Source: Ignavibacteria bacterium (lineage in GTDB: Bacteria; Bacteroidota; Ignavibacteria; Tepidaquicellales; Tepidaquicellaceae). Taken from it: a DNA stretch of 64,000 nucleotides. Of the stretch, positions 1 to 64,000 are shown piece by piece. Positions within the stretch are counted from its first letter, which is position 1; the number at the start of each line of letters is the position of its first letter. The translations under genes were made by a program, and so were the position numbers. The notes beneath the pieces were generated by a model, which saw only the letters and a program-made list of their open reading frames with translations, was not told the DNA's origin and ran no database searches. The stretch lies in contig DATAJP010000003.1 of NCBI GenBank assembly GCA_036262055.1, positions 977,001-1,041,000 of the forward strand, given 5' to 3'.

Positions 1-63
1 AAAAAATGGCTGCTGGACTTTGAGAAAAAAACTAACTCGCTTTTTCCCAGTTCAAACGATTAA
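1..63 (+). CDS. possible C-terminal tail of a gene cut by the window edge
   Basis: Frame 1 is open from the first base to a TAA at 61-63 and reads KKWLLDFEKKTNSLFPSSND, which looks like an ordinary soluble C-terminus. It would overlap the 3' end of the convergent gene at 32-244 by about 30 bases. Only 20 codons are visible, so it could equally be chance; no function can be given. Confidence 0.25.
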   Translation, partial: KKWLLDFEKKTNSLFPSSND

Positions 64-244
64 TATCAATTTTATAATTGTTTTCATCTAATAATATATG
101 TGAGCCCGGTGCTTTTATATCAACATCTATTTCAGTCTTTTTATTAAACTGATTGTAGATCAGCCAGATGAAAAACAGAACTGCAATAAATATCAACGCC
201 ATGATGAATATTGATACACCCGATGATTTTGCTTCTTCTGCCAT
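32..244 (-). CDS. small single-pass membrane protein
   Basis: A 70-residue protein if it starts at the ATG at 244 (MAEEAKSSG). The frame continues upstream to 325, but that extension is not protein-like, so the inner ATG is preferred. Residues about 12-32 form one strongly hydrophobic helix (IFIMALIFIAVLFFIWLIY), followed by a basic NKK and a polar tail of about 35 residues, so the predicted topology is N-out or N-in with a single pass. It lies divergent from the YCII-like gene at 392. I do not recognise the family; size and layout resemble small accessory subunits of membrane complexes, but nothing in the sequence proves that. Confidence 0.6.
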   Translation of the reverse strand: MAEEAKSSGVSIFIMALIFIAVLFFIWLIYNQFNKKTEIDVDIKAPGSHILLDENNYKIDINRLNWEKAS

Positions 245-391
245 ATTATTGTTTTTAATTAGTTCATAATAATGTAAGGCAATTGGCAGACCAAACTTCA
301 CTGCTTTTTTCAGATAAAAATTCAATTTTTATTTACTAGTGAATATGACATATTGTCATGATTGTCAAACTTCTGAATTTTAAATAATATT

Positions 392-733
392 ATGTCTCAA
401 GAAAATCCTTTCCGTGTAGTTTATGCGTTAATTTGGAAATCAAATAAACCTGATGATGAGTTCGACTCAACTGAATTCGAATGCAGAATCCCACGTTTAA
501 TGGAATGGCTGAAAGACTTGAAGAAAAAAGGCAAGCTCGTTGCATGCGGAGGAGGCGGGTTTGAGAACCACGCGGGCGGATTAACGCTAATAAATGCCGA
601 CAGCATAGAAGAAGCGCAGCAGTTAAGCAATGGCACTCCAATGAATGAAATCGGCACAACCGAAATTATGGTCTGGGATGTTTATTACGCCGATATATCC
701 GAAAAGAAACAGGAAAAAACTTTAGAATCTTAA
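392..733 (+). CDS. YCII-related protein
   Basis: A 113-residue soluble protein of the alpha/beta ferredoxin-like YCII (DUF1330-like) type. The fold is suggested by the N-terminal strand (FRVVYALIW), a helix with LMEWLKDLKKKGKL, a glycine-rich strand (ACGGGGFENHAGGLTLI) and the characteristic 'ADSIEEAQQL' helix followed by a strand ending in the VWDVYYAD segment. Members are small enzymes or binding proteins of mostly unknown substrate. The ATG follows a TTTAAATAATATT stretch without a Shine-Dalgarno box. It is 9 bases upstream of the nitrobindin-like gene and probably the first gene of a four-gene run to 1895. Confidence 0.7.
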   Translation: MSQENPFRVVYALIWKSNKPDDEFDSTEFECRIPRLMEWLKDLKKKGKLVACGGGGFENHAGGLTLINADSIEEAQQLSNGTPMNEIGTTEIMVWDVYYADISEKKQEKTLES

Positions 734-742
734 TATTAATAA

Positions 743-1216
743 ATGCCTGACTTAAAAGAATCTATAGATAAATTAAATTTTCTTCTCGGCAAGTGGGAAG
801 GTTTCGGAGCAGTTCAATATCCAACTATAGAAGGATGCGAATATAGAGAAGAATTAATTTTTGAAACTAATAATTGCGAACCGCTTATAACATATATCCA
901 AAAAACTTTTTATAAAAAAAATAATTTGCCGCTTCATTCTGAAAGCGGGTATATTTTCAGCAAGGAAGACGGAAGTTATGAAATGAACAATGTCCAGAAC
1001 AACGGAAGATTTGAATGGATGAAAGGCACACTTGAAAACTCAGGCAATAAAAATATTTTAACGTTTGAGTATAAAAATGTTTATAATGATGAAAGAATTG
1101 TAAGAACGCAAAGAATATTTGAAGTGAAAGACAATACATTGAATTATTTTGGAAACATGCAGACGCAAAAAGTTGATTTTCAAAATCATTTAACAGCAAA
1201 GCTTGTCAGAGTTTAA
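743..1216 (+). CDS. nitrobindin-like heme-binding beta-barrel protein (THAP4/FABP-like)
   Basis: 157 residues. The N-terminal segment FLLGKWEGFGAVQYP matches the G-x-W-x-G-x-G signature that opens nitrobindins and related FABP-like ten-stranded barrels (PF08768). The rest is alternating strands (YREELIFET, ESGYIFSKEDG, GTLENSGNKNILTFEY) as expected for the barrel. Family members bind heme b and can react with nitric oxide and peroxynitrite. I cannot see the axial histidine with certainty: the usual C-terminal H is best matched by NHLTAKLVRV. The 3' end overlaps the TTG start of the DCC-family gene by 14 bases, which implies co-translation. Confidence 0.7.
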   Translation: MPDLKESIDKLNFLLGKWEGFGAVQYPTIEGCEYREELIFETNNCEPLITYIQKTFYKKNNLPLHSESGYIFSKEDGSYEMNNVQNNGRFEWMKGTLENSGNKNILTFEYKNVYNDERIVRTQRIFEVKDNTLNYFGNMQTQKVDFQNHLTAKLVRV

Positions 1217-1619
1217 ACCTTATAACAAACCAATATTGTTATACGACGGCGTTTGCAATCTTTGCAACTGGATTGTGAAGTTCACGATCCAGCGTGACAA
1301 AACGGGAAAGTTTATGTATGCTGCATTGCAAAAAGAAAAAGGTCAGGAGATTCTGAAACACTTTGGATTAATTACTCAGGACTTTGATTCATTTGTTATG
1401 GTTGTAGGTGATAAGTATTACACAAAATCTTCGGCTGCGCTTCAGGCAATGAAAATAATGGGCGGAATGTGGAGTTTGCTTTATGCTTTTATAATTATCC
1501 CAAAGCCAATGCGTGATTTTTTTTATAACTTGATTGCAAAAAACCGTTATAGAATGTTTGGAAAACAGGAAAGCTGCCTGCTTCCGAGACCTGAATGGAA
1601 AGAACGTTTTCTTGATTAA
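1203..1619 (+). CDS. DCC-family thiol-disulfide oxidoreductase (DUF393)
   Basis: 138 residues from a TTG start that overlaps the previous gene. The N-terminal LLYDGVCNLCNWIVKF is the hallmark DGxCxLC motif of the DCC family, a thioredoxin-like fold with a CxxC-type redox pair (C-N-L-C). The middle (MYAALQKEKGQEIL) and the later SSAALQAMKIMGGMW segment also follow the family pattern, and the C-terminal RYRMFGKQESCLLP segment carries the usual second cysteine region. The physiological substrate of the family is not established. Preceded by a heme-barrel gene and followed by a small lipoprotein in the same direction. Confidence 0.88.
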   Translation: MSEFKPYNKPILLYDGVCNLCNWIVKFTIQRDKTGKFMYAALQKEKGQEILKHFGLITQDFDSFVMVVGDKYYTKSSAALQAMKIMGGMWSLLYAFIIIPKPMRDFFYNLIAKNRYRMFGKQESCLLPRPEWKERFLD

Positions 1620-1628
1620 TTAAAAATA

Positions 1629-1895
1629 ATGAAATACATTTCAATTTTAATTACAGGATTGATTTTGATTTCTTGCGGGAAACAAGAGCAAAAGGGGTGG
1701 TCAGATTTGAACAAGAAAGAATATCATTCCGAATGCATTGAATTTTCAAAAGCAAGTTTTGATAATGATACGAATAAAGCTTCGGGTTATTGTGATTGTG
1801 TTTTGGAGAAAGTAATGACCCGATATCCGGATTATAGTATGATACTTAGGATGACTCCCGCGGAAAAAGAAAAATATTTTTTTATTTGTAAATAA
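1629..1895 (+). CDS. small cysteine-rich lipoprotein
   Basis: 88 residues with a lipoprotein signal (basic MKY, hydrophobic ISILITGLILIS, lipobox L-I-S-C at residue 16). The mature part has four further cysteines (ECIEF, YCDCVLEKVM and the last ICK), suggesting disulfides in the periplasm. The segment GYCDCVLEKVMTRYPDY is similar in style to many small FCB lipoproteins that carry a Y-C-x-C helix. Function unknown. Last gene of the run that begins at 392 and convergent with kdsC, 12 bases away. Confidence 0.7.
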   Translation: MKYISILITGLILISCGKQEQKGWSDLNKKEYHSECIEFSKASFDNDTNKASGYCDCVLEKVMTRYPDYSMILRMTPAEKEKYFFICK

Positions 1896-1907
1896 TTTTT
1901 GGTATAA

Positions 1908-2438
1908 TTAAGAAGGCAATTTCACAATCGGTGGGATTAACCCCTTAGCTCTCAGAATAATATCAATTATTTCCCTCACACATCCCTCTCCGCCGTTTTT
2001 ATTGCAGACTAAATCGACATGGTCTTTCACAATCTCTATTGCGCTTTGCGGACAGGAAGAAAATCCAACCTGCTGTAACAATGGAATGTCAAATTCATCA
2101 TCGCCTATAAAAGCAAATGCCTCATTTGGAAGATTGTAAAGTTTTTTTAATTCCTCGAAAGGAACACATTTATCCTCCACATGCTCATATAAATGTTCAA
2201 TCCCGAGACGGTCAACACGCATTTTGTTCACAGGCGACCCTCTCCCGCTGATGATTGCAAATTTAATTCCCAGGCTTCGCGCCCGTGTTATGCCATAGCC
2301 GTCATGAGTATGAAAAATTTTTATTTCATCGCCCGCTGATGTATAAATGATATTTCCGTTAGTAAGACACCCGTCCATATCCATCAAAATCACTTCGATT
2401 TTTTTAAGCTCTTCTAACTTATCTTGATTTAGATGCAT
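1908..2438 (-). CDS. kdsC: 3-deoxy-D-manno-octulosonate 8-phosphate phosphatase (KdsC type, HAD family)
   Basis: 176 residues, the usual KdsC length with no cap domain. HAD motif I is DMDGCLTNG (Asp20 nucleophile, Asp22 acid/base); motif II is IISGR around residue 63, followed by the R-x-x-x-LGIEHLYE segment typical of KdsC; motif III/IV is IGDDEFDIPLL with Asp113-Asp114. The enzyme removes phosphate from KDO-8-P during lipopolysaccharide inner-core synthesis in the cytoplasm and works as a tetramer. The canonical DVDGVLTDG is changed to DMDGCLTNG, so activity on another acidic sugar phosphate remains possible. Its 5' end overlaps nth by 20 bases; together with the heptosyltransferase-like gene at 36324 it supports an LPS-bearing outer membrane. 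Confidence 0.85.
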   Translation of the reverse strand: MHLNQDKLEELKKIEVILMDMDGCLTNGNIIYTSAGDEIKIFHTHDGYGITRARSLGIKFAIISGRGSPVNKMRVDRLGIEHLYEHVEDKCVPFEELKKLYNLPNEAFAFIGDDEFDIPLLQQVGFSSCPQSAIEIVKDHVDLVCNKNGGEGCVREIIDIILRAKGLIPPIVKLPS

Positions 2439-3105
2439 CTTTCTTTTTTCTTTCAGGCATTACAATGTATGCGGAAGGACAAATATCATTTAAAAAACAA
2501 ACAGGGCATTTCGGATAACGCGCATCGCAGATTACCCTTCCATGCTCGCTGAGCTCAACGGAAAATCTGAACTGCTTATCGGGTGGAATTAATTTTTTAT
2601 ATTCTTTTTCAATTTTATCACCTACCGTCTGATCTGTTAATCCAAGACGTCCGCCCACTCTTATAACATGTGTATCTACAATTATTACATCTTTTACTCC
2701 AAAAATATTTCCGAGAATAACACTTGCAGATTTTCTTCCGACACCAGGAAGTGAAACTAATTCCGGCATAGTACTGGGAACTTTCCCTCCAAAATTTTCG
2801 ATAAGAGCTTTACAGCATCCGATTACAAGTCTTGCTTTATTGGCAAAAAAATTTATCAGCTTTATGTCATCACGGAATTTTGCCTCACCTGCCTTTAGAA
2901 TATCTTGGGGAGTTTTATATTTCTCTTTATACAATGGACCCATTACTTTATTTACCAGCACATCTCTGCACTGGGCAGCAAGTATAGTTGAAATTAAAAG
3001 CTGAAAAGCGTTTTTATAATCAAGATGAACTTTTGCATCGGGATAATGCTCTGATAAGCGTTTAGTTACGATATCTGCCTGTTTTTGTCTGTCTTTTACC
3101 AGCAT
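2419..3105 (-). CDS. nth: endonuclease III
   Basis: 228 residues. Helix-hairpin-helix LPGVGRKSA at 119-127 contains the catalytic lysine (Lys125), and VDTHVIRVGGRLGL carries the catalytic Asp144. Four C-terminal cysteines at 193, 200, 203 and 209 have the exact CX6CX2CX5C spacing of the [4Fe-4S] cluster. The protein is a bifunctional DNA glycosylase/AP lyase that removes oxidised pyrimidines. A short basic tail (PERKKKDASKSR) extends past the cluster and overlaps the start of kdsC. Divergent from the porin gene across a 173-base intergenic stretch. Confidence 0.95.
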   Translation of the reverse strand: MLVKDRQKQADIVTKRLSEHYPDAKVHLDYKNAFQLLISTILAAQCRDVLVNKVMGPLYKEKYKTPQDILKAGEAKFRDDIKLINFFANKARLVIGCCKALIENFGGKVPSTMPELVSLPGVGRKSASVILGNIFGVKDVIIVDTHVIRVGGRLGLTDQTVGDKIEKEYKKLIPPDKQFRFSVELSEHGRVICDARYPKCPVCFLNDICPSAYIVMPERKKKDASKSR

Positions 3106-3278
3106 AATTCCGCAATACTACGGTTTTTTATATAAAACTTAAAGTTAAAATTTTATTTATGACCTAAATCATTTTTTAGGGCTTTTAAAATTTGTAATTT
3201 TATTTACAATTTATTAACAATCTATTTACAGTTTAGTTATTATTAATTTATAATCTGCATTACCTAAATAATATAAAA

Positions 3279-4358
3279 ATGAAAAAAATTTACTTTTTGC
3301 TAATGTTTGTTTTTTTGTTTGCTGTAAATTCAACTGCTCAAATTTCCGGAAAATTTTCAGGATACATGTTTGGAGACTATTATTATAATGTCGAAAGAGA
3401 TACCGGCATTGCAAATATTCCTGATGTTGCAATTGGCGGAGCAAGAGACCTCAACGGCTTTGAGTTCAGAAGGATTTATCTGACTTATGATAATGAAATA
3501 TCATCGAACTTCAGTGCAAGAGTTAGATTGGAAGCTGACCAGATTGCAAGCACAAGCGATGGCAAAATTGGGGTTTTTATTAAAGACGCATATGTTGTCT
3601 GGAAAAATGTTTTTGAAGGCAGCAACCTTATCTTTGGCATGCAGCCCTCTCCATCTTTTGAAGTTTCAGAATCATTCTGGGGATTCAGATTTATTGAAAA
3701 AACAATAATGGACCTGCGAGGTATTACTCCATCCCGCGATATTGCAATAGCTCTGAGAGGAAGATTTGACAAAGAAGAAAAATTAAGATACTGGGTGATG
3801 TTCGGAAACGGCTCAGGTGTCAGACCTGAAACTGATAAATACAAAAGATTTTATTCCTGGCTTCAGTATTCACCTTCAAAGGATTTTACTTTTACATTAT
3901 ATGCTGACTATAACTTCCGCCCCAAAATTACGAGCCCTATTGCTCCCGGAACAACTGTACCAAATAGCGACTATACTGTAACTGCATTTGCAGGCTATGC
4001 CAACAAAGATGTTTATTCTTTCGGAATAGAAGCGTTTCAAAATTTCAGAGAAAATGGGTTTGTTGAAAATGGCCAGCTTAAAACACTTATGAAAACAGGG
4101 GTTTCGGTTTCGGCTACTTACTTTTTTTCAAAACAATATTCTCTTATGGGAAGATATGATTATTTTAATCCTGCTATGAATAACGATGCTGTAAAACGCC
4201 AGAGAAATTTGTTCATAACAAGTTTTAATTATAAACCTGTCGATAAGCTTATACTCAGTCCGAACTTAATTATCGAGACATATCAGACAACCGAAACCGG
4301 AAGGGTTATTAAACCTTCAGTAACAGGAAGATTTACCGTGAATTATACTTTTTTATAA
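3279..4358 (+). CDS. outer-membrane porin (phosphate-selective porin O/P-like barrel)
   Basis: 359 residues with a Sec signal peptide (MKKIYFLLMFVFLFAVNSTAQ). The mature protein alternates amphipathic strands (NGFEFRRIYLTYDNEISSNF, ARVRLEADQ, GVFIKDAYVVWKN, NLIFGMQPSPSFEVSE) and ends in an aromatic strand (GRFTVNYTFL) as required for BAM recognition. The F-E-F-R-R-I/A-Y pattern with a following 'WKN...IFGMQPTP' segment is typical of porin O/P and 'FEFRRAY' porins. The specificity cannot be read from sequence. It is preceded by a 173-base spacer with A/T-rich promoter-like DNA and followed by a dRS3-like palindrome. Confidence 0.75.
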   Translation: MKKIYFLLMFVFLFAVNSTAQISGKFSGYMFGDYYYNVERDTGIANIPDVAIGGARDLNGFEFRRIYLTYDNEISSNFSARVRLEADQIASTSDGKIGVFIKDAYVVWKNVFEGSNLIFGMQPSPSFEVSESFWGFRFIEKTIMDLRGITPSRDIAIALRGRFDKEEKLRYWVMFGNGSGVRPETDKYKRFYSWLQYSPSKDFTFTLYADYNFRPKITSPIAPGTTVPNSDYTVTAFAGYANKDVYSFGIEAFQNFRENGFVENGQLKTLMKTGVSVSATYFFSKQYSLMGRYDYFNPAMNNDAVKRQRNLFITSFNYKPVDKLILSPNLIIETYQTTETGRVIKPSVTGRFTVNYTFL

Positions 4359-4368
4359 TTACTGAGAA

Positions 4369-4394
4369 GTCATTCCCGCGGAGGCGGGAATCCC
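4369..4394. repeat. dispersed GTCATTCCCGCG-type palindrome, copy 1
   Basis: Inverted arms ATTCCCGC / GCGGGAAT with the ATTCCC-N8-GGGAAT layout also seen in Neisseria dRS3 elements. It sits between the 3' ends of the convergent porin and agmatinase genes, where it could also act as a bidirectional terminator. Related copies are at 6652, 16991 and 41646. Confidence 0.8.
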
Positions 4395-4395
4395 A

Positions 4396-5277
4396 TTACA
4401 AAAAATAATTCAGCATCTTATAAATGAGTTTCGCAGTTAAAAAATCCGGAAAAGAAAAGTCTTTGCGCGGCGAGAGTTCAACAACGTCGAAGCCAACGAC
4501 TTTTCTTTTTTGTGAGAGTTTTTTGAAAAGTTTTACTGTTTCATCCCAATAAAATCCCTGAGGTTCGGGAGTGCCTGTCGAAGGCATTATCGAAGGGTCA
4601 AGAAAATCCACATCGAAAGTTATATAAACATTTTCTTTAAGTGAGTCTATAATTTTGTTATCCCAGTCATAACCGTATTTTCCGTTACGAATTTCATAAG
4701 CATAAAAAGTTTTTATTCCTTTTTCTTTGATGAAATTATATTCGGCTTTGCATTGTGCGCGAATACCAACTTGCACAATATCAGTTGTAAATTCTGATAC
4801 TCTCGCCGCAAAGCTTGCATGAGAATACTTTGAGCCCTCATACTCATCACGCAAATCAGAATGCGCATCAAAATGTAAAATCGATAAATTCTGATAGCTG
4901 TCATAATGCGCCTGAATCGGTGCAGTCGAAATCGAATGTTCGCCGCCAAGAGTAACCACAAACTTTCCATCATCAATAAGCTTTTTAACATGCTTGTAAA
5001 TATGCTCTAATGCCTTTGTACCGGTTTTATTTTTGAAATCAAGCTCTTTCAATGAACAAATGCCAAGTTCAAAACAAAGCTCGCGGTTCATTTCTTCATC
5101 AAAAAACTCTACATAATGCGATGCATCAAGAATCGCCATCGGTCCTTTTGCAGTTCCTTTTCCATATGAAGTCGTTGCTTCATAAGGCGCAGGCAAAATT
5201 GCTATCTTCGAGTTTTCATAATTTGAATACTCTTCTTCTATTGCAAGAAAATTTTTCTTTATACCGTAATATTTCAT
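4396..5277 (-). CDS. speB: agmatinase / arginase-family ureohydrolase
   Basis: 293 residues. All the binuclear manganese motifs of the ureohydrolase family are present: GGEHSIS, LHFDAHSDLRDEYEG and TFDVDFLDPSIMPSTGTPEPQG. The D-L-R-D-x-Y-x-G-S-K-Y-SHA segment after the DAHxD motif is typical of agmatinases rather than arginases. The reaction gives putrescine and urea from agmatine. No obvious partner gene (arginine decarboxylase) is adjacent; the upstream gene in the same direction is dnaX, 18 bases away. The exact substrate (agmatine, guanidinobutyrate, formiminoglutamate) is an inference. Confidence 0.88.
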   Translation of the reverse strand: MKYYGIKKNFLAIEEEYSNYENSKIAILPAPYEATTSYGKGTAKGPMAILDASHYVEFFDEEMNRELCFELGICSLKELDFKNKTGTKALEHIYKHVKKLIDDGKFVVTLGGEHSISTAPIQAHYDSYQNLSILHFDAHSDLRDEYEGSKYSHASFAARVSEFTTDIVQVGIRAQCKAEYNFIKEKGIKTFYAYEIRNGKYGYDWDNKIIDSLKENVYITFDVDFLDPSIMPSTGTPEPQGFYWDETVKLFKKLSQKRKVVGFDVVELSPRKDFSFPDFLTAKLIYKMLNYFL

Positions 5278-5295
5278 TTATTTATAATTGTGTAA

Positions 5296-6630
5296 TTAAT
5301 GCCCCGTATTGCTATTATATTCAACCACGTCAAAAAGGTCTTTTAATTTTTTAAGTAAAACCTCTTCCTTTGGTGGTTCGTTTTGTATTTGCGGTTGATT
5401 CGTGTGTTGAACTTGTTCTTTTGGTCGTGAGTTCTCTGAAAACTTCATCACATTCCCTGAATTACCCGTCTTCAAAGTTTTTTTTTTAATCTCATCGAGT
5501 CCTTCAATAAGCTTATTTACGTCAACTACTTCCTGATTAACCCGGCAAAGTTCAATTAATAATGCTTCCAAAAATATTTTCTGGTTATACGAAAACTTAA
5601 ATCTTTGTTCAGACTCAAATAAAATCTTAAGTAGTCTCAGAACCTGCTCTGCCGAAAATTTTTCAGAATGCTCCTGATAGTTTTTCTTTACTAAATCAGT
5701 TTCATCAAGCAAATCTGCATTACCGGCTGATTTTAAAATCAAAATATTTCTGAAATGCTCTGTCAATCCTGTATAAAAGCTTTGCATGTCAAAACCCTTG
5801 TTGACCAATTCATTAAAATAATCTATTAAGTTTTTTGAATCTGCCTGAACAATGTAATCTGATAATTTAAAGTAAACGTTTTTATCAGGAAGATTTAAAA
5901 ACTCTTTAAGTTCTGAATATTTTATGTTATCACCGCAGAAAGAAATTGCCATATCGAACACACCCAGTGCATCACGCAATGCGCCATCGCCTAATCTCGC
6001 AATATTAAATAACGACTCATCATCAATCTTAACTTTTCTTTCCTTTGCAACGTGCTTAAGAGACTGAATTATCTCATCAATTTTAAACCTGCTTAAGATA
6101 AATCTCTGGCATCTGCTTGTTATGGTTTGAGGAATTTTTTCAGGATTTGTCGTTGCAAGAATAAAAATTAAATATGCCGGCGGTTCTTCGAGAATTTTCA
6201 AAAGCGCATTGAATGCCTGAATCGTTAACATATGAACTTCATCGACAATGAAGAATTTATATTTTCCTTTTAATGGATAAAACTTTGCAGCATCCTGAAT
6301 AGCGCGAACGTCATCTATGCCGCGGTTCGACGCAGCGTCAAGCTCGAATATGTCGGGATGAACTCCCGCAGTTATCTCAATACAGCTTTCGCATTTATTG
6401 CACGGCTCAAATTCATTCGGCTTACGGTTAAGGCAGTTCAATGCCTTTGCAAAAATTCTCGCAAGAGTAGTTTTCCCCGTTCCGCGAGGACCGCAGAATA
6501 AATATGCATGTGCAATTTTTCCGCTTTTGATTGCATTCTTTAAAGTATCGGTCGTGAATTTTTGTGAAATTACATCCGAAAACTTCTGTGGCCTGAACTC
6601 TCTCGCACTTACTTTAAACTCGTTACTCAA
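5296..6630 (-). CDS. dnaX: DNA polymerase III subunit gamma/tau
   Basis: 444 residues from a TTG start. The clamp-loader AAA+ core is complete: Walker A GPRGTGKTT at 47-55, zinc-binding CNKCESC with Cys77, 80 and 83 (first Cys near 66), Walker B DEVH at 130-133, and the sensor/arginine-finger segment TSRCQRF at 171-177. Domain III follows with GDGALRDALGVFD. The C-terminal part is short: about 90 residues of low-complexity linker (Pro, Gln, Asn) and a last helix LLKKLKDLFDVVEYN, so the tau-specific polymerase- and helicase-binding domains are absent or reduced. The protein loads the beta clamp at the replication fork. Confidence 0.93.
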   Translation of the reverse strand: MSNEFKVSAREFRPQKFSDVISQKFTTDTLKNAIKSGKIAHAYLFCGPRGTGKTTLARIFAKALNCLNRKPNEFEPCNKCESCIEITAGVHPDIFELDAASNRGIDDVRAIQDAAKFYPLKGKYKFFIVDEVHMLTIQAFNALLKILEEPPAYLIFILATTNPEKIPQTITSRCQRFILSRFKIDEIIQSLKHVAKERKVKIDDESLFNIARLGDGALRDALGVFDMAISFCGDNIKYSELKEFLNLPDKNVYFKLSDYIVQADSKNLIDYFNELVNKGFDMQSFYTGLTEHFRNILILKSAGNADLLDETDLVKKNYQEHSEKFSAEQVLRLLKILFESEQRFKFSYNQKIFLEALLIELCRVNQEVVDVNKLIEGLDEIKKKTLKTGNSGNVMKFSENSRPKEQVQHTNQPQIQNEPPKEEVLLKKLKDLFDVVEYNSNTGH

Positions 6631-6651
6631 TTATATAATTATTTTCCAAGT

Positions 6652-6676
6652 GTCATTCCCGCGAAGGCGGGAATCC
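6652..6676. repeat. dispersed GTCATTCCCGCG-type palindrome, copy 2
   Basis: GTCATTCCCGCGAAGGCGGGAATCC with arms ATTCCCGC / GCGGGAAT (one pair differs). It lies upstream of dnaX and is followed 31 bases later by an unrelated palindrome. Confidence 0.8.
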
Positions 6677-6707
6677 AAACAAAAATGATTCTAAAAATTC
6701 AGAACGT

Positions 6708-6732
6708 TGACCCTGAATCAAGTTCAGGGTGA
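6708..6732. repeat. dispersed palindrome ACCCTGAA/TTCAGGGT
   Basis: ACCCTGAA (6710-6717) and TTCAGGGT (6723-6730) are perfect 8-base inverted arms around a 5-base loop, embedded in TGACCCTGAATCAAG and AGTTCAGGGTGACA. It lies in the short gap between the stop of the BNR-repeat gene and the start of dnaX, next to palindrome copy 2. The same sequence style occurs as dispersed repeats in many genomes; only one copy is in this window. Confidence 0.6.
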
Positions 6733-6742
6733 CATATTATTT

Positions 6743-8041
6743 TCAAAATTGTTCTTTCCAGAAAATTATCGACAACTTTTCATTATCCATCCGTGTCCAT
6801 ACGCAGGCAACCAGACCATTCAACACATCTATATCAATATAATCACCAAAGAAAATTCTTTTAACAGGAATAAATGGCGAATCGCTAATCATCATATTTT
6901 CAAAAGTCTCCCCGCCATCTTTGCTAACTGCAAGCACAACATCCGTCTGGTTATCATCATACCTTCTTCTGTCATAAAACAAAACATAAATATATCCTGT
7001 TGCAGGGTCAACTGAAAAATTACTCATAAACTGTTCTTTGCCGTTACCAAGTTCATCATTGTTCACTCGAACCGGTTCTCCCCATGTTGCTCCCTCATCA
7101 GTTGATTTTACAATAAAAACATCATGGTCTCCGTTTCTTTCATCAGAAAAATTAATATATATTGTTCCATTATATTTGCTGTTTGAAATATCACACGCAG
7201 TAAACGGCAAGCCATTGCATCTGTATAATCCCGGAATATCATATGCCCATCCGCCTACCTGATTGCAAACCCAAACATCTTTATTAAAAGTCATTCCTCC
7301 GTCAAGTGATTTATCAAATTCTATTCCTCTCGGTCCAGCCCACGCCACATAAACTTGACCTTCGGGTCCGACACAAGATACTGCGCCTTCAACCGTCGAG
7401 TCACCATCCTTAGAATCACCACCTAAATCAGAAATCCTTATCGGATATGTAAATGACGTTCCTAAATTTGTCGAACGTGAAAATAAAATTATACTGCTGT
7501 CTTTTGGATTTTTGCTTTCATATTTATCAAACTGCGTCCAGCTTACATATAAATTATTTTTAAACGGAGAATTTGTAACATCCGAAGTTATCCATTCTTT
7601 ATCCTGAAACGGTTCGTTACCTTCACCGTAAATTTTATGACTGTCCGACCATGTTACTCCGCCGTCGGTTGATTTTGCCCAGTAAATTCCTGTTTTATTA
7701 AACGGACCCAAATGTGTATAGTAAGCATTACCCATTGCATCAAAATAAACAACAGGGTCGCCATATACAATTGGTCCCGGAAGTTTGCCTTCCGTCCACG
7801 TTGCACCACCGTCAAATGTATAATAATAAAAATCAATGTTTGCTGCTGCAAGAATGTTCAAAGGATTAGTGGGATTTATGGTAATTGCCGGCTCTTCGGG
7901 TTCAAAAATCGTTCGCGATTTATTAACAGTAATATTTTTATATTGGGAAAATGCATTGCTTGCAAGAAAACAAAAAAAGAAAAAAAGTGTAACCGAAAGC
8001 TTCAGCTTTCGCTGTTTATAAATCCCATTTATCAAACTCAT
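6743..8041 (-). CDS. secreted BNR-repeat (sialidase-like) protein
   Basis: About 432 residues from the ATG at 8041. Several BNR/Asp-box motifs are visible (TFDGGATW, STDGGVTW, SLDGGMTF, STDEGATW, SKDGGETF), so the protein should form a beta-propeller like sialidases and other exo-acting glycan hydrolases. A signal peptide with n-region KQRKLK and h-region LSVTLFFFFCFLASNA ends at AFSQ. The start is uncertain: the basic n-region is encoded by a palindrome (7994-8011), and the only nearby ATGs lie inside the 3' end of the adjacent transposase gene, suggesting that the original 5' end was replaced by the insertion. No type IX sorting domain is present, and Asp-box propellers without further catalytic residues can be non-enzymatic. 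Confidence 0.75.
   Translation of the reverse strand: MSLINGIYKQRKLKLSVTLFFFFCFLASNAFSQYKNITVNKSRTIFEPEEPAITINPTNPLNILAAANIDFYYYTFDGGATWTEGKLPGPIVYGDPVVYFDAMGNAYYTHLGPFNKTGIYWAKSTDGGVTWSDSHKIYGEGNEPFQDKEWITSDVTNSPFKNNLYVSWTQFDKYESKNPKDSSIILFSRSTNLGTSFTYPIRISDLGGDSKDGDSTVEGAVSCVGPEGQVYVAWAGPRGIEFDKSLDGGMTFNKDVWVCNQVGGWAYDIPGLYRCNGLPFTACDISNSKYNGTIYINFSDERNGDHDVFIVKSTDEGATWGEPVRVNNDELGNGKEQFMSNFSVDPATGYIYVLFYDRRRYDDNQTDVVLAVSKDGGETFENMMISDSPFIPVKRIFFGDYIDIDVLNGLVACVWTRMDNEKLSIIFWKEQF
7994..8011. repeat. hairpin bounding the REP-associated transposase (3' side)
   Basis: CGAAAGCT, TC loop, AGCTTTCG: perfect 8-base arms. It begins four bases after the transposase stop codon on the minus strand. 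It has the same geometry (8-base arms, 2-base loop, outer CGAA/TTCG) as the hairpin on the other side at 8494-8511. Confidence 0.8.
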
Positions 8042-8486
8042 AAATATCAGAATATTTAAATTTATAATCTTTCCAATCATCACAAATTTCTTTTCTAATT
8101 GGATTATACAAAATATAATAGATTTGATTTTTTAAATCTTCATTTGCTCTAACTATGTGATCATAAAAACTAGTGTGCCATTTAAAATTAGAGTTTAGTT
8201 TTTTCAAATAAAAACCTGAAAACTGTTTAAATGATTTAATTACCGATAATAAATTAGAATTTTTATTATTTCCTTGAAGAATTAAATGAATATGATCAGG
8301 CATACAAAGAAAAATTAAGATATTACAATTTTCTTTCTTTGAAGACTCTATGATAAGATTTTTTAACTTCGAGAAGTAATAATTTGAATTTAACAAACTT
8401 TCGGATTTCACAAGTATTGTAAATGAAATGATTTTTTCTCCCATATATAAATCATTTTCTAATCTATGTTTCTTTGCTATGATCAT
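8016..8486 (-). mobile_element. REP-associated tyrosine transposase (RAYT, Y1/HUH family)
   Basis: 156 residues. The HUH metal-binding motif is MPDHIHLIL (His-Ile-His), preceded by a strand CNILIFLC. It is followed by the helix SVIKSFKQFSGFYLKKL, the FYDHIVRANEDLKNQIYYIL segment that should contain the catalytic tyrosine, and the family-typical YNPIRKEI near the C-terminus. RAYTs are domesticated IS200/IS605-like single-strand transposases that recognise short hairpins; here hairpins of identical geometry lie immediately on both sides (7994-8011 and 8494-8511). The gene is intact, but no second copy is in the window. Its 3' end overlaps the probable start of the BNR-repeat gene by 26 bases. 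Confidence 0.88.
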
Positions 8487-8493
8487 GCTTAGA

Positions 8494-8511
8494 CGAACCC
8501 TAAAGGGTTCG
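8494..8511. repeat. hairpin bounding the REP-associated transposase (5' side)
   Basis: CGAACCCT, AA loop, AGGGTTCG: perfect 8-base arms, 8 bases upstream of the transposase ATG and 14 bases from the lon stop. Inner stem sequence differs from the partner hairpin, but outer CGAA/TTCG bases and loop size are the same. It may also serve as the lon terminator region. Confidence 0.8.
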
Positions 8512-8524
8512 ATTACAATTAATC

Positions 8525-10951
8525 TCAGATTTTATTTTTCCCGAATACATACGCCAATGCTTCCTCCACATTACTTACAGGAATGATTTTGAGATTATCT
8601 GTAATTTCTTTTGAAATTTCTTTTAAGTCCTTATTATTTTCTTCAGGAATTAAAACGGTTGTTATTCCTCCTCTCATTGCTGCAAGAAGCTTTTCATTCA
8701 ATCCGCCGATTGGCAAAACTTTTCCGCGTAATGTAATTTCACCGGTCATCGCAACGTCTGTCTTAGCAGGAATTTTTGTCATTGCCGAAAGCATTGCCAT
8801 AATCATTGTAATACCTGCAGACGGACCGTCCTTCGGAATTGCTCCTTCAGGCAAATGGATATGAATGTCATTAGTTTTAAAAAAAGAAGTCTGGATTCCA
8901 AATCTCCCGGCGTGAGCTTTTATGTAAGATAGTCCTGCCATTGCAGATTCTTTCATTATATCTCCAAGCTTTCCTGTAAGCGAAAGCTTTCCCGAACCTT
9001 TCATAATATTTACATCTACATACAGAATTTCACCGCCTGCGGAAGTCCATGCAAGCCCGTTGACTGTCCCTACTTCTGATTTGTTAGCCCTGTTTGCTTT
9101 TTTCTGAGTATATTTCGGAACACCGAGATATTTATTCACAAGTTCCGAAGTAATTTCAATCGGAAGCTTTATTCCTTTTGCTTCTTTCATCACAACGTCT
9201 TTTGCAACTTTTCTGATGATGGAAGAAATTTCTCTTTCTAAACTCCTTACTCCGGCTTCGCGCGTGTATTCTCTGATTATCTGCAATAAAATATCATCAG
9301 AAAATTTTACTTCGTTTTCATCAAGTCCGTGTTCTTTTATTTCTTTCGGAATTATATGCCGCTTTGCAATTTGAACTTTTTCAAAATCGAGATAGCTTCG
9401 CATCTCGATGATTTCCATTCTGTCCTGCAAAGGCAAAGGTATGTTATACTGAACATTAGAAGTGGTAATGAACAACACGTTTGATAAATCATAATCAACG
9501 TCGAGGTAATGGTCATTGAAAGTATCGTTTTGCTCAGGGTCAAGAACCTCAAGCATTGCGCTCGACGGGTCACCTCGAAAATCACTGCTCATTTTATCAA
9601 TCTCATCGATAAGCAAAACAGGATTTACCGTTCCTGCTTTTTTCATTGCCTGAATTATTTTTCCCGGCATCGAACCGATATATGTTCTTCTATGACCGCG
9701 TATCTCAGCTTCATCCCGAACACCGCCAACAGAAATTCTTGTGAATTTTCTGTTAAGCGCGCGGGCAATGGATTTACCAAGCGAAGTTTTACCGACTCCC
9801 GGAGGACCAACAAAACACAATATCTGTCCTTTCGGAGGCTTCTTAATATTTTTATCCCTCAATAATTTTAATACTGCAAGAAGCTCTATGATTCTGTCTT
9901 TCGGTTTTTCTAAATCATAATGGTCTTCATCAAGAATTTTTCTTGCATTAACTAAATCAAAATTATCTTCCGTATATGCGCTCCACGGCACTGACACCAT
10001 CCAGTCGAGGTAATTCCTTATCACGGAAAAATCCGGTGACATCTGCGGAGTTTTTTTCAGCTTATTAAACTCATCCATCGCTTTTTCTTTCACATGGTTA
10101 GGCATTCCCGCCTTTTCAATCTGCTCGCGGATTTTTATAAGCTCCGGGTCAGTTTCAGTATCTTCACCAAGCTCATCCTGCAAAATTCTAATCTGCTCCT
10201 GAACAATAAACTTTCTTTGATTTTTTTGCATCGAGTTATAAATCTTGTTCTCGATGTCTTTTTCTACGTTAAGTATTTCAAGCTCGGAACCAAGAATTAC
10301 AAGCACCTCATAAAACTGAGTTTTTAAATCCTCTATTTCAAGAATTCTCTGCTTTTTATGAACATCAATGTTCAACGTTGAAATTACATAATAAAGCTTT
10401 CTGTCGTATTCATTTATATTATTATAAGCAACAATAGATTCCTGCGGAATTGATTTATTCGACTGTATGTAATCAGTAAAAAGTTTCGTTGTTCGTCTTT
10501 CAAGCGCCATAAGCTCCGTATCAACATCATATACCTGATACTTTATAATGATTGAAGCAGAAATATATTCACCGGTATGGAAGTGTTCTACCTTTGCAGG
10601 GACAATTCCGTCAACTAATACCTTAATTAACCCGTTTGGAAGCTTCAAAACCTGCAAAATCTTTGCAACTACACCCGTTTTATAAAGATTTTCATAAGTC
10701 GGGTCTTCGATTTTTTCATCAAGTTGTGTCACAAGCAATATATATTTATCCTTATCAAGCGATTTATTTATTGCTTTTATGGTTGACTCACGGCCTGCCA
10801 GAATCGGATAAATCATATAAGGGAACACAACTATGTCTTTCAGAGGTAAAACAGGTAGGTCGTTCGGAATATTATTATTGTCGGAAATGTTTTTTTCGGA
10901 GGATATTATCTCAGTTTCAGGAAAATCGTTAAATTTATCGTTTGATTGCAT
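8525..10951 (-). CDS. lon: ATP-dependent protease Lon
   Basis: 808 residues, standard LonA length. The N-terminal substrate-binding domain starts at LPVLPLKDIVVFPYM (residues 33-47). The coiled-coil region carries RKFIVQEQIRILQDELGE. The AAA+ module has Walker A GPPGVGKTS at 382-390 and Walker B ending LIDEIDKM. The serine-lysine protease domain has PKDGPSAGIT with Ser711 and Lys754 in GGLNEKLLAA. It degrades damaged and regulatory proteins in the cytoplasm. It is transcribed alone; the ATG is preceded by an A/T-rich stretch shared with the divergent TPR lipoprotein gene. A separate small protein containing only the LON N-terminal domain is at 37292. Confidence 0.96.
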   Translation of the reverse strand: MQSNDKFNDFPETEIISSEKNISDNNNIPNDLPVLPLKDIVVFPYMIYPILAGRESTIKAINKSLDKDKYILLVTQLDEKIEDPTYENLYKTGVVAKILQVLKLPNGLIKVLVDGIVPAKVEHFHTGEYISASIIIKYQVYDVDTELMALERRTTKLFTDYIQSNKSIPQESIVAYNNINEYDRKLYYVISTLNIDVHKKQRILEIEDLKTQFYEVLVILGSELEILNVEKDIENKIYNSMQKNQRKFIVQEQIRILQDELGEDTETDPELIKIREQIEKAGMPNHVKEKAMDEFNKLKKTPQMSPDFSVIRNYLDWMVSVPWSAYTEDNFDLVNARKILDEDHYDLEKPKDRIIELLAVLKLLRDKNIKKPPKGQILCFVGPPGVGKTSLGKSIARALNRKFTRISVGGVRDEAEIRGHRRTYIGSMPGKIIQAMKKAGTVNPVLLIDEIDKMSSDFRGDPSSAMLEVLDPEQNDTFNDHYLDVDYDLSNVLFITTSNVQYNIPLPLQDRMEIIEMRSYLDFEKVQIAKRHIIPKEIKEHGLDENEVKFSDDILLQIIREYTREAGVRSLEREISSIIRKVAKDVVMKEAKGIKLPIEITSELVNKYLGVPKYTQKKANRANKSEVGTVNGLAWTSAGGEILYVDVNIMKGSGKLSLTGKLGDIMKESAMAGLSYIKAHAGRFGIQTSFFKTNDIHIHLPEGAIPKDGPSAGITMIMAMLSAMTKIPAKTDVAMTGEITLRGKVLPIGGLNEKLLAAMRGGITTVLIPEENNKDLKEISKEITDNLKIIPVSNVEEALAYVFGKNKI

Positions 10952-11131
10952 TTATATTCGTTATTTTATGTTTCAATATATGGATAGTAAAAACAAAGTT
11001 CAGTGAAGTTTTTAATCAAAAATAAAATCGGATAAATCAAAAAGCATTAGGATTAAGACGAAATTCTTCACTTTTGCCTTTTTACTTTTGCTTGTTTTGA
11101 TAATTTTAAATATTAATATTTTACTTCAAAA

Positions 11132-13498
11132 TTGAAAAAAATCATTCTTTTATCTGTATTATTTTGTGCATTTTATTCTTTGCAATCGTGCAATTATATA
11201 ACAAACAGAACAATTTCCAAAAGCGGCAGTGCCGATACGCTTGACCCCGAGCCGAATTATGAAGTTTCATTGAATCCCGATTATCAGAATTTCACGAATT
11301 ATATTTTTATGGGCAATCGTATGGAAAATTTCTCCACTTATTTTAATGTCTTTTATACAGCTACCGATGATTATAATGTAGCTCTTGAAGAAATCAGAAC
11401 ATCCACAATATCGGAATATAACAGACGGCTTGATTCCTTAAATATAGTTCTTCCCGTTTCACAAAATGTTAAAGAAAAGCTTAATAAAACAATTGAGCGA
11501 TGTTCCAAAGTTATACAGTTTCATAAAAATTCAAAATTTCTTGATGATGCCGTTCTGCTTATCGGAAAATCTTATTATTATCTTACGGATTATCTTCAAG
11601 CTGAAAGAAAATTCAGCGAATTCCTTTCCAAGCTTTCTGCAAGTCCCTTAAGCGATGAAGCAGTTTTGTTTTTAGGCAGAACAAAAATGAAGCTGGGACA
11701 AATATCGGAAGCTGAAAGAATTTTACAAAAATTACTTAAGGAATCAAAAAACACAGAAGTAATTTCCGAGGCATATCAGGAACTCGCGCTGAATGAGCTT
11801 GCAAAAAGAAATTTTTCCGAAGCAATAAAATATTTTCAGAATTCGATTAACAACACCAAAGATTCCGAACGCAAATCCGAAAAGGAATACATCCTCGCAA
11901 AAATTTATAACCTTTTTGAACCTCAAAAGTCCGCAAATGTATATGAAAGAGTAGTTAATATGACCTCAGACTTCGACTTGTCATTTTTTGCAAAGCTTAA
12001 TTACGGAAAATCTTTGATTTACAATAAGCAGTATGATAAGGCTGAAGAAATTCTTGAAGACCTAAATAGTGATTACAGAGACTATCCTGAATATAAACAG
12101 TTAGCGGAGCTTGAGCTGGCAAATAATTTGTATGCTGAAAAAGACTATAACAAAGGACTGGATAAATATTATGAAGTAATAATTAAATATCCGAACACAA
12201 AAGCATCATCTGATGCATATTACCACCTTGCACGGTTTTATGAAGATGTGAAAAATGATTACCTGAATGCTCTCGTAAATTATAGAAAAGCCGCAGAAGA
12301 AAACTCAGGCGGCGATTATGCAACTATAAGCCAGAAGCGAGCAGATGTTCTTGACAGGTATTTCACTTTACAGGCAGAAGCAAACGGAACTAATAAAATT
12401 CAGATACCGGCATATAACAGCCAGCTTGAATATTTTAGAAAAATTTTTGATGAAGACCGCGGTGTTATTCGTGATGATAAACGAAATACCGATCCGAATA
12501 ATCCTAACAATCCTCCTGTTGATGAGGAAGGTCCGGGACCTAAAGGCGGAGGGTTAAATTCAATTAATCTTGATTCAAACGATAACAGAAGAAGAGGTCA
12601 GCAAGGCGACGATGGTTATATGCCGGAACAAAATCCCGAACAAGTTAATGAACAAATTAATGACACTTTAAAAATTCCTGAAACCAATAATCCTCTCGAT
12701 TCAACCGTCAGCAACGTTATGGATGAGAGAACAAAAAAGTTTAATGCTTATTATGAGCTTGCGGAAATTTTTATATTTGATATTCAGAACAATGACTCTG
12801 CAGCATATTATCTGAATATCTTGATAAAAGATTTCAGCGATTCACCATTAAAACCAAAAGCAATTTATACTCTTGCAACGGTATATAAAAATGCTGGCAG
12901 GGATGCTGAAGGAAATGATTTACTGAACGGTTTGATTTCCGAATATCCGAATTCTGTCTTTGCAAATGAATCAAGAAAAATTCTCGGAATAAAAGAAGTG
13001 GAAATCGAAAAAGATGCTGCGGAAGAATCTTATAATCTTGCCGCAAAAAGCTTTAATGACAGGAATTATTTTGACGCGGTCGCAAAGTTTCAGGATGTCC
13101 TGGCAAAATACCCGAACAGCGGGTATGTGGATAATACGCTTTACTCTCTCGGATGGATATATGAAAATGTATATTCCAACAAAGACAGCACTATGCTTTA
13201 TTACAACCGAATAATAAAAGATTACGCAAACTCCGATTTTGCAAAGGACATAAAACCACGAGTTGATTATTATAATTCATTCGGAAAAGACAACACTTTG
13301 ATAGATACATCGAGAATTCCGGTTGATTCAATAAAAACAACTTTCGATTCTACAAATGTGATTAATACTAAATTACCTGACGGAAGTGATAAGCCAGGTG
13401 ATGAACCAAAATTAACTCCTGAAGAGATTGAACAGCTTTTGAAGCAGGAAGATCAGATAGTTCCGGATAAAAATCCCGGTGAAGACGGAAACCAGTGA
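11132..13498 (+). CDS. large TPR lipoprotein, possibly PorW/SprE-like type IX secretion component
   Basis: 788 residues from a TTG start, with a lipoprotein signal and lipobox L-Q-S-C near residue 20. Tetratricopeptide-like repeats run from about residue 100 to 430 (ILQKLLKESKNTEVISEAYQ, AYYHLARFYEDVKNDYLNAL) and again from about 560 to 720, separated by a disordered Asn/Pro/Gly/Asp-rich linker (residues about 455-530). The C-terminus is acidic and disordered. The early segment NFSTYFNVFYTATDDYNVAL resembles the Y-F-N-x-Y/F region near the start of PorW/SprE lipoproteins. That, plus the sorting-domain proteins in this window, suggests a type IX secretion role; this is an inference. It could also be a BamD-like or other TPR assembly factor. 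Confidence 0.6.
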   Translation: MKKIILLSVLFCAFYSLQSCNYITNRTISKSGSADTLDPEPNYEVSLNPDYQNFTNYIFMGNRMENFSTYFNVFYTATDDYNVALEEIRTSTISEYNRRLDSLNIVLPVSQNVKEKLNKTIERCSKVIQFHKNSKFLDDAVLLIGKSYYYLTDYLQAERKFSEFLSKLSASPLSDEAVLFLGRTKMKLGQISEAERILQKLLKESKNTEVISEAYQELALNELAKRNFSEAIKYFQNSINNTKDSERKSEKEYILAKIYNLFEPQKSANVYERVVNMTSDFDLSFFAKLNYGKSLIYNKQYDKAEEILEDLNSDYRDYPEYKQLAELELANNLYAEKDYNKGLDKYYEVIIKYPNTKASSDAYYHLARFYEDVKNDYLNALVNYRKAAEENSGGDYATISQKRADVLDRYFTLQAEANGTNKIQIPAYNSQLEYFRKIFDEDRGVIRDDKRNTDPNNPNNPPVDEEGPGPKGGGLNSINLDSNDNRRRGQQGDDGYMPEQNPEQVNEQINDTLKIPETNNPLDSTVSNVMDERTKKFNAYYELAEIFIFDIQNNDSAAYYLNILIKDFSDSPLKPKAIYTLATVYKNAGRDAEGNDLLNGLISEYPNSVFANESRKILGIKEVEIEKDAAEESYNLAAKSFNDRNYFDAVAKFQDVLAKYPNSGYVDNTLYSLGWIYENVYSNKDSTMLYYNRIIKDYANSDFAKDIKPRVDYYNSFGKDNTLIDTSRIPVDSIKTTFDSTNVINTKLPDGSDKPGDEPKLTPEEIEQLLKQEDQIVPDKNPGEDGNQ

Positions 13499-13524
13499 TT
13501 TAATATTGGATAATTGAGAATAAT

Positions 13525-14145
13525 GTGAAAATTGATCATACTCCCCTGCCGCAAAAATTTTTTCAAAGAGATACTCTGATAGTTGCCAAAGAATTGCTTG
13601 GCAAGCTCTTAGTCCGCAAAACAAAAAATAAAATCTTATCGGGAATGATTGTCGAAGTCGAGGCATACATTGGCGCTCATGACCCTGCATCTCATTCTTA
13701 TCAGCGGATAACCCCGCGCAATCAAATCATGTACGAAGAAGGAGGACACGCTTATGTATATTTTATTTACGGAAGCAGTTTTTGCGTCAACGCAGTCGCA
13801 GGCAGAAAAGGTGAAGGCAACGGTGTGCTGTTAAGAGCTATTGAGCCCATTGAAGGCATTGAACAAATGATGAAGAACCGGGACATGGAAGAATCAGTCA
13901 ACCTCACAAACGGTCCGGGAAAGCTTTGCCAGGCATTAGACATAAACAGAAAATTTTATGGAGTTGAGTTATTCAACAAAAACTCTCCGCTCATAATCTG
14001 CGATTACAAAAAGTTCAATGACAGCGAAATCAGCATTTCGAAAAGAATCGGCTTGAAAGTCGGAATGGAATTTGACTACCGCTTTTTTGTCAAAGGAAAT
14101 AAGTTTATATCCAAACATAAATTCAACAAAGTTAAACTATTATAA
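13525..14145 (+). CDS. mpg: DNA-3-methyladenine glycosylase (AAG/Mpg family)
   Basis: 206 residues from a GTG start 26 bases after the TPR gene. The catalytic segment GMIVEVEAYIG has Glu46 in the position of the catalytic Glu of human AAG (VETEAY). It is followed by DPASHSYQRITPRN, the family motif GHAYVYFIYGSSFCVN, and LLRAIEPIEG, then LTNGPGKLCQALDI. All are conserved in the AAG fold. The enzyme flips and excises alkylated purines and hypoxanthine. Length is typical for the bacterial family. It probably forms an operon with the DinB-like gene 6 bases downstream. Confidence 0.93.
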   Translation: MKIDHTPLPQKFFQRDTLIVAKELLGKLLVRKTKNKILSGMIVEVEAYIGAHDPASHSYQRITPRNQIMYEEGGHAYVYFIYGSSFCVNAVAGRKGEGNGVLLRAIEPIEGIEQMMKNRDMEESVNLTNGPGKLCQALDINRKFYGVELFNKNSPLIICDYKKFNDSEISISKRIGLKVGMEFDYRFFVKGNKFISKHKFNKVKLL

Positions 14146-14151
14146 AACCGA

Positions 14152-14676
14152 ATGCAAAAGAAAGCACAGCTTTTAAAATTCATGCTTGAAGACATAAGAA
14201 GAGTTACACTTGACGGCATAAAAGATTTAACTGCCGAGCAGTTATTTCAGCAGCCGATGGATGGTGAGTTCCCTGTCGGCGCATATCTTATGCATCTTGC
14301 AGAAGCCGAAGCCGGCTGGTATCATACAATGACAGGCACTCCTCTGCCCGATGACTTAAAGAAAAAAATTTATTACGGCAACTGGTATGATGTCCCAAAA
14401 AAAGATTATAATCCTCCTGTCTCAGTTATCCCTGTTGAAGAATATTTAAGCGCAATTGCAGATGTCAGAAAATATTTAATCGATTACCTTGATAACACCA
14501 CCGATGAAGATCTTGACACAAAAGTTACGTGGAAACGCAACGGGAAAGACATAACCCGCACAAAAGAATGGATAATCTATCACCTCATCGAGCATGAAGC
14601 TCACACACGCGGACAAATGTTTTTATTGATTAGAAAAGGATTGAAAGGAGAGAAGTCCTATATTAGTAATTATTAA
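14152..14676 (+). CDS. DinB-family four-helix-bundle protein
   Basis: 174 residues. The DinB/YfiT metal-binding pattern is present: GAYLMHLAEAEAGWYH with His48 in helix 2 and the C-terminal HLIEHEAHTRGQM with two histidines, giving a three-His site. DinB-fold proteins include thiol-dependent transferases, but most bacterial paralogues have no assigned substrate. The TTTAADLTAEQL-type N-terminal helix is also ordinary for the family. It follows mpg with 6 bases between and is convergent with, and overlaps by 14 bases, the hydrolase at 14663. A second, distinct DinB-fold protein is at 17920. Confidence 0.82.
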   Translation: MQKKAQLLKFMLEDIRRVTLDGIKDLTAEQLFQQPMDGEFPVGAYLMHLAEAEAGWYHTMTGTPLPDDLKKKIYYGNWYDVPKKDYNPPVSVIPVEEYLSAIADVRKYLIDYLDNTTDEDLDTKVTWKRNGKDITRTKEWIIYHLIEHEAHTRGQMFLLIRKGLKGEKSYISNY

Positions 14677-15487
14677 GAAAGCTTATTAAAGATTTTTTAT
14701 ATAATTCCTGATTGAACTTATATAAATCCTCGTGACCTGCTCCTTCAAACATTACCAATTCTTTTGGGGAATTGGCATTTTCAAATAAATGGTCAGTATC
14801 TTCAACCTTTGTATTTGAATCATCAGTTCCGCTTATGATTAAAACAGGAATATTTATTTTCTTTATGCTTTCGTAAGGTTTCATCTGGCTCACTGAAATA
14901 TCCAATCTGTCTTCAGCAAATTTTACCATAAAATATCCTGCAACATCTGCTGGAAGCAGTGTATATTTTTTAAATCGGTTATCTATTGCTTTATGTAAAT
15001 CATCATAAACGCTTTCAAGAATTACCGCTTTAACATTTTTTAACTTTCCATTTGCTAAAGCATAAACAATCGTTGCACCACCCTGCGAAATACCATCGCA
15101 GTAAATATTATTTATGTTTTTATCATTTATAAAATTAACTGCGGCTGTTAAATCTTCTTGTTCATAAAATCCTATTGAGTTCAATGCTGCTTCGGATTCT
15201 CCATGTCCTCTTGCATCATAAATCAAAACATTAAATCCATTTTCGAGAAACATCTGAACTCTCGGCAATGGCTCCATTTTGTTTGCTTTGAAACCGTGAA
15301 GCAAGATTATGCACTTGTTGAAATTTTCTTTCGCGAAATACCATCCTCGAATTGTTACAGAATCTGAAGTCTCAAATGAAACTTCTTCAAACTGAACATT
15401 TTCAGGTTTATTAATACTTATAAAATTTGTCGGGGAGGTAAAAACAAGTGCAGCAGCATAGGAAATTCCTAAATACATCAAAAACAA
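14663..15487 (-). CDS. membrane-anchored alpha/beta hydrolase
   Basis: At least 274 residues. The catalytic serine is in DGISQGGATIVYAL; the oxyanion region is ILLHGFKANK; GHGESEAALN follows the typical DARGHGES motif, and the acid and histidine are in ISGTDDSNT and GAGHEDLYK. This is the layout of BAAT/DUF676-like and 'alpha/beta fold, YqkD-type' hydrolases. The N-terminus is hydrophobic (YLGISYAAALVF). In-frame codons upstream of the TTG at 15487 encode five lysines and IILFSIPLLF, a complete anchor, with a CTG at 15529 that overlaps the glgA stop as CTGA, so the real start may be non-ATG and translationally coupled to glgA. Substrate unknown. Confidence 0.75.
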   Translation of the reverse strand: MFLMYLGISYAAALVFTSPTNFISINKPENVQFEEVSFETSDSVTIRGWYFAKENFNKCIILLHGFKANKMEPLPRVQMFLENGFNVLIYDARGHGESEAALNSIGFYEQEDLTAAVNFINDKNINNIYCDGISQGGATIVYALANGKLKNVKAVILESVYDDLHKAIDNRFKKYTLLPADVAGYFMVKFAEDRLDISVSQMKPYESIKKINIPVLIISGTDDSNTKVEDTDHLFENANSPKELVMFEGAGHEDLYKFNQELYKKSLISFLNNY

Positions 15488-15525
15488 CAGCGGAATGGAA
15501 AATAATATTATTTTTTTCTTTTTCT

Positions 15526-16974
15526 TCAGGAGACTAATTTTTCATACAAATTCAAATACTCTTTCGCAGAATGCTCCCATGAAAAATCTTCGTTCATTCC
15601 GCGTTCCATAATGGCTTTCCAGGTATCTTTGTCTTCGTATATACGCAAGGCACGGTAAATTGTTTTCTCCAGAGCATCGGCTTTATAATCTTCAAACGAA
15701 AATCCGTTGCCTTTTTCATCGAACTCATGATAATCTTTCACAGTGTCGGCAAGTCCCCCGACCTTGCGAACAATCGGAACAGTGCCATAAGCTAAGCTGT
15801 ACATCTGGTTCAATCCGCACGGCTCGTATTTCGATGGCATTAAAAACATATCCGCTCCCGCAGTAATCAGATGCGAAAGCTCAGTATTATATCCGCTCCA
15901 GAAAAATAATTTTCCGGGAAAGCTGTAAGATGCCGTTCTGAATAGTTCTTCATATTGTTTTTCACCGCTTCCAAGCACAACAAGCTGTAAATCGTTGCTT
16001 CCAAGCAAGCTGTATAAAAACGGTTTCATCAAATCAAAACCTTTCTGTGAAGTCAGTCGAGAAATTAACCCGATTACAGGTCTGTCTTTTTTATACTTGA
16101 ACTCAATGCGGTCAATAAGATTTTTTTTGTTAAGCTCTTTCTCCTCAATGTCATCAACAGAATAATGCGCTTTAATATATTTATCCTTCATCGGATTCCA
16201 TATATCGGTATCAATACCATTTAATATACCGACCAATGACTGTGAGCGAATCTGCAAAACCCCTTCAAGCCCTGCGCCATATTCTTCCGTCTGAATTTCC
16301 TTTGCATAAGTTGGGCTCACGGTTGTAATTAAATCGCAATAAACAATCCCAGCTTTTAAAAAACTAAATCCGCCGTCAATCTCAAATGGTCCCATCGGAT
16401 AAAACTGCTCCATCGATAAACCCGCCGCTGTAATCGATTCCTTCGAGAACCTCCCCTGATAACCGATGTTATGTATCGACAAAATTGTTTTTGTATCTTC
16501 AAAAAGCTTATCCCATGCAAAAGTTGTTTTGAGATAAACAGGTATCAATCCCGTCTGCCAGTCATTGCAGTGAATTATATCGGGAGACCACTCCAGTCTT
16601 TGAAGCGTCATCAAGATTGCCTGCTGGAATAAAATGAATCTTTCATCTTCGTCACGATCGCTTGTATATGGAAGCTCACGGTGAAAGTAATAAGGACAGT
16701 CTATGAAATAAACTTCAACTTTGGAATCGGGAAGAGTGCCAAGCCATACATTAAATGTATGTTCGTTCTCTCCAATTTTAACGGAAATATTTTGTAAATG
16801 GTCAATCTGATTTAAACCATAGGTGAGAGTTTTTATACCTCCATATAGCGGAAGGAAGACTTTCGATTCGCATCCGAGCTCCGCCAATGATTTAGGCAAA
16901 GAGCCGCACACATCACCGAGCCCCCCTGTTTTAACGTAAGGATAACATTCACTGCAAGCAAAACAAACTTTCAT
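15526..16974 (-). CDS. glgA: glycogen synthase (ADP-glucose type, GT5)
   Basis: 482 residues, normal for GlgA. The N-terminal KTGGLGDVCGSLPKSL contains the KxGGL ADP-glucose-binding motif (Lys16). HCNDWQTGLIPVYLK and SIHNIGYQGRF follow as in GT5 starch/glycogen synthases. The C-terminal domain has ISRLTSQKGFDL and the MPSKYEPCGLNQMYSLAYG motif with the catalytic E-x7-E glutamates. The enzyme elongates alpha-1,4-glucan in the cytoplasm. No other glg gene is adjacent. A dRS3-like palindrome lies just upstream of its ATG. Confidence 0.95.
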   Translation of the reverse strand: MKVCFACSECYPYVKTGGLGDVCGSLPKSLAELGCESKVFLPLYGGIKTLTYGLNQIDHLQNISVKIGENEHTFNVWLGTLPDSKVEVYFIDCPYYFHRELPYTSDRDEDERFILFQQAILMTLQRLEWSPDIIHCNDWQTGLIPVYLKTTFAWDKLFEDTKTILSIHNIGYQGRFSKESITAAGLSMEQFYPMGPFEIDGGFSFLKAGIVYCDLITTVSPTYAKEIQTEEYGAGLEGVLQIRSQSLVGILNGIDTDIWNPMKDKYIKAHYSVDDIEEKELNKKNLIDRIEFKYKKDRPVIGLISRLTSQKGFDLMKPFLYSLLGSNDLQLVVLGSGEKQYEELFRTASYSFPGKLFFWSGYNTELSHLITAGADMFLMPSKYEPCGLNQMYSLAYGTVPIVRKVGGLADTVKDYHEFDEKGNGFSFEDYKADALEKTIYRALRIYEDKDTWKAIMERGMNEDFSWEHSAKEYLNLYEKLVS

Positions 16975-16990
16975 TTAATAACCCGCCATT

Positions 16991-17015
16991 GTCATTCCCG
17001 CGCAGGCGGGAATCC
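16991..17015. repeat. dispersed GTCATTCCCGCG-type palindrome, copy 3
   Basis: GTCATTCCCGCGCAGGCGGGAATCC, arms ATTCCCGC / GCGGGAAT, between the start of glgA and the stop of the esterase gene. Followed by a second palindrome at 17044-17067. Confidence 0.8.
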
Positions 17016-17043
17016 AAACAAAAAATTTTATTGAAATAATAAT

Positions 17044-17067
17044 TAAGGCGGACAAATGTCTGCCTTA
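17044..17067. repeat. palindrome TAAGGCGGACA / TGTCTGCCTTA
   Basis: Eleven-base arms around a 2-base loop with one G-T pair. Located just downstream of the esterase stop (minus strand), so it could terminate that transcript. It belongs to the same GGACAGAC/GTCTGTCC style as the tandem hairpins at 48846-48891. Confidence 0.7.
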
Positions 17068-17079
17068 CTCAAAAATTTT

Positions 17080-17811
17080 TTAAAACTTTGCTTCTAAATA
17101 ATAAGGCAGCATCTTCCTCCAAGTCGGCCAATCATGAGGAACGTCATATCCCCACAAATCAACCTCATGCGGAATGCTCTTTGCGTCGAGAATTGCGCTG
17201 AGGTTTTTTGATGCCTGAGGGTTTTCATAATTACCCTGCCCGCTGACAAGAAAAATTTTCTTTCCGTTTCTCATTGTTTCAAGAATATCGTTGTCTTCAA
17301 CATTCGGCATATAATGAGCCGGTGAATTGAAATACATATTATCATCAAAATAATCTTTTGCGTAATCTGTTAAATCATAAGAACCGCTCATTCCGATAGT
17401 TCCGTCAAAAATATCGGGTCTTCTTAAGAACGCATTAACTGCATGAAACGCTCCGAGCGATGCGCCTGTCGTTATAATCGGGACTTTACCATTACAGTCT
17501 TCATAAATAAACGGAACAACTTCATCTATTATATAATTGTTAAATTGCTGCTGCCTGATTCCTTTATCACGCGGATCCATCTCATCATTTAGCCAGCTTT
17601 CACTGTTTATGCTGTTGATTGAATAAACTTTACATTTCCCGGCTTCGATATATGGTTTTATTGCATCAATTAATTGGAAACGTTCATATTCAAGATAATC
17701 GGCTGCAGCAGTTGGAAACATTAACAGGGCAAATCCGTAATCACCATAAGCAACTATTTCCATTTCCTTATTTAAATTAGGACTATACCATTTTGAAATT
17801 TCTCTTCTCAT
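17080..17811 (-). CDS. esterase of the esterase D/enterochelin-esterase-like fold
   Basis: 243 residues with no signal peptide. The nucleophile elbow GASLGAFHA has Ser118, the strand before it is VPIITTG, and the late histidine is in DVPHDWPTWR. The residues DIFDGTIGMSGSYDL match the 'GSYD' region of PF00756 putative esterases, which act on esters such as S-formylglutathione, trehalose mycolates or siderophores. The start MRREISKWYSPNLNKEMEIV follows the family's N-terminal strand. It is monocistronic and divergent from the bacillithiol-transferase-like gene. Substrate unknown. Confidence 0.75.
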   Translation of the reverse strand: MRREISKWYSPNLNKEMEIVAYGDYGFALLMFPTAAADYLEYERFQLIDAIKPYIEAGKCKVYSINSINSESWLNDEMDPRDKGIRQQQFNNYIIDEVVPFIYEDCNGKVPIITTGASLGAFHAVNAFLRRPDIFDGTIGMSGSYDLTDYAKDYFDDNMYFNSPAHYMPNVEDNDILETMRNGKKIFLVSGQGNYENPQASKNLSAILDAKSIPHEVDLWGYDVPHDWPTWRKMLPYYLEAKF

Positions 17812-17919
17812 TATGATTGTATTATTATATTATTGAATTTTATTATTTAGAATTTGATGGAAGTAAATGAATATTAAAAATACGATTTATTTTTTATAAA
17901 TTATACGCAAATAAAATTT

Positions 17920-18465
17920 ATGGCAGACCAAGAAATTGACAAATTGCGCTTCCCTATTGGGGAATTTAGCTATTCAAAGAATTATTCTGATGGAGAATTG
18001 AATGAGTCCATAACCGACATTGAAAATCTTTCCCAAATCCTGAAAAGAGAAGTTTCAAGCCTCGATGAGGAACAGCTAAATACTCCTTACCGCGATGGCG
18101 GATGGACAGTCAAACAGGTCGTTCATCATCTGGTTGACAGTCATCTGAACGGCTACATACGTGCAAAGCTTGTAGTTACGGAAGATACTCCTACCATAAA
18201 ACCATATGACCAGGATAGATGGTCTGAACTTGAAGAAGTCGAGCTGTCAGACATTAATGAGTCATTAAAAATTCTCGAAGGACTTCACAAAAGATGGGTA
18301 ACTTTTTTGAGAACATTAAAACCGGAAGATTTTGAAAAAGAATATTTTCATCCTGAACATGGAATAAGCATTTCATTAAAGCAATCAACATGCAGTTACG
18401 GCTGGCACTGCAAACATCATATGACGCATATAACTAATCTGAAGAAGAAAATGGAATGGACGTGA
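17920..18465 (+). CDS. BstA/YfiT-like metal-dependent transferase (DinB fold)
   Basis: 181 residues. The N-terminal LRFPIGEFSYS and the motif DGGWTVKQVVHHLVDSHLNGYIRAKL, together with GWHCKHHMTHI at the C-terminus, are those of Bacillus YfiT/BstA. These are DinB-fold proteins with three metal-binding histidines, one in helix 2 and two at the end. In Firmicutes they transfer bacillithiol to electrophiles; in FCB bacteria the thiol cofactor is not certain. One oddity is a cysteine within the metal motif (W-H-C-K-H-H). Monocistronic, ending 31 bases before a terminator shared with the convergent gene. Confidence 0.82.
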   Translation: MADQEIDKLRFPIGEFSYSKNYSDGELNESITDIENLSQILKREVSSLDEEQLNTPYRDGGWTVKQVVHHLVDSHLNGYIRAKLVVTEDTPTIKPYDQDRWSELEEVELSDINESLKILEGLHKRWVTFLRTLKPEDFEKEYFHPEHGISISLKQSTCSYGWHCKHHMTHITNLKKKMEWT

Positions 18466-18497
18466 AAAATAATACCATAGTAATTCTATATAAACAA

Positions 18498-18524
18498 AAA
18501 ACCCGCGTGAAGCGGGTTTTTTAT
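18498..18524. terminator. bidirectional intrinsic terminator
   Basis: AAAACCCGC / GCGGGTTTT with a GTGAA loop and flanking A and T runs on the two sides. It separates the convergent BstA-like gene and sugar-dehydrogenase gene. Confidence 0.85.
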
Positions 18525-18548
18525 TGTCAAACATGTATGTTAAAATCT

Positions 18549-20000
18549 TTATTTCACAAGCGCCATTCTTTTGGATGACACAAAATTTCCTGCGCTTAAT
18601 TTATAAATATAAATTCCGCTTGCCAATCCCGTTGCATCAAACTCTCTTGAATAATTTCCCGGCTGGATAAATTCATTGTTCATTAACTCTGCAACGACTC
18701 TTCCGCTCATATCAAAAACCTGCAAGCTCACGTTAGATGCTGAAGGAATTGCAAAATTTATTTTTGTTGTCGGATTGAACGGATTAGGATAATTTTGCAT
18801 TAAGTCAAATGCATTCGGAATTTCATTATTAATCGGTGTGACCGTTGTTGGAGGACCTGTAAGTTTATACACACGACCTGACGAACCGTATGAAAGACAA
18901 TACATTACATTATTATTGTCAATTCCGAATGAAGAAATTGCATAAGGAGAATCATATAATAAAGTATTTACTACGTTGCCCGGACCATTGTATTGTAATG
19001 ACCATATTCTTCCTGAACCGTAATCTGCGTAAATATATTTTCCCGTCAACAAAGGAATCTCGGTTTGTCTGTAAACATATCCCCCCGTTATTGAAATACC
19101 GTCACTTCTTGGATAATCAACTATCGGAAGAACAAGCTTTCTTCCTGCTGTATCGCATGATGAAGGAGATGGATAACACAAAAATCCTTCCATTTTATTC
19201 CATCCGTAATTCTTTCCGTTTTCTATTATATCGACCTCTTCCCTTGTGTTCTGACCTACATCACCGCACCATAATCTGCTTGTTACCGAATCAAAAGAAA
19301 ATCTCCATGGATTTCTCATGCCCCATGCAAAAATTTCTTTTCTCTGAGAACCTGTGCTGTCAGCAAAATAATTTGAAGGCGGAATTGCATAATTATTTCC
19401 GCCGCTTGTTGAGTTAACATCTATTCTTAAAATTTTTCCTAAAAGTACGGATGTATTTTGTCCGTTACCCTGCGGGTCGCCACCTGAACCGCCATCACCC
19501 ATTGCTATATACAAATATCCGTCCATACCGAACTTAATGCATCCGCCATTGTGATTTGAAAACGGCTGGCTAATTGTTAATAAAATTAATTCCGAGTTCT
19601 TAATTGCCGAATCAGGATTTGAGCTAACCTGATAACGTGCAATTCTTGTCGTCAAAGTACCCGGTGTTGTGTAATCAACATAAAAATATCCGTTAGTTTC
19701 ATAGTTAGGATGGAAAGTTAATCCTAACAATCCCGTTTCACTACCCGAAGGAGAAACTCTATCTGATATATCAAGGAAAACTTTTCTTGTAGAAACGGTA
19801 GGCGTATTTTCAAAAACATATATAATGCCTCTTTGCTGGGCAATGAAAAGTCTGTTTGTGCCGTCACCGGCTGTAGTTATGTCAATTGGCAAAGCAAATG
19901 TCGGCATGCTGGGGAAAGCATCCTGCAATCCATATTGGGCATTAGCGCGCCCGTTTGATATGAAGATTATTGCAAGCAGTATTAATAATTTAATTTTCAT
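18549..20000 (-). CDS. secreted PQQ-dependent aldose sugar dehydrogenase-like protein with type IX sorting domain
   Basis: 483 residues with a Sec signal peptide (ending GRANAQYG). The six-bladed propeller of soluble aldose dehydrogenases (YliI/GSDH, PF07995) shows LGLTFHPNYETNGYFYVDY, HNGGCIKFGMDGYLYIAMGD with the family's catalytic His in a similar place, and LGKILRIDV...AWGMRNPWRFSFD. The quinone PQQ is the usual cofactor; cofactor synthesis genes are not in this window. The last 80 residues carry a type IX secretion C-terminal domain (NYPNPFNPTTKINF, GIYIYKL, KRMALVK), so the enzyme is probably exported and displayed or released. Electron acceptor unknown. Confidence 0.88.
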   Translation of the reverse strand: MKIKLLILLAIIFISNGRANAQYGLQDAFPSMPTFALPIDITTAGDGTNRLFIAQQRGIIYVFENTPTVSTRKVFLDISDRVSPSGSETGLLGLTFHPNYETNGYFYVDYTTPGTLTTRIARYQVSSNPDSAIKNSELILLTISQPFSNHNGGCIKFGMDGYLYIAMGDGGSGGDPQGNGQNTSVLLGKILRIDVNSTSGGNNYAIPPSNYFADSTGSQRKEIFAWGMRNPWRFSFDSVTSRLWCGDVGQNTREEVDIIENGKNYGWNKMEGFLCYPSPSSCDTAGRKLVLPIVDYPRSDGISITGGYVYRQTEIPLLTGKYIYADYGSGRIWSLQYNGPGNVVNTLLYDSPYAISSFGIDNNNVMYCLSYGSSGRVYKLTGPPTTVTPINNEIPNAFDLMQNYPNPFNPTTKINFAIPSASNVSLQVFDMSGRVVAELMNNEFIQPGNYSREFDATGLASGIYIYKLSAGNFVSSKRMALVK

Positions 20001-20222
20001 TTTATGTATCTGTTTTAAAAGACCTGTATTTTAATATAAATTTGTGTAAATATAAATTTAATTATTTGTAACATAATATAACCAAAACACCGGGCATCCG
20101 TATAAAGTTTGTTATCATACTTCCCCTAAATTCAAGGTCATACAAAAAAACTATTAATTTTAATAATCATTCAGTATATTTATTACGATTTTAACCAACA
20201 CTAAATCATAATTTTAAGTATA
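20001..20222. other. divergent promoter region of the Yej-type operon
   Basis: 222 A/T-rich bases between divergent genes. No gene or inverted repeat of note is visible. It must hold the promoters for the peptide-importer operon and the sugar dehydrogenase; I could not single out a confident -33/-7 pair. Confidence 0.4.
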
Positions 20223-22196
20223 ATGAAGAAATCCAAAAAAATCATTTTTTCCTCAATTTTATCAGTAATTGCAATTTCCTTTTTATCGGTTTTTTTAATG
20301 CAAGGATGCGGTAAAAAAGAAAAACCTACTGCAAAATTAGATACTCAACCGATTTCAATAAAACAGTTTGATACTCCTCCGGGTGCCGACCCGAGTGTTT
20401 CTGCCGAACAGGGCGGAAACGGATTTACAGGCGAGGGCTGGACAACAAACACAGATTATAACTATCTCGGGGATGCAAATGCAGTTAAAGGCGGTTCTAT
20501 CAGTTGGGCAATTGAAGCATTTCCTGCTTCTTTGAGGTTATACGGAAAAGATGAAAATTCTTATTATACAAGGTTGATGCAAATGATGGTTTATGAAAGC
20601 TTACTTGATACTGACCCTGTAAATGAAAATGAAATACCCCAGCTTGCCACACATTGGCAGAAGTCGGAAAACAATACAGTATATAGATTCAGAATAAATC
20701 CTAATGCAAGATGGGCTGACGGAAAACCTGTTACATCCGAAGACGTTGTTGCAACGTGGAAACTCGCAATTGACCCGGGTTTACTTTCAGGAACAGGTGA
20801 TGTTTATCAGGAATTTCTTGAAGCACCTGTTGCAGAAAGCAAATACATTGTCCGCTTCAAATCCAAAAAAGAAGGATGGCTTCCATTCTCGATTGCAGCC
20901 GGAATTAGAATTCTCCCCGCTCATTATATATCAAATATTACTGCTAAAGAATATCTCGAAAAATATAATTATGAAGTAGTTCCCGGAAGCGGTCCTTATT
21001 ATGTCAAAAAAGAGGATGTTGAAAAAGGCCGTTCAATAACTGTAAGAAGAAGAAGCGACTATTGGGCAGAAAACGAAAGATGGAATATCGGAATGAATAA
21101 CTTCGATATTTTCAAAACAGATGTAATTGCTGATGAAACTTTACGTCTTGAGAAATTCAAAAAAGGTGAAACAGATATTTATCAGTTTAACAGAGCTCAA
21201 TGGTGGGCAGAAAATTCCGATTTTGATGAAGTGAAGCGCGGATTAGTTATGAAGAAAAGAATTTTCAACCAGAATCCTGCAGGACTTCAGGGTATTGCAT
21301 TCAATATGAGAAAACCACCGTTTGATGATATTAAAGTAAGAGCTGCATTCCAGATGCTTTATGATGTAGATAAATTTAATGAAAAACTTTTCTATAATGC
21401 TTATAAGCCGTCTAAATCACAATTCTCTGCAACAGTTTATGAAAACCCAAATAACCCGAGAATAAATTATAATCTTGACAGCGCAATTCTTTTACTTGAT
21501 GAAGCAGGGTGGTCACAAAAAAACAGTGAAGGTTACAGAGTAAAAGATGGTAAAGTATTTTCGGTAGATTTATCTTTTACTCAACCAAGTCAAGAAAGAT
21601 ATTTAACTATTTACCAGGAAGACCTAAAAAAAGCGGGTGTAAAATTAAACTTAAAACAAGTTGACCCGACTACTCAATTTAAAATCGGTAATCAGAGAAA
21701 TTTTGAAATAATTTTAGTTGCATGGGCAGGTCAAACTCCTCCGAGCCATGAATTTAATCTTACTTCCAAAATGGCTGATGACACAAATAGTACCAACTGG
21801 CCGGGAATTAAGATTAAGGAAGTTGATGACCTTGTTGCAAGATATAACGTAGAAGAATCAAAAGAAGAAAGAGTTAAAATTACACGTCAGATTGATTCGC
21901 TTATTTATGCAATCCGTCCTTATGTTTATGGATGGTATGCAGATTATACACGTCTTGAATGGTTGAATAAATTTGGTTATCCTCCATACATCGTTGCACG
22001 TTTTGATGATTATTACAGCGGCACCGAACCAAATATATTCCAGATGTGGTGGGTTGACCCTGAAAAGCTTGCAGCATATAATGAAGCGCTCAAGGGCGGA
22101 ACTATTGAAGTCGATAAAACAGTCGATAACACATTCTGGCTCGATGTTGCTGCCAGAGAGAATAAAGGCGAAATAATAAAAATTCCGAATAAATAA
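20223..22196 (+). CDS. yejA: periplasmic peptide-binding lipoprotein of an ABC importer (YejA-like, SBP_bac_5)
   Basis: 657 residues. Signal with lipobox M-Q-G-C (Cys29) so the protein is membrane-anchored, unlike the soluble YejA of E. coli. The family core begins GGSISWAIEAFPASLRLYG and includes MVYESLLDTDP, the conserved ARWADGKPVTSEDV motif, and NFDIFKTDVIADETLRLEKF, which resembles YejA. The C-terminal lobe includes FNMRKPPFDDIKVR. Substrates of YejA-type systems are oligopeptides such as microcin C. First gene of a six-gene operon, 3 bases upstream of the first permease. Confidence 0.85.
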   Translation: MKKSKKIIFSSILSVIAISFLSVFLMQGCGKKEKPTAKLDTQPISIKQFDTPPGADPSVSAEQGGNGFTGEGWTTNTDYNYLGDANAVKGGSISWAIEAFPASLRLYGKDENSYYTRLMQMMVYESLLDTDPVNENEIPQLATHWQKSENNTVYRFRINPNARWADGKPVTSEDVVATWKLAIDPGLLSGTGDVYQEFLEAPVAESKYIVRFKSKKEGWLPFSIAAGIRILPAHYISNITAKEYLEKYNYEVVPGSGPYYVKKEDVEKGRSITVRRRSDYWAENERWNIGMNNFDIFKTDVIADETLRLEKFKKGETDIYQFNRAQWWAENSDFDEVKRGLVMKKRIFNQNPAGLQGIAFNMRKPPFDDIKVRAAFQMLYDVDKFNEKLFYNAYKPSKSQFSATVYENPNNPRINYNLDSAILLLDEAGWSQKNSEGYRVKDGKVFSVDLSFTQPSQERYLTIYQEDLKKAGVKLNLKQVDPTTQFKIGNQRNFEIILVAWAGQTPPSHEFNLTSKMADDTNSTNWPGIKIKEVDDLVARYNVEESKEERVKITRQIDSLIYAIRPYVYGWYADYTRLEWLNKFGYPPYIVARFDDYYSGTEPNIFQMWWVDPEKLAAYNEALKGGTIEVDKTVDNTFWLDVAARENKGEIIKIPNK

Positions 22197-22199
22197 AAT

Positions 22200-23225
22200 A
22201 TGACGTCATATTTCATAAGAAGGGTTTTACTTATTATTCCAACCTTCATCGGAATTACGTTAATTACTTTTTTGATTTTACAATTCGTGCCCGGCGGTCC
22301 GCTTGAGATGGCGATTATGCAGATGCGGCAGGGCGGACAGCAAAGCGGTGAAACAGGAAGCTCAGGAACGACCCAAAACATTCCGCAGGAAGCCATAGAA
22401 GAATTAAAAAAATATTACGGTTTCGATAAACCTGTTTATGAAAGATACCTTATATGGATTGGCAACCTAGCTAAATTCGATTTAGGAAAATCTTATAAAT
22501 ATAACGAACCTGTAATTGACGTTATAACCGAACGTTTTCCTGTCTCAATTTATTTCGGATTAATTGGTTTTATTCTAACTTATATTGTCTGCATTCCTTT
22601 GGGGGTATATAAGGCCGTCAAGAACGGCTCTACGTTTGATATGCTTTCCTCGGTATTGGTCTTCATTGGGTATTCAATTCCCGGTTTTGCATTCGGTGGT
22701 ATGATGCTTGTGCTTTTCGGCGGCGGAAGCTTCTGGGATGTATTTCCTCTCGGCGGATTCCGTTCCGATGATTGGGAAAGTCTTTCAACAATGGGAAAAA
22801 TTCTCGACCAGATTCACCACACTATTCTGCCCGTTATATGTTATATGATTGGAAGCTTTGCAACGTTGACAATTCTCACAAAAAACTCCGTAATTGAAAA
22901 CTTAAGTCAGGACTATATAAGAACAGCTTACTCAAAAGGTCTGACTGAAAAGCGAGTTATCTTCGGACATGCATTAAGAAATTCTTTAATTCCAATCAGT
23001 ACCGGACTCGGACATGCATTAAGCCTGGTTCTTGCCGGCAGTATCTTAATCGAAAGAGTATTTAACATAGATGGAATGGGACTGCTGGGATTTACCTCAA
23101 TAGTTGAGAGAGACTATCCTGTTGTTATGGGCATACTTGTAATTTCCACTCTTTTGCTTTTAATTGGAAATATTATTTCAGACATTTTATATGCCATTGT
23201 TGACCCTCGAATAAGATTCAAATAA
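22200..23225 (+). CDS. yejB: ABC peptide importer permease, YejB type
   Basis: 341 residues with about six transmembrane helices. Residues 1-25 form the first helix, followed by the extended polar loop (RQGGQQSGETGSSGTT) that also exists, with different sequence, in E. coli YejB and not in OppB. Later segments match YejB closely: DVFPLGGFRSDDWESL, ATLTILTKNSVIENLSQDYI and RDYPVVMGILVIST, ending SDILYAIVDPRIRFK. The EAA coupling motif is around AYSKGLTEKRVIFGHALRN. It should form the heterodimeric channel with the YejE-like protein 16 bases downstream. Confidence 0.93.
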   Translation: MTSYFIRRVLLIIPTFIGITLITFLILQFVPGGPLEMAIMQMRQGGQQSGETGSSGTTQNIPQEAIEELKKYYGFDKPVYERYLIWIGNLAKFDLGKSYKYNEPVIDVITERFPVSIYFGLIGFILTYIVCIPLGVYKAVKNGSTFDMLSSVLVFIGYSIPGFAFGGMMLVLFGGGSFWDVFPLGGFRSDDWESLSTMGKILDQIHHTILPVICYMIGSFATLTILTKNSVIENLSQDYIRTAYSKGLTEKRVIFGHALRNSLIPISTGLGHALSLVLAGSILIERVFNIDGMGLLGFTSIVERDYPVVMGILVISTLLLLIGNIISDILYAIVDPRIRFK

Positions 23226-23241
23226 AACTTAGATTTTATAA

Positions 23242-24336
23242 ATGGAAAATACTGAAAATAAAGAAACACAGGAAGATACTAATAATAAAAAACAAGTCTC
23301 GATTTCCATATTTAGGAAACGCTGGAGAAAATTTAAAACTATTAAACGAGGATATTATTCTTTTTTAATAATTACCATTGCCTATGCAGTTTCATTTATA
23401 TTACCTTTATTTGTCGGCAGAAATGCGTTATTAGTTAAATATGAAGGCGAATACTACTTCCCTATTTTTAAATTCTATTCAGCGCAGCAGCTCGGTCAAA
23501 AAACCGATGCATACGGTGAAGCAAACTACCGTATACTAAATAGAGAATATAAAGAAGCAGACCAGGGCAACTGGGTTTTATTGCCGCCTTATCCATATGG
23601 ACCTGATGAAAATCTTTTAAGTGAATTACAAGGAAATCCTCCTCATTCTCCTTCCTGGCAGCACTGGGCTGGAACAGACGACCGGGGGCGCGATGTATTT
23701 GCGCGGCTGCTTTATGGATTTAACATAGGATTGTCATTTTCACTTCTTGTAACTGCGCTGGCATATTTTATCGGAATAATTGTTGGAGCTGTTTTAGGAT
23801 TTTACAGCGGTAAAGTAGATATGTTCGGATTAAGATTGATTGAGATATGGAGCACACTGCCATTCCTTTATGTTGTTATTATTATAAGCTCAATCTTGCA
23901 GCCAAATTTTATTATTCTTGTCGGAATTCTGATGCTTTTCGGATGGATTGGCATTACATATTATATGCGCGGTGAGTTTTACCGTGAGAAAGCACGCGAT
24001 TATGTTGCTGCTGCTGTTTCGATGGGCGCCAAAAACCGCACGATAATTTTTAAGCATATTCTTCCGAATTCTTTAACTCCGGTTATCTCATACGCGCCAT
24101 TTGCAATTGTTGCAAATATATTTGCTCTGGTTTCGTTAGATTACCTTGGATTTGGTCTTCCTCCTCCTACATCGAGCTGGGGACAGTTACTTCAGCAGGG
24201 ATTAAGTAATATTGAACATTGGTGGCTTATTTTAACCCCAATTATTGCAATGTTCTGTACACTTTTAATGATAACATTTATCGGCGAAGCAATCCGTGAG
24301 GCATTCGACCCGAAAGTATATTCAAGACTAAGATAA
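23242..24336 (+). CDS. yejE: ABC peptide importer permease, YejE type
   Basis: 364 residues. The N-terminal WRKFKTIKRGYYSF and the extracytoplasmic insert starting LLVKYEGEYYFPIFKFYS are those of YejE. The motif WAGTDDRGRDVFARLLYG is the permease-C signature, and the coupling helix is VSMGAKNRTIIFKHILPNS. The last helix ends IGEAIREAFDPKVYS. Overlap-like spacing of 3 bases to the following ATPase gene indicates one transcript. Matching YejB and YejE proteins confirm the transporter subfamily. Confidence 0.93.
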   Translation: MENTENKETQEDTNNKKQVSISIFRKRWRKFKTIKRGYYSFLIITIAYAVSFILPLFVGRNALLVKYEGEYYFPIFKFYSAQQLGQKTDAYGEANYRILNREYKEADQGNWVLLPPYPYGPDENLLSELQGNPPHSPSWQHWAGTDDRGRDVFARLLYGFNIGLSFSLLVTALAYFIGIIVGAVLGFYSGKVDMFGLRLIEIWSTLPFLYVVIIISSILQPNFIILVGILMLFGWIGITYYMRGEFYREKARDYVAAAVSMGAKNRTIIFKHILPNSLTPVISYAPFAIVANIFALVSLDYLGFGLPPPTSSWGQLLQQGLSNIEHWWLILTPIIAMFCTLLMITFIGEAIREAFDPKVYSRLR

Positions 24337-24339
24337 AGG

Positions 24340-25395
24340 ATGAGCATGGATAAGAAAAAACTTGTAGAAGTAAAAAATCTCAAAACGTATTTTTTTGTCG
24401 AAGCAACCGACAAGCAAATAGACGATAAAACTCAAAATCTGAATCATTTTGGTTTTACTGATAAATATTTAAAAGGCAAAGTTGCCGCAAAGGCAGTTGA
24501 TGATGTTTCGTTTGATATTATGGAAGGTGAAGTTCTGGGAATCGTCGGAGAGTCAGGTTCAGGAAAGTCCGTAACTGCATATTCAATCACTCGCTTAATA
24601 CCCGACCCTCCGGGTAAAATTGTCGGAGGTGAAATAATTTTTAAAGGGACCGACCTTTTAAAAATTTCCTTTGATGAGATGCGCCAATACCGTGGCAAGG
24701 AAATATCCATGATATTTCAGGAGCCGATGACATCGCTTAATCCCGTAATGAAAATCAAAGACCAGATTGGTGAAGTAATCTTAAATCACGAAAAAGTTAC
24801 AAAAGAACAGGCATTCGATAAAGGTGTTGCGATGCTTGAAGCCGTAGGTATTCCTGATGCTCGTAAAAGAATGGAAGATTACCCGCATCAATTCAGCGGC
24901 GGTATGCGTCAAAGAGTTATGATTGCAATGGCACTTGCCTGCAACCCCTCATTATTGATTGCTGACGAGCCGACAACTGCACTTGACGTAACAATTCAGG
25001 CACAGATACTTGAACTTATGATTCGATTAAAAGAAGCAAGAAAGGAAGCAGCAATTTTATTAATAACCCATAATCTTGGCGTTGTAGCAGAAGTTTGCGA
25101 CCGTGTCATTGTAATGTATGGTGGAAAAATTCAGGAATTCGGAGATGTATTTTCGATTTTCGATGACCCCAAACATCCTTATACAAAAGGTTTGCTTGAA
25201 TCTCTGCCGGACCCATATGCAGAGAGAAAAGATGAGCTTCAGGCAATTCCGGGAAATGTCCCCAATATTCTTGAGCTTCCTATTGGCTGTAAGTTTTGCA
25301 CAAGATGTAAGTTCGTTATGGATATCTGCTGGAACAATGAACCTCCACTGAAAGAAGTTGCACCGGGACACAGCGTCCGTTGTCACTTATATTAA
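24340..25395 (+). CDS. ABC importer ATPase, OppD/DppD-like half (first half of YejF)
   Basis: 351 residues from an ATG with AAAGG just upstream. Walker A GESGSGKS, signature FSGGMRQRVM, Walker B LLIADEPTTALD and H-loop ITHNLG are intact. Between the first strand and VDDVSFDIMEGE there is an insert of about 30 residues (VEATDKQIDDKTQN...YLKGKVAA). The C-terminal oligopeptide domain has four cysteines (GCKFCTRC and DICWN) plus RCHLY. In E. coli YejF both ATPase halves are one protein; here this gene and the next are separate. Energises peptide uptake at the cytoplasmic face. Confidence 0.93.
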   Translation: MSMDKKKLVEVKNLKTYFFVEATDKQIDDKTQNLNHFGFTDKYLKGKVAAKAVDDVSFDIMEGEVLGIVGESGSGKSVTAYSITRLIPDPPGKIVGGEIIFKGTDLLKISFDEMRQYRGKEISMIFQEPMTSLNPVMKIKDQIGEVILNHEKVTKEQAFDKGVAMLEAVGIPDARKRMEDYPHQFSGGMRQRVMIAMALACNPSLLIADEPTTALDVTIQAQILELMIRLKEARKEAAILLITHNLGVVAEVCDRVIVMYGGKIQEFGDVFSIFDDPKHPYTKGLLESLPDPYAERKDELQAIPGNVPNILELPIGCKFCTRCKFVMDICWNNEPPLKEVAPGHSVRCHLY

Positions 25396-25412
25396 TATAT
25401 TAAAATTTTAAG

Positions 25413-26426
25413 ATGCATCCGGAAAATATTTTAGAAATAAAAAATTTAAAAGTCCGCTTCCCCATCCATGGTGGTATTCTGTTGAAAAAAGTCGGTGAGG
25501 TCAAAGCTGTTGACGGCGTTACCCTGAATTTAAAACAAGGTGAAACTCTGGGACTTGTCGGTGAGTCCGGCTGCGGAAAATCCACCGTTGGAAAAGCTGT
25601 AATTAACATTTTAAAATTTAATTCTCCGGAAGTCATCACAGAAGGCGAAGTTTTATTAAGAACCGATAATGGAATCGTTGACTTGTTGAAACTTTCGACA
25701 AATGAAATGCGTCAATATCGCGGGTATATACAGATGATTTTTCAGGATCCTTATTCATCTTTGAATGCCAGACTTTCCGTCGGACAAATTATTGAAGAGC
25801 CGATGCTTTATCATACCAACATGAATAAAAAAGAACGTCTCGAAAAAGTTTCTTGGCTTCTTGAAAAAGTTGGATTGAATCCCGACCAGATAAAAAGATT
25901 TCCTCACGAGTTTTCAGGGGGTCAGCGTCAGAGAATCGGAATTGCACGCGCTCTTGCAACAAACCCTAAAGTTGTAATTGCAGACGAGCCGGTCTCTGCT
26001 CTTGACGTTTCCATTCAAGCACAGGTAATTAATCTTTTGCAGGAATTACAAAAAGAATTTGACCTAAGTATTCTATTTGTCGCTCACGATTTATCTGTAG
26101 TAGAATACATTAGCTCTAAAATCGCGGTTATGTATCTTGGCAATATTGCCGAACTTGGCGATAGTGCTGATGTTTATCACAAACCTGTTCATCCTTACAC
26201 AAGGGCATTATTATCCGCCGTTCCTCTTCCTGACCCGCATAATAGAGGCAAGGAAAGAGTTATCCTTAAAGGAGATGTCCCCACACCCTTAAACAAGCCT
26301 AGCGGCTGCGGTTTCAGGACAAGATGTCCGATTGCAAGGGCTGATTGCGCAATTGATATTCCCCCATTGGAATTGAAAGCAGACGGGCACTATGCAGCGT
26401 GTCCTTATGTTACTATTAATGACTAA
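25413..26426 (+). CDS. ABC importer ATPase, OppF/DppF-like half (second half of YejF)
   Basis: 337 residues. Walker A GESGCGKS, Q-loop MIFQDPYSSLNARL, signature FSGGQRQRIGIA, Walker B VVIADEPVSALD and H-loop VAHDLSVV are complete. The C-terminal oligo_HPY domain carries CGFRTRCPIARADC and a final cysteine in AACPYV. It pairs with the preceding ATPase. The gene starts 17 bases after the previous stop and 12 bases before the histidine kinase gene, so all six genes from 20223 appear to be one operon. Confidence 0.93.
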   Translation: MHPENILEIKNLKVRFPIHGGILLKKVGEVKAVDGVTLNLKQGETLGLVGESGCGKSTVGKAVINILKFNSPEVITEGEVLLRTDNGIVDLLKLSTNEMRQYRGYIQMIFQDPYSSLNARLSVGQIIEEPMLYHTNMNKKERLEKVSWLLEKVGLNPDQIKRFPHEFSGGQRQRIGIARALATNPKVVIADEPVSALDVSIQAQVINLLQELQKEFDLSILFVAHDLSVVEYISSKIAVMYLGNIAELGDSADVYHKPVHPYTRALLSAVPLPDPHNRGKERVILKGDVPTPLNKPSGCGFRTRCPIARADCAIDIPPLELKADGHYAACPYVTIND

Positions 26427-26438
26427 TAATTAATAGCT

Positions 26439-27443
26439 ATGCATATACCAACTCCCGGCAAGATGCGTACACTTACAGAAGTCCTCAAAGCTATTGCTGC
26501 AGAGGGCTTTACTGAAGAGTTTGTATTAAAAGATGGCGGCTTATATATGAAAAATAGGAAATATAATCCTGATGAGCTTGCAATCGCAAAATTTTACAGG
26601 TTCGAAGGTGAATCAAATCCGGATGATATGTCTATTATTTATTCAATAATGACATGCGACGGACACAAAGGTGTGTTAATCGATGCTTATGGAACCTATA
26701 GCAATCCCGATATTGATGCTCTTATTAAAAAAATCTACCTGAGCCAGGAATCGAAGAAAAACTCCAATCCCGTTCATGAAGGAAATAAAATTTATGTCCT
26801 GCCACATGAAATAAGAAACTGCCTTACGGGAATTTTAACTACTCTTGAAATACTTGAAGAAACAAATGAAAATTCCACACCTGATGAAAGAAAAGAATAC
26901 TATGATATTATGAAAGAATCAGCTGAGAAGCTTGAAAAGTCAGTTAACAATCAACTTAGCTTTGAAAACTTGGAATTAATTCTTTCAGATGAAAATAAGC
27001 TCGCACAGGAACGGAAAGAAATAACTGAACATCCTGCCGATGTCATTAACAATGTTCTTGAAGATATGATGAGAAAGCATTCCGATAGACAAAAAGATGT
27101 TAATGCTCATATTGATAATAATGTAAAAATAAATATCTCCGAATTAAGTTTTAAGCGTCTTATACAGGAAGTAATGGAAAATGCCTTCAAACATTCCAAA
27201 AAAGATGATAGAATAATTCTTACCGATAACGTTGAAGAAACTAATTACATAATTGAGATTACAAACGAAGGTAAGGGAGTTTCAGATGAACAGATAAAAG
27301 AAAATAAATCTATTTATGGTTTTGCTATTATTAATAAAATTCTTGAAGTATATAATGGCTGCATGAATGTAAAAACTGAAAAAGATGGATATACAAGCAT
27401 TCGTTTAGATTTTAAAATCAACAAGGATAAAACCTCTTCATAA
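26439..27443 (+). CDS. soluble histidine kinase with a novel N-terminal domain, in the peptide-importer operon
   Basis: 334 residues with no transmembrane segment. The N-terminal ~100 residues (TEVLKAIAAEGFTEEFVLKD, FYRFEGESNPDDMSIIY, GHKGVLIDAYGTYSNPDI) resemble a family of about 100-residue stand-alone proteins in Bacteroidetes whose annotation as phosphoribosylpyrophosphate synthetase seems unjustified. A kinase core follows: His123 in PHEIRNCLTG, N box ENAFKH (Asn248), a modified G1 box ITNEGKGV (normally D-x-G-x-G) and G2 segment YGFAII. The histidine is therefore HisKA-like, preceded by Pro rather than Ser. The operon position suggests that it monitors or reports on the imported peptide or transporter state. 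The response regulator at 27803 faces it but its pairing is unproven. Confidence 0.85.
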   Translation: MHIPTPGKMRTLTEVLKAIAAEGFTEEFVLKDGGLYMKNRKYNPDELAIAKFYRFEGESNPDDMSIIYSIMTCDGHKGVLIDAYGTYSNPDIDALIKKIYLSQESKKNSNPVHEGNKIYVLPHEIRNCLTGILTTLEILEETNENSTPDERKEYYDIMKESAEKLEKSVNNQLSFENLELILSDENKLAQERKEITEHPADVINNVLEDMMRKHSDRQKDVNAHIDNNVKINISELSFKRLIQEVMENAFKHSKKDDRIILTDNVEETNYIIEITNEGKGVSDEQIKENKSIYGFAIINKILEVYNGCMNVKTEKDGYTSIRLDFKINKDKTSS

Positions 27444-27581
27444 TCCCCCAAGCTTTTAATCTTCTTACTCTTAAAAACTTCATCACATATTAACACATCA
27501 CATTGAGTTAGCGTTTATTAATCTAATATTTTAATTGATATTTATTCTGGAATTTTAACTGCGGGTTCTGAACAAGCTTTT

Positions 27582-27690
27582 AAAAAAAGAGACCGGCCTT
27601 AGTAATGCGCCGAAAGGTGAGATGTGATTTGAGGTTAAATTAAATCCAAAGCCGGTCGTCTTAATTCTTCGGTAACTTTGGGAAGCTACC
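27582..27690. ncRNA. candidate structured RNA or 3' regulatory element
   Basis: Three stems can be drawn. GACCGGC (27591-27597) pairs with GCCGGTC (27651-27657). Inside, CGCC-GAAA-GGTG (27608-27619) is a GAAA-tetraloop hairpin on the plus strand. GGTAACTT / AAGCTACC (27671-27690) has a TGGG loop. On the minus strand the outer stem is followed by TC and seven Ts, as in an intrinsic terminator, so the minus-strand 3' UTR of the response regulator is also a candidate. The strand is unresolved and no known riboswitch motif was recognised. Confidence 0.45.
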
Positions 27691-27771
27691 ATTTTAAATT
27701 GGAGAATAGAATGAATAATCAAAAATATATTCTTTCTTATTCTCTGCAAATCGTATTTAATATGAATTTTA

Positions 27772-27790
27772 TGTCATATAAAATATGACA
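27772..27790 (-). terminator. hairpin downstream of the response regulator
   Basis: Perfect TGTCATAT / ATATGACA inverted repeat with an AAA loop, 13 bases past the stop codon. There is no long U tract directly after it, so termination may rely on the downstream element at 27582-27690. Confidence 0.5.
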
Positions 27791-27802
27791 AAGAACATTT
27801 AT

Positions 27803-28432
27803 TTAATCAAGCAAATCATTTTTCAAAGCATAGTGAGTTAGCTCCACATTCGATTTCATTCTCATTTTCTCAAGAATCCGTGCTCTGTAAGTGTTCACTG
27901 TAGGGACACTTAACGAAAGCTTATCAGCAATATACGAAACTTTTTTTCCCGATGCAATTAATCTAAAAACCTCAAATTCCCTATCAGAAAGAAAATTATG
28001 TATGGGTTTATATTCATCATCGATTTCCTGAGCCAACTGTTCAGCTAAATTCATGCTGATATACTTATGCCCCGAGTAAATCTTCCGTATTGCATTTACA
28101 AGCTCTTCTGAAGCGCTTTCTTTAGTTAAGTAACCAAAAGCACCGGATTTTAGTGCCCGCACGGCAAATCTGTCCTCCGGATGCATGGAAAATATTAATA
28201 TTTTCGGCTTTTGAGTGATTTTTTTAATGGATTTAATCAATTCTATGCCGTTTTGTCCGGGAAGTGTTATATCCAAAATTATAACATCAACCTCATTTTT
28301 CATTATAAAATTTAGCGCTTCAGGTCCATTGCTCGCTTCTCCGGCTACTATAAAATCAGTTTCTTCGCGCAGAATTTTTTTAACGCCTTCTCTGAGCAAT
28401 TGATGGTCATCTATAATGAGGATTTTTATCAT
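27803..28432 (-). CDS. NarL/LuxR-family response regulator
   Basis: 209 residues. Receiver domain 1-120 has the acidic pair Asp8-Asp9, phosphoacceptor Asp54 in DVIILDITLPG, the conserved Thr/Ser region ILIFSMHPED and Lys/Ala-Phe-Gly-Tyr (SGAFGYLTKESA). The LuxR-type HTH covers about 145-205 (LSDREFEVFRLIASGKK and SVPTVNTYRARILEKM). It binds DNA as a dimer when phosphorylated. The nearest kinase is the operon kinase at 26439, but NarL regulators are usually driven by HisKA_3 kinases whereas that kinase has an H-E-I-R HisKA-type site, so the pairing is only inferred from position. Confidence 0.92.
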   Translation of the reverse strand: MIKILIIDDHQLLREGVKKILREETDFIVAGEASNGPEALNFIMKNEVDVIILDITLPGQNGIELIKSIKKITQKPKILIFSMHPEDRFAVRALKSGAFGYLTKESASEELVNAIRKIYSGHKYISMNLAEQLAQEIDDEYKPIHNFLSDREFEVFRLIASGKKVSYIADKLSLSVPTVNTYRARILEKMRMKSNVELTHYALKNDLLD

Positions 28433-28523
28433 AAAAATTATTTGAAAAACGCTAATATAAATATCATAATCTTCTCATTAATTTAAACTGAAAAAAATAA
28501 TCTTAGTTCTATACCTATAAATA

Positions 28524-28559
28524 AAAAAGAGACATAAAAATTAATTTATGCCTCTTTTT
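28524..28559. terminator. bidirectional terminator
   Basis: AAAAAGAGACATAAA / TTTATGCCTCTTTTT, 14 of 15 bases paired, flanked by A and T runs. It ends the minus-strand transcript of the DUF5916 gene, 22 bases beyond its stop. Confidence 0.75.
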
Positions 28560-28581
28560 ATGCTTACGAAATATTAAATTT

Positions 28582-30606
28582 TCAGAACGAGAATTCGTAA
28601 CCTATCTTGAAATATCTTCTTGTGTAATCCAGCTTTTCTCCTTCAAGATTTAGAACAAAATATGCGTTGCTTCCTGCGAAGAATTCATACTGAAGCATTG
28701 TATTTAATAAAGCATTTTTAGTGTAAGTATTCCTGCCATAAAAAGACCTAAAGAAAAGCTTGTCAAGGATTCTATAATCTAAACGCAGATTATAAATCGT
28801 CTGCTTAATATCAAAGAAATCAACATAACTTATGCTTCCTCTGAATGCAAGCCGTTCAAAGAAAATAAAGTTACAGCTTGCATATGGATTCTTTATGTAT
28901 GAGCCGAAATATGGTCCATAAAAATATCCGAAGTTCACCGTGTTACTTCCTAACAATACATTTACGTTGACTTCGTGGTTCAGATTTGTTCTTGTAATAA
29001 GATTTCCCTGATCATCAAAATCATTGGGTCTGTTATATTCCACATAATTAGACATGCTTATCATATTGTTAAGCTTGAAATAAACATTCCCGTTAATTCT
29101 TTGCTGGTAAATGAAATCATCCGACATTCTTCTTAGCTTGTAAAATCCCCCGCTGAAATTAAAATCTGTAAACCATTTTCTGTCATAAACAAAGTTATGA
29201 CCTGCGCTAGTAAAAATTTCATCGAAGTCATAAGGTCTCTGAAGCTGAAAGCTGAAATAAGTAGGAGCTCTGAAATCCTGGTCAACCCTTGTATATGCCC
29301 AGTCTGCATAAAAGCCGCCTTGGTTATTAAATTGATAAAATCCACCTGCTTTTAAAGCATTACCATTGAAGTTTGAAGCAAACTGTCCATAGAATCTCAA
29401 GGGATTTGTAGGAAATCTATATGAACCGTCGAAACTCATTACTCTTTGCTGGTCACCGATGGTTTTGTCTTTTGAATATATAAAAAAACCTCCGATGTTT
29501 CCATCTTTGTAATCATATCTCGGGCGCATTATGAAAAATTGGTTTCTGTTTCCTGCAACATCGGGTTCTTCCTGAACATAAATGGAGCCCAGCTTCATAT
29601 TATCGCTTCTGTATGTGTAATTGCCGCCAAGTTCAATGTTCTCTATCGCGCGCGTATAAAACAAATCCATCGTTGAACGGTATATGTCAAGGTCTTTGCT
29701 GAAGAACGGTCTTTTTTCCTGAAGGAAAATCGGTCTGTTATAAAATGAAAATGCAAAAGGGTCGGCTTCGAGAGTTGATTCGTCTGTATTTATTGTTCCT
29801 TTAAATGTATGCCTGTCTAAGCTTACATTAAAATCACCGCCGAATCTTGCACCGTATGTTGAATCGTTAAATTTATCTCCCACAACAAATGGAATTGCAT
29901 TCACATTTAAGTTCAAAGTTTCCTTAAACGGAGTTTTTAAATCCATTTTATAAAGATTTTTCAAACTCAAAAGTTCACTGTTAGGAAGAATGGAATAATA
30001 ATAATAATTACCGTCCGGTTTATATGCAAACATCTGAATATCAAAACCTATCTGTTTTTTATTCTTATTCTGCATTTTATCAACGGGGATTTTTATTTCG
30101 GTTTCAATATAGCCCGGTTCGGTATCTGTCGGCTCTCTGAAAACGGTTGTTTTATTTTCCCATTTCCAATCCCACTCACTTGACATGTTTCTCTGATTAT
30201 ATACAATCTGGTCACGCTGGTTATCTATGAAGCTGAAAGCAAAACAATATCCGTTCTGGTTTTTATTTTCCAAGTCAAGTAAAATAAAAAATTCATTTTC
30301 TTCCTCGGTTGAACGATCGCGCGTAAGAGATTTTCTGATTACTTTTCCTTTAGGCCAATATCTGAATGCAAAATATATTGCATCATCGGTTTGCTTAACA
30401 TAAACAATTGTGCTGTCCATGTTTGTCATTCCGGTTGTCGGAATGAAGCTGTAAAACTTATCAAATTTGACACCATCACCCCACTCATCTTCATTTATTT
30501 TTCCGTTAATAGATGGTGCCTGTGGCTTGTAACTTTGAGATTGCGAATATGTTACATCAATTAATATGAGGGAAATTAAAAGATATAATATTGTAAATTT
30601 TACCAT
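28582..30606 (-). CDS. DUF5916 outer-membrane protein with CBM9-like N-terminal domain
   Basis: 674 residues with a signal peptide (ends TYSQ). Residues 30-215 match the family-9 carbohydrate-binding-like domain (INGKINEDEWGDGVKFDKF, YVKQTDDAIYFAFRY, NEFFILLDLEN, GYIETEIKIPVDKM). The remainder is a long series of aromatic amphipathic strands ending YFKIGYEFSF, a beta-barrel C-terminus. This two-part layout is that of DUF5916 proteins of the FCB group, which are thought to be outer-membrane proteins of unknown function, sometimes linked to polysaccharide utilisation. A terminator follows. The DUF2807 gene 20 bases upstream may be cotranscribed. Confidence 0.85.
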   Translation of the reverse strand: MVKFTILYLLISLILIDVTYSQSQSYKPQAPSINGKINEDEWGDGVKFDKFYSFIPTTGMTNMDSTIVYVKQTDDAIYFAFRYWPKGKVIRKSLTRDRSTEEENEFFILLDLENKNQNGYCFAFSFIDNQRDQIVYNQRNMSSEWDWKWENKTTVFREPTDTEPGYIETEIKIPVDKMQNKNKKQIGFDIQMFAYKPDGNYYYYSILPNSELLSLKNLYKMDLKTPFKETLNLNVNAIPFVVGDKFNDSTYGARFGGDFNVSLDRHTFKGTINTDESTLEADPFAFSFYNRPIFLQEKRPFFSKDLDIYRSTMDLFYTRAIENIELGGNYTYRSDNMKLGSIYVQEEPDVAGNRNQFFIMRPRYDYKDGNIGGFFIYSKDKTIGDQQRVMSFDGSYRFPTNPLRFYGQFASNFNGNALKAGGFYQFNNQGGFYADWAYTRVDQDFRAPTYFSFQLQRPYDFDEIFTSAGHNFVYDRKWFTDFNFSGGFYKLRRMSDDFIYQQRINGNVYFKLNNMISMSNYVEYNRPNDFDDQGNLITRTNLNHEVNVNVLLGSNTVNFGYFYGPYFGSYIKNPYASCNFIFFERLAFRGSISYVDFFDIKQTIYNLRLDYRILDKLFFRSFYGRNTYTKNALLNTMLQYEFFAGSNAYFVLNLEGEKLDYTRRYFKIGYEFSF

Positions 30607-30625
30607 GCAAATTTTTTAAGGGCTT

Positions 30626-31276
30626 TTAATTAATGCTTTTAATGCGGCTTGCGCCTGAAACATCAGATTTAATTTCCGGTGTCCCGTAATACTCAACATG
30701 GCTTGCGCCTGATGCATCTATTGTCAAATTATTTTGCACATTAAGAATTCCATGAGATGCACCGCTTACATCAACCGTTGCATTTGACACACTAAACTTC
30801 GATAAATCCATATGAGAAGCTCCTGATGCTTCAACTGTCAGGTTGCTTGTGCTTCCTTCCACTTCAACTTTTGAAGCTCCGCTAACATCTAATGTGAAGC
30901 TTGAATTGTTTAAATTTGATATGTGAAGCTTGCTGGCTCCTGAAACTCGCGCGCTTGTTAACTCAAGCGTACTCACTATAACTTGCGCTTTTCCTTTATA
31001 ATTACCTTTGCCTTTGAAATAAACATGCAAAGTGTTATCCTTAACTTCGGTTACAATATTTGAAACCATATCTTCAGGTCCGATAACTTCCACAGATGTC
31101 CCTGAGCCGATATTAACTTTAACATCAATAGCGCCGCTTACAATAATTGAACTAAAACTGCCGATATTTCTTAAGTCCTGTAGTTTTACAAGTGAACTTG
31201 TTGTGTTGCAGGCAAATGCTGTCGAGAAAATAAATATGGTGAACAGCACTATGAAAACGGTGGATAAATTTTTCAT
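30626..31276 (-). CDS. secreted DUF2807 (head GIN) adhesin-like protein with repeats
   Basis: 216 residues with a signal peptide (MKNLSTVFIVLFTIFIFSTAFAC; the Cys may be the lipidated residue). The DUF2807 beta-helix is recognised by GSFSSIIVSGAIDVKVNIGS and VEVIGPEDMVSNIVTEV. From about residue 120 there is a tandem series of V-S-G-A-S motifs: VSGASKLHIS, VSGASKVEVE, ASGASHMDLS, VSGASHGILN, ASGASHVEYY and VSGASRIKSI, spaced about 17 residues, one per beta-helix turn. It is likely a surface or periplasmic structural protein. Function of the family is not established; the last repeat ends the protein. Confidence 0.83.
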   Translation of the reverse strand: MKNLSTVFIVLFTIFIFSTAFACNTTSSLVKLQDLRNIGSFSSIIVSGAIDVKVNIGSGTSVEVIGPEDMVSNIVTEVKDNTLHVYFKGKGNYKGKAQVIVSTLELTSARVSGASKLHISNLNNSSFTLDVSGASKVEVEGSTSNLTVEASGASHMDLSKFSVSNATVDVSGASHGILNVQNNLTIDASGASHVEYYGTPEIKSDVSGASRIKSIN

Positions 31277-31397
31277 ATGATAAATTTTAAGGTTTAATAT
31301 TTTTTACGAGGACAAAAGATAAATAGTTATATTATAAAGATAAGAAATTTTTATCTTAACGCATACAAAATATCAGCTATTCATATAAAGCTAAAAA

Positions 31398-32405
31398 TTA
31401 TCGGGCGGGCTTTAATTCTGCTACTATTTTATCTTCTTTGGAATAATCGAACTGTTCTGCAGGTATATTTTTAGGCGGATTACTTAACTCCCATTTAATT
31501 GTATTGATATATGCTTCTTCTTCAGGAATTTGTTCAGAATACCCAAGCTGTTTCCTGATTTTTTCAGAAGAAGTATCCAAATCTTGTGAATTATTTTCTT
31601 CTGAATGACCGTTCTGCGGATTTATAATAATTTCACCTTTCCAGCCGGTGTATTTTGCTATTCGTTTAATCCAATCATATTCATTATCGGTATTTTCTTC
31701 CGAAACATTATAAACCTGATTAATTGAATTATCGTTTTCAATTGCAAGTCTGATGGCATACGCAACATTGTCAACATAACCTCTGCAGCCTTTCCATTTA
31801 GCTGTTCCTTCATCAATCAAAATAAACGGACGGTTATCATCCATTCGCTTTAAATAATTAAAAAACCTGTACTGATAATCGTTCGGACCATACACCATAG
31901 GTAACCGCAATATTGTCCATTTTATATCTTTGTCGCTCATCAGTACTCTTTCACATAATATCTTGTCATATTTATCCAGTCTGCCTTCTTCTTCGGGTTT
32001 TTTATATGGATAAAATTTTTCTCTTAGCGGAGATTCCTCCGTCAAAGGAACTGCGTCAGGTTCGCCCGGCTCGGTTCCGAGCAATCGTCCATAAGCACGG
32101 TAAACATCACAGCTGCTTATCATAATTATTCTATTTGTAATGTCTTTAAATACTTCTACTAAAAATTTTGCCTGGTTTTCAAATATACATACCATATCAA
32201 CAACCACATCGGGCTTCAATGCTTCAAATTCGGTCTTGAATTTATCCAATTCATTTCTGTCACCTTTGATAAGTTTCACACCATCAGGGATATTCTGCTC
32301 TTTTGTTCCGCGATTAAAAACCGTTACATTATGACCCGCATTCACAAGCTGCCTGGTCAAAGAAAGCCCAATAAAGGACGTTCCTCCAATTATTAAAATC
32401 TTCAT
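31398..32405 (-). CDS. NAD-dependent epimerase/dehydratase (SDR family)
   Basis: 335 residues. The Rossmann start GGTSFIGLSLTRQLV and FNRGTKEQ, then VVDMVCIFENQAKFLVEV fit the extended SDR fold. The catalytic Tyr and Lys cannot be placed with certainty: the usual YxxxK would lie around YGRLLGTEPGEP...; YDKILCERV (Y-x-x-x-L-x-x-x) is another candidate. It resembles the chloroplast-stem-loop/CSP41-like and nucleoside-diphosphate-sugar-epimerase groups that lack a canonical YxxxK, so its activity is uncertain. The leader contains the structured element at 32446-32521. Confidence 0.75.
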   Translation of the reverse strand: MKILIIGGTSFIGLSLTRQLVNAGHNVTVFNRGTKEQNIPDGVKLIKGDRNELDKFKTEFEALKPDVVVDMVCIFENQAKFLVEVFKDITNRIIMISSCDVYRAYGRLLGTEPGEPDAVPLTEESPLREKFYPYKKPEEEGRLDKYDKILCERVLMSDKDIKWTILRLPMVYGPNDYQYRFFNYLKRMDDNRPFILIDEGTAKWKGCRGYVDNVAYAIRLAIENDNSINQVYNVSEENTDNEYDWIKRIAKYTGWKGEIIINPQNGHSEENNSQDLDTSSEKIRKQLGYSEQIPEEEAYINTIKWELSNPPKNIPAEQFDYSKEDKIVAELKPAR

Positions 32406-32445
32406 TATATACGTTTAATTAGTGTTTTTGGCTTCTCCAATTCCA

Positions 32446-32521
32446 AAAAAATTAAGCTAAGCGAATTATCCGTCAAACGAATAACTTTTTCACCCTTTCC
32501 CCGGAGGTGTCGCTTAGCTTA
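32446..32521 (-). promoter_or_regulatory. candidate structured 5' leader / attenuator of the epimerase gene
   Basis: On the minus strand, AAGCTAAGCGA pairs with TCGCTTAGCTT (11 perfect base pairs; 32511-32521 with 32455-32465) and encloses two small hairpins: CACC/GGTG and TTATTCG/CGGATAA with a TTTGA loop. Mismatches on the plus strand become G-U pairs on the minus strand, and the closing stem is followed by AA and seven Us before the epimerase start 41 bases away. This is the shape of a three-way-junction attenuator. Alternatively it is a small mobile palindrome. Confidence 0.5.
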
Positions 32522-32555
32522 TTAACTTATACGGAGATAATTAAAAAAAGTAATA

Positions 32556-32591
32556 CCTATATATATTAAATATATATTAAATACATAGGTT
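32556..32591 (+). other. AT-rich hairpin with tandem repeat in the leader of the helical-protein gene
   Basis: ACCTAT (32556-32561) and ATAGGT (32586-32591) enclose two copies of TATATATTAA. The element lies 79 bases before the preferred ATG at 32670. Function unknown; the repeat may be simple A/T drift. Confidence 0.4.
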
Positions 32592-32669
32592 CCTGAAATT
32601 CGTAATTTTTTTAAAAAACTTAACAAAATGCCCTTTCATTCGTATTATGCTATAAAATTTATTTGTTTT

Positions 32670-34202
32670 ATGACCCCATCAAAAGACTTATTCGATTTAA
32701 TAAAATCCCTCTCAAAAAGCGAAAAAAGGTATTTCAAAATATATGCTTCTATGCAAAAAGGCAACAAGAACTATATGAAGCTTTTTAACAAGATTGAGAA
32801 GCAGGCAGAGTACAATGAAAAAGAAATTAAGCAGGAGTTTAAAAACGAAAAATTCATAAAGCAACTTACATTCACAAAAAATTATCTTTATAAATTAATC
32901 ACAAAAAGCTTAATATCATTTAATACAAACAATTCCATTGATTTAAGATTAAATGAAATCATAAACAAATGTAAAATTTTATTCAAAAAAGCATTATACA
33001 AGCAGTTCTTTCAAAATCTGAAACTTGGCAAAAAAACTGCGCTTGAATATGAAAGATTCCATCATTATCTGCAATTCATTGAGCTTGAAAAAGTCATCAT
33101 AATGAAGAAGATTCTCCCGAACAACAATGATGCGAAAATATTTGCAGCTGAAACAAGCGTGCTTGAAAAAATCGAGAACATAAATAAATATGAAACAATA
33201 ATTTCCGAGCTTGAGACATATTACCGTTCAAAAGGACGTTTCAGGGAAAAATCATTGTTGTTCCTTAAGGATGACCAACTAAATAATCCCCTTCTGCAGG
33301 ATGAAAAAAAAGCTTTGTCCATAAGAGCGCTTGAGCATTTTTATATGGCACATCAATTAATACATGATTTGCTTGGTGACAGCCCGAAGATGTATATGTA
33401 TGCGCACAAAAGATTTGAGCTGATAAAATCAAATCCGAAGCCATTCGAAGACCAGCTTCTTAATTACTGGATTGATACGCTGACTTACCTGACATTCTTT
33501 GCATTGAATTTCGAACAATACGCCGAGCTTCAGAAATATTTAAAAATGCTTCAGTCTCTTCAGTCACATTCGCTCGTTAATGAAATAGATATTTTCACCG
33601 TTGTTTCAATGCTTGAATTAATCGGGCTAAGAAAAGACTTAAAGTATTCCGAATGCATGGAAGCAATCAAAAGAATCGAAAAGAAGCTTGATGCATACCA
33701 GGGAAAGATGGATTACAATATGGAAATTCTTTTGAATTATACAATCTTGAGAGTGTTGATGTTTTTAGACGAATATAATATGGCGCTAAACTATGGTAAT
33801 AGGATTTTAAATAATCCTAATGTAAAAGTTCGTGCAGATATTGAATGGTATGTTAAGTTGATTTATCTTTTCATACATCTTGAACTAAAAAATCATAAAT
33901 TTTTAAAATATCTTACATCTTCCACACAGAGATATTTCCAAAAAAAGAACCGCGTGTTTAAGTTAGAATTGGTAATACTTAATTATGCAAAAAAAGTCGA
34001 GAGGATGAAAAAAGATGAAGATATAACGTTTGAGAAGAAACATCTTTTAAAACAAATGAACGAACTTAAGAAAGACCCTTTTGAAAGAAATGCTTTTACA
34101 TCATTTGATTTTGGAAGATGGCTGGAATTAAAAATAAACGGCGAGCTTAGACGCCCCGCTGATTTCCCCACGCCAAAATATGCAGGCGGTCAGAAAAGTT
34201 AA
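32670..34202 (+). CDS. helical-repeat protein with SKSEKRYFK N-terminal motif
   Basis: 510 residues from the ATG at 32670; a 14-residue upstream extension to 32628 looks spurious. The protein is almost entirely helical, rich in Lys and Leu, with a conserved start (DLFDLIKSLSKSEKRYFK) and then NKNYMKLFNKIEKQAEYNEKEI. FCB genomes contain many paralogues with this motif; they look like TPR-type scaffolds. The C-terminus (GELRRPADFPTPKYAGGQKS) overlaps the 3' end of queE by 56 bases on the other strand. No transmembrane segment or enzymatic motif was seen; function is unknown. Confidence 0.8.
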   Translation: MTPSKDLFDLIKSLSKSEKRYFKIYASMQKGNKNYMKLFNKIEKQAEYNEKEIKQEFKNEKFIKQLTFTKNYLYKLITKSLISFNTNNSIDLRLNEIINKCKILFKKALYKQFFQNLKLGKKTALEYERFHHYLQFIELEKVIIMKKILPNNNDAKIFAAETSVLEKIENINKYETIISELETYYRSKGRFREKSLLFLKDDQLNNPLLQDEKKALSIRALEHFYMAHQLIHDLLGDSPKMYMYAHKRFELIKSNPKPFEDQLLNYWIDTLTYLTFFALNFEQYAELQKYLKMLQSLQSHSLVNEIDIFTVVSMLELIGLRKDLKYSECMEAIKRIEKKLDAYQGKMDYNMEILLNYTILRVLMFLDEYNMALNYGNRILNNPNVKVRADIEWYVKLIYLFIHLELKNHKFLKYLTSSTQRYFQKKNRVFKLELVILNYAKKVERMKKDEDITFEKKHLLKQMNELKKDPFERNAFTSFDFGRWLELKINGELRRPADFPTPKYAGGQKS

Positions 34203-34878
34203 AGCCGTTTTTTATGCACGCTTCAATGGTCATCAGGCGCGTTTGGTCAAGGTCTTGTTTTGAAATTCCCTCAGGCATTAAATAAATATCACTCGCAGGG
34301 ATTTGCAAATCGGATTTAATCATCATAATTTCCTCCAAATCACCGTTTCCTGTATAAACAAACTTCCACTGAACATCAGTAAAATTATTTTTCTTCAGCA
34401 GGCTTATACGGTAAAGCGCTTCGGCATTCACCCTGCTTTTCTCGTGCATTTTCTCATAACTTGTTTTATAAGGGATGGACGACTTAAGCTTTGGGCTGAC
34501 GCTGATTAAATCTATCATAGTCAAAAAATCGCTGTAGTATGTTCCGTTCGTTTCGAGTGTTATAAACACATCAGGATTTTCTGCTTTTAAGCTTTCAATA
34601 AGGAATTTTAATTCATGGGGAAACATTGTCGGTTCTCCGCCTGTAATTACAACATCTTTGCATTTATATTTTGCATATTCATGTATAATGTCGCTGATAT
34701 GCACATCGCCAATATTGTCATCATTATCAGGAAACCAGCTCGTGTACGGCGTATCGCATAGATTACCGCTTGTGAACTGGCACCTGAGATTACAATAATT
34801 TGTCCTGATAAAAAAAGAAGGGGTTCCGGCACGCTTCCCTTCGCCCTGAATGGAATAAAATAATTCCGAAATTTTCAA
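34147..34878 (-). CDS. queE: 7-carboxy-7-deazaguanine synthase (radical SAM), atypical Cys spacing
   Basis: 243 residues. YSIQGEGKRAGTPSFFIRTNYC at the start, GGEPTMFP, ETNGTY and the final RLHILAWGNQRGV are those of QueE, which makes CDG in the queuosine/7-deazaguanine pathway using S-adenosylmethionine and a [4Fe-4S] cluster. The cluster motif is unusual: Cys29, Cys33 and Cys41 in YCNLRCQFTSGNLCDTPYTSW give CX3CX7C, whereas most radical SAM proteins have CX3CX2C; five extra residues (TSGNL) sit before the third Cys. Other variants of QueE have changed spacing, so the protein may well be active. It follows DUF3108 by 7 bases and ends inside the convergent helical-protein gene. Confidence 0.88.
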   Translation of the reverse strand: MKISELFYSIQGEGKRAGTPSFFIRTNYCNLRCQFTSGNLCDTPYTSWFPDNDDNIGDVHISDIIHEYAKYKCKDVVITGGEPTMFPHELKFLIESLKAENPDVFITLETNGTYYSDFLTMIDLISVSPKLKSSIPYKTSYEKMHEKSRVNAEALYRISLLKKNNFTDVQWKFVYTGNGDLEEIMMIKSDLQIPASDIYLMPEGISKQDLDQTRLMTIEACIKNGFNFSDRLHILAWGNQRGV

Positions 34879-34885
34879 TTATATG

Positions 34886-35707
34886 TTAGTCTACTTTTGC
34901 TTTTAATGTACCGGCTAATCCGCTGTACTCGGTCAGGTCAACATCTATATAACCGATTACAATTTTAGATTTTACTCTGACGGGTATTCTTAATTCATCA
35001 TCGGTCATCCAGACATATAAATCACCTTCACTTTTGAACAAACCGCCCTCCACTACAAGCGGCTGAACGACAACGCATCTGAACTCGCCCGCAGGAACTT
35101 CAATTGTTTCTTTCCCGAGATATTTTACATCGAGGGGATATACTTTATCTTTATAAAAATTCTCAAGTTTGACAATGTCATACTTATTCATTTTAGAGTA
35201 ATCCCACGTTCTCGATAAATAAAGCGCGCTGACCGCATCCTGAACGTATCGCGGAATATCATATTCGCCCTCGAATTTTTTCGGGTCTGTATCACCCGTG
35301 TAAGCTTTTGCCTTAAGATTCTCATGGTCGAACAATGCCTCGAAATCCCGTTTGTAATTTCCCTCTCTAATGTGCTGCTCAAATCTCCAGGGGAATAAAC
35401 CATCTTTGTCAACATAAGTTTTATATAAATCACGCACCTGATATACCCAGTCAAAGCTTGAGGTAGAGTTTACAACAACTGAAATGTCATAAACCGGTCT
35501 TCCGTTTATGCTGCCCAGGTTTGGCGAAATTTCCATAATTGCTTCACCTGCAGTAACAAAGCCGTAGTTAATTTCATATTTCAGTTTTTCACCCGGTTTA
35601 AATGAGTTTTGCTGAATGGTTCTGAATTGAAACGGCTGAACGTTATCCTGTGCGAAAACATTAGCCGCAAAAAATAGTAATAATATCGATAATATAATTT
35701 TCTTCAT
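34886..35707 (-). CDS. DUF3108 periplasmic protein
   Basis: 273 residues with a signal peptide (AANVFAQ). Residues 33-52 (FKPGEKLKYEINYGFVTAGE) are the signature of DUF3108, followed by SSFDWVYQVRDLYKTYVDKD and a C-terminal strand with YVWMTDDELRIPVRVKSKI. The fold is predicted to be a beta-barrel or sandwich related to lipid-binding or outer-membrane-biogenesis proteins; the activity is not established. It lies upstream of queE in the same direction and is preceded by a 106-base A/T-rich gap. Confidence 0.85.
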   Translation of the reverse strand: MKKIILSILLLFFAANVFAQDNVQPFQFRTIQQNSFKPGEKLKYEINYGFVTAGEAIMEISPNLGSINGRPVYDISVVVNSTSSFDWVYQVRDLYKTYVDKDGLFPWRFEQHIREGNYKRDFEALFDHENLKAKAYTGDTDPKKFEGEYDIPRYVQDAVSALYLSRTWDYSKMNKYDIVKLENFYKDKVYPLDVKYLGKETIEVPAGEFRCVVVQPLVVEGGLFKSEGDLYVWMTDDELRIPVRVKSKIVIGYIDVDLTEYSGLAGTLKAKVD

Positions 35708-35813
35708 TACTTGTCTTTACTTATCCTTTGTATTTTAATTTTCTTTAACTTTTAACATTCACCTGTCGTTTAATGTTTCAGAAATTCCGCATAACTCTAC
35801 ATGGAAAATGCCT

Positions 35814-36317
35814 TTAATCCCTCAATTTTTCATAAAAAGCAAAGTCTTTTGATTCGGGAAGCTGAAATAATATTCCGCGTGAAGATTTTGTATTCCCTTT
35901 AGGATCCGCATATTTCAACGTTACAAACTCAAATATTTTATCTTTTTCGGTTAATTCAATTCCTACAGGAATTAAATAATTAGAAAAAAAATACAGGTTT
36001 TTTATAGTATCTTTCTGCTCCCAATCACTTTCCACAATCATATTTTTGTATAAGTTTATCTCACCATTGTTGAAAGAAATCAGTATTTTTTCTTGAACAA
36101 TATCTCCCAGATAATCACCTGAAGGTGTCTGTCCCGGATAAATAAACTCATATGTTCCGAAATATTCTGTAGTATGCTCAGCATTCCAATCCGTATATTC
36201 CACAACACTCACATATGCATCTTCAGAAGATAAAAATACTTTATCCTGTGAGTATGATGCTGAAGTAATTATGAAAATTCCTATAAGAACAAAAAAGCGG
36301 TAAATTATTTTATTCAT
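35814..36317 (-). CDS. small secreted protein of unknown function
   Basis: 167 residues with a signal peptide (MNKIIYRFFVLIGIFIITSASYS; cleavage after SYS). The mature part is beta-rich with no cysteines and no sorting domain. It starts 6 bases after the glycosyltransferase gene, so it may share its transcript. I do not recognise the family. A periplasmic or envelope role is likely from the signal peptide alone. Confidence 0.6.
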   Translation of the reverse strand: MNKIIYRFFVLIGIFIITSASYSQDKVFLSSEDAYVSVVEYTDWNAEHTTEYFGTYEFIYPGQTPSGDYLGDIVQEKILISFNNGEINLYKNMIVESDWEQKDTIKNLYFFSNYLIPVGIELTEKDKIFEFVTLKYADPKGNTKSSRGILFQLPESKDFAFYEKLRD

Positions 36318-36323
36318 AATTTT

Positions 36324-37286
36324 TTATTTAGCTAATAAATTATTTGCTGAATTTAAAATCTGGTCTGAAGCTACATCAGGTCTTAATATAATCTTACTTT
36401 CGTTCAAAGGTCCCCATCGTGTTTCGTTCATTGGTTTTTGTTCAGGGTAAAACCCGATGATTTTTTTATTCAAAGCGCCTGCAATGTGAATCGGTCCGGT
36501 CGAATTTGCGATAAACAATTTACTATTATTTATTAATATCAGCAATTCCCTTAAATTTAATTCTCCCGACAAATCAATAATATTATTTTTATTTTCAATT
36601 TTTGAGTTAAAATTTTTTTCGGAAATTTTACCAGTTATTGCAATTTTTATATTATTGTTTTTTTGAAATTTATTTATAAAATCAACCAATACATCTTCTG
36701 AAACATCAATCGACGAACCCCCGCTTGAAGGATGAATGATTATATATTCATCGTTTATGTTAAAAAGATATTTTTGAAGCTTTTCATTTAATAAACTCTC
36801 TTCAGTTTCATTGATTTTAAAACTATACTTAAAATCGTAACCAGCTTCCGGATAAAGTTTTTTTAAAAGATTGACATTATACTGATATTCGTGCAGTAGA
36901 CACTCTTTTCTGTGTTCATGAATTTTTATGTTATACAAAAATGAATACCAGCGGTAAGCTGTTCCAATCCTTAACGGTACTTTTGACAAATACTCCGCCC
37001 GGCTTATATCAAAAACGGGAAAAGCATTTATAACTAAATCATAACAAATCCTTTTAAAAAACATTTTAAGATTTTTGATGTTCTCCAGAATGATAACTTC
37101 ATCAATTATTTCATAATCATATAAAAGCTCAGCAACGTTTTGAGAAACTAAAATACTTACGTTCGCATGCGGGAGAATTTTTTTTATCTGGTATATCAGC
37201 GGAAGTGTGAGAATAACGTCTCCGATTCTATCAGTTCTTACAACAAGGATTTTTTTTATTGAATTTTTATCTGGAATGGGAGCCAT
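36324..37286 (-). CDS. glycosyltransferase family 9 (heptosyltransferase-like)
   Basis: 320 residues. The N-terminal ILVVRTDRIGDVILTLPLIYQI and the second-domain IIHPSSGGSSIDVSEDVL, plus IANSTGPIHIAGALNKKIIGFYPEQ, are typical of GT9 ADP-heptose:LPS heptosyltransferases. The usual D-G-P motif is represented by the STGPIH segment. The enzyme adds a heptose (or related sugar) to the LPS core at the inner membrane. It overlaps no neighbour; the LON-domain gene ends 5 bases upstream and the small secreted protein follows 6 bases later, so the three are likely one operon. The sugar and acceptor are unknown. Confidence 0.87.
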   Translation of the reverse strand: MAPIPDKNSIKKILVVRTDRIGDVILTLPLIYQIKKILPHANVSILVSQNVAELLYDYEIIDEVIILENIKNLKMFFKRICYDLVINAFPVFDISRAEYLSKVPLRIGTAYRWYSFLYNIKIHEHRKECLLHEYQYNVNLLKKLYPEAGYDFKYSFKINETEESLLNEKLQKYLFNINDEYIIIHPSSGGSSIDVSEDVLVDFINKFQKNNNIKIAITGKISEKNFNSKIENKNNIIDLSGELNLRELLILINNSKLFIANSTGPIHIAGALNKKIIGFYPEQKPMNETRWGPLNESKIILRPDVASDQILNSANNLLAK

Positions 37287-37291
37287 ATTCC

Positions 37292-37930
37292 TTATTGAAT
37301 ATATCCGTCACTTTTAATAATGTTTGAAACCCGGGTAGCTTCCTTTAGCTGAGGAATTACATCTTCAAAATATTTTAAAACATAATCAAGACGTGCATTT
37401 TCATTATCAATCTCAAGCAGGTTTTGTTTTTCAATTAGAGACAACCCTGCCTTTTGCGCAATATAAAAAGCGATATATTTTTTATCTTTCCAATCTTTGT
37501 CTTCCAGATTTATGAGCTTCACTCCGCCCTTATAAACCTCGCTTACAAGCTCATTATAACATTTGACAGCTTTCTTGATTTTTTTTTCATCTACAGGATT
37601 ATTTTCTTCCGGTTTATAATTAATTTCACCGACATAATATCCGATGCTGTTCGGTTTATATTGGATAAGCTCATAAATTTTCTCACCTGTAACGACAATT
37701 CTCATCTCGCCGTTTTCATATTTTTGCGTTATCTCGGTAATTCTTGCGTTGCAGCCGGTTGTATGAATTTTTTTATTTTCGATAAGATTGACCCCGAACA
37801 CACTTTTGTTTTCAATGCATTCGTTAATCATTGTTTTATAGCGTTCTTCAAAAATAAACAAAGGAATTTTAGAATCCGGAAAGAGAATTACATTAAGCGG
37901 AAAGAGTGGTATTGTAGTCTTTTCAGACAA
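37292..37930 (-). CDS. stand-alone LON substrate-binding domain protein
   Basis: 212 residues. The N-terminal IPLFPLNVILFPDSKIPLFIFEERYKTMINEC matches the Lon N-terminal (LAN/PUA-like) domain (PF02190). The beta-strand part CNARITEITQKYENGEMRIVVTGEKIYEL and a helical C-terminus follow, but there is no ATPase or protease domain. Such proteins are common in bacteria and are thought to bind peptides or adaptors; their exact role is unknown. Full-length Lon is at 8525. Confidence 0.85.
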   Translation of the reverse strand: MSEKTTIPLFPLNVILFPDSKIPLFIFEERYKTMINECIENKSVFGVNLIENKKIHTTGCNARITEITQKYENGEMRIVVTGEKIYELIQYKPNSIGYYVGEINYKPEENNPVDEKKIKKAVKCYNELVSEVYKGGVKLINLEDKDWKDKKYIAFYIAQKAGLSLIEKQNLLEIDNENARLDYVLKYFEDVIPQLKEATRVSNIIKSDGYIQ

Positions 37931-37972
37931 TCATTTACACCTGCATAGGACAGGTAATTTAAATTAATAACT

Positions 37973-38485
37973 TTATTTGTAAGTTATAACAACTGAGGTA
38001 ATATTTTCATTCGAGCTAAGCATAAGCTGAACGTCTCTGTTATCTTTCTGAAAACCAATCATTCCGCCATTATCTTTCATAAGCATATCTCCGCTTTCAG
38101 TCTGCTTAAATCCGTTTTTAACCATTTCGGATTTATAAAACTCTACAACTTCTTTAACGGGAGCATCTGTCTGAAATGTTACGACCATTCCATCGGACGA
38201 AAGCAGCGAACCGATTACTTTCCCATTCTTAGGTTGAGGAATATCTTGCGGAAAATCAGAAGGCAAACCCGTTGACATGCCAAGTTCGTTTCCCGGGATT
38301 GTATTTTCTGTTTTACCGGTTAAACCCGGAACAGAGCCGTCATCAGTAATCTGCTGTTTTACTTTATCCTGCTGAACTGAGTTTGTATCTTTAGAAGTTT
38401 GGTTATCAGGTTTCTTCCCGCATCCGATTATCAACGTTAACCCTAATATTAATACAATAATTTTAAATATTCTTAAACTTTTCAA
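37973..38485 (-). CDS. lipoprotein of unknown function
   Basis: 170 residues with lipobox L-I-I-G-C (Cys22) after MKSLRIFKIIVLILGLTLIIG. A Thr/Asp/Gln/Ser-rich linker follows (residues 25-60), then a globular domain of about 90 residues (VIGSLLSSDGMVVTFQTDAPVKEVVEFYKSEM...) with a pattern of strand-helix-strand that suggests a small alpha/beta domain found in other FCB lipoproteins. It is followed 16 bases downstream by another lipoprotein-like gene in the same direction. Function unknown. Confidence 0.65.
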   Translation of the reverse strand: MKSLRIFKIIVLILGLTLIIGCGKKPDNQTSKDTNSVQQDKVKQQITDDGSVPGLTGKTENTIPGNELGMSTGLPSDFPQDIPQPKNGKVIGSLLSSDGMVVTFQTDAPVKEVVEFYKSEMVKNGFKQTESGDMLMKDNGGMIGFQKDNRDVQLMLSSNENITSVVITYK

Positions 38486-38501
38486 ATTTTATTTTCTCCC
38501 G

Positions 38502-39017
38502 TTAATTCAAACACTTGACTGCTTCAAACGTTCCGGCAACCCAGCTTTTATTTTTGTCGTTATAGCAAATTGCAATTTTTCCCTTAACTGTTTTTTCATC
38601 GATTTCTGTAATTACCAAAACACAATTCCATTGTTCATCAACCTTTACTAATTCTTTTCCTTCCTCATAATAATGATAGCTTGAAAACACACCATCTATC
38701 TTTGCATCAAAATTTTCTTTTATAAAATCACCAACCAAAAACTCTCCGCCTTTTTTTTCCAATGAAAATGCATCATTATTTTCAATAAAACCGCAATCTT
38801 GCTTTGGTCTTCTGCTGCTGAAGTTTATCACATTATCACCGCTTCCCCTCCAGATTTCGAAATTAATATATTCAAAATTAACTTCTTTACCGTTGAGAAA
38901 GCCTTTTACAGGTGTATCCGGAATATCATTCACGGATAAATTTTGCTTCCAGACAAATTCACCTGTGTTTTTGGGAACCTCCGGCGAATCTTTTTTATTG
39001 CAGGAAACAAAAAACAA
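38502..39017 (-). CDS. lipoprotein of unknown function with uncertain start
   Basis: At least 171 residues from the TTG at 39017, giving only FFVSC before the lipidated cysteine, too short for a signal peptide. In-frame codons upstream encode GKVYLSLALILFF, which would complete a normal lipoprotein signal, but no ATG, GTG or further TTG is present. Either a non-canonical start (ATT, ATA or CTG-like) is used or a base is missing in a G run (CGGGGGA) just upstream. The mature protein has Cys residues in PKQDCGFIEN, QWNCVLVI and AICYND. Function unknown. A terminator for the SOD gene lies 90 bases upstream. Confidence 0.55.
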   Translation of the reverse strand: MFFVSCNKKDSPEVPKNTGEFVWKQNLSVNDIPDTPVKGFLNGKEVNFEYINFEIWRGSGDNVINFSSRRPKQDCGFIENNDAFSLEKKGGEFLVGDFIKENFDAKIDGVFSSYHYYEEGKELVKVDEQWNCVLVITEIDEKTVKGKIAICYNDKNKSWVAGTFEAVKCLN

Positions 39018-39107
39018 AATCAGAGCTAATGATAAATAAACTTTCCCCCGTAATATGTGCTGTATTTTAAGAAATGAAAGAATAATTTTTTTATTAATTT
39101 AAAAAAG

Positions 39108-39129
39108 AAAGGCGGTATTACCCGCCTTT
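39108..39129 (-). terminator. terminator of the superoxide dismutase gene
   Basis: AAAGGCGG / CCGCCTTT with a GTAATA-type loop; on the minus strand the stem is followed by C and six Ts. It lies 24 bases past the SOD stop and separates it from the lipoprotein genes. Confidence 0.8.
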
Positions 39130-39152
39130 TAATATAAAAATTTTATTAGAAT

Positions 39153-39929
39153 TTATTTAGCGTATTTTTTATATCTATCATTGATTCTTCCCCAATGCAA
39201 GTTATTGATAAAATTATCAATATACTTTGCTCTTGCAGGACCATCTTTATGATAATATGCATGCTCGAATACGTCACAGCAAATCAACGGAATACCGCCC
39301 CATAATCCGCCATAATGATGTTCATCGGTCTGAATGTTAATTAATCTTCCGCTATAAAGCTGGTCGAGTGTCAAAACTCCCCAGCCGGAAAGCTTTGCTG
39401 AAAGTGCAGCTGCTTTGAAATCGGCTTTCCATGCATCAACGCTTCCGAAATTTTGTTCAATTGCTTTTTGAATTTCAGGACCTTTTGAAATATCTCCGTC
39501 ACCACCGAGATTATCCCAATAAACATCGTGCAATAATGCCCCTGCATGGTTCCATGTGAATCTTCTTTTCAATTCGCCATAATCGCTATAGTTTCCGTTT
39601 GCTTTCGATTTGTCAGCATTCTGTAATGCACCTTCAATTGTATTGAGTGCGGTTACATAACCTTTCTGGTGAGTGTTATAATGCCAGTCGGATGTTTCAG
39701 CATCCATAACATTTGCGAGCAATGTTTTTGCTTCGTCATCCGAGTATGGTCTTTTGTTTAAAACCCATTCATAAGCCATTTTGTTTTCTCCTATGTTTGT
39801 TGTTGTATTAGTAGTAGTTGTAGTTGTGGTTGAATCATTTTTACACAGTGAACCGGAAAATACGGTAAAGCCTGCAATACTTATTGTTGATGCTTTTATA
39901 AAACTTCGGCGTGTGAATTTATCTTTCAT
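39153..39929 (-). CDS. Fe/Mn superoxide dismutase with Tat signal and Thr-rich linker
   Basis: 258 residues, about 50 longer than a cytosolic SOD. The N-terminal MKDKFTRRSFIKAS carries a twin-arginine motif (Arg7-Arg8) followed by SIAGFTVFSGSLC; the cysteine at residue 29 may be lipidated. A linker of Thr and Asn (about residues 33-46) precedes the enzyme, which starts at AYEWVLN. Metal ligands are visible in WHYNTHQKGYV, WNHAGALLHDVYW and DVFEHAYY (the usual DVWEHAYY). Gly/Gln in the second sphere cannot be assigned, so Fe or Mn use is undecided. The protein should act outside the cytoplasm or at its surface. Its promoter region holds an inverted repeat (39994-40022). Confidence 0.93.
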   Translation of the reverse strand: MKDKFTRRSFIKASTISIAGFTVFSGSLCKNDSTTTTTTTNTTTNIGENKMAYEWVLNKRPYSDDEAKTLLANVMDAETSDWHYNTHQKGYVTALNTIEGALQNADKSKANGNYSDYGELKRRFTWNHAGALLHDVYWDNLGGDGDISKGPEIQKAIEQNFGSVDAWKADFKAAALSAKLSGWGVLTLDQLYSGRLINIQTDEHHYGGLWGGIPLICCDVFEHAYYHKDGPARAKYIDNFINNLHWGRINDRYKKYAK

Positions 39930-39993
39930 AAGCTCTCAATACATGTTGAATATTAAAAAATATAGTCTGAGCAAAATTTTTTTCCGCAGAGGA

Positions 39994-40022
39994 CACAGAG
40001 TTTGTTCTCTGTGAACTCTGTG
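39994..40022. repeat. CACAGAGTT inverted repeat upstream of the SOD gene
   Basis: CACAGAGTT (39994-40002) and AACTCTGTG (40014-40022), perfect 9-base arms around an 11-base loop that itself holds TTCTCTGTG, so alternative pairings exist. The 'CCNCAGAGNNCACAGAG' motif is a frequent dispersed repeat in bacterial genomes. Located between iron-sulfur assembly and SOD genes. Confidence 0.6.
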
Positions 40023-40040
40023 GCTATAAAGTAAAACTAT

Positions 40041-40409
40041 TTATACTCCAAACGAACTTCCACATCCGCAAGTTTTCTTTGCGTTAGGGTTATTAAATAC
40101 AAATCCCTTACCGTTCAATCCATCAGTATAATCAATCTCTGTTCCGTTTAGATACAAATTGCTTTTCATATCAATATAAATTTTAACTCCGTCGAATTCC
40201 AGTATATTATCACCTGTCCTTGTTTCAGCATCAAAGCCGAGCGTGTATGTCATACCCGAGCATCCGCCGCCTTTTATGCCGACTCGCAAGCCGTAACCTT
40301 CAGGAACATTATTTTCCTGCATTATTTTTTTTATTTCACTCACCGCTTTTTCGGTAACGTTAATTTCGTCGCTTACTCCGGGAATGAATTCTTTTGTTTG
40401 TGTTTCCAT
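40041..40409 (-). CDS. A-type iron-sulfur cluster carrier (IscA/ErpA/SufA family)
   Basis: 122 residues. The three conserved cluster-binding cysteines are present: Cys50 in KGGGCSGMTY and Cys114 and Cys116 in TCGCGSSFGV. The domain begins INVTEKAVSEIKKIM. The protein carries clusters from IscS/IscU- or Suf-type scaffolds to client enzymes. The gene is 34 bases downstream of iscS, forming the operon Rrf2-IscS-A-type carrier. A scaffold protein (IscU) is not visible in the window. Confidence 0.9.
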   Translation of the reverse strand: METQTKEFIPGVSDEINVTEKAVSEIKKIMQENNVPEGYGLRVGIKGGGCSGMTYTLGFDAETRTGDNILEFDGVKIYIDMKSNLYLNGTEIDYTDGLNGKGFVFNNPNAKKTCGCGSSFGV

Positions 40410-40443
40410 TAATTAAATTTTACTCCTTAAATTATTAAACTTT

Positions 40444-41631
40444 TTATTTACTCATCATCTCCCACACAGGAGATTTTTCTCTTATAGAATTTACAACTTC
40501 TTTGACTCTATTTATTGTATAATCAATTTCTTCTTCAGTGTTCCATCTTCCGATTCCGAATCTGATTGAAGATTTTGCCTGGTCGTCTGTTCTGCCGAGC
40601 GCTTTTAAGACATGAGATGCTTTCATTTTTGATGAAGAACAAGCGCTCCCCGATGAGAAAGCAATTTCATCTATTGTTCCGAACAAATGCGATGCTTCAA
40701 CTGCTTCAAAACATAAATTTGCATTTCCCGGTAATCTGTGAACAGGATGACCGTTCAGATAACACAGCTCAAGTCCTTCTGTCAGCTCTTTTGTTAAATG
40801 CTCACGCATTTTTATCAGCCGTGCGTTTTCTTCTTCCATAACATTCATGCAAACCTCGCATGCTTTCCCAAAACCGACTATTCCGGGAACGTTCAGCGTT
40901 CCGCTTCGCATTCCGGATTCGTGACCGCCACCGCTTATTTGTTCGCTTATTCTGATTTTTGGATTTTTATCTTTTACAAATAAACCTCCGACACCTTTGG
41001 GACCATATATTTTATGCGAAGTCATAGACATTATGTCAATGTCCATATCCTGAACATCTACAGGAATTTTTCCTGCTGCCTGCGAAGCATCTACGTGAAA
41101 GAACACATCATTTTTTGAGTGAACGAGTTTCGAAATCTCTTTAATCGGTTGAATTGTTCCTATCTCATTATTAGCAAACAAAATACTTACCAAAATAGTT
41201 TTATCGGTAATTAAATCGTTAAGATGGTTCATATCAATCACACCATATTCATCAACGTTTACTATGTCAACTTTAAATCCCATATTTTCCAGACACCCGC
41301 AAGTATCGATAACGGCATTGTGTTCGATTGGAGTAGTAATTATGTGATTTCCTTTTTTACCATAGCTATCAGCAATACCTTTAATCGCAAGATTGATTGA
41401 TTCTGTCGAACCGCTCGTAAAGATAATTTCCTTTGGCTGCGCGTTGATGAGCTTAGCAATTCTGTCACGACCGACTTCAACCGCATATGATGCTTCCCAT
41501 CCGAATCTGTGAGTTTTGCTTGAAGGATTCCCGAACTTCTCATTGAAGTAAGGAAGCATTTCTTCAAGCACCTCCGGGTCTACCGGTGTTGTTGAATTAT
41601 AATCTAAATATATCGGAAACTTAATTGCCAC
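40444..41631 (-). CDS. iscS: cysteine desulfurase
   Basis: 395 residues. PLP-binding Lys207 is in MTSHKIYGPKG, and the catalytic Cys331 is in SSGSACSSSKMKASHVLKALG, with the typical IscS/NifS sequence YLDYNSTTPVDPEVLEEM at the start and EHNAVIDT near residue 103. The enzyme removes sulfur from cysteine as a persulfide, for cluster assembly and tRNA thiolation. It lies between the Rrf2 regulator (49 bases upstream) and the A-type carrier. A dispersed palindrome (41646-41670) sits between it and the regulator. Confidence 0.95.
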   Translation of the reverse strand: MAIKFPIYLDYNSTTPVDPEVLEEMLPYFNEKFGNPSSKTHRFGWEASYAVEVGRDRIAKLINAQPKEIIFTSGSTESINLAIKGIADSYGKKGNHIITTPIEHNAVIDTCGCLENMGFKVDIVNVDEYGVIDMNHLNDLITDKTILVSILFANNEIGTIQPIKEISKLVHSKNDVFFHVDASQAAGKIPVDVQDMDIDIMSMTSHKIYGPKGVGGLFVKDKNPKIRISEQISGGGHESGMRSGTLNVPGIVGFGKACEVCMNVMEEENARLIKMREHLTKELTEGLELCYLNGHPVHRLPGNANLCFEAVEASHLFGTIDEIAFSSGSACSSSKMKASHVLKALGRTDDQAKSSIRFGIGRWNTEEEIDYTINRVKEVVNSIREKSPVWEMMSK

Positions 41632-41645
41632 TTTCTTTTTTTGAA

Positions 41646-41670
41646 GTCATTCCCGCGAAGGAGGGAATCC
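41646..41670. repeat. dispersed GTCATTCCCGCG-type palindrome, copy 4 (degenerate)
   Basis: GTCATTCCCGCGAAGGAGGGAATCC. One arm has GAGGGAAT in place of GCGGGAAT, so pairing is weakened. It lies inside the Rrf2-iscS operon gap and may affect mRNA stability there. Confidence 0.7.
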
Positions 41671-41680
41671 CAATACAAAC

Positions 41681-42082
41681 TTACATAAAATCACTTATCT
41701 TTTTCGAGGAAAAAAATTGTTCCAATTCTTTAGAGATTTTCACCACCGGGTCTTTGATTGTGCAGTCATCAAACAAACAGCAATCTTCAGGTCCTTTTCC
41801 TTGCATGCATTCCACAAGCCCTTTCTCGCCGTCAAAAATTTTTATTAAGCTTTCAAGAGAAATATCTGATGGCAGTTTGTTTAACTTATAACCACCATTA
41901 ATTCCCTGGTTTGAAATTAAAATCTTTTCTTTTGTAAGCTTTTGAAGTATTTTAGCAAGAAGCTCATGTGGAATTTTGTACTTGTTGGAAATTTCCTTTG
42001 CAGTCACGACATTTTCATTCGAAGTTGCAAAATATCTTAACGCTATTAAAGAATATTCGACCTTTTTGGATAATCTAATCAT
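41681..42082 (-). CDS. Rrf2-family (IscR-like) transcriptional regulator
   Basis: 133 residues. The winged helix begins MIRLSKKVEYSLIALRYFAT and includes EISNKYKIPHELLAKILQKLTK and GGYKL. The cluster-binding region has Cys92 (LVECMQG), Cys101/Cys102 (PEDCCLFDD) and Cys107 (CTIKDP), close to the C-x5-C-x5-C of IscR. So it is likely a [2Fe-2S] sensor that represses the operon it heads. Spacing is slightly larger than in IscR, so cluster binding is inferred. The start is 213 bases from the divergent sigma-factor gene. Confidence 0.88.
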   Translation of the reverse strand: MIRLSKKVEYSLIALRYFATSNENVVTAKEISNKYKIPHELLAKILQKLTKEKILISNQGINGGYKLNKLPSDISLESLIKIFDGEKGLVECMQGKGPEDCCLFDDCTIKDPVVKISKELEQFFSSKKISDFM

Positions 42083-42295
42083 TTTAAAACAAGACTAATA
42101 TAGTCGTATTTAAAATGATAAAAAATGTAATTTGCAGTGTCAATTCAGCTTTCAAATTAATTTTCAAGGTGATTTAAAGCAGAATTCACGAGTTTTATCA
42201 TATTTTTCTTAACAAATTTAAAAATATTTCGTAACCTTATCTAAACCATTTCCGGTTTCGGGGCATCTCACTATATGTAACCACAAATTTAGGGA

Positions 42296-42871
42296 ATGCC
42301 GGCAGAAGCAATTCGTTTTAAACCCATTAATACAAATTTGATAATAAAGGACTCCGGCGAATACGATGTAATAATTCAGGCATCTCAAAAAGACCAATCC
42401 GCCTTCAAGAAACTTTTTGATAAATATTCAGGCAAGATTTATGCTTTTTCTCTAAGATTGACAATGAATACTGAATCCGCTGAAGAAATTGTTCAGGAAA
42501 CTTTTATTAAAGCATGGAATAAGCTTGAATCATTCAGGTTCGAGAGTAAATTTTCGACGTGGCTGTTCGGCATAGCGTATAATGAATTTCTTATGCACAA
42601 CAGGTCGAAAAATAAAAGAGACGAAAAATTTGTTCTGGCTGATATGAATGAGTTACTAAATATTAAAACTGTTTTTAACTTTGATACAAACATTGACATT
42701 GAAAAAGCCATTTCAAAACTGCCCGAACAGGCAAAAGCAGTTTTTGTTCTTCATGAAATTGAAGGATACAAACATAACGAAATTGCAGAAATGATAAACA
42801 TACAGGAAGGAACTTCCAAAGCTCATTTAAACAGGGCAAGAAAAATTTTAAGAGAGGAGCTTTCAAAATGA
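42296..42871 (+). CDS. ECF RNA polymerase sigma factor
   Basis: 191 residues. Region 2 is seen in AFKKLFDKYSGKIYAFSLRLT and EEIVQETFIKAWNKLESFRFESKFSTWLFGIAYNEFL, region 4 in LPEQAKAVFVLHEIEGYKHNEIAEMINIQEGTSKAHLNRARKIL. The ATG follows AGGG. A 20-residue N-terminal extension lacks known motifs. The stop overlaps the anti-sigma gene start as ATGA (42868-42871), which indicates translational coupling, and thus a sigma/anti-sigma pair. The 213-base upstream gap may contain its own promoter. Confidence 0.92.
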   Translation: MPAEAIRFKPINTNLIIKDSGEYDVIIQASQKDQSAFKKLFDKYSGKIYAFSLRLTMNTESAEEIVQETFIKAWNKLESFRFESKFSTWLFGIAYNEFLMHNRSKNKRDEKFVLADMNELLNIKTVFNFDTNIDIEKAISKLPEQAKAVFVLHEIEGYKHNEIAEMINIQEGTSKAHLNRARKILREELSK

Positions 42872-44622
42872 AAGATTGCGAAAAATACAAAATACTTATT
42901 GATGAACTTGCAGACGGAGAAATTTCAGATAATAATCGTCTTGAGCTATCTGCGCATATGAAGGATTGTCTTGAATGCAGCATTGTTTACGAACAGACTT
43001 TAACGTTTAAAGAAAAGATGAAAAAAATTCCATCTGACGTAAAACCCCCGCATACCGTATGGAACAGAATAAATGAAAAAATCACTGAGGACAACATAGA
43101 AGTTAAGCAGGTCGCAGGTAATTTTTTTACAATTGTAAATACAGCACAGGATACTGCTGCTGTTCAACCGGAGGATGAGCCTAAAAAAGGGAAATCTTAT
43201 TTAAAATATGTTATTGCTGCATGTGTTGTCGTGTTTCTCGGTTTGATTTCAATTCCGTTTATTTATCGTGCGGACACCGATAATCCTGATGCAACGGCAT
43301 TTGCTTATTGGCACGTAACAAAAGTAAAAGGAGCTCCCGTCATTAACGACGGTGCAAAATCAATTGCTTCATTTGACAGCTTGAAAGCCGGCGACTGGAT
43401 TGAAACAGACGATTCATCAAAGGCAATCATTACGATTGCCGGGCTCGGAGAAATTACGGTTGAGCCAAAATCCAAAGTTAAAATTTTAAACAGCGAAAAA
43501 GGTGAACACAAAGTTCTTCTTGAATACGGAACCATCAATACAAATTTTTCGCAGAAGTCTGAAAAATTTTCTATAGAAACAAAAAACTCGATTGCATGGG
43601 ATAACAATCCGAAAGGAACTGCATACACTTTCAGCGTCGATAACAAAGGCGACGGAATGATTCTTGTTAAGGACGGTTCGGTTTTACTTGAGTCAAGAGG
43701 CAAAGAATCCGTTGTTCCTGCCGGAAAAATTTGTCTCGTTCAGGCATCTGTCGGACCGGGAACGCCGTTCAGCGTCAATGCTTCTGCTGAATTCAGAAAC
43801 GCTCTATATACTTACGACTTTGAACCCGGTAACACAAATGCAATTTATAATGTAATAAACACGGCTAATAACTCTGATATGATTTCATTAATCAATCTTA
43901 TCCCAAGAGTTAATGATGACATGAAAGAACAGATTTATTCCAAAGTCTCAGGTGTTGTTGCTCCGCCTACTTATATAATAAAAGACAGCTTGAGATATTT
44001 TGACTGTGAGAAGCTCGGTGAGTGGATTGAAAAATGCCAGGAACAGGTGTGGCAAAATGTGGAAAAAAATCTTGAGGGGCTTGATGAAAGAATCAGAATA
44101 AAAATCGAAAAAAATATGGGAGATAATTTTGATGTGAAGGTATTTACCGAAGAATTGAATAAAGAAATCGAAGAAAACCTGAAAGATGCATTAAAGAATC
44201 TTGATATGTCAAAAGAAATGATTGAAAAGCAAAAGGAACAATTCAAATCAAAAAACTGGAACTTTAACTTTAGTTTCCCTGATTCATTCAAAAGCCATTT
44301 TGAAATGCTTAAAGATGGCTATAATTATAATTATGAATTTGACAGTGAAGAATTTAAACAGGAAATGAAAAACCTTGAAGAAGAATTGAAGAACAATCAG
44401 GAAGAATGGAAGATAGACCAGGAGCAGTTAATGAAAGACCTCGATGATGCCCAGCAGGAAATTGATGAAGCAAAAGAAGAGATAAGACGAGAGCTTGAAC
44501 AAATGCGTGAAGAGCAAAGAAAAGAACAGGAAGAATTGCGGGAAGAACAAAGAAGAGAGCGTGAAGAACAACGTCAGGAATTAGAAGAACAGCCTCAGGA
44601 AAATTCAGGTAGTGATATATAA
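42868..44622 (+). CDS. membrane anti-sigma factor with FecR domain and long charged coiled-coil tail
   Basis: 584 residues. Residues 1-40 form a zinc-binding anti-sigma domain (HMKDCLEC with His30, Cys34 and Cys37, HX3CX2C). A single membrane helix spans about 113-132 (KYVIAACVVVFLGLISIPFIY). The FecR domain follows (about 140-290: VKGAPVINDG, IETDDSSKAII, GTAYTFSV, VKDGSVLLESRG). The last 230 residues are rich in Glu, Gln, Lys and Arg (EEIRRELEQMREEQRKEQEE), predicted as a coiled coil in the periplasm. The combination is like FecR regulators but with an unusually long helical tail, which could sense envelope or peptidoglycan state. Start overlaps the sigma-factor stop. Confidence 0.88.
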   Translation: MKDCEKYKILIDELADGEISDNNRLELSAHMKDCLECSIVYEQTLTFKEKMKKIPSDVKPPHTVWNRINEKITEDNIEVKQVAGNFFTIVNTAQDTAAVQPEDEPKKGKSYLKYVIAACVVVFLGLISIPFIYRADTDNPDATAFAYWHVTKVKGAPVINDGAKSIASFDSLKAGDWIETDDSSKAIITIAGLGEITVEPKSKVKILNSEKGEHKVLLEYGTINTNFSQKSEKFSIETKNSIAWDNNPKGTAYTFSVDNKGDGMILVKDGSVLLESRGKESVVPAGKICLVQASVGPGTPFSVNASAEFRNALYTYDFEPGNTNAIYNVINTANNSDMISLINLIPRVNDDMKEQIYSKVSGVVAPPTYIIKDSLRYFDCEKLGEWIEKCQEQVWQNVEKNLEGLDERIRIKIEKNMGDNFDVKVFTEELNKEIEENLKDALKNLDMSKEMIEKQKEQFKSKNWNFNFSFPDSFKSHFEMLKDGYNYNYEFDSEEFKQEMKNLEEELKNNQEEWKIDQEQLMKDLDDAQQEIDEAKEEIRRELEQMREEQRKEQEELREEQRREREEQRQELEEQPQENSGSDI

Positions 44623-44651
44623 ATAAAGTCTGTTTCCTTCCATATGTGGTT

Positions 44652-44691
44652 AACTCCTGCTGTTTGTATTAAAAACAGCAGGAGTTTTTTT
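44652..44691 (+). terminator. intrinsic terminator after the FecR gene
   Basis: AACTCCTGCTGTTT / AAACAGCAGGAGTT, a 14-base stem with a GTATTAA-type loop and TTTTTT tail. It ends the sigma/anti-sigma transcript. Confidence 0.88.
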
Positions 44692-44694
44692 ATG

Positions 44695-45672
44695 CTATGG
44701 TTTGACTCTGTATGAAAGCCCTGCATAAGTTGATGAGAATAAATTCACATCAGGACTCCACAGTGAGCTTCTTGTATTTGCGCTCAGATAAGCATTGAAT
44801 ACCCCATGGATATGGCTTGTGTAGATTCTGAAATTCTTTTCATATACCCTGTCAAACGTTCCTCCGTTTGGAACCTGTGAAACCATATTAAACGAAACGC
44901 GGTGATAACCAAATGTATTTCTCGACCAGTGGAATGCCACGTAATCAGTATCCGACTGATTACTGTTCAATGTAACGCGGCATTTTAGTTCATCGTTTCT
45001 CACAAAGTTTAAAATTCCGTTCTGACCGAAAAATCTCTTAGCTCGGAAAACGTTTTCCGTAAAATCAGGACCATTTAACGTGAACAATAAATTATCGTTC
45101 TTGAAAAACTCAATCTTACTGATTGTAATGTTTGATTTACCCAGTTGAGGCGCTGTGGTCTGACCATCAATTGCAGAATACTCATACAATCTCCAGTTCA
45201 AACGGACATTATCGCTTCTTCCGACTCTCTTGAATGAGAGAAACCTTCGCTGAACCTGGGTATAAGGTTTTGAGACTGAGTCAAGTGAGCCGCCAAGATA
45301 ACCGACAATTACAAAGTTACCGGATATTTCACGTATGACTTCAAGTTTTTTTAAAGTATCGGTATTGATGATGAAATTCGTGGTAACGGTAACTGAAATA
45401 ACCCTGCGTCCCCATTTAACCAGAGAATCAAACGGTGAGCCGCCGTCATCCTCAACCGGACCGGATGCATCGAAGTCAAGCACTTCACTGCTCATTAAAT
45501 TATCGTCATCATCATTGTCCGAACTATATCCGCCGTTAACAGCAAGACTTTGAACATATTCGTCATCACTCATATTGCTGGTTATAGGGTCATTATTGCA
45601 TCCTGAAAGGAAAATAAACGTAGTAATAAAGGTAAAGATGAGGCAGAGCTGTAAATAATTTTGAATTTTCAT
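44695..45672 (-). CDS. lipoprotein of unknown function
   Basis: 325 residues, signal with lipobox L-S-G-C (Cys25) after FTFITTFIFLSG. The mature N-terminal part is acidic (DDEYVQS, DNDDDDNLMS), then a predicted beta-rich domain with RRVISVTVTTNFIIN and HWSRNTFGYHRVSFN. It shares no domain that I recognise. The C-terminus ends LSYRVKP. Convergent with the FecR gene; monocistronic with a 138-base upstream gap to the divergent M16 protease. Confidence 0.65.
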   Translation of the reverse strand: MKIQNYLQLCLIFTFITTFIFLSGCNNDPITSNMSDDEYVQSLAVNGGYSSDNDDDDNLMSSEVLDFDASGPVEDDGGSPFDSLVKWGRRVISVTVTTNFIINTDTLKKLEVIREISGNFVIVGYLGGSLDSVSKPYTQVQRRFLSFKRVGRSDNVRLNWRLYEYSAIDGQTTAPQLGKSNITISKIEFFKNDNLLFTLNGPDFTENVFRAKRFFGQNGILNFVRNDELKCRVTLNSNQSDTDYVAFHWSRNTFGYHRVSFNMVSQVPNGGTFDRVYEKNFRIYTSHIHGVFNAYLSANTRSSLWSPDVNLFSSTYAGLSYRVKP

Positions 45673-45810
45673 TTTTTTCTCTCCTAATTGAGTTCGTAAT
45701 TCTTTGACAAGAACATATGAATAATGGTTTAAATAAATTAAAAAGTTACCATTTTATCTATATTATAACATACAGATTTTTAATAAATTCAATATTATCA
45801 CAAAAAAATC

Positions 45811-48765
45811 ATGGGAAAAATTAAATTAATTTTTGGACTTTTTATTGCGTTTTTGATACTTTCCTCAACAGCTTTTTCACAAACCAAAACAGTAACAAAC
45901 GGCAAATATACCTATGAAACTGTTGAAGGCGACCCGCTGAAAGCAAGAATTTACACCCTGGATAACGGACTAAAAGTTTATCTTTCAGTATATCAGGATG
46001 CGCCAAGAATCCAGACTTACATTGCAATCCGTGCGGGAAGTAAAAATGACCCTGCCGATGCAACCGGACTTGCTCACTACCTTGAGCATATGCTTTTTAA
46101 AGGAACCGATAAATATGGTTCGCTCGATTATGAAAAAGAGAAAGTTTATCTTGATCAGATTATTGAGCTATATAACGTTTACGGAAAAACAACCGATGAA
46201 TCTCAACGAAAAGCAATTTATCATCAGATAGACAGCATATCATCTCTTGCATCGAAGTATGCAATTGCCAATGAATATGATAAAATGTTAAGTTCGCTCG
46301 GCGCTTCAGGCACCAATGCATTTACTTCAAATGAACAGACTGTTTATGTAAATGATATTCCGTCAAATCAAATTGAGAAGTGGTTAACAATCGAAGCTGA
46401 AAGATTCAGAAATCCTCAGATGAGATTGTTTCATACGGAACTTGAAGTTGTTTATGAAGAAAAAAACCGTTCGCTTGATAATGATTTCAGTAAAGCATTT
46501 GAGACATTGTATCTCGCATTGTTTCCTACACACCAATACGGAACACAGACAACAATCGGAACGATTGAACACTTAAAAAATCCTGCGCTTCAAAAAACGA
46601 TTGATTACTTCAAAACCTATTACGTGCCAAATAATATGGCAATATGTCTTTCAGGTGATTTTGATCCTGACAGAGTAATTGAAATGATTGACAATACATT
46701 CGGCAAAATGCCGCGTGGCAACGTTCCTGAATACATACCCCCGGTTGAAAAACCAATCACTTCAGTAAAAACTTTTGAGGTTACAGGACCAAACCCCGAA
46801 GGAGTTCTCATTGGTTATAGATTCCCCGGTGAAAATACAAGAGATGCGGACTTGTTAACAGTAACGGATATGATTCTGAGCAACAGCAAAGCAGGATTAA
46901 TTGATTTGAATTTAAACCAAAAGCAAAGAGTTCTTGAGGCAAGCTCAAACCCGAGAATCATAACAGATTATTCCATATTTACTTTATACGGAAGACCACG
47001 TGAAGGTCAGTCTCTTGAAGAAGTAAAAAATCTTTTACTAGCTCAGCTTGATTCTGTAAAACAGGGAAGATTTCCCGATTGGCTGATTGAAGCTGTCAAT
47101 AACAATATGAAACTTGACCAGATTCGTAATAACGAATCAAACCGTTTCAGAGCAGGCGCATTCATGACTGCGTTCATTGAGAGAATTCCATGGCAGGATT
47201 ATGTAACCCATCTTGAAAGATTAAAAGGCATAACTAAAGAAGATGTGATGAGATTTGCCAATGAAAATTTCAAAGACAACTATGTTGTAGTTTATAAAAA
47301 AACCGGTGAAGATAAAAATACTCAGAAAGTTATTAAACCTGAAATTACACCTGTTGAAGTTAACCGTGAAGCGGAATCCGATTTTGTGAAAATGATTGTC
47401 AACACTCCGGCTGATAAGCTTAGCCCGGTGTTTGTTGATTACAAACAGGACATAAAAGAATTTAAGATTAAAAGCGATGTTCCCGTTTACTATACAAACA
47501 ACGATGAAAATGCCTTGTTCAGTATGTCTTATGTATTCGATATGGGAACCAACAACAACAAAATGCTTGCACCTGCAATTGCATACCTTCCCTATCTCGG
47601 AACTTCGCAATATACGCCTGAACAGCTTCAGCAGGAGTTTTATAAGCTCGGATGTTCGTTCTCCGTAAACACAACTTATGACAGAGTTTTTATCAGCTTA
47701 AACGGCTTAAACGATAACTTTGTGCCTTCGTTGCAATTGTTCGAAAGTCTTTTGAATGACCCTGTGCCGAATGAAGAAGCATTGATTAATCTGAAAAAAG
47801 ATATTTTAAAAGTTCGGGCTGATGCAATGCTTTCCAAGCAGTCTATCTTAAGTGCAATGAGCTCTTACGGTGTTTATGGAAAGCAGTCCCCTTTGACAAA
47901 TGTGCTTTCTAACACAGATGTTGAAAATTTGAACGCAGTTGAACTTGTAAACTTAATTAAGTCTCTCGATTCATATCAGCATAAAGTTTTATATTACGGA
48001 CCTTTAAGCGAAAATGAATTAAAAGCCGATTTAGACCAATATCATGAAATTCCGGCAGTTTTAAATCCTGTTCCTGATGCAAAAAAATTCAGCGAGATGG
48101 AAAATCTTAATGACAAGATTTATGTAGTTAATTATGATATGGTTCAGGCGGAGATAATGATGATTTCACAAAAAGATACCTATGACAGAAACAAAGTGCC
48201 TCTTCAGACTTTATTCAATGAATACTTCGGAGGAAGCATGTCATCAATAACATTCCAGGAACTTCGTGAGTCAAAAGCACTTGCTTATTCTGTTTTTGCA
48301 ACACAGCGTTTTCCTGATGCAAAAGAAAAACACGGATTTATTTATGCATACATCGGTTCGCAGGCAGACAAACTTCCCGAAGCAATGAATGCGATGTTCG
48401 AATTGCTTAATAATATGCCGAAGTCCGATATAACTTTTAACACTGCAAAGAACAGCATCATTCAGCAGATTGAATCAGAGAGAATTACTAAGGCGAATGT
48501 TCTGAATAATTATCTTGCAGCCCAGAAACTTGGAAATGATTATGACATAAGAAAGGATATTTATGAACAAATTCCGTCAATGACCTTCGAAGACATTCAA
48601 AAGTTTCATGCCGAGAATATCAAAGATAGCAAATATACAATTATGGTTCTGGGGGATAGGAACAAACTTGATGTAAATACTTTATCTAAATACGGAAAGG
48701 TTGAGTTCTTGACTCTTGAAGATATATTCGGTTATCAAAAACCGAATGTTGATGCGGTTCCATAG
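45811..48765 (+). CDS. M16-family zinc metallopeptidase (insulinase/pitrilysin type), secreted
   Basis: 984 residues with a signal peptide (LSSTAFSQ, cleavage near residue 24). The inverted zinc motif HYLEH (His89, Glu92, His93) in GLAHYLEHMLFKGTDK is intact, and a distal Glu is expected in VVYEEKNRSLDND, as in the family. A second, catalytically inactive M16-like half follows from about residue 560 (PVYYTNNDENALFSMSYV). Such two-half enzymes degrade peptides in a closed chamber. It is probably periplasmic or outer-membrane-bound. Alone in its transcript, ending in a terminator at 48791-48825. Confidence 0.92.
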   Translation: MGKIKLIFGLFIAFLILSSTAFSQTKTVTNGKYTYETVEGDPLKARIYTLDNGLKVYLSVYQDAPRIQTYIAIRAGSKNDPADATGLAHYLEHMLFKGTDKYGSLDYEKEKVYLDQIIELYNVYGKTTDESQRKAIYHQIDSISSLASKYAIANEYDKMLSSLGASGTNAFTSNEQTVYVNDIPSNQIEKWLTIEAERFRNPQMRLFHTELEVVYEEKNRSLDNDFSKAFETLYLALFPTHQYGTQTTIGTIEHLKNPALQKTIDYFKTYYVPNNMAICLSGDFDPDRVIEMIDNTFGKMPRGNVPEYIPPVEKPITSVKTFEVTGPNPEGVLIGYRFPGENTRDADLLTVTDMILSNSKAGLIDLNLNQKQRVLEASSNPRIITDYSIFTLYGRPREGQSLEEVKNLLLAQLDSVKQGRFPDWLIEAVNNNMKLDQIRNNESNRFRAGAFMTAFIERIPWQDYVTHLERLKGITKEDVMRFANENFKDNYVVVYKKTGEDKNTQKVIKPEITPVEVNREAESDFVKMIVNTPADKLSPVFVDYKQDIKEFKIKSDVPVYYTNNDENALFSMSYVFDMGTNNNKMLAPAIAYLPYLGTSQYTPEQLQQEFYKLGCSFSVNTTYDRVFISLNGLNDNFVPSLQLFESLLNDPVPNEEALINLKKDILKVRADAMLSKQSILSAMSSYGVYGKQSPLTNVLSNTDVENLNAVELVNLIKSLDSYQHKVLYYGPLSENELKADLDQYHEIPAVLNPVPDAKKFSEMENLNDKIYVVNYDMVQAEIMMISQKDTYDRNKVPLQTLFNEYFGGSMSSITFQELRESKALAYSVFATQRFPDAKEKHGFIYAYIGSQADKLPEAMNAMFELLNNMPKSDITFNTAKNSIIQQIESERITKANVLNNYLAAQKLGNDYDIRKDIYEQIPSMTFEDIQKFHAENIKDSKYTIMVLGDRNKLDVNTLSKYGKVEFLTLEDIFGYQKPNVDAVP

Positions 48766-48790
48766 ATTTTGGCAGTACCTCAAAACAATA

Positions 48791-48825
48791 AAAAAGCAGT
48801 GTGTGATTTTCAGCACTGCTTTTTT
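48791..48825 (+). terminator. terminator of the M16 peptidase gene
   Basis: AAAAAGCAGTG / CACTGCTTTTT around a 12-base loop with T tail. Confidence 0.85.
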
Positions 48826-48845
48826 ATTGCAATTATTTGTTAGTA

Positions 48846-48891
48846 GGACAGACATTCTTGTCTGTCCGGAAAGGCAGGATGCCTGTCCTGC
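48846..48891. repeat. tandem palindromes GGACAGAC and GCAGG type
   Basis: GGACAGAC-ATTCTT-GTCTGTCC (48846-48867) is directly followed by GCAGG...CCTGC (48874-48891). It lies against the DUF5683 stop codon. Similar style to the palindrome at 17044. Likely dispersed element; could terminate minus-strand transcription. Confidence 0.75.
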
Positions 48892-49500
48892 TTAAAAATT
48901 AATTTTCATTCCTAAAATATTGTTCCCTCCGAGTGTAAATTTCATTTTATCAGACACATCAAAATCATATAGCTCTGCATCTACATAAGCATCCGCAATC
49001 TGCACCAGGTAAAGCAATGCAGTATAAATAAAAAACCTGTCTCTTTCATCACGATAAAATTCTCTTAAGCTCAGCAGCCGCGCATCTCCCGAAGGATTTT
49101 GTGTCGTTATGGATGCTGAATACTGGTCTGCATAATTTCTATAGTCTTTATTGCTTTGAATTATTTCATATACCAGATATCCGCCGACTCCGGCAATAAC
49201 AGGAATTTTCCAGTATGATTCATTATAAAACTGACCTGCCCCCGGAATCGCCGCCGATAGCAGTGTTGCGGTTAAAGGAGATTTTTTCATCACAAATGTT
49301 GTCTGTTTGACGTCATTGGTATCTGCAAAACTATCCTGAGTCTGAGAATTATATAACAGATGTTGTTTAGTATTCAGTTTGGAGTTGAATTCTTTGCGGG
49401 GCTTTAATTCAAAAAAATTTTCCTGCGGAAAAATTTCAGGTGCAGATGAAAGAAAAGCAATGAAGAGCGATATCGATAAGATGAAAATTTTAAGCATCAT
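48892..49500 (-). CDS. DUF5683 membrane protein
   Basis: 202 residues with a signal peptide (MMLKIFILSISLFIAFLSSAPEIF). Residues 77-100 (ATLLSAAIPGAGQFYNESYWK) and the following hydrophobic segment IPVIAGVGGYLVYEIIQ fit DUF5683, with a second hydrophobic stretch FFIYTALLYLVQIADAYVDA. It probably has two or three membrane segments. The family is restricted to FCB bacteria and its function is unknown. Downstream in the same direction lie the tandem palindromes. Confidence 0.8.
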   Translation of the reverse strand: MMLKIFILSISLFIAFLSSAPEIFPQENFFELKPRKEFNSKLNTKQHLLYNSQTQDSFADTNDVKQTTFVMKKSPLTATLLSAAIPGAGQFYNESYWKIPVIAGVGGYLVYEIIQSNKDYRNYADQYSASITTQNPSGDARLLSLREFYRDERDRFFIYTALLYLVQIADAYVDAELYDFDVSDKMKFTLGGNNILGMKINF

Positions 49501-49624
49501 ACTTTAAACATAATAAAAGTAAACATCTTGCTTAAAATAATAAGGACAGACTCTTATTCAAATGTAAATAGAATTATCGTCTGTCCTTAAACTTTTTAGT
49601 GCACTTCAACCGTTAAGCTACACC

Positions 49625-50014
49625 TTACGGTTGCGGAGTGGTTTGTTGATTTTGCTGGTCCTGTTGTCCTGGAGGCTGTTGTCCGCCGGGTGGTTGTTGA
49701 CCCGGAGTTTCCATCGGAACATTAGGAGGAGGCAAAGTCTGCGTTCCTGCATTTCTTTGGATTACGCTTTCTTCAAGTCCGTCGCTTTTGCTGATATATA
49801 TGTTTAACAACAATGACGCTACAAGAAAAACTGAAGCAAGAACAATCGTTGCCTTTGATAAAAAGTCAGATGTTCTTCTCGCACCGAAAACCGCAGTTAC
49901 GTTTGAACCGCCGAATGTCGATGAAATTCCGCCGCCTTTTGATGCCTGCAGTAATACAACTGCCATCAATAAGATGCAAACCAATACTAATAATACTATA
50001 AATAATGTAACCAT
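49625..50014 (-). CDS. secG: preprotein translocase subunit SecG
   Basis: 129 residues. Two transmembrane helices flank a short loop: TLFIVLLVLVCILLMAVVLLQASKGGG and FLSKATIVLASVFLVASLLL, the standard SecG layout (LLQxSKGGG motif and FxGxxxxTxxLxK-like segment). The long Gln/Pro-rich tail (PPGGQQPPGQQDQQNQQ) is common in FCB SecG. It assists SecYEG protein export. The stop is at 49625 and an apparently single-gene transcript. Confidence 0.92.
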   Translation of the reverse strand: MVTLFIVLLVLVCILLMAVVLLQASKGGGISSTFGGSNVTAVFGARRTSDFLSKATIVLASVFLVASLLLNIYISKSDGLEESVIQRNAGTQTLPPPNVPMETPGQQPPGGQQPPGQQDQQNQQTTPQP

Positions 50015-50087
50015 AATAAATAATATGCCTAATTTTTTCTATTTTTTAAAGCCATAAAAGATGAAAAATTCATCGTTTTTTCTCAAA

Positions 50088-51314
50088 TTATTTTATAAAA
50101 AGCATTTTTTTAGTATCCATTAAACTTTCGTTTATATACAAAGAATAAAAATAGACCCCGCTCGAGGCATTGATTCCACCCCATTTCGTTTCATAGATAC
50201 CTGCATTTAAAATCCCGCTGAAAAGTTGTGAAACTTCCCTGCCATTTATATCAAAAACTGCCAGCTTTATATTTTTTGAACCCGAAGGTATTTCAAATTT
50301 TATTTTTGTAACGGGATTAAACGGGTTTGGATAATTTTGATGCAAAATAAATCTTTCAGGAACCTGATTTGAAATTTGATTTATGCCAACACCTCCTGTT
50401 GTGGTTTTCAATATCACTCCCTGCTGTCCGACTGCAAGTCCAAGAGTAGCGCTTGAAAAAGCAATACTATATAAATCTGATGTAACAGTTACATTTTGAT
50501 TTTGCCAATTTGCTCCGCCATTTGTTGTTTTTAAAATTATTCCCGTGCCTGATGCATAAACTATATTTTCATCAACGCAATATATTGAAAACAAATTATT
50601 GGTAACACCTGGTGTAAGAGAAAACCAGTTCTCTCCTGCATTTGTAGTTTTCAAAATTCTGCCGTTATATCCAACAACAAATCCTGTATTATCATTTACA
50701 AAATATACTGCACGTAATTCTGAGGTTAAACCTGAACTTTGCATTGTCCAGTTTGCTCCGCCGTTTGTCGTCCGAATTATTGTCCCATTGAACCCTACGG
50801 CATATATATTATCCGGAGTTACCATATAAACTCCCGTAAGCTCTACGTTTACACCGCTTTTTCTGGAAATCCAGTTTGTACCTCCGTTTGTTGTTGTCAT
50901 TATTGTCCCTTCCAATCCAACCACAATCCCCGTGTTTGCGTCTTTAAAATCAATATGAACAATTGTATGTGAGCCGGCATTTCCTGTCGGTGTCCAGTTC
51001 ATGCCTCCTGTTGTTGTTTTCAAAACAATTCCATTTTCACCCGCTGCATAACCAAAATTCGCGGGATTTACGAAATGAATGGAACGTAAAAAATTTCCGG
51101 TAACAGCCGGAAGCGAAACCCAGTTTGTTCCTGCGTTTGTAGTTTTTAAAATCATTCCGCTTAATCCACAAGCATAACCTGTATTTGCATCTGCAAACGA
51201 AACTCCCAGCAATACTTGTGTTGTTCCGCTTGTTTGCTGAACCCAACCGGTTTGAGCAGATACATTTGATATTAGAACTAAAATAAAAAGAAAAAGGGTG
51301 GATAAAATTTTCAT
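50088..51314 (-). CDS. secreted YCF48/BNR-like repeat protein with type IX sorting domain
   Basis: 408 residues with a signal peptide (FLFILVLISNVSAQ). Seven repeats of about 41 residues carry K/R-T-T-N-x-G-x-N-W (ILKTTNAGTNWVSL, IMTTTNGGTNWIS, ILKTTNGGANWQNQ), as in YCF48/photosystem-II-assembly-like propellers; the blades alternate with G-Y-A-x-G-x-x-G-x-I-L. The last 85 residues are a type IX sorting domain (NYPNPFNPVTKIKF, GREVSQLFSG, GVYFYSLYI, KKMLFIK). It is likely a secreted binding or scaffolding propeller; no catalytic residues are visible. Confidence 0.87.
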   Translation of the reverse strand: MKILSTLFLFILVLISNVSAQTGWVQQTSGTTQVLLGVSFADANTGYACGLSGMILKTTNAGTNWVSLPAVTGNFLRSIHFVNPANFGYAAGENGIVLKTTTGGMNWTPTGNAGSHTIVHIDFKDANTGIVVGLEGTIMTTTNGGTNWISRKSGVNVELTGVYMVTPDNIYAVGFNGTIIRTTNGGANWTMQSSGLTSELRAVYFVNDNTGFVVGYNGRILKTTNAGENWFSLTPGVTNNLFSIYCVDENIVYASGTGIILKTTNGGANWQNQNVTVTSDLYSIAFSSATLGLAVGQQGVILKTTTGGVGINQISNQVPERFILHQNYPNPFNPVTKIKFEIPSGSKNIKLAVFDINGREVSQLFSGILNAGIYETKWGGINASSGVYFYSLYINESLMDTKKMLFIK

Positions 51315-51626
51315 AGATTTTCGATTAAGTTTTGTAAGGGCTGTAATTTTTTACGTGGGGTAGAGGTCTATGTTTCGAGCAATAAATGGCATAAAAGAAT
51401 AAATCTGGATTATTTTTTAATTGGTAGTGTCTTAATTTGCCAAGTGTCATCCTGAACGAAGTGAAGGATCTCTCCTTTTCATTAAAAAACGAGATTCTTC
51501 GCTTTGCTCAGAATGACACATATGTAATTTAACCCAAATTAAGACAATACCTTTTAATTTATTCGGTTTTATTCCATTGAAAAACTTCCTTATTTTCGGT
51601 ATTTTGTATATTCGCCAAGAAAATTT
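51315..51626. other. 312-bp intergenic stretch holding a MITE-like element
   Basis: No gene. It is A/T-rich with the element at 51415-51559 and the upstream region of tRNA-Glu. Confidence 0.7.
51423..51551. mobile_element. 129-bp MITE-like element with 17-bp terminal inverted repeats and 8-bp target duplication
   Basis: Termini GGTAGTGTCTTAATTTG (51423-51439) and its near-perfect inverse (51535-51551), 16 of 17 bases. Identical flanks TTTTAATT at 51415-51422 and 51552-51559 are a candidate target-site duplication. The interior is itself palindromic: 29-base arms (51444-51472 and 51491-51519, 24 of 29 matching) of the GTGTCATxCTGAxCGAAG type. No transposase is inside, so it would be mobilised in trans. 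Confidence 0.7.
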
Positions 51627-51698
51627 GGCCCCATCGACTAGTGGTTAGGTCGTCACTCTTTCACAGTGAAAACACGGGTTCGAGTCCCGTTGGGGTCA
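51627..51698 (+). tRNA. tRNA-Glu (UUC)
   Basis: 72 bases. Acceptor GGCCCCA pairs with TGGGGTC plus discriminator A. The anticodon stem TCACT/AGTGA encloses CTTTCAC with anticodon TTC. TTCGAGT is the T-loop region. CCA is not encoded. A terminator follows at 51704-51732. Confidence 0.96.
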
Positions 51699-51703
51699 CA
51701 GAT

Positions 51704-51732
51704 AAAAAAAGCCGCTTAAAAAGCGGCTTTTT
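51704..51732. terminator. terminator after tRNA-Glu
   Basis: AAAAAGCCGCTT / AAGCGGCTTTTT with AAA loop, symmetric, so it may serve the convergent DUF4256 gene too. Confidence 0.88.
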
Positions 51733-51760
51733 TGTTATATTTCAATATTTATTGTTCAGA

Positions 51761-52327
51761 TTAAACCTTCAGTGAACCACGAAATCCTCTGGCTGCATAA
51801 TAAGAAGAGGCACCATTATGATACACAAAAACTGTGTCATATCGCCGGTCACCAAAGATTGCGCCTCCAAGCTTTCTGATATCGGAAGGTGTTTTCAGCC
51901 AGCTCGACGTCTTCGTATCGAAATTTCCAAGTTCCTGCAGTTCTCTGTATTGTTCTTCCGTTAAAATCTCAATACCCATAGAACCTGCCATATCAATTGC
52001 GTTATTTTCCGGTTTGAATTCTTTTCTTGAGTCAAGCGCCTCACGGTCATAGCAAATACTTCTGCGACCTTTAGGACTTTCCGCCGAACAATCGTAAAAA
52101 ATATATTCATCTTTCTTTTTATCATAGCCGACAACATCCGGTTCACCTCCTGTATTTTCCATTTCGTTGAGCGACCAAAGCTTTTCAGTCTTGGCTTCCA
52201 GTTTAGTTTGTACTTTATTCCACTCAACACCTTTATGACGCTTCATGTTTTCCTCAAAACGGGTTTTCAATGTTCTGAGTAACTGTTTACTTTGCTCTGA
52301 TGATAACTTCTTTTTGCTGCTGCTCAT
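51761..52327 (-). CDS. DUF4256 protein
   Basis: 188 residues, no signal peptide. The family features KSLDEEQ-like helix LSSEQSKQLLRTLKTRFEEN, RHKGVEWNKVQTKLEA, EMENTGGEPDVVGYDKK, and the conserved YIFYDCSAESPKGRRSICYD are all present, as is the C-terminal DRRYDTVFVYHNGASSYYAARGFRG. DUF4256 proteins are widespread and of unknown function. The cysteine in YDCSAESPKGRRS could be functional. It is alone, with the terminator of tRNA-Glu on its 3' side. Confidence 0.88.
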   Translation of the reverse strand: MSSSKKKLSSEQSKQLLRTLKTRFEENMKRHKGVEWNKVQTKLEAKTEKLWSLNEMENTGGEPDVVGYDKKKDEYIFYDCSAESPKGRRSICYDREALDSRKEFKPENNAIDMAGSMGIEILTEEQYRELQELGNFDTKTSSWLKTPSDIRKLGGAIFGDRRYDTVFVYHNGASSYYAARGFRGSLKV

Positions 52328-52372
52328 ACTTTATACCTGCATCTTTATTATTAATGATGTTTATGTATGAAA

Positions 52373-52945
52373 TTATTTTATTCCAATCGTTAAATTATAC
52401 TGCCCTTCCCACGGGTCGCCTGCCATTTGGTTCTCACTTAAGATAAGTTTCCAGTTACCGGCTTCGTTTAGGTCATATGTCATCTGATTTCCAAACGGAC
52501 CGTCTGAATTTCCTGATGGGCTTATGATTTGCCCAATTCTTATGTTGCCGTTTGAAGGAACAGGAACTACTGAAGCAGTAAGCTTTTGGCCTTTTGAAAC
52601 TTCAAACACATATGCAATCTGTTCGCCGAAACCTTTTATTGTTCCGTTCAGTGTTACCTGAGTTGAACCAACCGGAAATTTTACGATTATTGCTCCGCTT
52701 TGGTCTCTGCCTGAACTTGTGTTTGTCTGCTGTTGAGTATTTTGCGTTGCGGTTTTTTCTTCCGTTGCCTTGCCGTCTGTTGAAGAAGGAGGTGTTTGTG
52801 TATTTTGCTGGGTATTATACTGCTGGCTCGTTTGGTTAGTTGAGTTATTCGTAGTGTTGCTGCCTGTGTTTTGGCTGTCGCTTGATTTTCCGCAGCCCCA
52901 AGATATAAATATAACTAATGCGAATGAAACAAGTTGTTTTTTCAT
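52373..52945 (-). CDS. lipoprotein with Asn/Gln/Thr-rich linker and PPC-like domain
   Basis: 190 residues with a lipobox (ISWGC, Cys18). Residues 22-78 are a low-complexity linker of Asn, Thr, Ser and Gln (TNNSTNQTSQQYNTQQ). The globular domain (about 85-190: IIVKFPVGSTQVTLNGTI, YVFEVSKGQKLTASVVP, GPFGNQMTYDLNEAGNWKLILS and YNLTIGIK) has the strand pattern of bacterial pre-peptidase C-terminal (PPC-like) domains. The domain may bind calcium or carbohydrate, but no ligand is proven. Located 46 bases upstream of the DUF4256 start, on the same strand. Confidence 0.7.
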   Translation of the reverse strand: MKKQLVSFALVIFISWGCGKSSDSQNTGSNTTNNSTNQTSQQYNTQQNTQTPPSSTDGKATEEKTATQNTQQQTNTSSGRDQSGAIIVKFPVGSTQVTLNGTIKGFGEQIAYVFEVSKGQKLTASVVPVPSNGNIRIGQIISPSGNSDGPFGNQMTYDLNEAGNWKLILSENQMAGDPWEGQYNLTIGIK

Positions 52946-53084
52946 TGAAATGTTTTTTGATTTATCGATAAACTATGTAATCTTAACGATACAATAAATA
53001 GAAAATTAACGGATTAAGGTGTTGTTAATTTAATTTAATATTATTACAATAGTGTCTCACATAAAATAAACTACAGGGGGCTAT

Positions 53085-55238
53085 ATGAAATTAGCTGTTA
53101 CCTTACTTGGTATTTTATCTGTTTTTATTTTTGTAAACCTTTCCGAAGCGCAATATTATTACAACAGAGCATTCAGTCTTCCCGGCGGAGCAGGAAATTA
53201 TGTAGCTGCAGATCCCGGAGCAAACCTAAGTATCACCGGAAGCTTCACTCTTGAGTGCTGGGTGAGACCCACCAACATTTCATCTCCTGCGAACCAGATA
53301 CTTTTTCAGAAAAGATTAGGTTCAGGTCAGACAGGATATGGAATTTATGCTGCAACAGGCGGAAGACCAGCCGTCAGAACAAATCAAACAACTCGTTTAA
53401 CGGCACCCGACAGCATTAAGAATAACGTCTGGAATCACGTGGCAGCTACTTATGATGCAAGTACAGGAACATTTGTTATCTATTTAAACGGTGTCCAAAG
53501 TGCAACCGTAACAGTTGCAAATGCTACTCCGGCTGCCGATACGGATTCATTAAGAATCGGTGCAGGTTTTAACGCCGTATATGCCGGACTTATGGATGAA
53601 ATCAGAATCTGGAATGTTGTAAGAACCCAATCTGAAATTGTGCAGACAATGCGCATACCTCTTGGTGTAACAGGCGGTCTTTATCCCGGTTTGGTTGTAG
53701 TGTACCGGGCAAATACTGTCACCGGAGGAAGCGGCATTGAACCCATAAACGGTTATACTGCTCATCTCAGAGGTGGCTGTACATTTGCAGATATTGGAAG
53801 CAATCCCGGAAGCCCGATGGCATTTAATACTGCAATAATCGGTGATGCCACTGACGGAAGTTATATTGCTATACCTAATTCTTCAGCAACTTCACCAACA
53901 ACTGCGATGACACTTGAAGCCTGGGTATATCATAACAATGCATCTACTCAAGTCATATTTGCAAAGGGTTCGACAAATTATCCTTACAGGATGGTAAAAA
54001 GTATCGGCAACAGTTTTAGAGTGTTCATAAATGGTACAGCGGCTGGTTCAGGCAACTTCGGAGGAATTATTCCAAACAACAAATGGACACACCTTGCTTT
54101 TACATATGACGGCGGAACAAGTACCTTCGCTTATTATATGAACGGAATACAAACCCTGACCGGAACTCAGGCATTTACAATTCCGACTAATTCTGATTCT
54201 GTTACTATCGCCGGAGGAACTAATTTGGTTGAGTTTAACGGACTGATTGATGAAGTTAGGATTGCAAATTATGTAAAAACTCCTTTGCAGATTGCAAAAG
54301 GAATGTTTGTATCTATTGACAGCAATAATGAACCGAATCCCGCGGGCTCAAATCTTGCATTTAATTTTGACGGAACACTTCAAAGTTACGCAGACACAAT
54401 TACAGGCAGTGCCGTATTTGTCGGAGCAGGAAAAAGATTTACTAACGTAAATAATCCTGTTGAACCTCCAACTCCGTTGAACAGATTTGATGCTGCAAAT
54501 TTTGCTGATGGGTTCAGTATGCGTTATGCTGACTTATCTTTTGGTGCAGCTCCTACTTCGGCAACGGATTCTGTTTTTTTCCCTAATAGCTCGGTAATTT
54601 CCGACATAAATGTTTTTGTTGGAGTCGAACATGCATTTGGAAATGATGTTTCAGTCAGCTTAAAAAATCCTTCCGGCAACACAACCGTTGTTCTTTATCC
54701 CGGAAGCGCCATTGATGCAGGAATGAACATGATTACAATATTTGACGACCAGGCAGACAGTTCCATTACCGCTACTACAAGAGCTCCGTTTAGTCCAAAA
54801 GTAAAACCATCAAATCCTCTTTCTGCTTTTAACGGACAGAATACTTCCGGATGGTGGAAACTGACAGTTACAGATATAAATCCCGGAGCTAATGATGGTA
54901 GATTAGCCGGCTGGGGAATTCAATTTAATAACCAAACTCTTGTTGGTGTTGAAAATAATTACACAGGCGTTGCGGATAAATTCTCGCTTTCACAGAATTA
55001 TCCTAACCCGTTTAACCCATCAACGACAATTAGGTACAGTCTCGCAAAAGATGTTAATGTAAAGATTTTATTATTTGATATTCTTGGAAGAGAAATTCAA
55101 ACATTAACAAATGAATTCCAGAGAGCAGGTTCTTATGAATTATTATTTAACGCAAAGTCACTCGCAAGCGGAACATATTTCTATAAGATTCTCGCAGGTG
55201 ATTTTGTTGAAACAAAGAAAATGCTACTGATAAAATAA
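53085..55238 (+). CDS. secreted protein with two LamG domains, P domain and type IX sorting domain
   Basis: 717 residues from an ATG preceded by AGGGGGC. Signal peptide ends SEAQ. Two concanavalin-like LamG domains (residues about 40-200: GSFTLECWVRP, NVWNHVAATYDAST, GLMDEIRIWNVV; and about 265-420: MTLEAWVYHNN, KWTHLAFTYDGG, GLIDEVRIANYV) are followed by a subtilisin-type P domain (about 510-620: SSVISDINVFVGVEHAFGNDVSVSLKNPSG, GWWKLTVTDI) and the C-terminal sorting domain (NYPNPFNPSTTIRY, GTYFYKI, KKMLLIK). It likely binds sugars or surfaces outside the cell; no catalytic domain is present. Confidence 0.9.
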   Translation: MKLAVTLLGILSVFIFVNLSEAQYYYNRAFSLPGGAGNYVAADPGANLSITGSFTLECWVRPTNISSPANQILFQKRLGSGQTGYGIYAATGGRPAVRTNQTTRLTAPDSIKNNVWNHVAATYDASTGTFVIYLNGVQSATVTVANATPAADTDSLRIGAGFNAVYAGLMDEIRIWNVVRTQSEIVQTMRIPLGVTGGLYPGLVVVYRANTVTGGSGIEPINGYTAHLRGGCTFADIGSNPGSPMAFNTAIIGDATDGSYIAIPNSSATSPTTAMTLEAWVYHNNASTQVIFAKGSTNYPYRMVKSIGNSFRVFINGTAAGSGNFGGIIPNNKWTHLAFTYDGGTSTFAYYMNGIQTLTGTQAFTIPTNSDSVTIAGGTNLVEFNGLIDEVRIANYVKTPLQIAKGMFVSIDSNNEPNPAGSNLAFNFDGTLQSYADTITGSAVFVGAGKRFTNVNNPVEPPTPLNRFDAANFADGFSMRYADLSFGAAPTSATDSVFFPNSSVISDINVFVGVEHAFGNDVSVSLKNPSGNTTVVLYPGSAIDAGMNMITIFDDQADSSITATTRAPFSPKVKPSNPLSAFNGQNTSGWWKLTVTDINPGANDGRLAGWGIQFNNQTLVGVENNYTGVADKFSLSQNYPNPFNPSTTIRYSLAKDVNVKILLFDILGREIQTLTNEFQRAGSYELLFNAKSLASGTYFYKILAGDFVETKKMLLIK

Positions 55239-55264
55239 ATTAAAATTTGTAATATGACGTTTTC

Positions 55265-55289
55265 CAAACGGGGCTTCAAGCCCCGTTTG
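55265..55289 (+). terminator. terminator of the LamG/P-domain gene
   Basis: CAAACGGGGC / GCCCCGTTTG, 10-base stem with TTCAA loop, followed by TGTTTTT. Confidence 0.8.
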
Positions 55290-55357
55290 TGTTTTTGCAC
55301 CAAATTCTCCCCTCAAAATTAAATTCCATATTCGGTATCTTTGTTTTTACGATATAT

Positions 55358-56788
55358 ATGGACATAGAAAAATATTTAATTAAAAATGTATTTGTTTCGT
55401 CTGACAAGGTCATCGACATTGTGAATCCATATACAAATGAGGTAGCCAAGAAAGTATTTAAATCCCCTGAAAAAGATGTAGATACAGCGCTTGATTATCT
55501 GACCGAAGTTCAGAAAAAATATAAAAACGTTCCTACATATATAAAATCGGAACTACTTCAAAAAGTATCCGATAAAATTAAGCAAAGAAAAGATGAACTT
55601 GCGTATTTGATTACTCTTGAAACAGGTAAGCCGATTAAGTTTTCTAAAATCGAAGTTGAAAGAGCAATTCTGACTTTCCGTCTTGGCAGCGAATTGTGCA
55701 TGCAAACCGAAGGTGAAATTTTAAATCTTGATTTATTAAAAGGTTCGGAAAATAAAATCGGATTAGTTCGGAGATTTCCGCTCGGAGTTATACTTGCAAT
55801 TACTCCGTGGAACTTCCCTATCAATCTCGTTGCGCATAAATTATCACCTGCACTTGCATCGGGCAATGTTGTTTTACTAAAACCTGCATCTGTAAGCTTA
55901 ACCTGCGGAATAAAAGTCGGTGAATTAATTCACGAAGCATCAAAAGAAGTCGGACTGGATTTTTGTCCGGTGAATGTTGTTACTTCATCAGGCAGTGAAA
56001 TCGATAAATTTCTTGCTGATAAGCGAGTGAAGATGATCAGCTTCACAGGAAGTTCGGATGTCGGTTGGAACATAAGAAAAAAAGTTGTTTACCAAAAAGT
56101 GTCTCTCGAGCTTGGCGGTAACGCGGGAGTCATTGTAAATGAAGATGCTGATATTGAAACTGCTGTAAAGAAAATTTCAATAGGCGGATTTGCACAGGCA
56201 GGACAAAGCTGTATATCAGTCCAGAGAATTTTTGTTCATAAAAATATTTATGATAAGTTTTCAGAAGCATTCCTGAATGAAGCTAAGAATATAAAATACG
56301 GTAACCCTTTTGAAGAAGATACAATTGTCGGTCCGATGATTACCGAGAAAGAAGCCGAGCGAATCGAGGAATGGATTCACGAAGCAGAAGAAGAAAATGG
56401 GAAAGTTTTAATTGGGGGCGAGCGAAAAGGAGCAATTCTTGAACCAACTGTGATGACAAACGTGGACATAAAAAGCAAAGTAAATACAAAGGAAGCGTTT
56501 GCTCCGTTTGTAACTTTGAATAAGTTTGATGATTTTAAGCAGGCAGTCCGCATGGTGGATGATTCGGAATATGGCTTACAAGCAGGAGTTTTTACAAATA
56601 ACATGAATAATGCTTTTTACGCTTATAATAATATTGATGTTGGCGGAGTTGTGATTAATGACGTTCCGACTTATCGCATGGATTCAATGCCTTATGGCGG
56701 CGTGAAGCTCTCAGGCAACTCACGCGAGGGTGTGAAATATGCAATGGAAGAAATGACAGAGCTTAGGGTGATGGTAGTTCAGAATTAA
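55358..56788 (+). CDS. NAD(P)-dependent aldehyde dehydrogenase
   Basis: 476 residues from the ATG at 55358 (MDIEKYLIKN); an in-frame upstream extension is not protein-like. NAD motif ITPWNFPINLVAHKL, catalytic Glu in LELGGNAG and catalytic Cys in AQAGQSCISVQRIF, with the C-terminal PYGGVKLSGNSREG. Sequence order fits the lactaldehyde/succinate-semialdehyde/GapN branch, and many members act on non-phosphorylated glyceraldehyde or lactaldehyde. Terminator before it and a short 12-base gap to the next gene suggest an operon with the GDP-fucose-synthase-like gene. Confidence 0.9.
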   Translation: MDIEKYLIKNVFVSSDKVIDIVNPYTNEVAKKVFKSPEKDVDTALDYLTEVQKKYKNVPTYIKSELLQKVSDKIKQRKDELAYLITLETGKPIKFSKIEVERAILTFRLGSELCMQTEGEILNLDLLKGSENKIGLVRRFPLGVILAITPWNFPINLVAHKLSPALASGNVVLLKPASVSLTCGIKVGELIHEASKEVGLDFCPVNVVTSSGSEIDKFLADKRVKMISFTGSSDVGWNIRKKVVYQKVSLELGGNAGVIVNEDADIETAVKKISIGGFAQAGQSCISVQRIFVHKNIYDKFSEAFLNEAKNIKYGNPFEEDTIVGPMITEKEAERIEEWIHEAEEENGKVLIGGERKGAILEPTVMTNVDIKSKVNTKEAFAPFVTLNKFDDFKQAVRMVDDSEYGLQAGVFTNNMNNAFYAYNNIDVGGVVINDVPTYRMDSMPYGGVKLSGNSREGVKYAMEEMTELRVMVVQN

Positions 56789-56800
56789 TTCTTAATTTAT

Positions 56801-57736
56801 ATGAATAAAAATAGCAAAATAAGTGTGTTAGGCGCAACAGGAATGCTTGGTGGTGCGATTGCACGTCAGCTTGAAAATAAAAATTTCACAAACGTTCAGA
56901 AAGTTTCAAGAAGCAAAGGTGTAAATTTTTTGAGCAAGGAAGAAGTTGATAATTACTTCAAAAATGAAAAACCTGAATTTGCTTTTATGGTTGCGGGCAA
57001 GGTTGGAGGCATTCTTGCCAACAATACTTATCAGGCAGATTTTTTATATGAAAATGCTGTAATGATTTTAAACGTTCTTGAATCTATAAAAATTTATTCT
57101 CCGAAAACAAAAATTTTATATACGGGTTCGACCTGCATTTACCCGAAAGAAAATCCTCAGCCCATAAACGAAAATCGTTTTATGATGGGACCGCTTGAAG
57201 AGACAAACAAAGGTTACGCGGTTGCAAAAGGAATGGGAGTTGTTGCGGGACAGCTTTACAGGAAACAATACGGAATGAATTTTATTTCTGCAATGCCGAC
57301 AAATTTATACGGACTTGGTGATAATTATGACTTGCAGAACAGCCACTTTATTGCCGCAATGATAATTAAGTTTATAAATAACAAGAAAGACGGAACACCG
57401 CTCGTATTTTGGGGAACCGGAAAACCGCGCAGAGAAGCGCTTTATGCAGATGACTGCGCCGACGCATGCATTTATCTTATGCAGAATTACGATGGTGAAG
57501 ACATTGTGAATATCGGAACCGGTTTTGACAACTCAATAAAAGAGTATGTCGAAATCGGGAAAAAAGTTTTTGATTACAAAGGCGATATTGAATGGGATAC
57601 TTCAAAGCCTGACGGTATGTATGAGAAGCGCACGGATATTTCAAAATTGCTTTCGATAATGCCTGACTACAAGCCGCGTTCTTTTGAAGAAGGATTGCGT
57701 GAAGTTTTAAAAACAGATTTTGATTATAAATTTTAA
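56801..57736 (+). CDS. fcl: GDP-L-fucose synthase-like epimerase/reductase
   Basis: 311 residues. Extended SDR: ILGATGMLGGAIARQLE-like glycine-rich motif, TGSTCIYPKENPQPINENRFMMGPLE (the SSCIYPK motif), and catalytic Tyr-Lys in GYAVAKGMG, followed by MNFISAMPTNLYGLGDNYDLQNSH. These are signature elements of Fcl/WcaG, which turns GDP-4-keto-6-deoxymannose into GDP-fucose. The GMD partner is not seen in this window. The substitution of S-S-C by G-S-T-C is minor. Likely in an operon with the aldehyde dehydrogenase and glycyl-tRNA synthetase. Confidence 0.85.
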   Translation: MNKNSKISVLGATGMLGGAIARQLENKNFTNVQKVSRSKGVNFLSKEEVDNYFKNEKPEFAFMVAGKVGGILANNTYQADFLYENAVMILNVLESIKIYSPKTKILYTGSTCIYPKENPQPINENRFMMGPLEETNKGYAVAKGMGVVAGQLYRKQYGMNFISAMPTNLYGLGDNYDLQNSHFIAAMIIKFINNKKDGTPLVFWGTGKPRREALYADDCADACIYLMQNYDGEDIVNIGTGFDNSIKEYVEIGKKVFDYKGDIEWDTSKPDGMYEKRTDISKLLSIMPDYKPRSFEEGLREVLKTDFDYKF

Positions 57737-57756
57737 ATAAGAACAATTAATAAGAT

Positions 57757-59223
57757 TTGAAACAACAGAAAAACGATACAACAGAAAAGATAGTTTCACT
57801 TTCAAAACGCAGAGGATTTGTTTTTCAATCTTCGGAAATTTACGGAGGACTCAACGGATGTTATGACTACGGTCCGCTTGGTGTTGAGCTTTTACGCAAC
57901 ATTAAAGAAGCCTGGTGGCGTGAGATGACTCTGCGAAGCGATGTCGAAGGAATAGATGCATCGATTTTGATGCATCCCAAAGTCTGGGAAGCATCGGGAC
58001 ACGTCGAGAATTTTTCCGACCCGATGATTGACTGTAAAAACTGCAAGTCGAGGTTTCGTGTTGACCATCTTTATGAAACTTTATCTCAAAAAGTTCAAAC
58101 AGCAATATATGAAACTTTCGTTAAGAATTCTGCAACTACGATAGAAGAATTTGAATCAAAAATTGATGAAGCTACAATTAAGTATTTAAAAGAAAATCCT
58201 GATACACCTTGTCCAAGCTGCGGAGCCAAAGGGACTTTTACCGAAGCCCGGAGCTTCAACCTCATGTTCAAAACATATATTGGTCCGCTTGAGGAATCTT
58301 CTAATGCAGTTTATTTGCGTCCTGAAACTGCGCAAGGGATTTACGTTAATTTCAATAATGTCCGTGAATCATCACGTCAGAAATTGCCGTTCGGTATTGC
58401 GCAAATCGGCAAGGCATTCAGAAACGAAATCAACACAAAGAATTTTCTTTTCAGAACGCGCGAGTTCGAGCAGATGGAAATGCAGTTTTTCGTAAAACCC
58501 GGTGAAGATAATAAATGGTTTGAATACTGGAAAGAACAAAGAGTTAACTGGTTTGAAAAATATGGGATGAAAAAGGAAAAACTGAAATTCCATGAACACG
58601 AAAAGCTCGCGCACTATGCAAAAGCTGCTTTCGATATTGAATTTGAATTTCCATTCGGGTGGGGTGAAATTGAAGGTATTCATAACAGAACCGATTTTGA
58701 CTTAAAACGACATTCTGAATTTTCAGGAAAGAAAATCGAATATTTCGACGACCAGACAAAAGAAAGATTCATTCCATATGTAATCGAAACATCCGCAGGT
58801 GCATCCCGAAGCTTTTTTGCATTTTTATGCAACGGATATAATGAAGAAGAAGTTAAGAAAGAAAACTCGGACGGAAGTTCATCATCCGAAACAAGAACTG
58901 TATTACGTTTTCATCCTGCGCTTGCACCGATTAAAGCGGCTGTCTTTCCTCTCGTTAACCGTGACGGAATGCCTGAAATTGCAAACGCAATAACAAGTGA
59001 ACTGAAAAAATCTTTTAAAGTTTTTTATGATGAGTCAGGAGCAGTTGGAAGAAGATATAGAAGACAGGATGAATGCGGAACGCCTTATTGTATAACAGTT
59101 GACTCACAGACAATCGAAGACGGAACCGTTACAGTTCGCGAGCGCGACTCAATGCAGCAGGAAAGAATTAACAAAGATAATTTATATTCTTACATTTCCG
59201 ACAAAATAAAATTTAACTTTTAA
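57757..59223 (+). CDS. glyQS: glycyl-tRNA synthetase, dimeric (alpha2) type
   Basis: 488 residues from a TTG start (MKQQKNDTTEKIVSL), standard length for the alpha2 enzyme. The class II motifs are seen in GGLNGCYDYGPLG, in motif 2 FRNEINTKNFLFRTREFEQMEM and in motif 3 ETSAGASRSFFAFL. Two CxxC pairs (DCKNCKSRF and PCPSCGAKG) suggest a structural zinc. It charges tRNA-Gly in the cytoplasm. Next gene starts 12 bases after it, so the SemiSWEET may be cotranscribed. Confidence 0.95.
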   Translation: MKQQKNDTTEKIVSLSKRRGFVFQSSEIYGGLNGCYDYGPLGVELLRNIKEAWWREMTLRSDVEGIDASILMHPKVWEASGHVENFSDPMIDCKNCKSRFRVDHLYETLSQKVQTAIYETFVKNSATTIEEFESKIDEATIKYLKENPDTPCPSCGAKGTFTEARSFNLMFKTYIGPLEESSNAVYLRPETAQGIYVNFNNVRESSRQKLPFGIAQIGKAFRNEINTKNFLFRTREFEQMEMQFFVKPGEDNKWFEYWKEQRVNWFEKYGMKKEKLKFHEHEKLAHYAKAAFDIEFEFPFGWGEIEGIHNRTDFDLKRHSEFSGKKIEYFDDQTKERFIPYVIETSAGASRSFFAFLCNGYNEEEVKKENSDGSSSSETRTVLRFHPALAPIKAAVFPLVNRDGMPEIANAITSELKKSFKVFYDESGAVGRRYRRQDECGTPYCITVDSQTIEDGTVTVRERDSMQQERINKDNLYSYISDKIKFNF

Positions 59224-59235
59224 CATCTTAACATT

Positions 59236-59496
59236 TTGGAGATAAACATTATTACTATCATCGGCTTGTTTGCTGCCGCATGCACGACTTTTGCATATCT
59301 GCCCCAGTCAATAAAAACAATAAGGACACGCCACACAAAAGACTTGTCCTTATTTACATTAATACTCCTGGAATTCGGAATTGTAAGCTGGTTGATTTAC
59401 GGCATAGGCGACAACGACATTCCTGTTATCGCCGCCAATACCATTTCACTTCTTTTTATCTCCGTCATTTTGATTTTTAAGATAAGGTATAAGTGA
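59236..59496 (+). CDS. SemiSWEET sugar transporter
   Basis: 86 residues from a TTG start. Three transmembrane helices with the PQ-loop/MtN3 pattern: FAYLPQSIKTIRTRHTKDLSL (the T-x-x-K-D/S-x-S-L motif) and the third helix VIAANTISLLFISVILIF. SemiSWEETs dimerise into a six-helix sugar uniporter (sucrose, glucose). An Asn/Trp binding-site pair is plausible (Trp near SWLIYG and Asn in AANTIS). It follows glyQS closely. Confidence 0.9.
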   Translation: MEINIITIIGLFAAACTTFAYLPQSIKTIRTRHTKDLSLFTLILLEFGIVSWLIYGIGDNDIPVIAANTISLLFISVILIFKIRYK

Positions 59497-59505
59497 TATT
59501 AGATT

Positions 59506-59584
59506 GTGTCATTCTGAGCGAAGCGAAGAATCCCCTTATTTTCAAGAATTGAGATTCTTCGTCGCTATGCTCCTCAGAATGACA
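59506..59584. repeat. dispersed palindrome GTGTCATTCTGAGCGAAG type
   Basis: Same inner sequence as the MITE core at 51444-51519 (GTGTCATxCTGAxCGAAG and GATTCTTCG..AGAATGACA), but without the 17-base terminal repeats. It lies between the SemiSWEET stop and the haem-motif barrel stop. The right arm has two short insertions. Confidence 0.75.
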
Positions 59585-59593
59585 AGAAAGGTG

Positions 59594-60742
59594 TTAATAA
59601 TAAAAATGAAAATTCCATTGAAACTCGTTTGCTTTCTGGTCGGGAAGCAGAGTTTCATCATCTACAAAACGCACCATGCCCTCCATCTCTAAGCCATAAA
59701 ACGGAAATATGGCAACTCCACCGCTGATTCTTTGAACTGTTACATTCGGCAGGTTTATATCACGATTGAATCTTTCATATTGTCCGCGCAGCTCGATTCC
59801 TTTTACAATTCTTGCATTAAGCTCTCCATAATAAAAATCGCTTTCGGTTGTAACGCCAAGCACTCTGTTTTCAAGACGGTCAAACTCGCCAAGAAGTGCC
59901 ACTCGTTGTTTGATGCCCAGTTTGAAAAATCCTCCCCACGCGCGCCGGTTATCATCTATGTGCTGATTCGTCACCGGGTCTCGCGAAACAAAAGGATTAT
60001 TAAAAAACGATGCTCCTAAATTGAAATAAATATCAGCTTCATCAAACCTAAATGTGTAATCCGTATAAGCCACAAACATTTTTTTGGGGTCACGATCAAA
60101 AAATTCAGTGTTAAGTCCGTTGAATATTCCGACATTAAGATTAAAATCACCGGGAGAAATCCCTGCTTCAAGTCCCGCATCTGCCGCATACGGAGTATTA
60201 AGCAGAACAAGCCGCTGATACACACGGTGTTCAACAAGCTTTATCCCATAGTTCGGAGTAAATCTACCTGCTTTAAAATATGAATTCCACGGAAGTTTTT
60301 TTACAAGCCCGAAGATTTCCGATTTTGTATCGATGCGCGGGATATCGATGCCAATACCGATGTATGCTGCAAGATATTCATTGATATTAACATTTGTATA
60401 AAAATCTCCCTGCATTAATAAAAATGTGTTGAGATTTGCCTGTGAAGGAATCTGATTATCAACCTGTGCAATGCGTATATCACCGCCGATTGAAATGTCT
60501 TCAGTAATTTTCGGAGAAAATTCCATTTTCTCTGAAATTTTTCTGAATAGTTCCATATTCAGTTCTTCCTTCCCGTATTTTGTGCCGTAGTTATTACGCA
60601 TAACTCCCCCGGTAGGATTTACGTGACAGTCTACGCATTTATCACCCGTGTAAGCTGAGAATCTCGGATAAGAGTATAAAATTGACGTGGATATAAATAA
60701 AAGAAAGGTGAGAAAGAAAAAGAGATGAAGTAGTTTTTTCAT
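59594..60742 (-). CDS. outer-membrane barrel with a c-type haem motif
   Basis: 382 residues with a signal peptide (SILYSYPRF). One CXXCH motif, CVDCH at residues 36-40 in GDKCVDCHVNPTGG, then R-N-x-Y-G, is followed by about 330 residues of alternating strands (GDIRIAQVDNQIP, AAYIGIGIDIPR, LPWNSYFKAGRFTPNYG, RRAWGGFFKLGIKQRVALLG) ending in FQWNFHFYY. The CVDCHVNPTGG motif is a common N-terminal haem site in porin-like proteins of metal- or sulfur-respiring bacteria. A role in electron transfer across the outer membrane is possible but not proven. Last residue Y-Y fits barrel assembly. Ends at the dispersed palindrome. Confidence 0.82.
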   Translation of the reverse strand: MKKLLHLFFFLTFLLFISTSILYSYPRFSAYTGDKCVDCHVNPTGGVMRNNYGTKYGKEELNMELFRKISEKMEFSPKITEDISIGGDIRIAQVDNQIPSQANLNTFLLMQGDFYTNVNINEYLAAYIGIGIDIPRIDTKSEIFGLVKKLPWNSYFKAGRFTPNYGIKLVEHRVYQRLVLLNTPYAADAGLEAGISPGDFNLNVGIFNGLNTEFFDRDPKKMFVAYTDYTFRFDEADIYFNLGASFFNNPFVSRDPVTNQHIDDNRRAWGGFFKLGIKQRVALLGEFDRLENRVLGVTTESDFYYGELNARIVKGIELRGQYERFNRDINLPNVTVQRISGGVAIFPFYGLEMEGMVRFVDDETLLPDQKANEFQWNFHFYY

Positions 60743-60773
60743 TTTTTTAATTTTATTTAAAATAAAAAATCTT

Positions 60774-60795
60774 AAGGGGAGTTTAAACTCCCCTT
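60774..60795 (-). terminator. terminator after the lipoprotein gene at 60846
   Basis: Perfect palindrome AAGGGGAGTTTAAACTCCCCTT; on the minus strand it is followed by AAGATTTTTTATTTT. Confidence 0.85.
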
Positions 60796-60845
60796 CTTCA
60801 TCCCCGGACTTATAAAGAACTTATGTTATATATTTATCTAAATCT

Positions 60846-61295
60846 TTAGCTTTGTCTTACTAATGTAACTCTGCCTTTTAGCGGCTCTGCATCTCTTCTG
60901 AACACCGAATATCTCCATTCTCCCACAAACTTTGCTTCGACATAATTATATCTCAGATTAAAAAATACGTTCGCATCCGCAATCATCGGGTTTGTGTTTA
61001 TGAAAACAGCGCTCGTATTTTTTTCCATTGTGCCTTTGAATTTGCCTTCCATTACACCCAATGCTTCAAAATTTTTGTCAACCAAATTTGTAATATTATA
61101 TGTTCCAGAAATTTCCATATTAACTATGTTACTGACTGTCATTGTTCCGCTCATAATAATCTTTTCATTACCGTCATACATAGTAAAAATATAATCACCG
61201 GTTGAAATTCGTGATTCCATTGTTTGCGATCCGCTGCATGAAACTAAAATTATTGCTGATAATAAACATATAAAACCAAGAAATGTTTTCTTCAT
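60846..61295 (-). CDS. small lipoprotein of unknown function
   Basis: 149 residues with lipobox I-L-V-S-C (Cys20). The remainder is beta-rich with G-T-M-x-V motifs (IIMSGTMTVSN, ISGTYNITNLVDK, VMEGKFKGTMEKN), suggesting a small beta-barrel or sandwich like lipocalin-type lipoproteins. No recognised family. It follows the metalloprotease by 10 bases and precedes a terminator. Confidence 0.65.
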   Translation of the reverse strand: MKKTFLGFICLLSAIILVSCSGSQTMESRISTGDYIFTMYDGNEKIIMSGTMTVSNIVNMEISGTYNITNLVDKNFEALGVMEGKFKGTMEKNTSAVFINTNPMIADANVFFNLRYNYVEAKFVGEWRYSVFRRDAEPLKGRVTLVRQS

Positions 61296-61305
61296 GTTAA
61301 TATTT

Positions 61306-63027
61306 TTATTTTAACAGAACCATTTTTTTTATGTCACTGAATACAACACTATTATCATCTGATTTTTGAGCAATCAGCCGGTAAAAATATACCCCGCTCG
61401 AAAGATTAAACCCTGCAGAGTTAAACTGGTATCCGTATGTTCCCGGTCCGAAAGTTTGATTGTTAATCAAGCTTACAATTTCACGTCCAACCATATCATA
61501 AATTTTCAGCGTAACAACCGAGTTAACAGGCAACGAGAATTTGAAATTAGTTGTCGGATTAAATGGATTCGGTGTATTTTGAGTTAATGCAAATGTTGAC
61601 GGCGCTTCAGATGAATTAAGAACTGTTGTCAGACATGGTGCCGAATTATACCATCTTCTGATTGTATCTCCCGGAAGCGGACCAAAGCCTTTGTTAAAAT
61701 CAATTCCTCCGCCTTGTGCAGTTGACCATAAATGACAATAACTCATAATCGTTCCACGTGTTGGACGAAGATTGCTGAAACAAAAGCCTTCTGCATTATA
61801 ACAGGAATCTATTGCTCCCGTTGTAGTAAATGGAGTTGTCGGCCAATGGCAGGCATGCGTATGATATGAACCATAATTATGACCCATTTCATGAGCTACT
61901 ACACCGACTGTCCATGAATAAGTAGGAAAGTTTGAATAATTATTGTCAATATTGCTGAATGCATATCTTCCGTAACTTCCGTTCGACTGGTAAGGAACGC
62001 ATAAAATGTTAATCCATGCAATACCTCCAAGTCCCGCATTTCTTGTTGATAATAAATGCGCTAAGCTTCCCATAAAATTATTCTGAGTATTTTGTCCAAA
62101 AGCTACGAGTATATCATCAGATTGACTCATACTTGCGTATGGATCAATTGATGTCCATGCATCAATTTCGGAAATCTGAACAACTAAATTTTCATTTGCA
62201 TAAATAGTCGCAACGGAGTTAAACATGCCTGTCACAAAGTTAGCAACGTTCTGCATGTTAGAGCCGTTATCGAGATACATCCTGTTATCGCACTCAAAAT
62301 AAACCTTAACAGGAGCTGTGCTGCCTGCAGGATTATCTGTAATTTGTTCGGTTATATTATCTTTATAAATAGTAAATTCTTCTTCCCTGCCTTCAAGTCC
62401 GCATTTGAAATTACTTGTAATTAACATATCTCTGTCATTATATAGCACATAATTATTTGAATTTGGATTTGTAGTTTTCTCAATTCCTAAAACAAAATTA
62501 CCTTCATCATTGGAAATTATTCCCATAACCATATTTTCAAATAAACTTAATGAAACAACAGAGTTATTATCGTTTTTAATAATTCCTCTATAATGAACTC
62601 CGTTCTTAACGTTTACAATGGTTTTTGAAGAACCGCTTCTTTCTTTAACGACGAATTCAGGAGCAAGAATTTCCGCTTTAATCAATTCAAGCTCGATGTT
62701 TTCATTACGATTTTTAGGAATAGTTAAATTCAATGCGTTTGAATTTAAGCTGACAAGTTCTCTTAAACTGCTTTTCGATATTACTAAGGGTGTTGAATTA
62801 CTTACAATTGATGATAAATTTTCTGTTGCAGGTGATTCATTATAAGTGAATAGCTGTCTTGAACCTGCATTTTCAAAATTTGCTGTTGAAACTTCAGCAG
62901 ATATTTTATTGAAATGCTGGTTATATTCGGGAGCTTTCAGCTCCGTGTGTGAGGTTTTTGTTAATCCAAAAAACCCTAATGTTATAATAATTATTAATGA
63001 AGAAATAGTATATAAAACTTTTTTCAT
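61306..63027 (-). CDS. secreted M12-type zinc metalloprotease with type IX sorting domain
   Basis: 573 residues with a hydrophobic N-terminus (YTISSLIIIITLGFFGL). The zinc motif is HEMGHNYGSYHTH (His379, Glu380, His383, His389), the extended HExxHxxGxxH of reprolysin/M12B-like enzymes, preceded by SWTVGVVA. Between about residues 60-240 is a prodomain-like region. A Cys-rich stretch surrounds the active site (CDNRM, ACHWPTTPF, IDSCYNAEGFCFSN, MSYCHLW). The C-terminus has the sorting domain (NTPNPFNPTTNFKF, GVYFYRL, IKKMVLLK; note N-T-P in place of NYP). It probably degrades proteins outside the cell; co-transcription with the flanking lipoproteins is likely. Confidence 0.9.
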   Translation of the reverse strand: MKKVLYTISSLIIIITLGFFGLTKTSHTELKAPEYNQHFNKISAEVSTANFENAGSRQLFTYNESPATENLSSIVSNSTPLVISKSSLRELVSLNSNALNLTIPKNRNENIELELIKAEILAPEFVVKERSGSSKTIVNVKNGVHYRGIIKNDNNSVVSLSLFENMVMGIISNDEGNFVLGIEKTTNPNSNNYVLYNDRDMLITSNFKCGLEGREEEFTIYKDNITEQITDNPAGSTAPVKVYFECDNRMYLDNGSNMQNVANFVTGMFNSVATIYANENLVVQISEIDAWTSIDPYASMSQSDDILVAFGQNTQNNFMGSLAHLLSTRNAGLGGIAWINILCVPYQSNGSYGRYAFSNIDNNYSNFPTYSWTVGVVAHEMGHNYGSYHTHACHWPTTPFTTTGAIDSCYNAEGFCFSNLRPTRGTIMSYCHLWSTAQGGGIDFNKGFGPLPGDTIRRWYNSAPCLTTVLNSSEAPSTFALTQNTPNPFNPTTNFKFSLPVNSVVTLKIYDMVGREIVSLINNQTFGPGTYGYQFNSAGFNLSSGVYFYRLIAQKSDDNSVVFSDIKKMVLLK

Positions 63028-63039
63028 ATTAGTATAATT

Positions 63040-63483
63040 TTATTTGTCTGAAGAATTTTTTGAATCTGACTTTGCATCATTTCCTACAACAGGAGAATCA
63101 GTGGTAATCACTTTTACATAGGTCAAGTTCCTGCTTACATTTCTGCCCCTTAATTTTAACTCAGAAGAATTTACGCTTGTTATATCGTATTCAACCCCTG
63201 AAGAAGTATATGTAAGAGTGGTTGATGTTGCTGAATAATTTCTGCTGATTGGGGTACCCCCGGGACATTGAAGCAATGCGACCCCATCAGTTTGAAAGGT
63301 TACACGTTCATTATAACAAATATCCTGAAGCGCTCCTTCCATTCTGGTCATCTGCCAGGTTCCGATTAATTGTTCGTTTATGCTGCCTGTGAGGAGTTTT
63401 TCGCATTCAGAACCGGTGAAGGTCAGATACAATAAAGGAATGAGAATAAAAACAAATTTCGTTTTTTGTAGAATTTTATTCAT
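63040..63483 (-). CDS. lipocalin-like lipoprotein or secreted protein
   Basis: 147 residues. Signal peptide FVFILIPLLYLTFTGSEC with a possible lipidated Cys27. The domain starts LIGTWQMTRMEG, the G-x-W motif of FCB lipocalin-like proteins, then CYNERVTFQTDGVALLQCPGGTP with two cysteines that may form a disulfide. The C-terminus is polar (NDAKSDSKNSSDK). It follows the partial type IX cargo gene in the same direction and precedes the metalloprotease by 12 bases. Function unknown. Confidence 0.65.
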   Translation of the reverse strand: MNKILQKTKFVFILIPLLYLTFTGSECEKLLTGSINEQLIGTWQMTRMEGALQDICYNERVTFQTDGVALLQCPGGTPISRNYSATSTTLTYTSSGVEYDITSVNSSELKLRGRNVSRNLTYVKVITTDSPVVGNDAKSDSKNSSDK

Positions 63484-63566
63484 AATTTGTTAATTAGAAT
63501 TTTTTCAAAATACCAATGTCTGTATTAAATAGCAATTATAGTTTTTTTGTTTCAAATAAAAAAAAC

Positions 63567-63587
63567 AAAAAGGGCTAAACGCCCTTT
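63567..63587 (-). terminator. terminator of the partial sorting-domain gene
   Basis: AAAGGGC / GCCCTTT around a GTTTA-type loop; on the minus strand it is followed by a TTGTTTTTTTTATTT tract. Confidence 0.82.
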
Positions 63588-63622
63588 CTGTTTTAAAAAC
63601 ACACCAATTTGAATTAAAATTC

Positions 63623-64000
63623 CTATTTTAGTAACACCATTTTTTTAATATCGCTGAAGCTTCCCGCCGTTATTTTGTAAAAATATGTTCCGCTTGCAAA
63701 GTTAGAGGCATCAAAATTTATTTTATAAATCCCCGGATTCATTATTTGGTTAACGAGCGATGAAATTTCTTTTCCGCTTATATCATAAATTTTTATATTT
63801 ACAAATTCAGTCTTTGCAATGCTGAACTCAAACGTGGTAGCAGGATTAAAAGGATTAGGATAATTTTGTTTTAGCCCAAACCTGTCAGGAACTGATGAGG
63901 AAATTTGTTCAGCACCAACCAACGAGCTTCGATAATCAACAACACGGAAGTTATCAACATAAATTCCGTCTCCGGGTAATCCTGAATCAGTAAAATATGT
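63623..64000 (-). CDS. C-terminal part of a secreted protein with type IX sorting domain (5' end outside window)
   Basis: The frame is open through the window edge, so only the last 125 residues are visible. The upstream part DSGLPGDGIYVDNFRVVDY resembles the 'G-D-G-W-Y-I-D-D' strand at the end of peptidase- or carbohydrate-associated beta-sandwich domains. The sorting domain follows (NYPNPFNPATTFEF, GKEISSLV, GTYFYKI, KKMVLLK). The enzyme or binding function of the missing part cannot be known here. Confidence 0.85.
   Translation of the reverse strand, partial: TYFTDSGLPGDGIYVDNFRVVDYRSSLVGAEQISSSVPDRFGLKQNYPNPFNPATTFEFSIAKTEFVNIKIYDISGKEISSLVNQIMNPGIYKINFDASNFASGTYFYKITAGSFSDIKKMVLLK

Follow-up and report, generated by a model that had tools for sequence, protein, structure and literature searches.

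The gene that follows a peptide-type importer operon in an Ignavibacteria bacterium (assembly GCA_036262055.1, contig DATAJP010000003.1) is probably the product of a deletion fusion: a 334-aa protein, likely a pseudokinase, that represents the constrained remnant of a larger signaling module. The gene lies in a 64,000-nucleotide stretch of that contig, referred to here as the window. In the closest genus, the same place is occupied by three separate genes, and since the states before and after the fusion are both preserved, a three-gene signaling module can be seen collapsing into a single chimera, where an accessory protein would have taken the place of a receiver. The comparison also brought out a small protein domain, widespread in the Bacteroidota (about a quarter of the phylum genomes sampled) yet uncatalogued and misnamed. 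Features discussed below are collected in Table 1.

Table 1. Location of the features in the window (positions of the 64,000-nt stretch) and of related copies in other loci (positions within the named locus)
Feature	Location	Strand	Basis or remark
Solute-binding lipoprotein-like protein (SBP_bac_5), first operon gene	20223..22196	+	Pfam PF00496, 3.3e-64
Importer permease, YejB-like	22200..23225	+	Pfam BPD_transp_1; NCBIfam YejB subfamily best, 5.5e-97, below cut-off
Importer permease, YejE/microcin C-type	23242..24336	+	Best NCBIfam PRK15021, 6.8e-84, below cut-off
Importer ATPase 1, OppD-like, separate gene	24340..25395	+	Pfam, NCBIfam
Importer ATPase 2, OppF-like, separate gene	25413..26426	+	Pfam, NCBIfam; 84-85% identity in sister genus
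Fused gene: orphan small domain, DHp and lid-less CA domain	26439..27443	+	334 aa
Orphan N-terminal domain, residues 9-104	26463..26750	+	Homologous to stand-alone Bacteroidota proteins
Junction/linker; GAF/PAS kinase and REC domain probably lost between the halves	26751..26798	+	Comparison with L087, L076 and L077
HisKA (DHp), phospho-acceptor His123 in LPHEIR	26799..26975	+	Pfam and alignment
HATPase_c, Asn248 and NEG 276-278; lid, F box and most of G2 gone	27144..27416	+	Pfam and alignment
Conserved 67-nt palindromic element, candidate RNA	27591..27657	+	Between fused gene and response regulator
NarL-type response regulator	27803..28432	-	69% identity to sister-genus orthologue at the same place
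HMA-AraC fusions with the domain	L148 8856-9719; L152 2469-3332; L186 2417-3247; L230
CxxC metal-context copies	L262 5980-6294; L263 5986-6294; L264 5983-6294; L284; L297; L300

Origin of the fused gene by comparison with the sister genus

The initial annotation, made from the sequence of the window, described the gene as the sixth of a tight importer operon and as a soluble histidine kinase with an unassigned N-terminal input domain. The gene and its position were confirmed, with a start 12 nt past the second ABC ATPase gene, and the N-terminal part is indeed without an assigned family: residues 1 to 105 of the window protein matched nothing in Pfam, NCBIfam, PHROGs or PDB, and Pfam located HisKA at residues 121 to 179 (3.8e-10) and HATPase_c at residues 236 to 326 (6.7e-10). 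A scan of genome contigs with the fused protein over its full length returned no relatives, and the fusion is carried by one genome only.

In two independent genomes of the sister genus (G271, which is Ignavibacteria UBA6667, loci L076 and L087; and G272, locus L077), the importer operon is followed by separate genes for a stand-alone copy of the domain (99 to 100 aa), a GAF/PAS histidine kinase (549 aa) and a REC-HisKA-HATPase protein (366 aa); further on lie a convergent gene for a lone REC protein (120 or 124 aa) and a gene for a NarL-type regulator (211 aa). The GAF, PAS and REC labels on these proteins were assigned from sequence and similarity. The window genome has the same flanks with a single gene in the middle. 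Residues 9 to 101 of its product were 57% identical to the sister stand-alone domain (54 to 57% across the sister copies; 56 to 57%, with E of about 1e-31, when residues 9 to 103 were searched), and its kinase half was 48 to 52% identical to the DHp-CA half of the sister REC-HisKA-HATPase, compared with 76 to 87% identity for the flanking importer genes. The REC domain is present in the orthologues of G271 and G272 and in those of G260 and G261 but is absent from the window protein. No orthologue of the GAF/PAS kinase was found in the window's own genome, where the best match was a 32%-identical paralogue region lacking the GAF part, and no relic of the lone REC gene was found in the spacer between the window genes.

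Because G260 and G261, which belong to another genus, encode full-length REC-kinases with the D-E-G motif, the lid and the GLGLGL motif intact, the comparison of these sequences shows REC-DHp-CA to be the ancestral form. A deletion in the window lineage is then the economical reading of the difference in gene order, since the opposite course, the splitting of a fused ancestor, would need the insertion of two complete kinase parts and the regain of a REC domain. On this reading, the GAF/PAS kinase and the REC domain would have been lost in one or more deletions, which left the small domain where the REC receiver formerly stood; the junction is too diverged for the exact breakpoints to be placed.

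The ancestral arrangement resembles that of LvrB of Leptospira, a Rec-controlled kinase with REC-DHp-CA architecture that is activated by the upstream kinase LvrA (PMC13269768). The kinase half of the window protein derives from a REC-HisKA-HATPase gene, its sister orthologues keep that architecture, and the sister REC-kinase adjoins a GAF/PAS kinase just as LvrB has LvrA. The ancestral relay probably ran from the GAF/PAS kinase to the REC domain of an LvrB-type kinase, from there to its DHp and CA domains, and then to a response regulator; the small protein, expressed from the shared transcript, was presumably an accessory. In contrast to LvrB, the window protein has an orphan domain instead of REC, and it has lost the lid and most of the G2 box.

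State of the kinase half and constraint on the gene

The H box (LPHEIRNCLTG, with His123) and the N box (ENAFKHS, with Asn248) of the kinase half are kept. The G1 box reads Asn-Glu-Gly (residues 276 to 278) rather than D-x-G, as the initial annotation had pointed out, but this substitution is not unusual: the Asn is found in both sister kinases and Asp in G260 and G261, so the change predates the fusion, and Escherichia coli CusS (PDB 7zp0) has Asn at the aligned place (VENPG), so that Asn alone is not evidence of a dead kinase. Only the window protein has an in-frame deletion of 13+1 residues at about position 27299, which removes the F box, the ATP lid and most of the G2 box; the stretch that reads ITNEGRALTPEQIKYIGAFMQFQRHHYEQQGLGLGLAIV in the sister kinase reads ITNEGKGVSDEQIKENKSIYGFAII in the window, and the G2 remnant is SIYGFAII versus GLGLGLAIV. 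We infer from these motifs that ATP binding has been lost, with the caveat that some kinases retain short lids, and the present protein is most likely unable to autophosphorylate. The initial annotation had overlooked this deletion. A model of the kinase half, built from two sequences only, had the DHp-CA fold and matched histidine kinase structures, among them HK853 and the pseudokinase DivL, with confidence lowest at the deletion (pLDDT below 50 at model residues 177 to 180). A full-length model from a mixed alignment was dropped, as the kinases in it were misaligned.

There are precedents for such a protein among the pseudo-histidine kinases, namely DivL (PMC4211667) and a CA-frameshift variant of ChrS (PMC9491836), in which, as in the window protein, the DHp-CA fold is kept and the nucleotide site is compromised; DivL differs in that it lacks the His, whereas the window protein keeps its His and has the lid deleted. 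By analogy with these proteins, the window protein is probably a scaffold or a phosphatase-type partner. If active at all, it would be a dimeric DHp scaffold whose role is to bind a response regulator, to take the phosphate off one or to associate with another kinase, and the small domain would serve as the partner- or ligand-binding part.

We considered the possibility that the gene encodes a working cytoplasmic sensor kinase, in which the small domain would bind a ligand such as an imported peptide, control autophosphorylation and so signal to the adjacent NarL-type regulator. The domain does occupy the N-terminal input position, the gene shares an operon with the importer, His123, Asn248 and the DHp helix are retained, and a G1 Asn is found in the copper-sensor kinase CusS. 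This reading is nevertheless unlikely given the deletion of the lid, the F box and most of G2, the restriction of the importer linkage to two genera (see below) and the nature of the junction: in LvrB-type kinases the signal runs through a heptad-length alpha-S helix (PMC13269768), and this helix is replaced here by a linker containing Pro and Gly.

The loss of two and a half genes and the lone REC gene, the loss of catalytic motifs and the occurrence in a single genome would also suit a decaying pseudogene, a remnant of the three-gene module whose frame is open by chance. The rate of change in the kinase half is not accelerated, however, with a ratio of window branch to sister branch of about 1.4 versus about 0.9 to 1.8 for the five importer genes (dN in the kinase half was 0.39, and synonymous sites were saturated). 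About nine stop codons would be expected in the kinase half under neutral drift at the full divergence, and none was observed; both deletions are in frame; and the family-invariant residues of the small domain (R54, E56, G57, D63, G78 and G85) are all kept. Since there is no rate acceleration and the frame is free of stops, the gene has been under constraint for most of its branch, although the rate test would miss a recent loss of function and does not date the fusion. A pseudogene is therefore quite improbable. Finally, the occurrence of the fusion in one genome could reflect an assembly artefact in which the middle genes collapsed out of the consensus, but this is very improbable, because the assembly has 4 contigs and is 95% complete, the missing kinase does not turn up in any other part of it, and the same gene carries a further, separate in-frame change, the lid deletion.

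Importer operon and intergenic element

The gaps between the five importer genes are 3 to 17 nt. YejABEF-type importers have a single fused double ATPase, YejF; this is absent here, and the OppD- and OppF-like ATPases are encoded by two separate genes. For this reason, and because the permease scores fall below their cut-offs, the importer is, on its sequence, best called an Opp/Yej-like, peptide-type ABC importer. It is conserved in 19 of 29 genomes of the family, traced via the ATPase partner of the SBP_bac_5 gene. Only the window genome and one sister genus have genes for the domain or the kinase after it; all the other genera of the family that could be read have unrelated genes there instead. 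The initial annotation had suggested a possible sensor of ligands or peptides, an idea that rests on the operon linkage, and it had named unrelated neighbors in relatives as one outcome that would speak against its reading. That outcome is what was found, and the limitation of the linkage to two genera weakens a peptide-sensor role, which is left unsupported.

The spacer downstream of the fused gene contains a palindromic element with the layout ACCGGC...GCCGGT around an inner GCGCC-GAAA-GGTG hairpin. Both sister genomes carry the element in the corresponding position, with 91% identity (G271, C17:34967-35031, minus strand; G272, C203:848-912, minus strand), and a paralogue lies elsewhere in the window's own genome (C2:1063120-1063183; L327 1501-1564). 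The four copies share a 33-nt core without any change, and the element was found in 3 of 391 genomes of the class. The 171-nt region with the element had a fold z-score of -2.4, and the element matched no Rfam family. The element is possibly an unknown small RNA or regulatory element.

The small orphan domain and its other contexts

Residues 9 to 103 of the window protein matched stand-alone proteins of about 100 aa in 69 of 247 genomes of the phylum (best match outside the family, E of 1e-21) and in 52 of 391 genomes of the class, the weakest of the latter matches being doubtful. The domain is encoded by at least 569 stretches of a collection of named genomes, and the 80 named loci that were kept are almost all from the Bacteroidota by record title. 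As the initial annotation had proposed, then, the N-terminal 95 or so residues belong to a small Bacteroidota family whose members are sometimes named phosphoribosylpyrophosphate synthetase in RefSeq, as are two copies on Flavobacterium plasmids. The window residues are a full-length homologue of these proteins, with the difference that the proteins are normally stand-alone and the window copy is fused. An alignment of 28 family members had no match in Pfam, NCBIfam or PDB, and no PRPP-synthetase domain (that of the phosphoribosyltransferase-type enzyme of about 310 aa) was found in the 28 members with Pfam or NCBIfam; the family thus lacks the features of that enzyme, as had been suggested, and for the small proteins the name is unsupported.

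The family core motif is (Y)RFEGxSNPDDxSxLYAI...GxKGxLVDAYGxY, which reduces to R-[FY]-E-G ... D ... G ... G over about 95 residues; the window copy has this pattern and every family-invariant residue. The domain was modeled with confidence (pLDDT 84, pTM 0.74) as a helix, six strands and a helix. Foldseek searches of PDB and viral libraries with this model gave nothing at an E value of 0.001 or below, with TM scores below 0.46 among the matches listed, and the domain is accordingly assigned to no fold; the PDB had no sequence match to the domain or to its profile, no viral copies of the domain were found, and literature searches for the domain or its odd name turned up nothing useful.

The initial annotation had envisaged the domain as the input module of a kinase and had proposed counting how often it precedes HATPase_c. 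Among about 150 stand-alone copies screened and the 80 named loci, the window copy alone is joined to a kinase and no other precedes one; apart from the HMA-AraC fusions described below, the frames of all other screened copies are too short for a kinase. The kinase fusion is a one-off in the sampled copies, and a general role as a kinase input module is not supported. Weak long-frame matches (G188, G418, G528 and others) failed with the profile; only that in G146 held, as an HMA-AraC fusion. A general linkage between domain and kinases was likewise rejected, because, on a rough count that set the sister loci aside, kinases within three genes of the domain were about as frequent as among all genes of the loci. 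A stand-alone copy in L085 (G264, C125:10000-27000) lies near a gene for a 1284-aa kinase-like protein and one for a 448-aa REC protein; the genus of G264 is without the importer linkage.

The domain is also fused at the C terminus of HMA-AraC regulators, in Cyclobacterium lianum (L148), a MAG (L152), G049 (L230) and G146 (L186). G049 and G146 are of one family, and the fusions were seen in one Bacteroidota lineage. As in the window gene, the same small domain is joined to a signaling or regulatory protein; the differences are the AraC DNA-binding output, the position of the domain at the opposite end and the confinement to that lineage.

Copper or heavy-metal clusters hold five of the six plasmid matches, a count that includes two near-identical Flavobacterium plasmids and two similar Hymenobacter clusters. 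On the Pontibacter and Flavobacterium plasmids, the next gene downstream of the domain gene encodes a copper or heavy-metal P-type ATPase. Metal markers occurred within 5 kb at 4 of 60 chromosomal loci, and at three of these four a copper-type ATPase gene lies downstream in the same orientation. Six metal-context copies were examined, three from plasmids and three from chromosomes, and in each of them a CxxC motif precedes the RFE core; among 48 other copies, 5 had it (Fisher P = 0.003 for chromosomal copies alone, an exploratory value since motif and contexts were noticed in the same data). The window and sister-genus copies are without CxxC, and therefore the metal reading does not extend to the window gene. 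Tentatively, the orphan domain might be an undescribed small regulatory module of the Bacteroidota, normally a separate adaptor, that has been joined to AraC regulators and to a pseudokinase and whose CxxC form is dedicated to copper-resistance operons. Its ties to two kinds of regulators and the copper-cluster subfamily provide the first testable handles on its function. One locus of Aquimarina sediminis (L100, 8621-9187) has a second copy of the domain followed by about 100 more residues, which is possibly another fusion.
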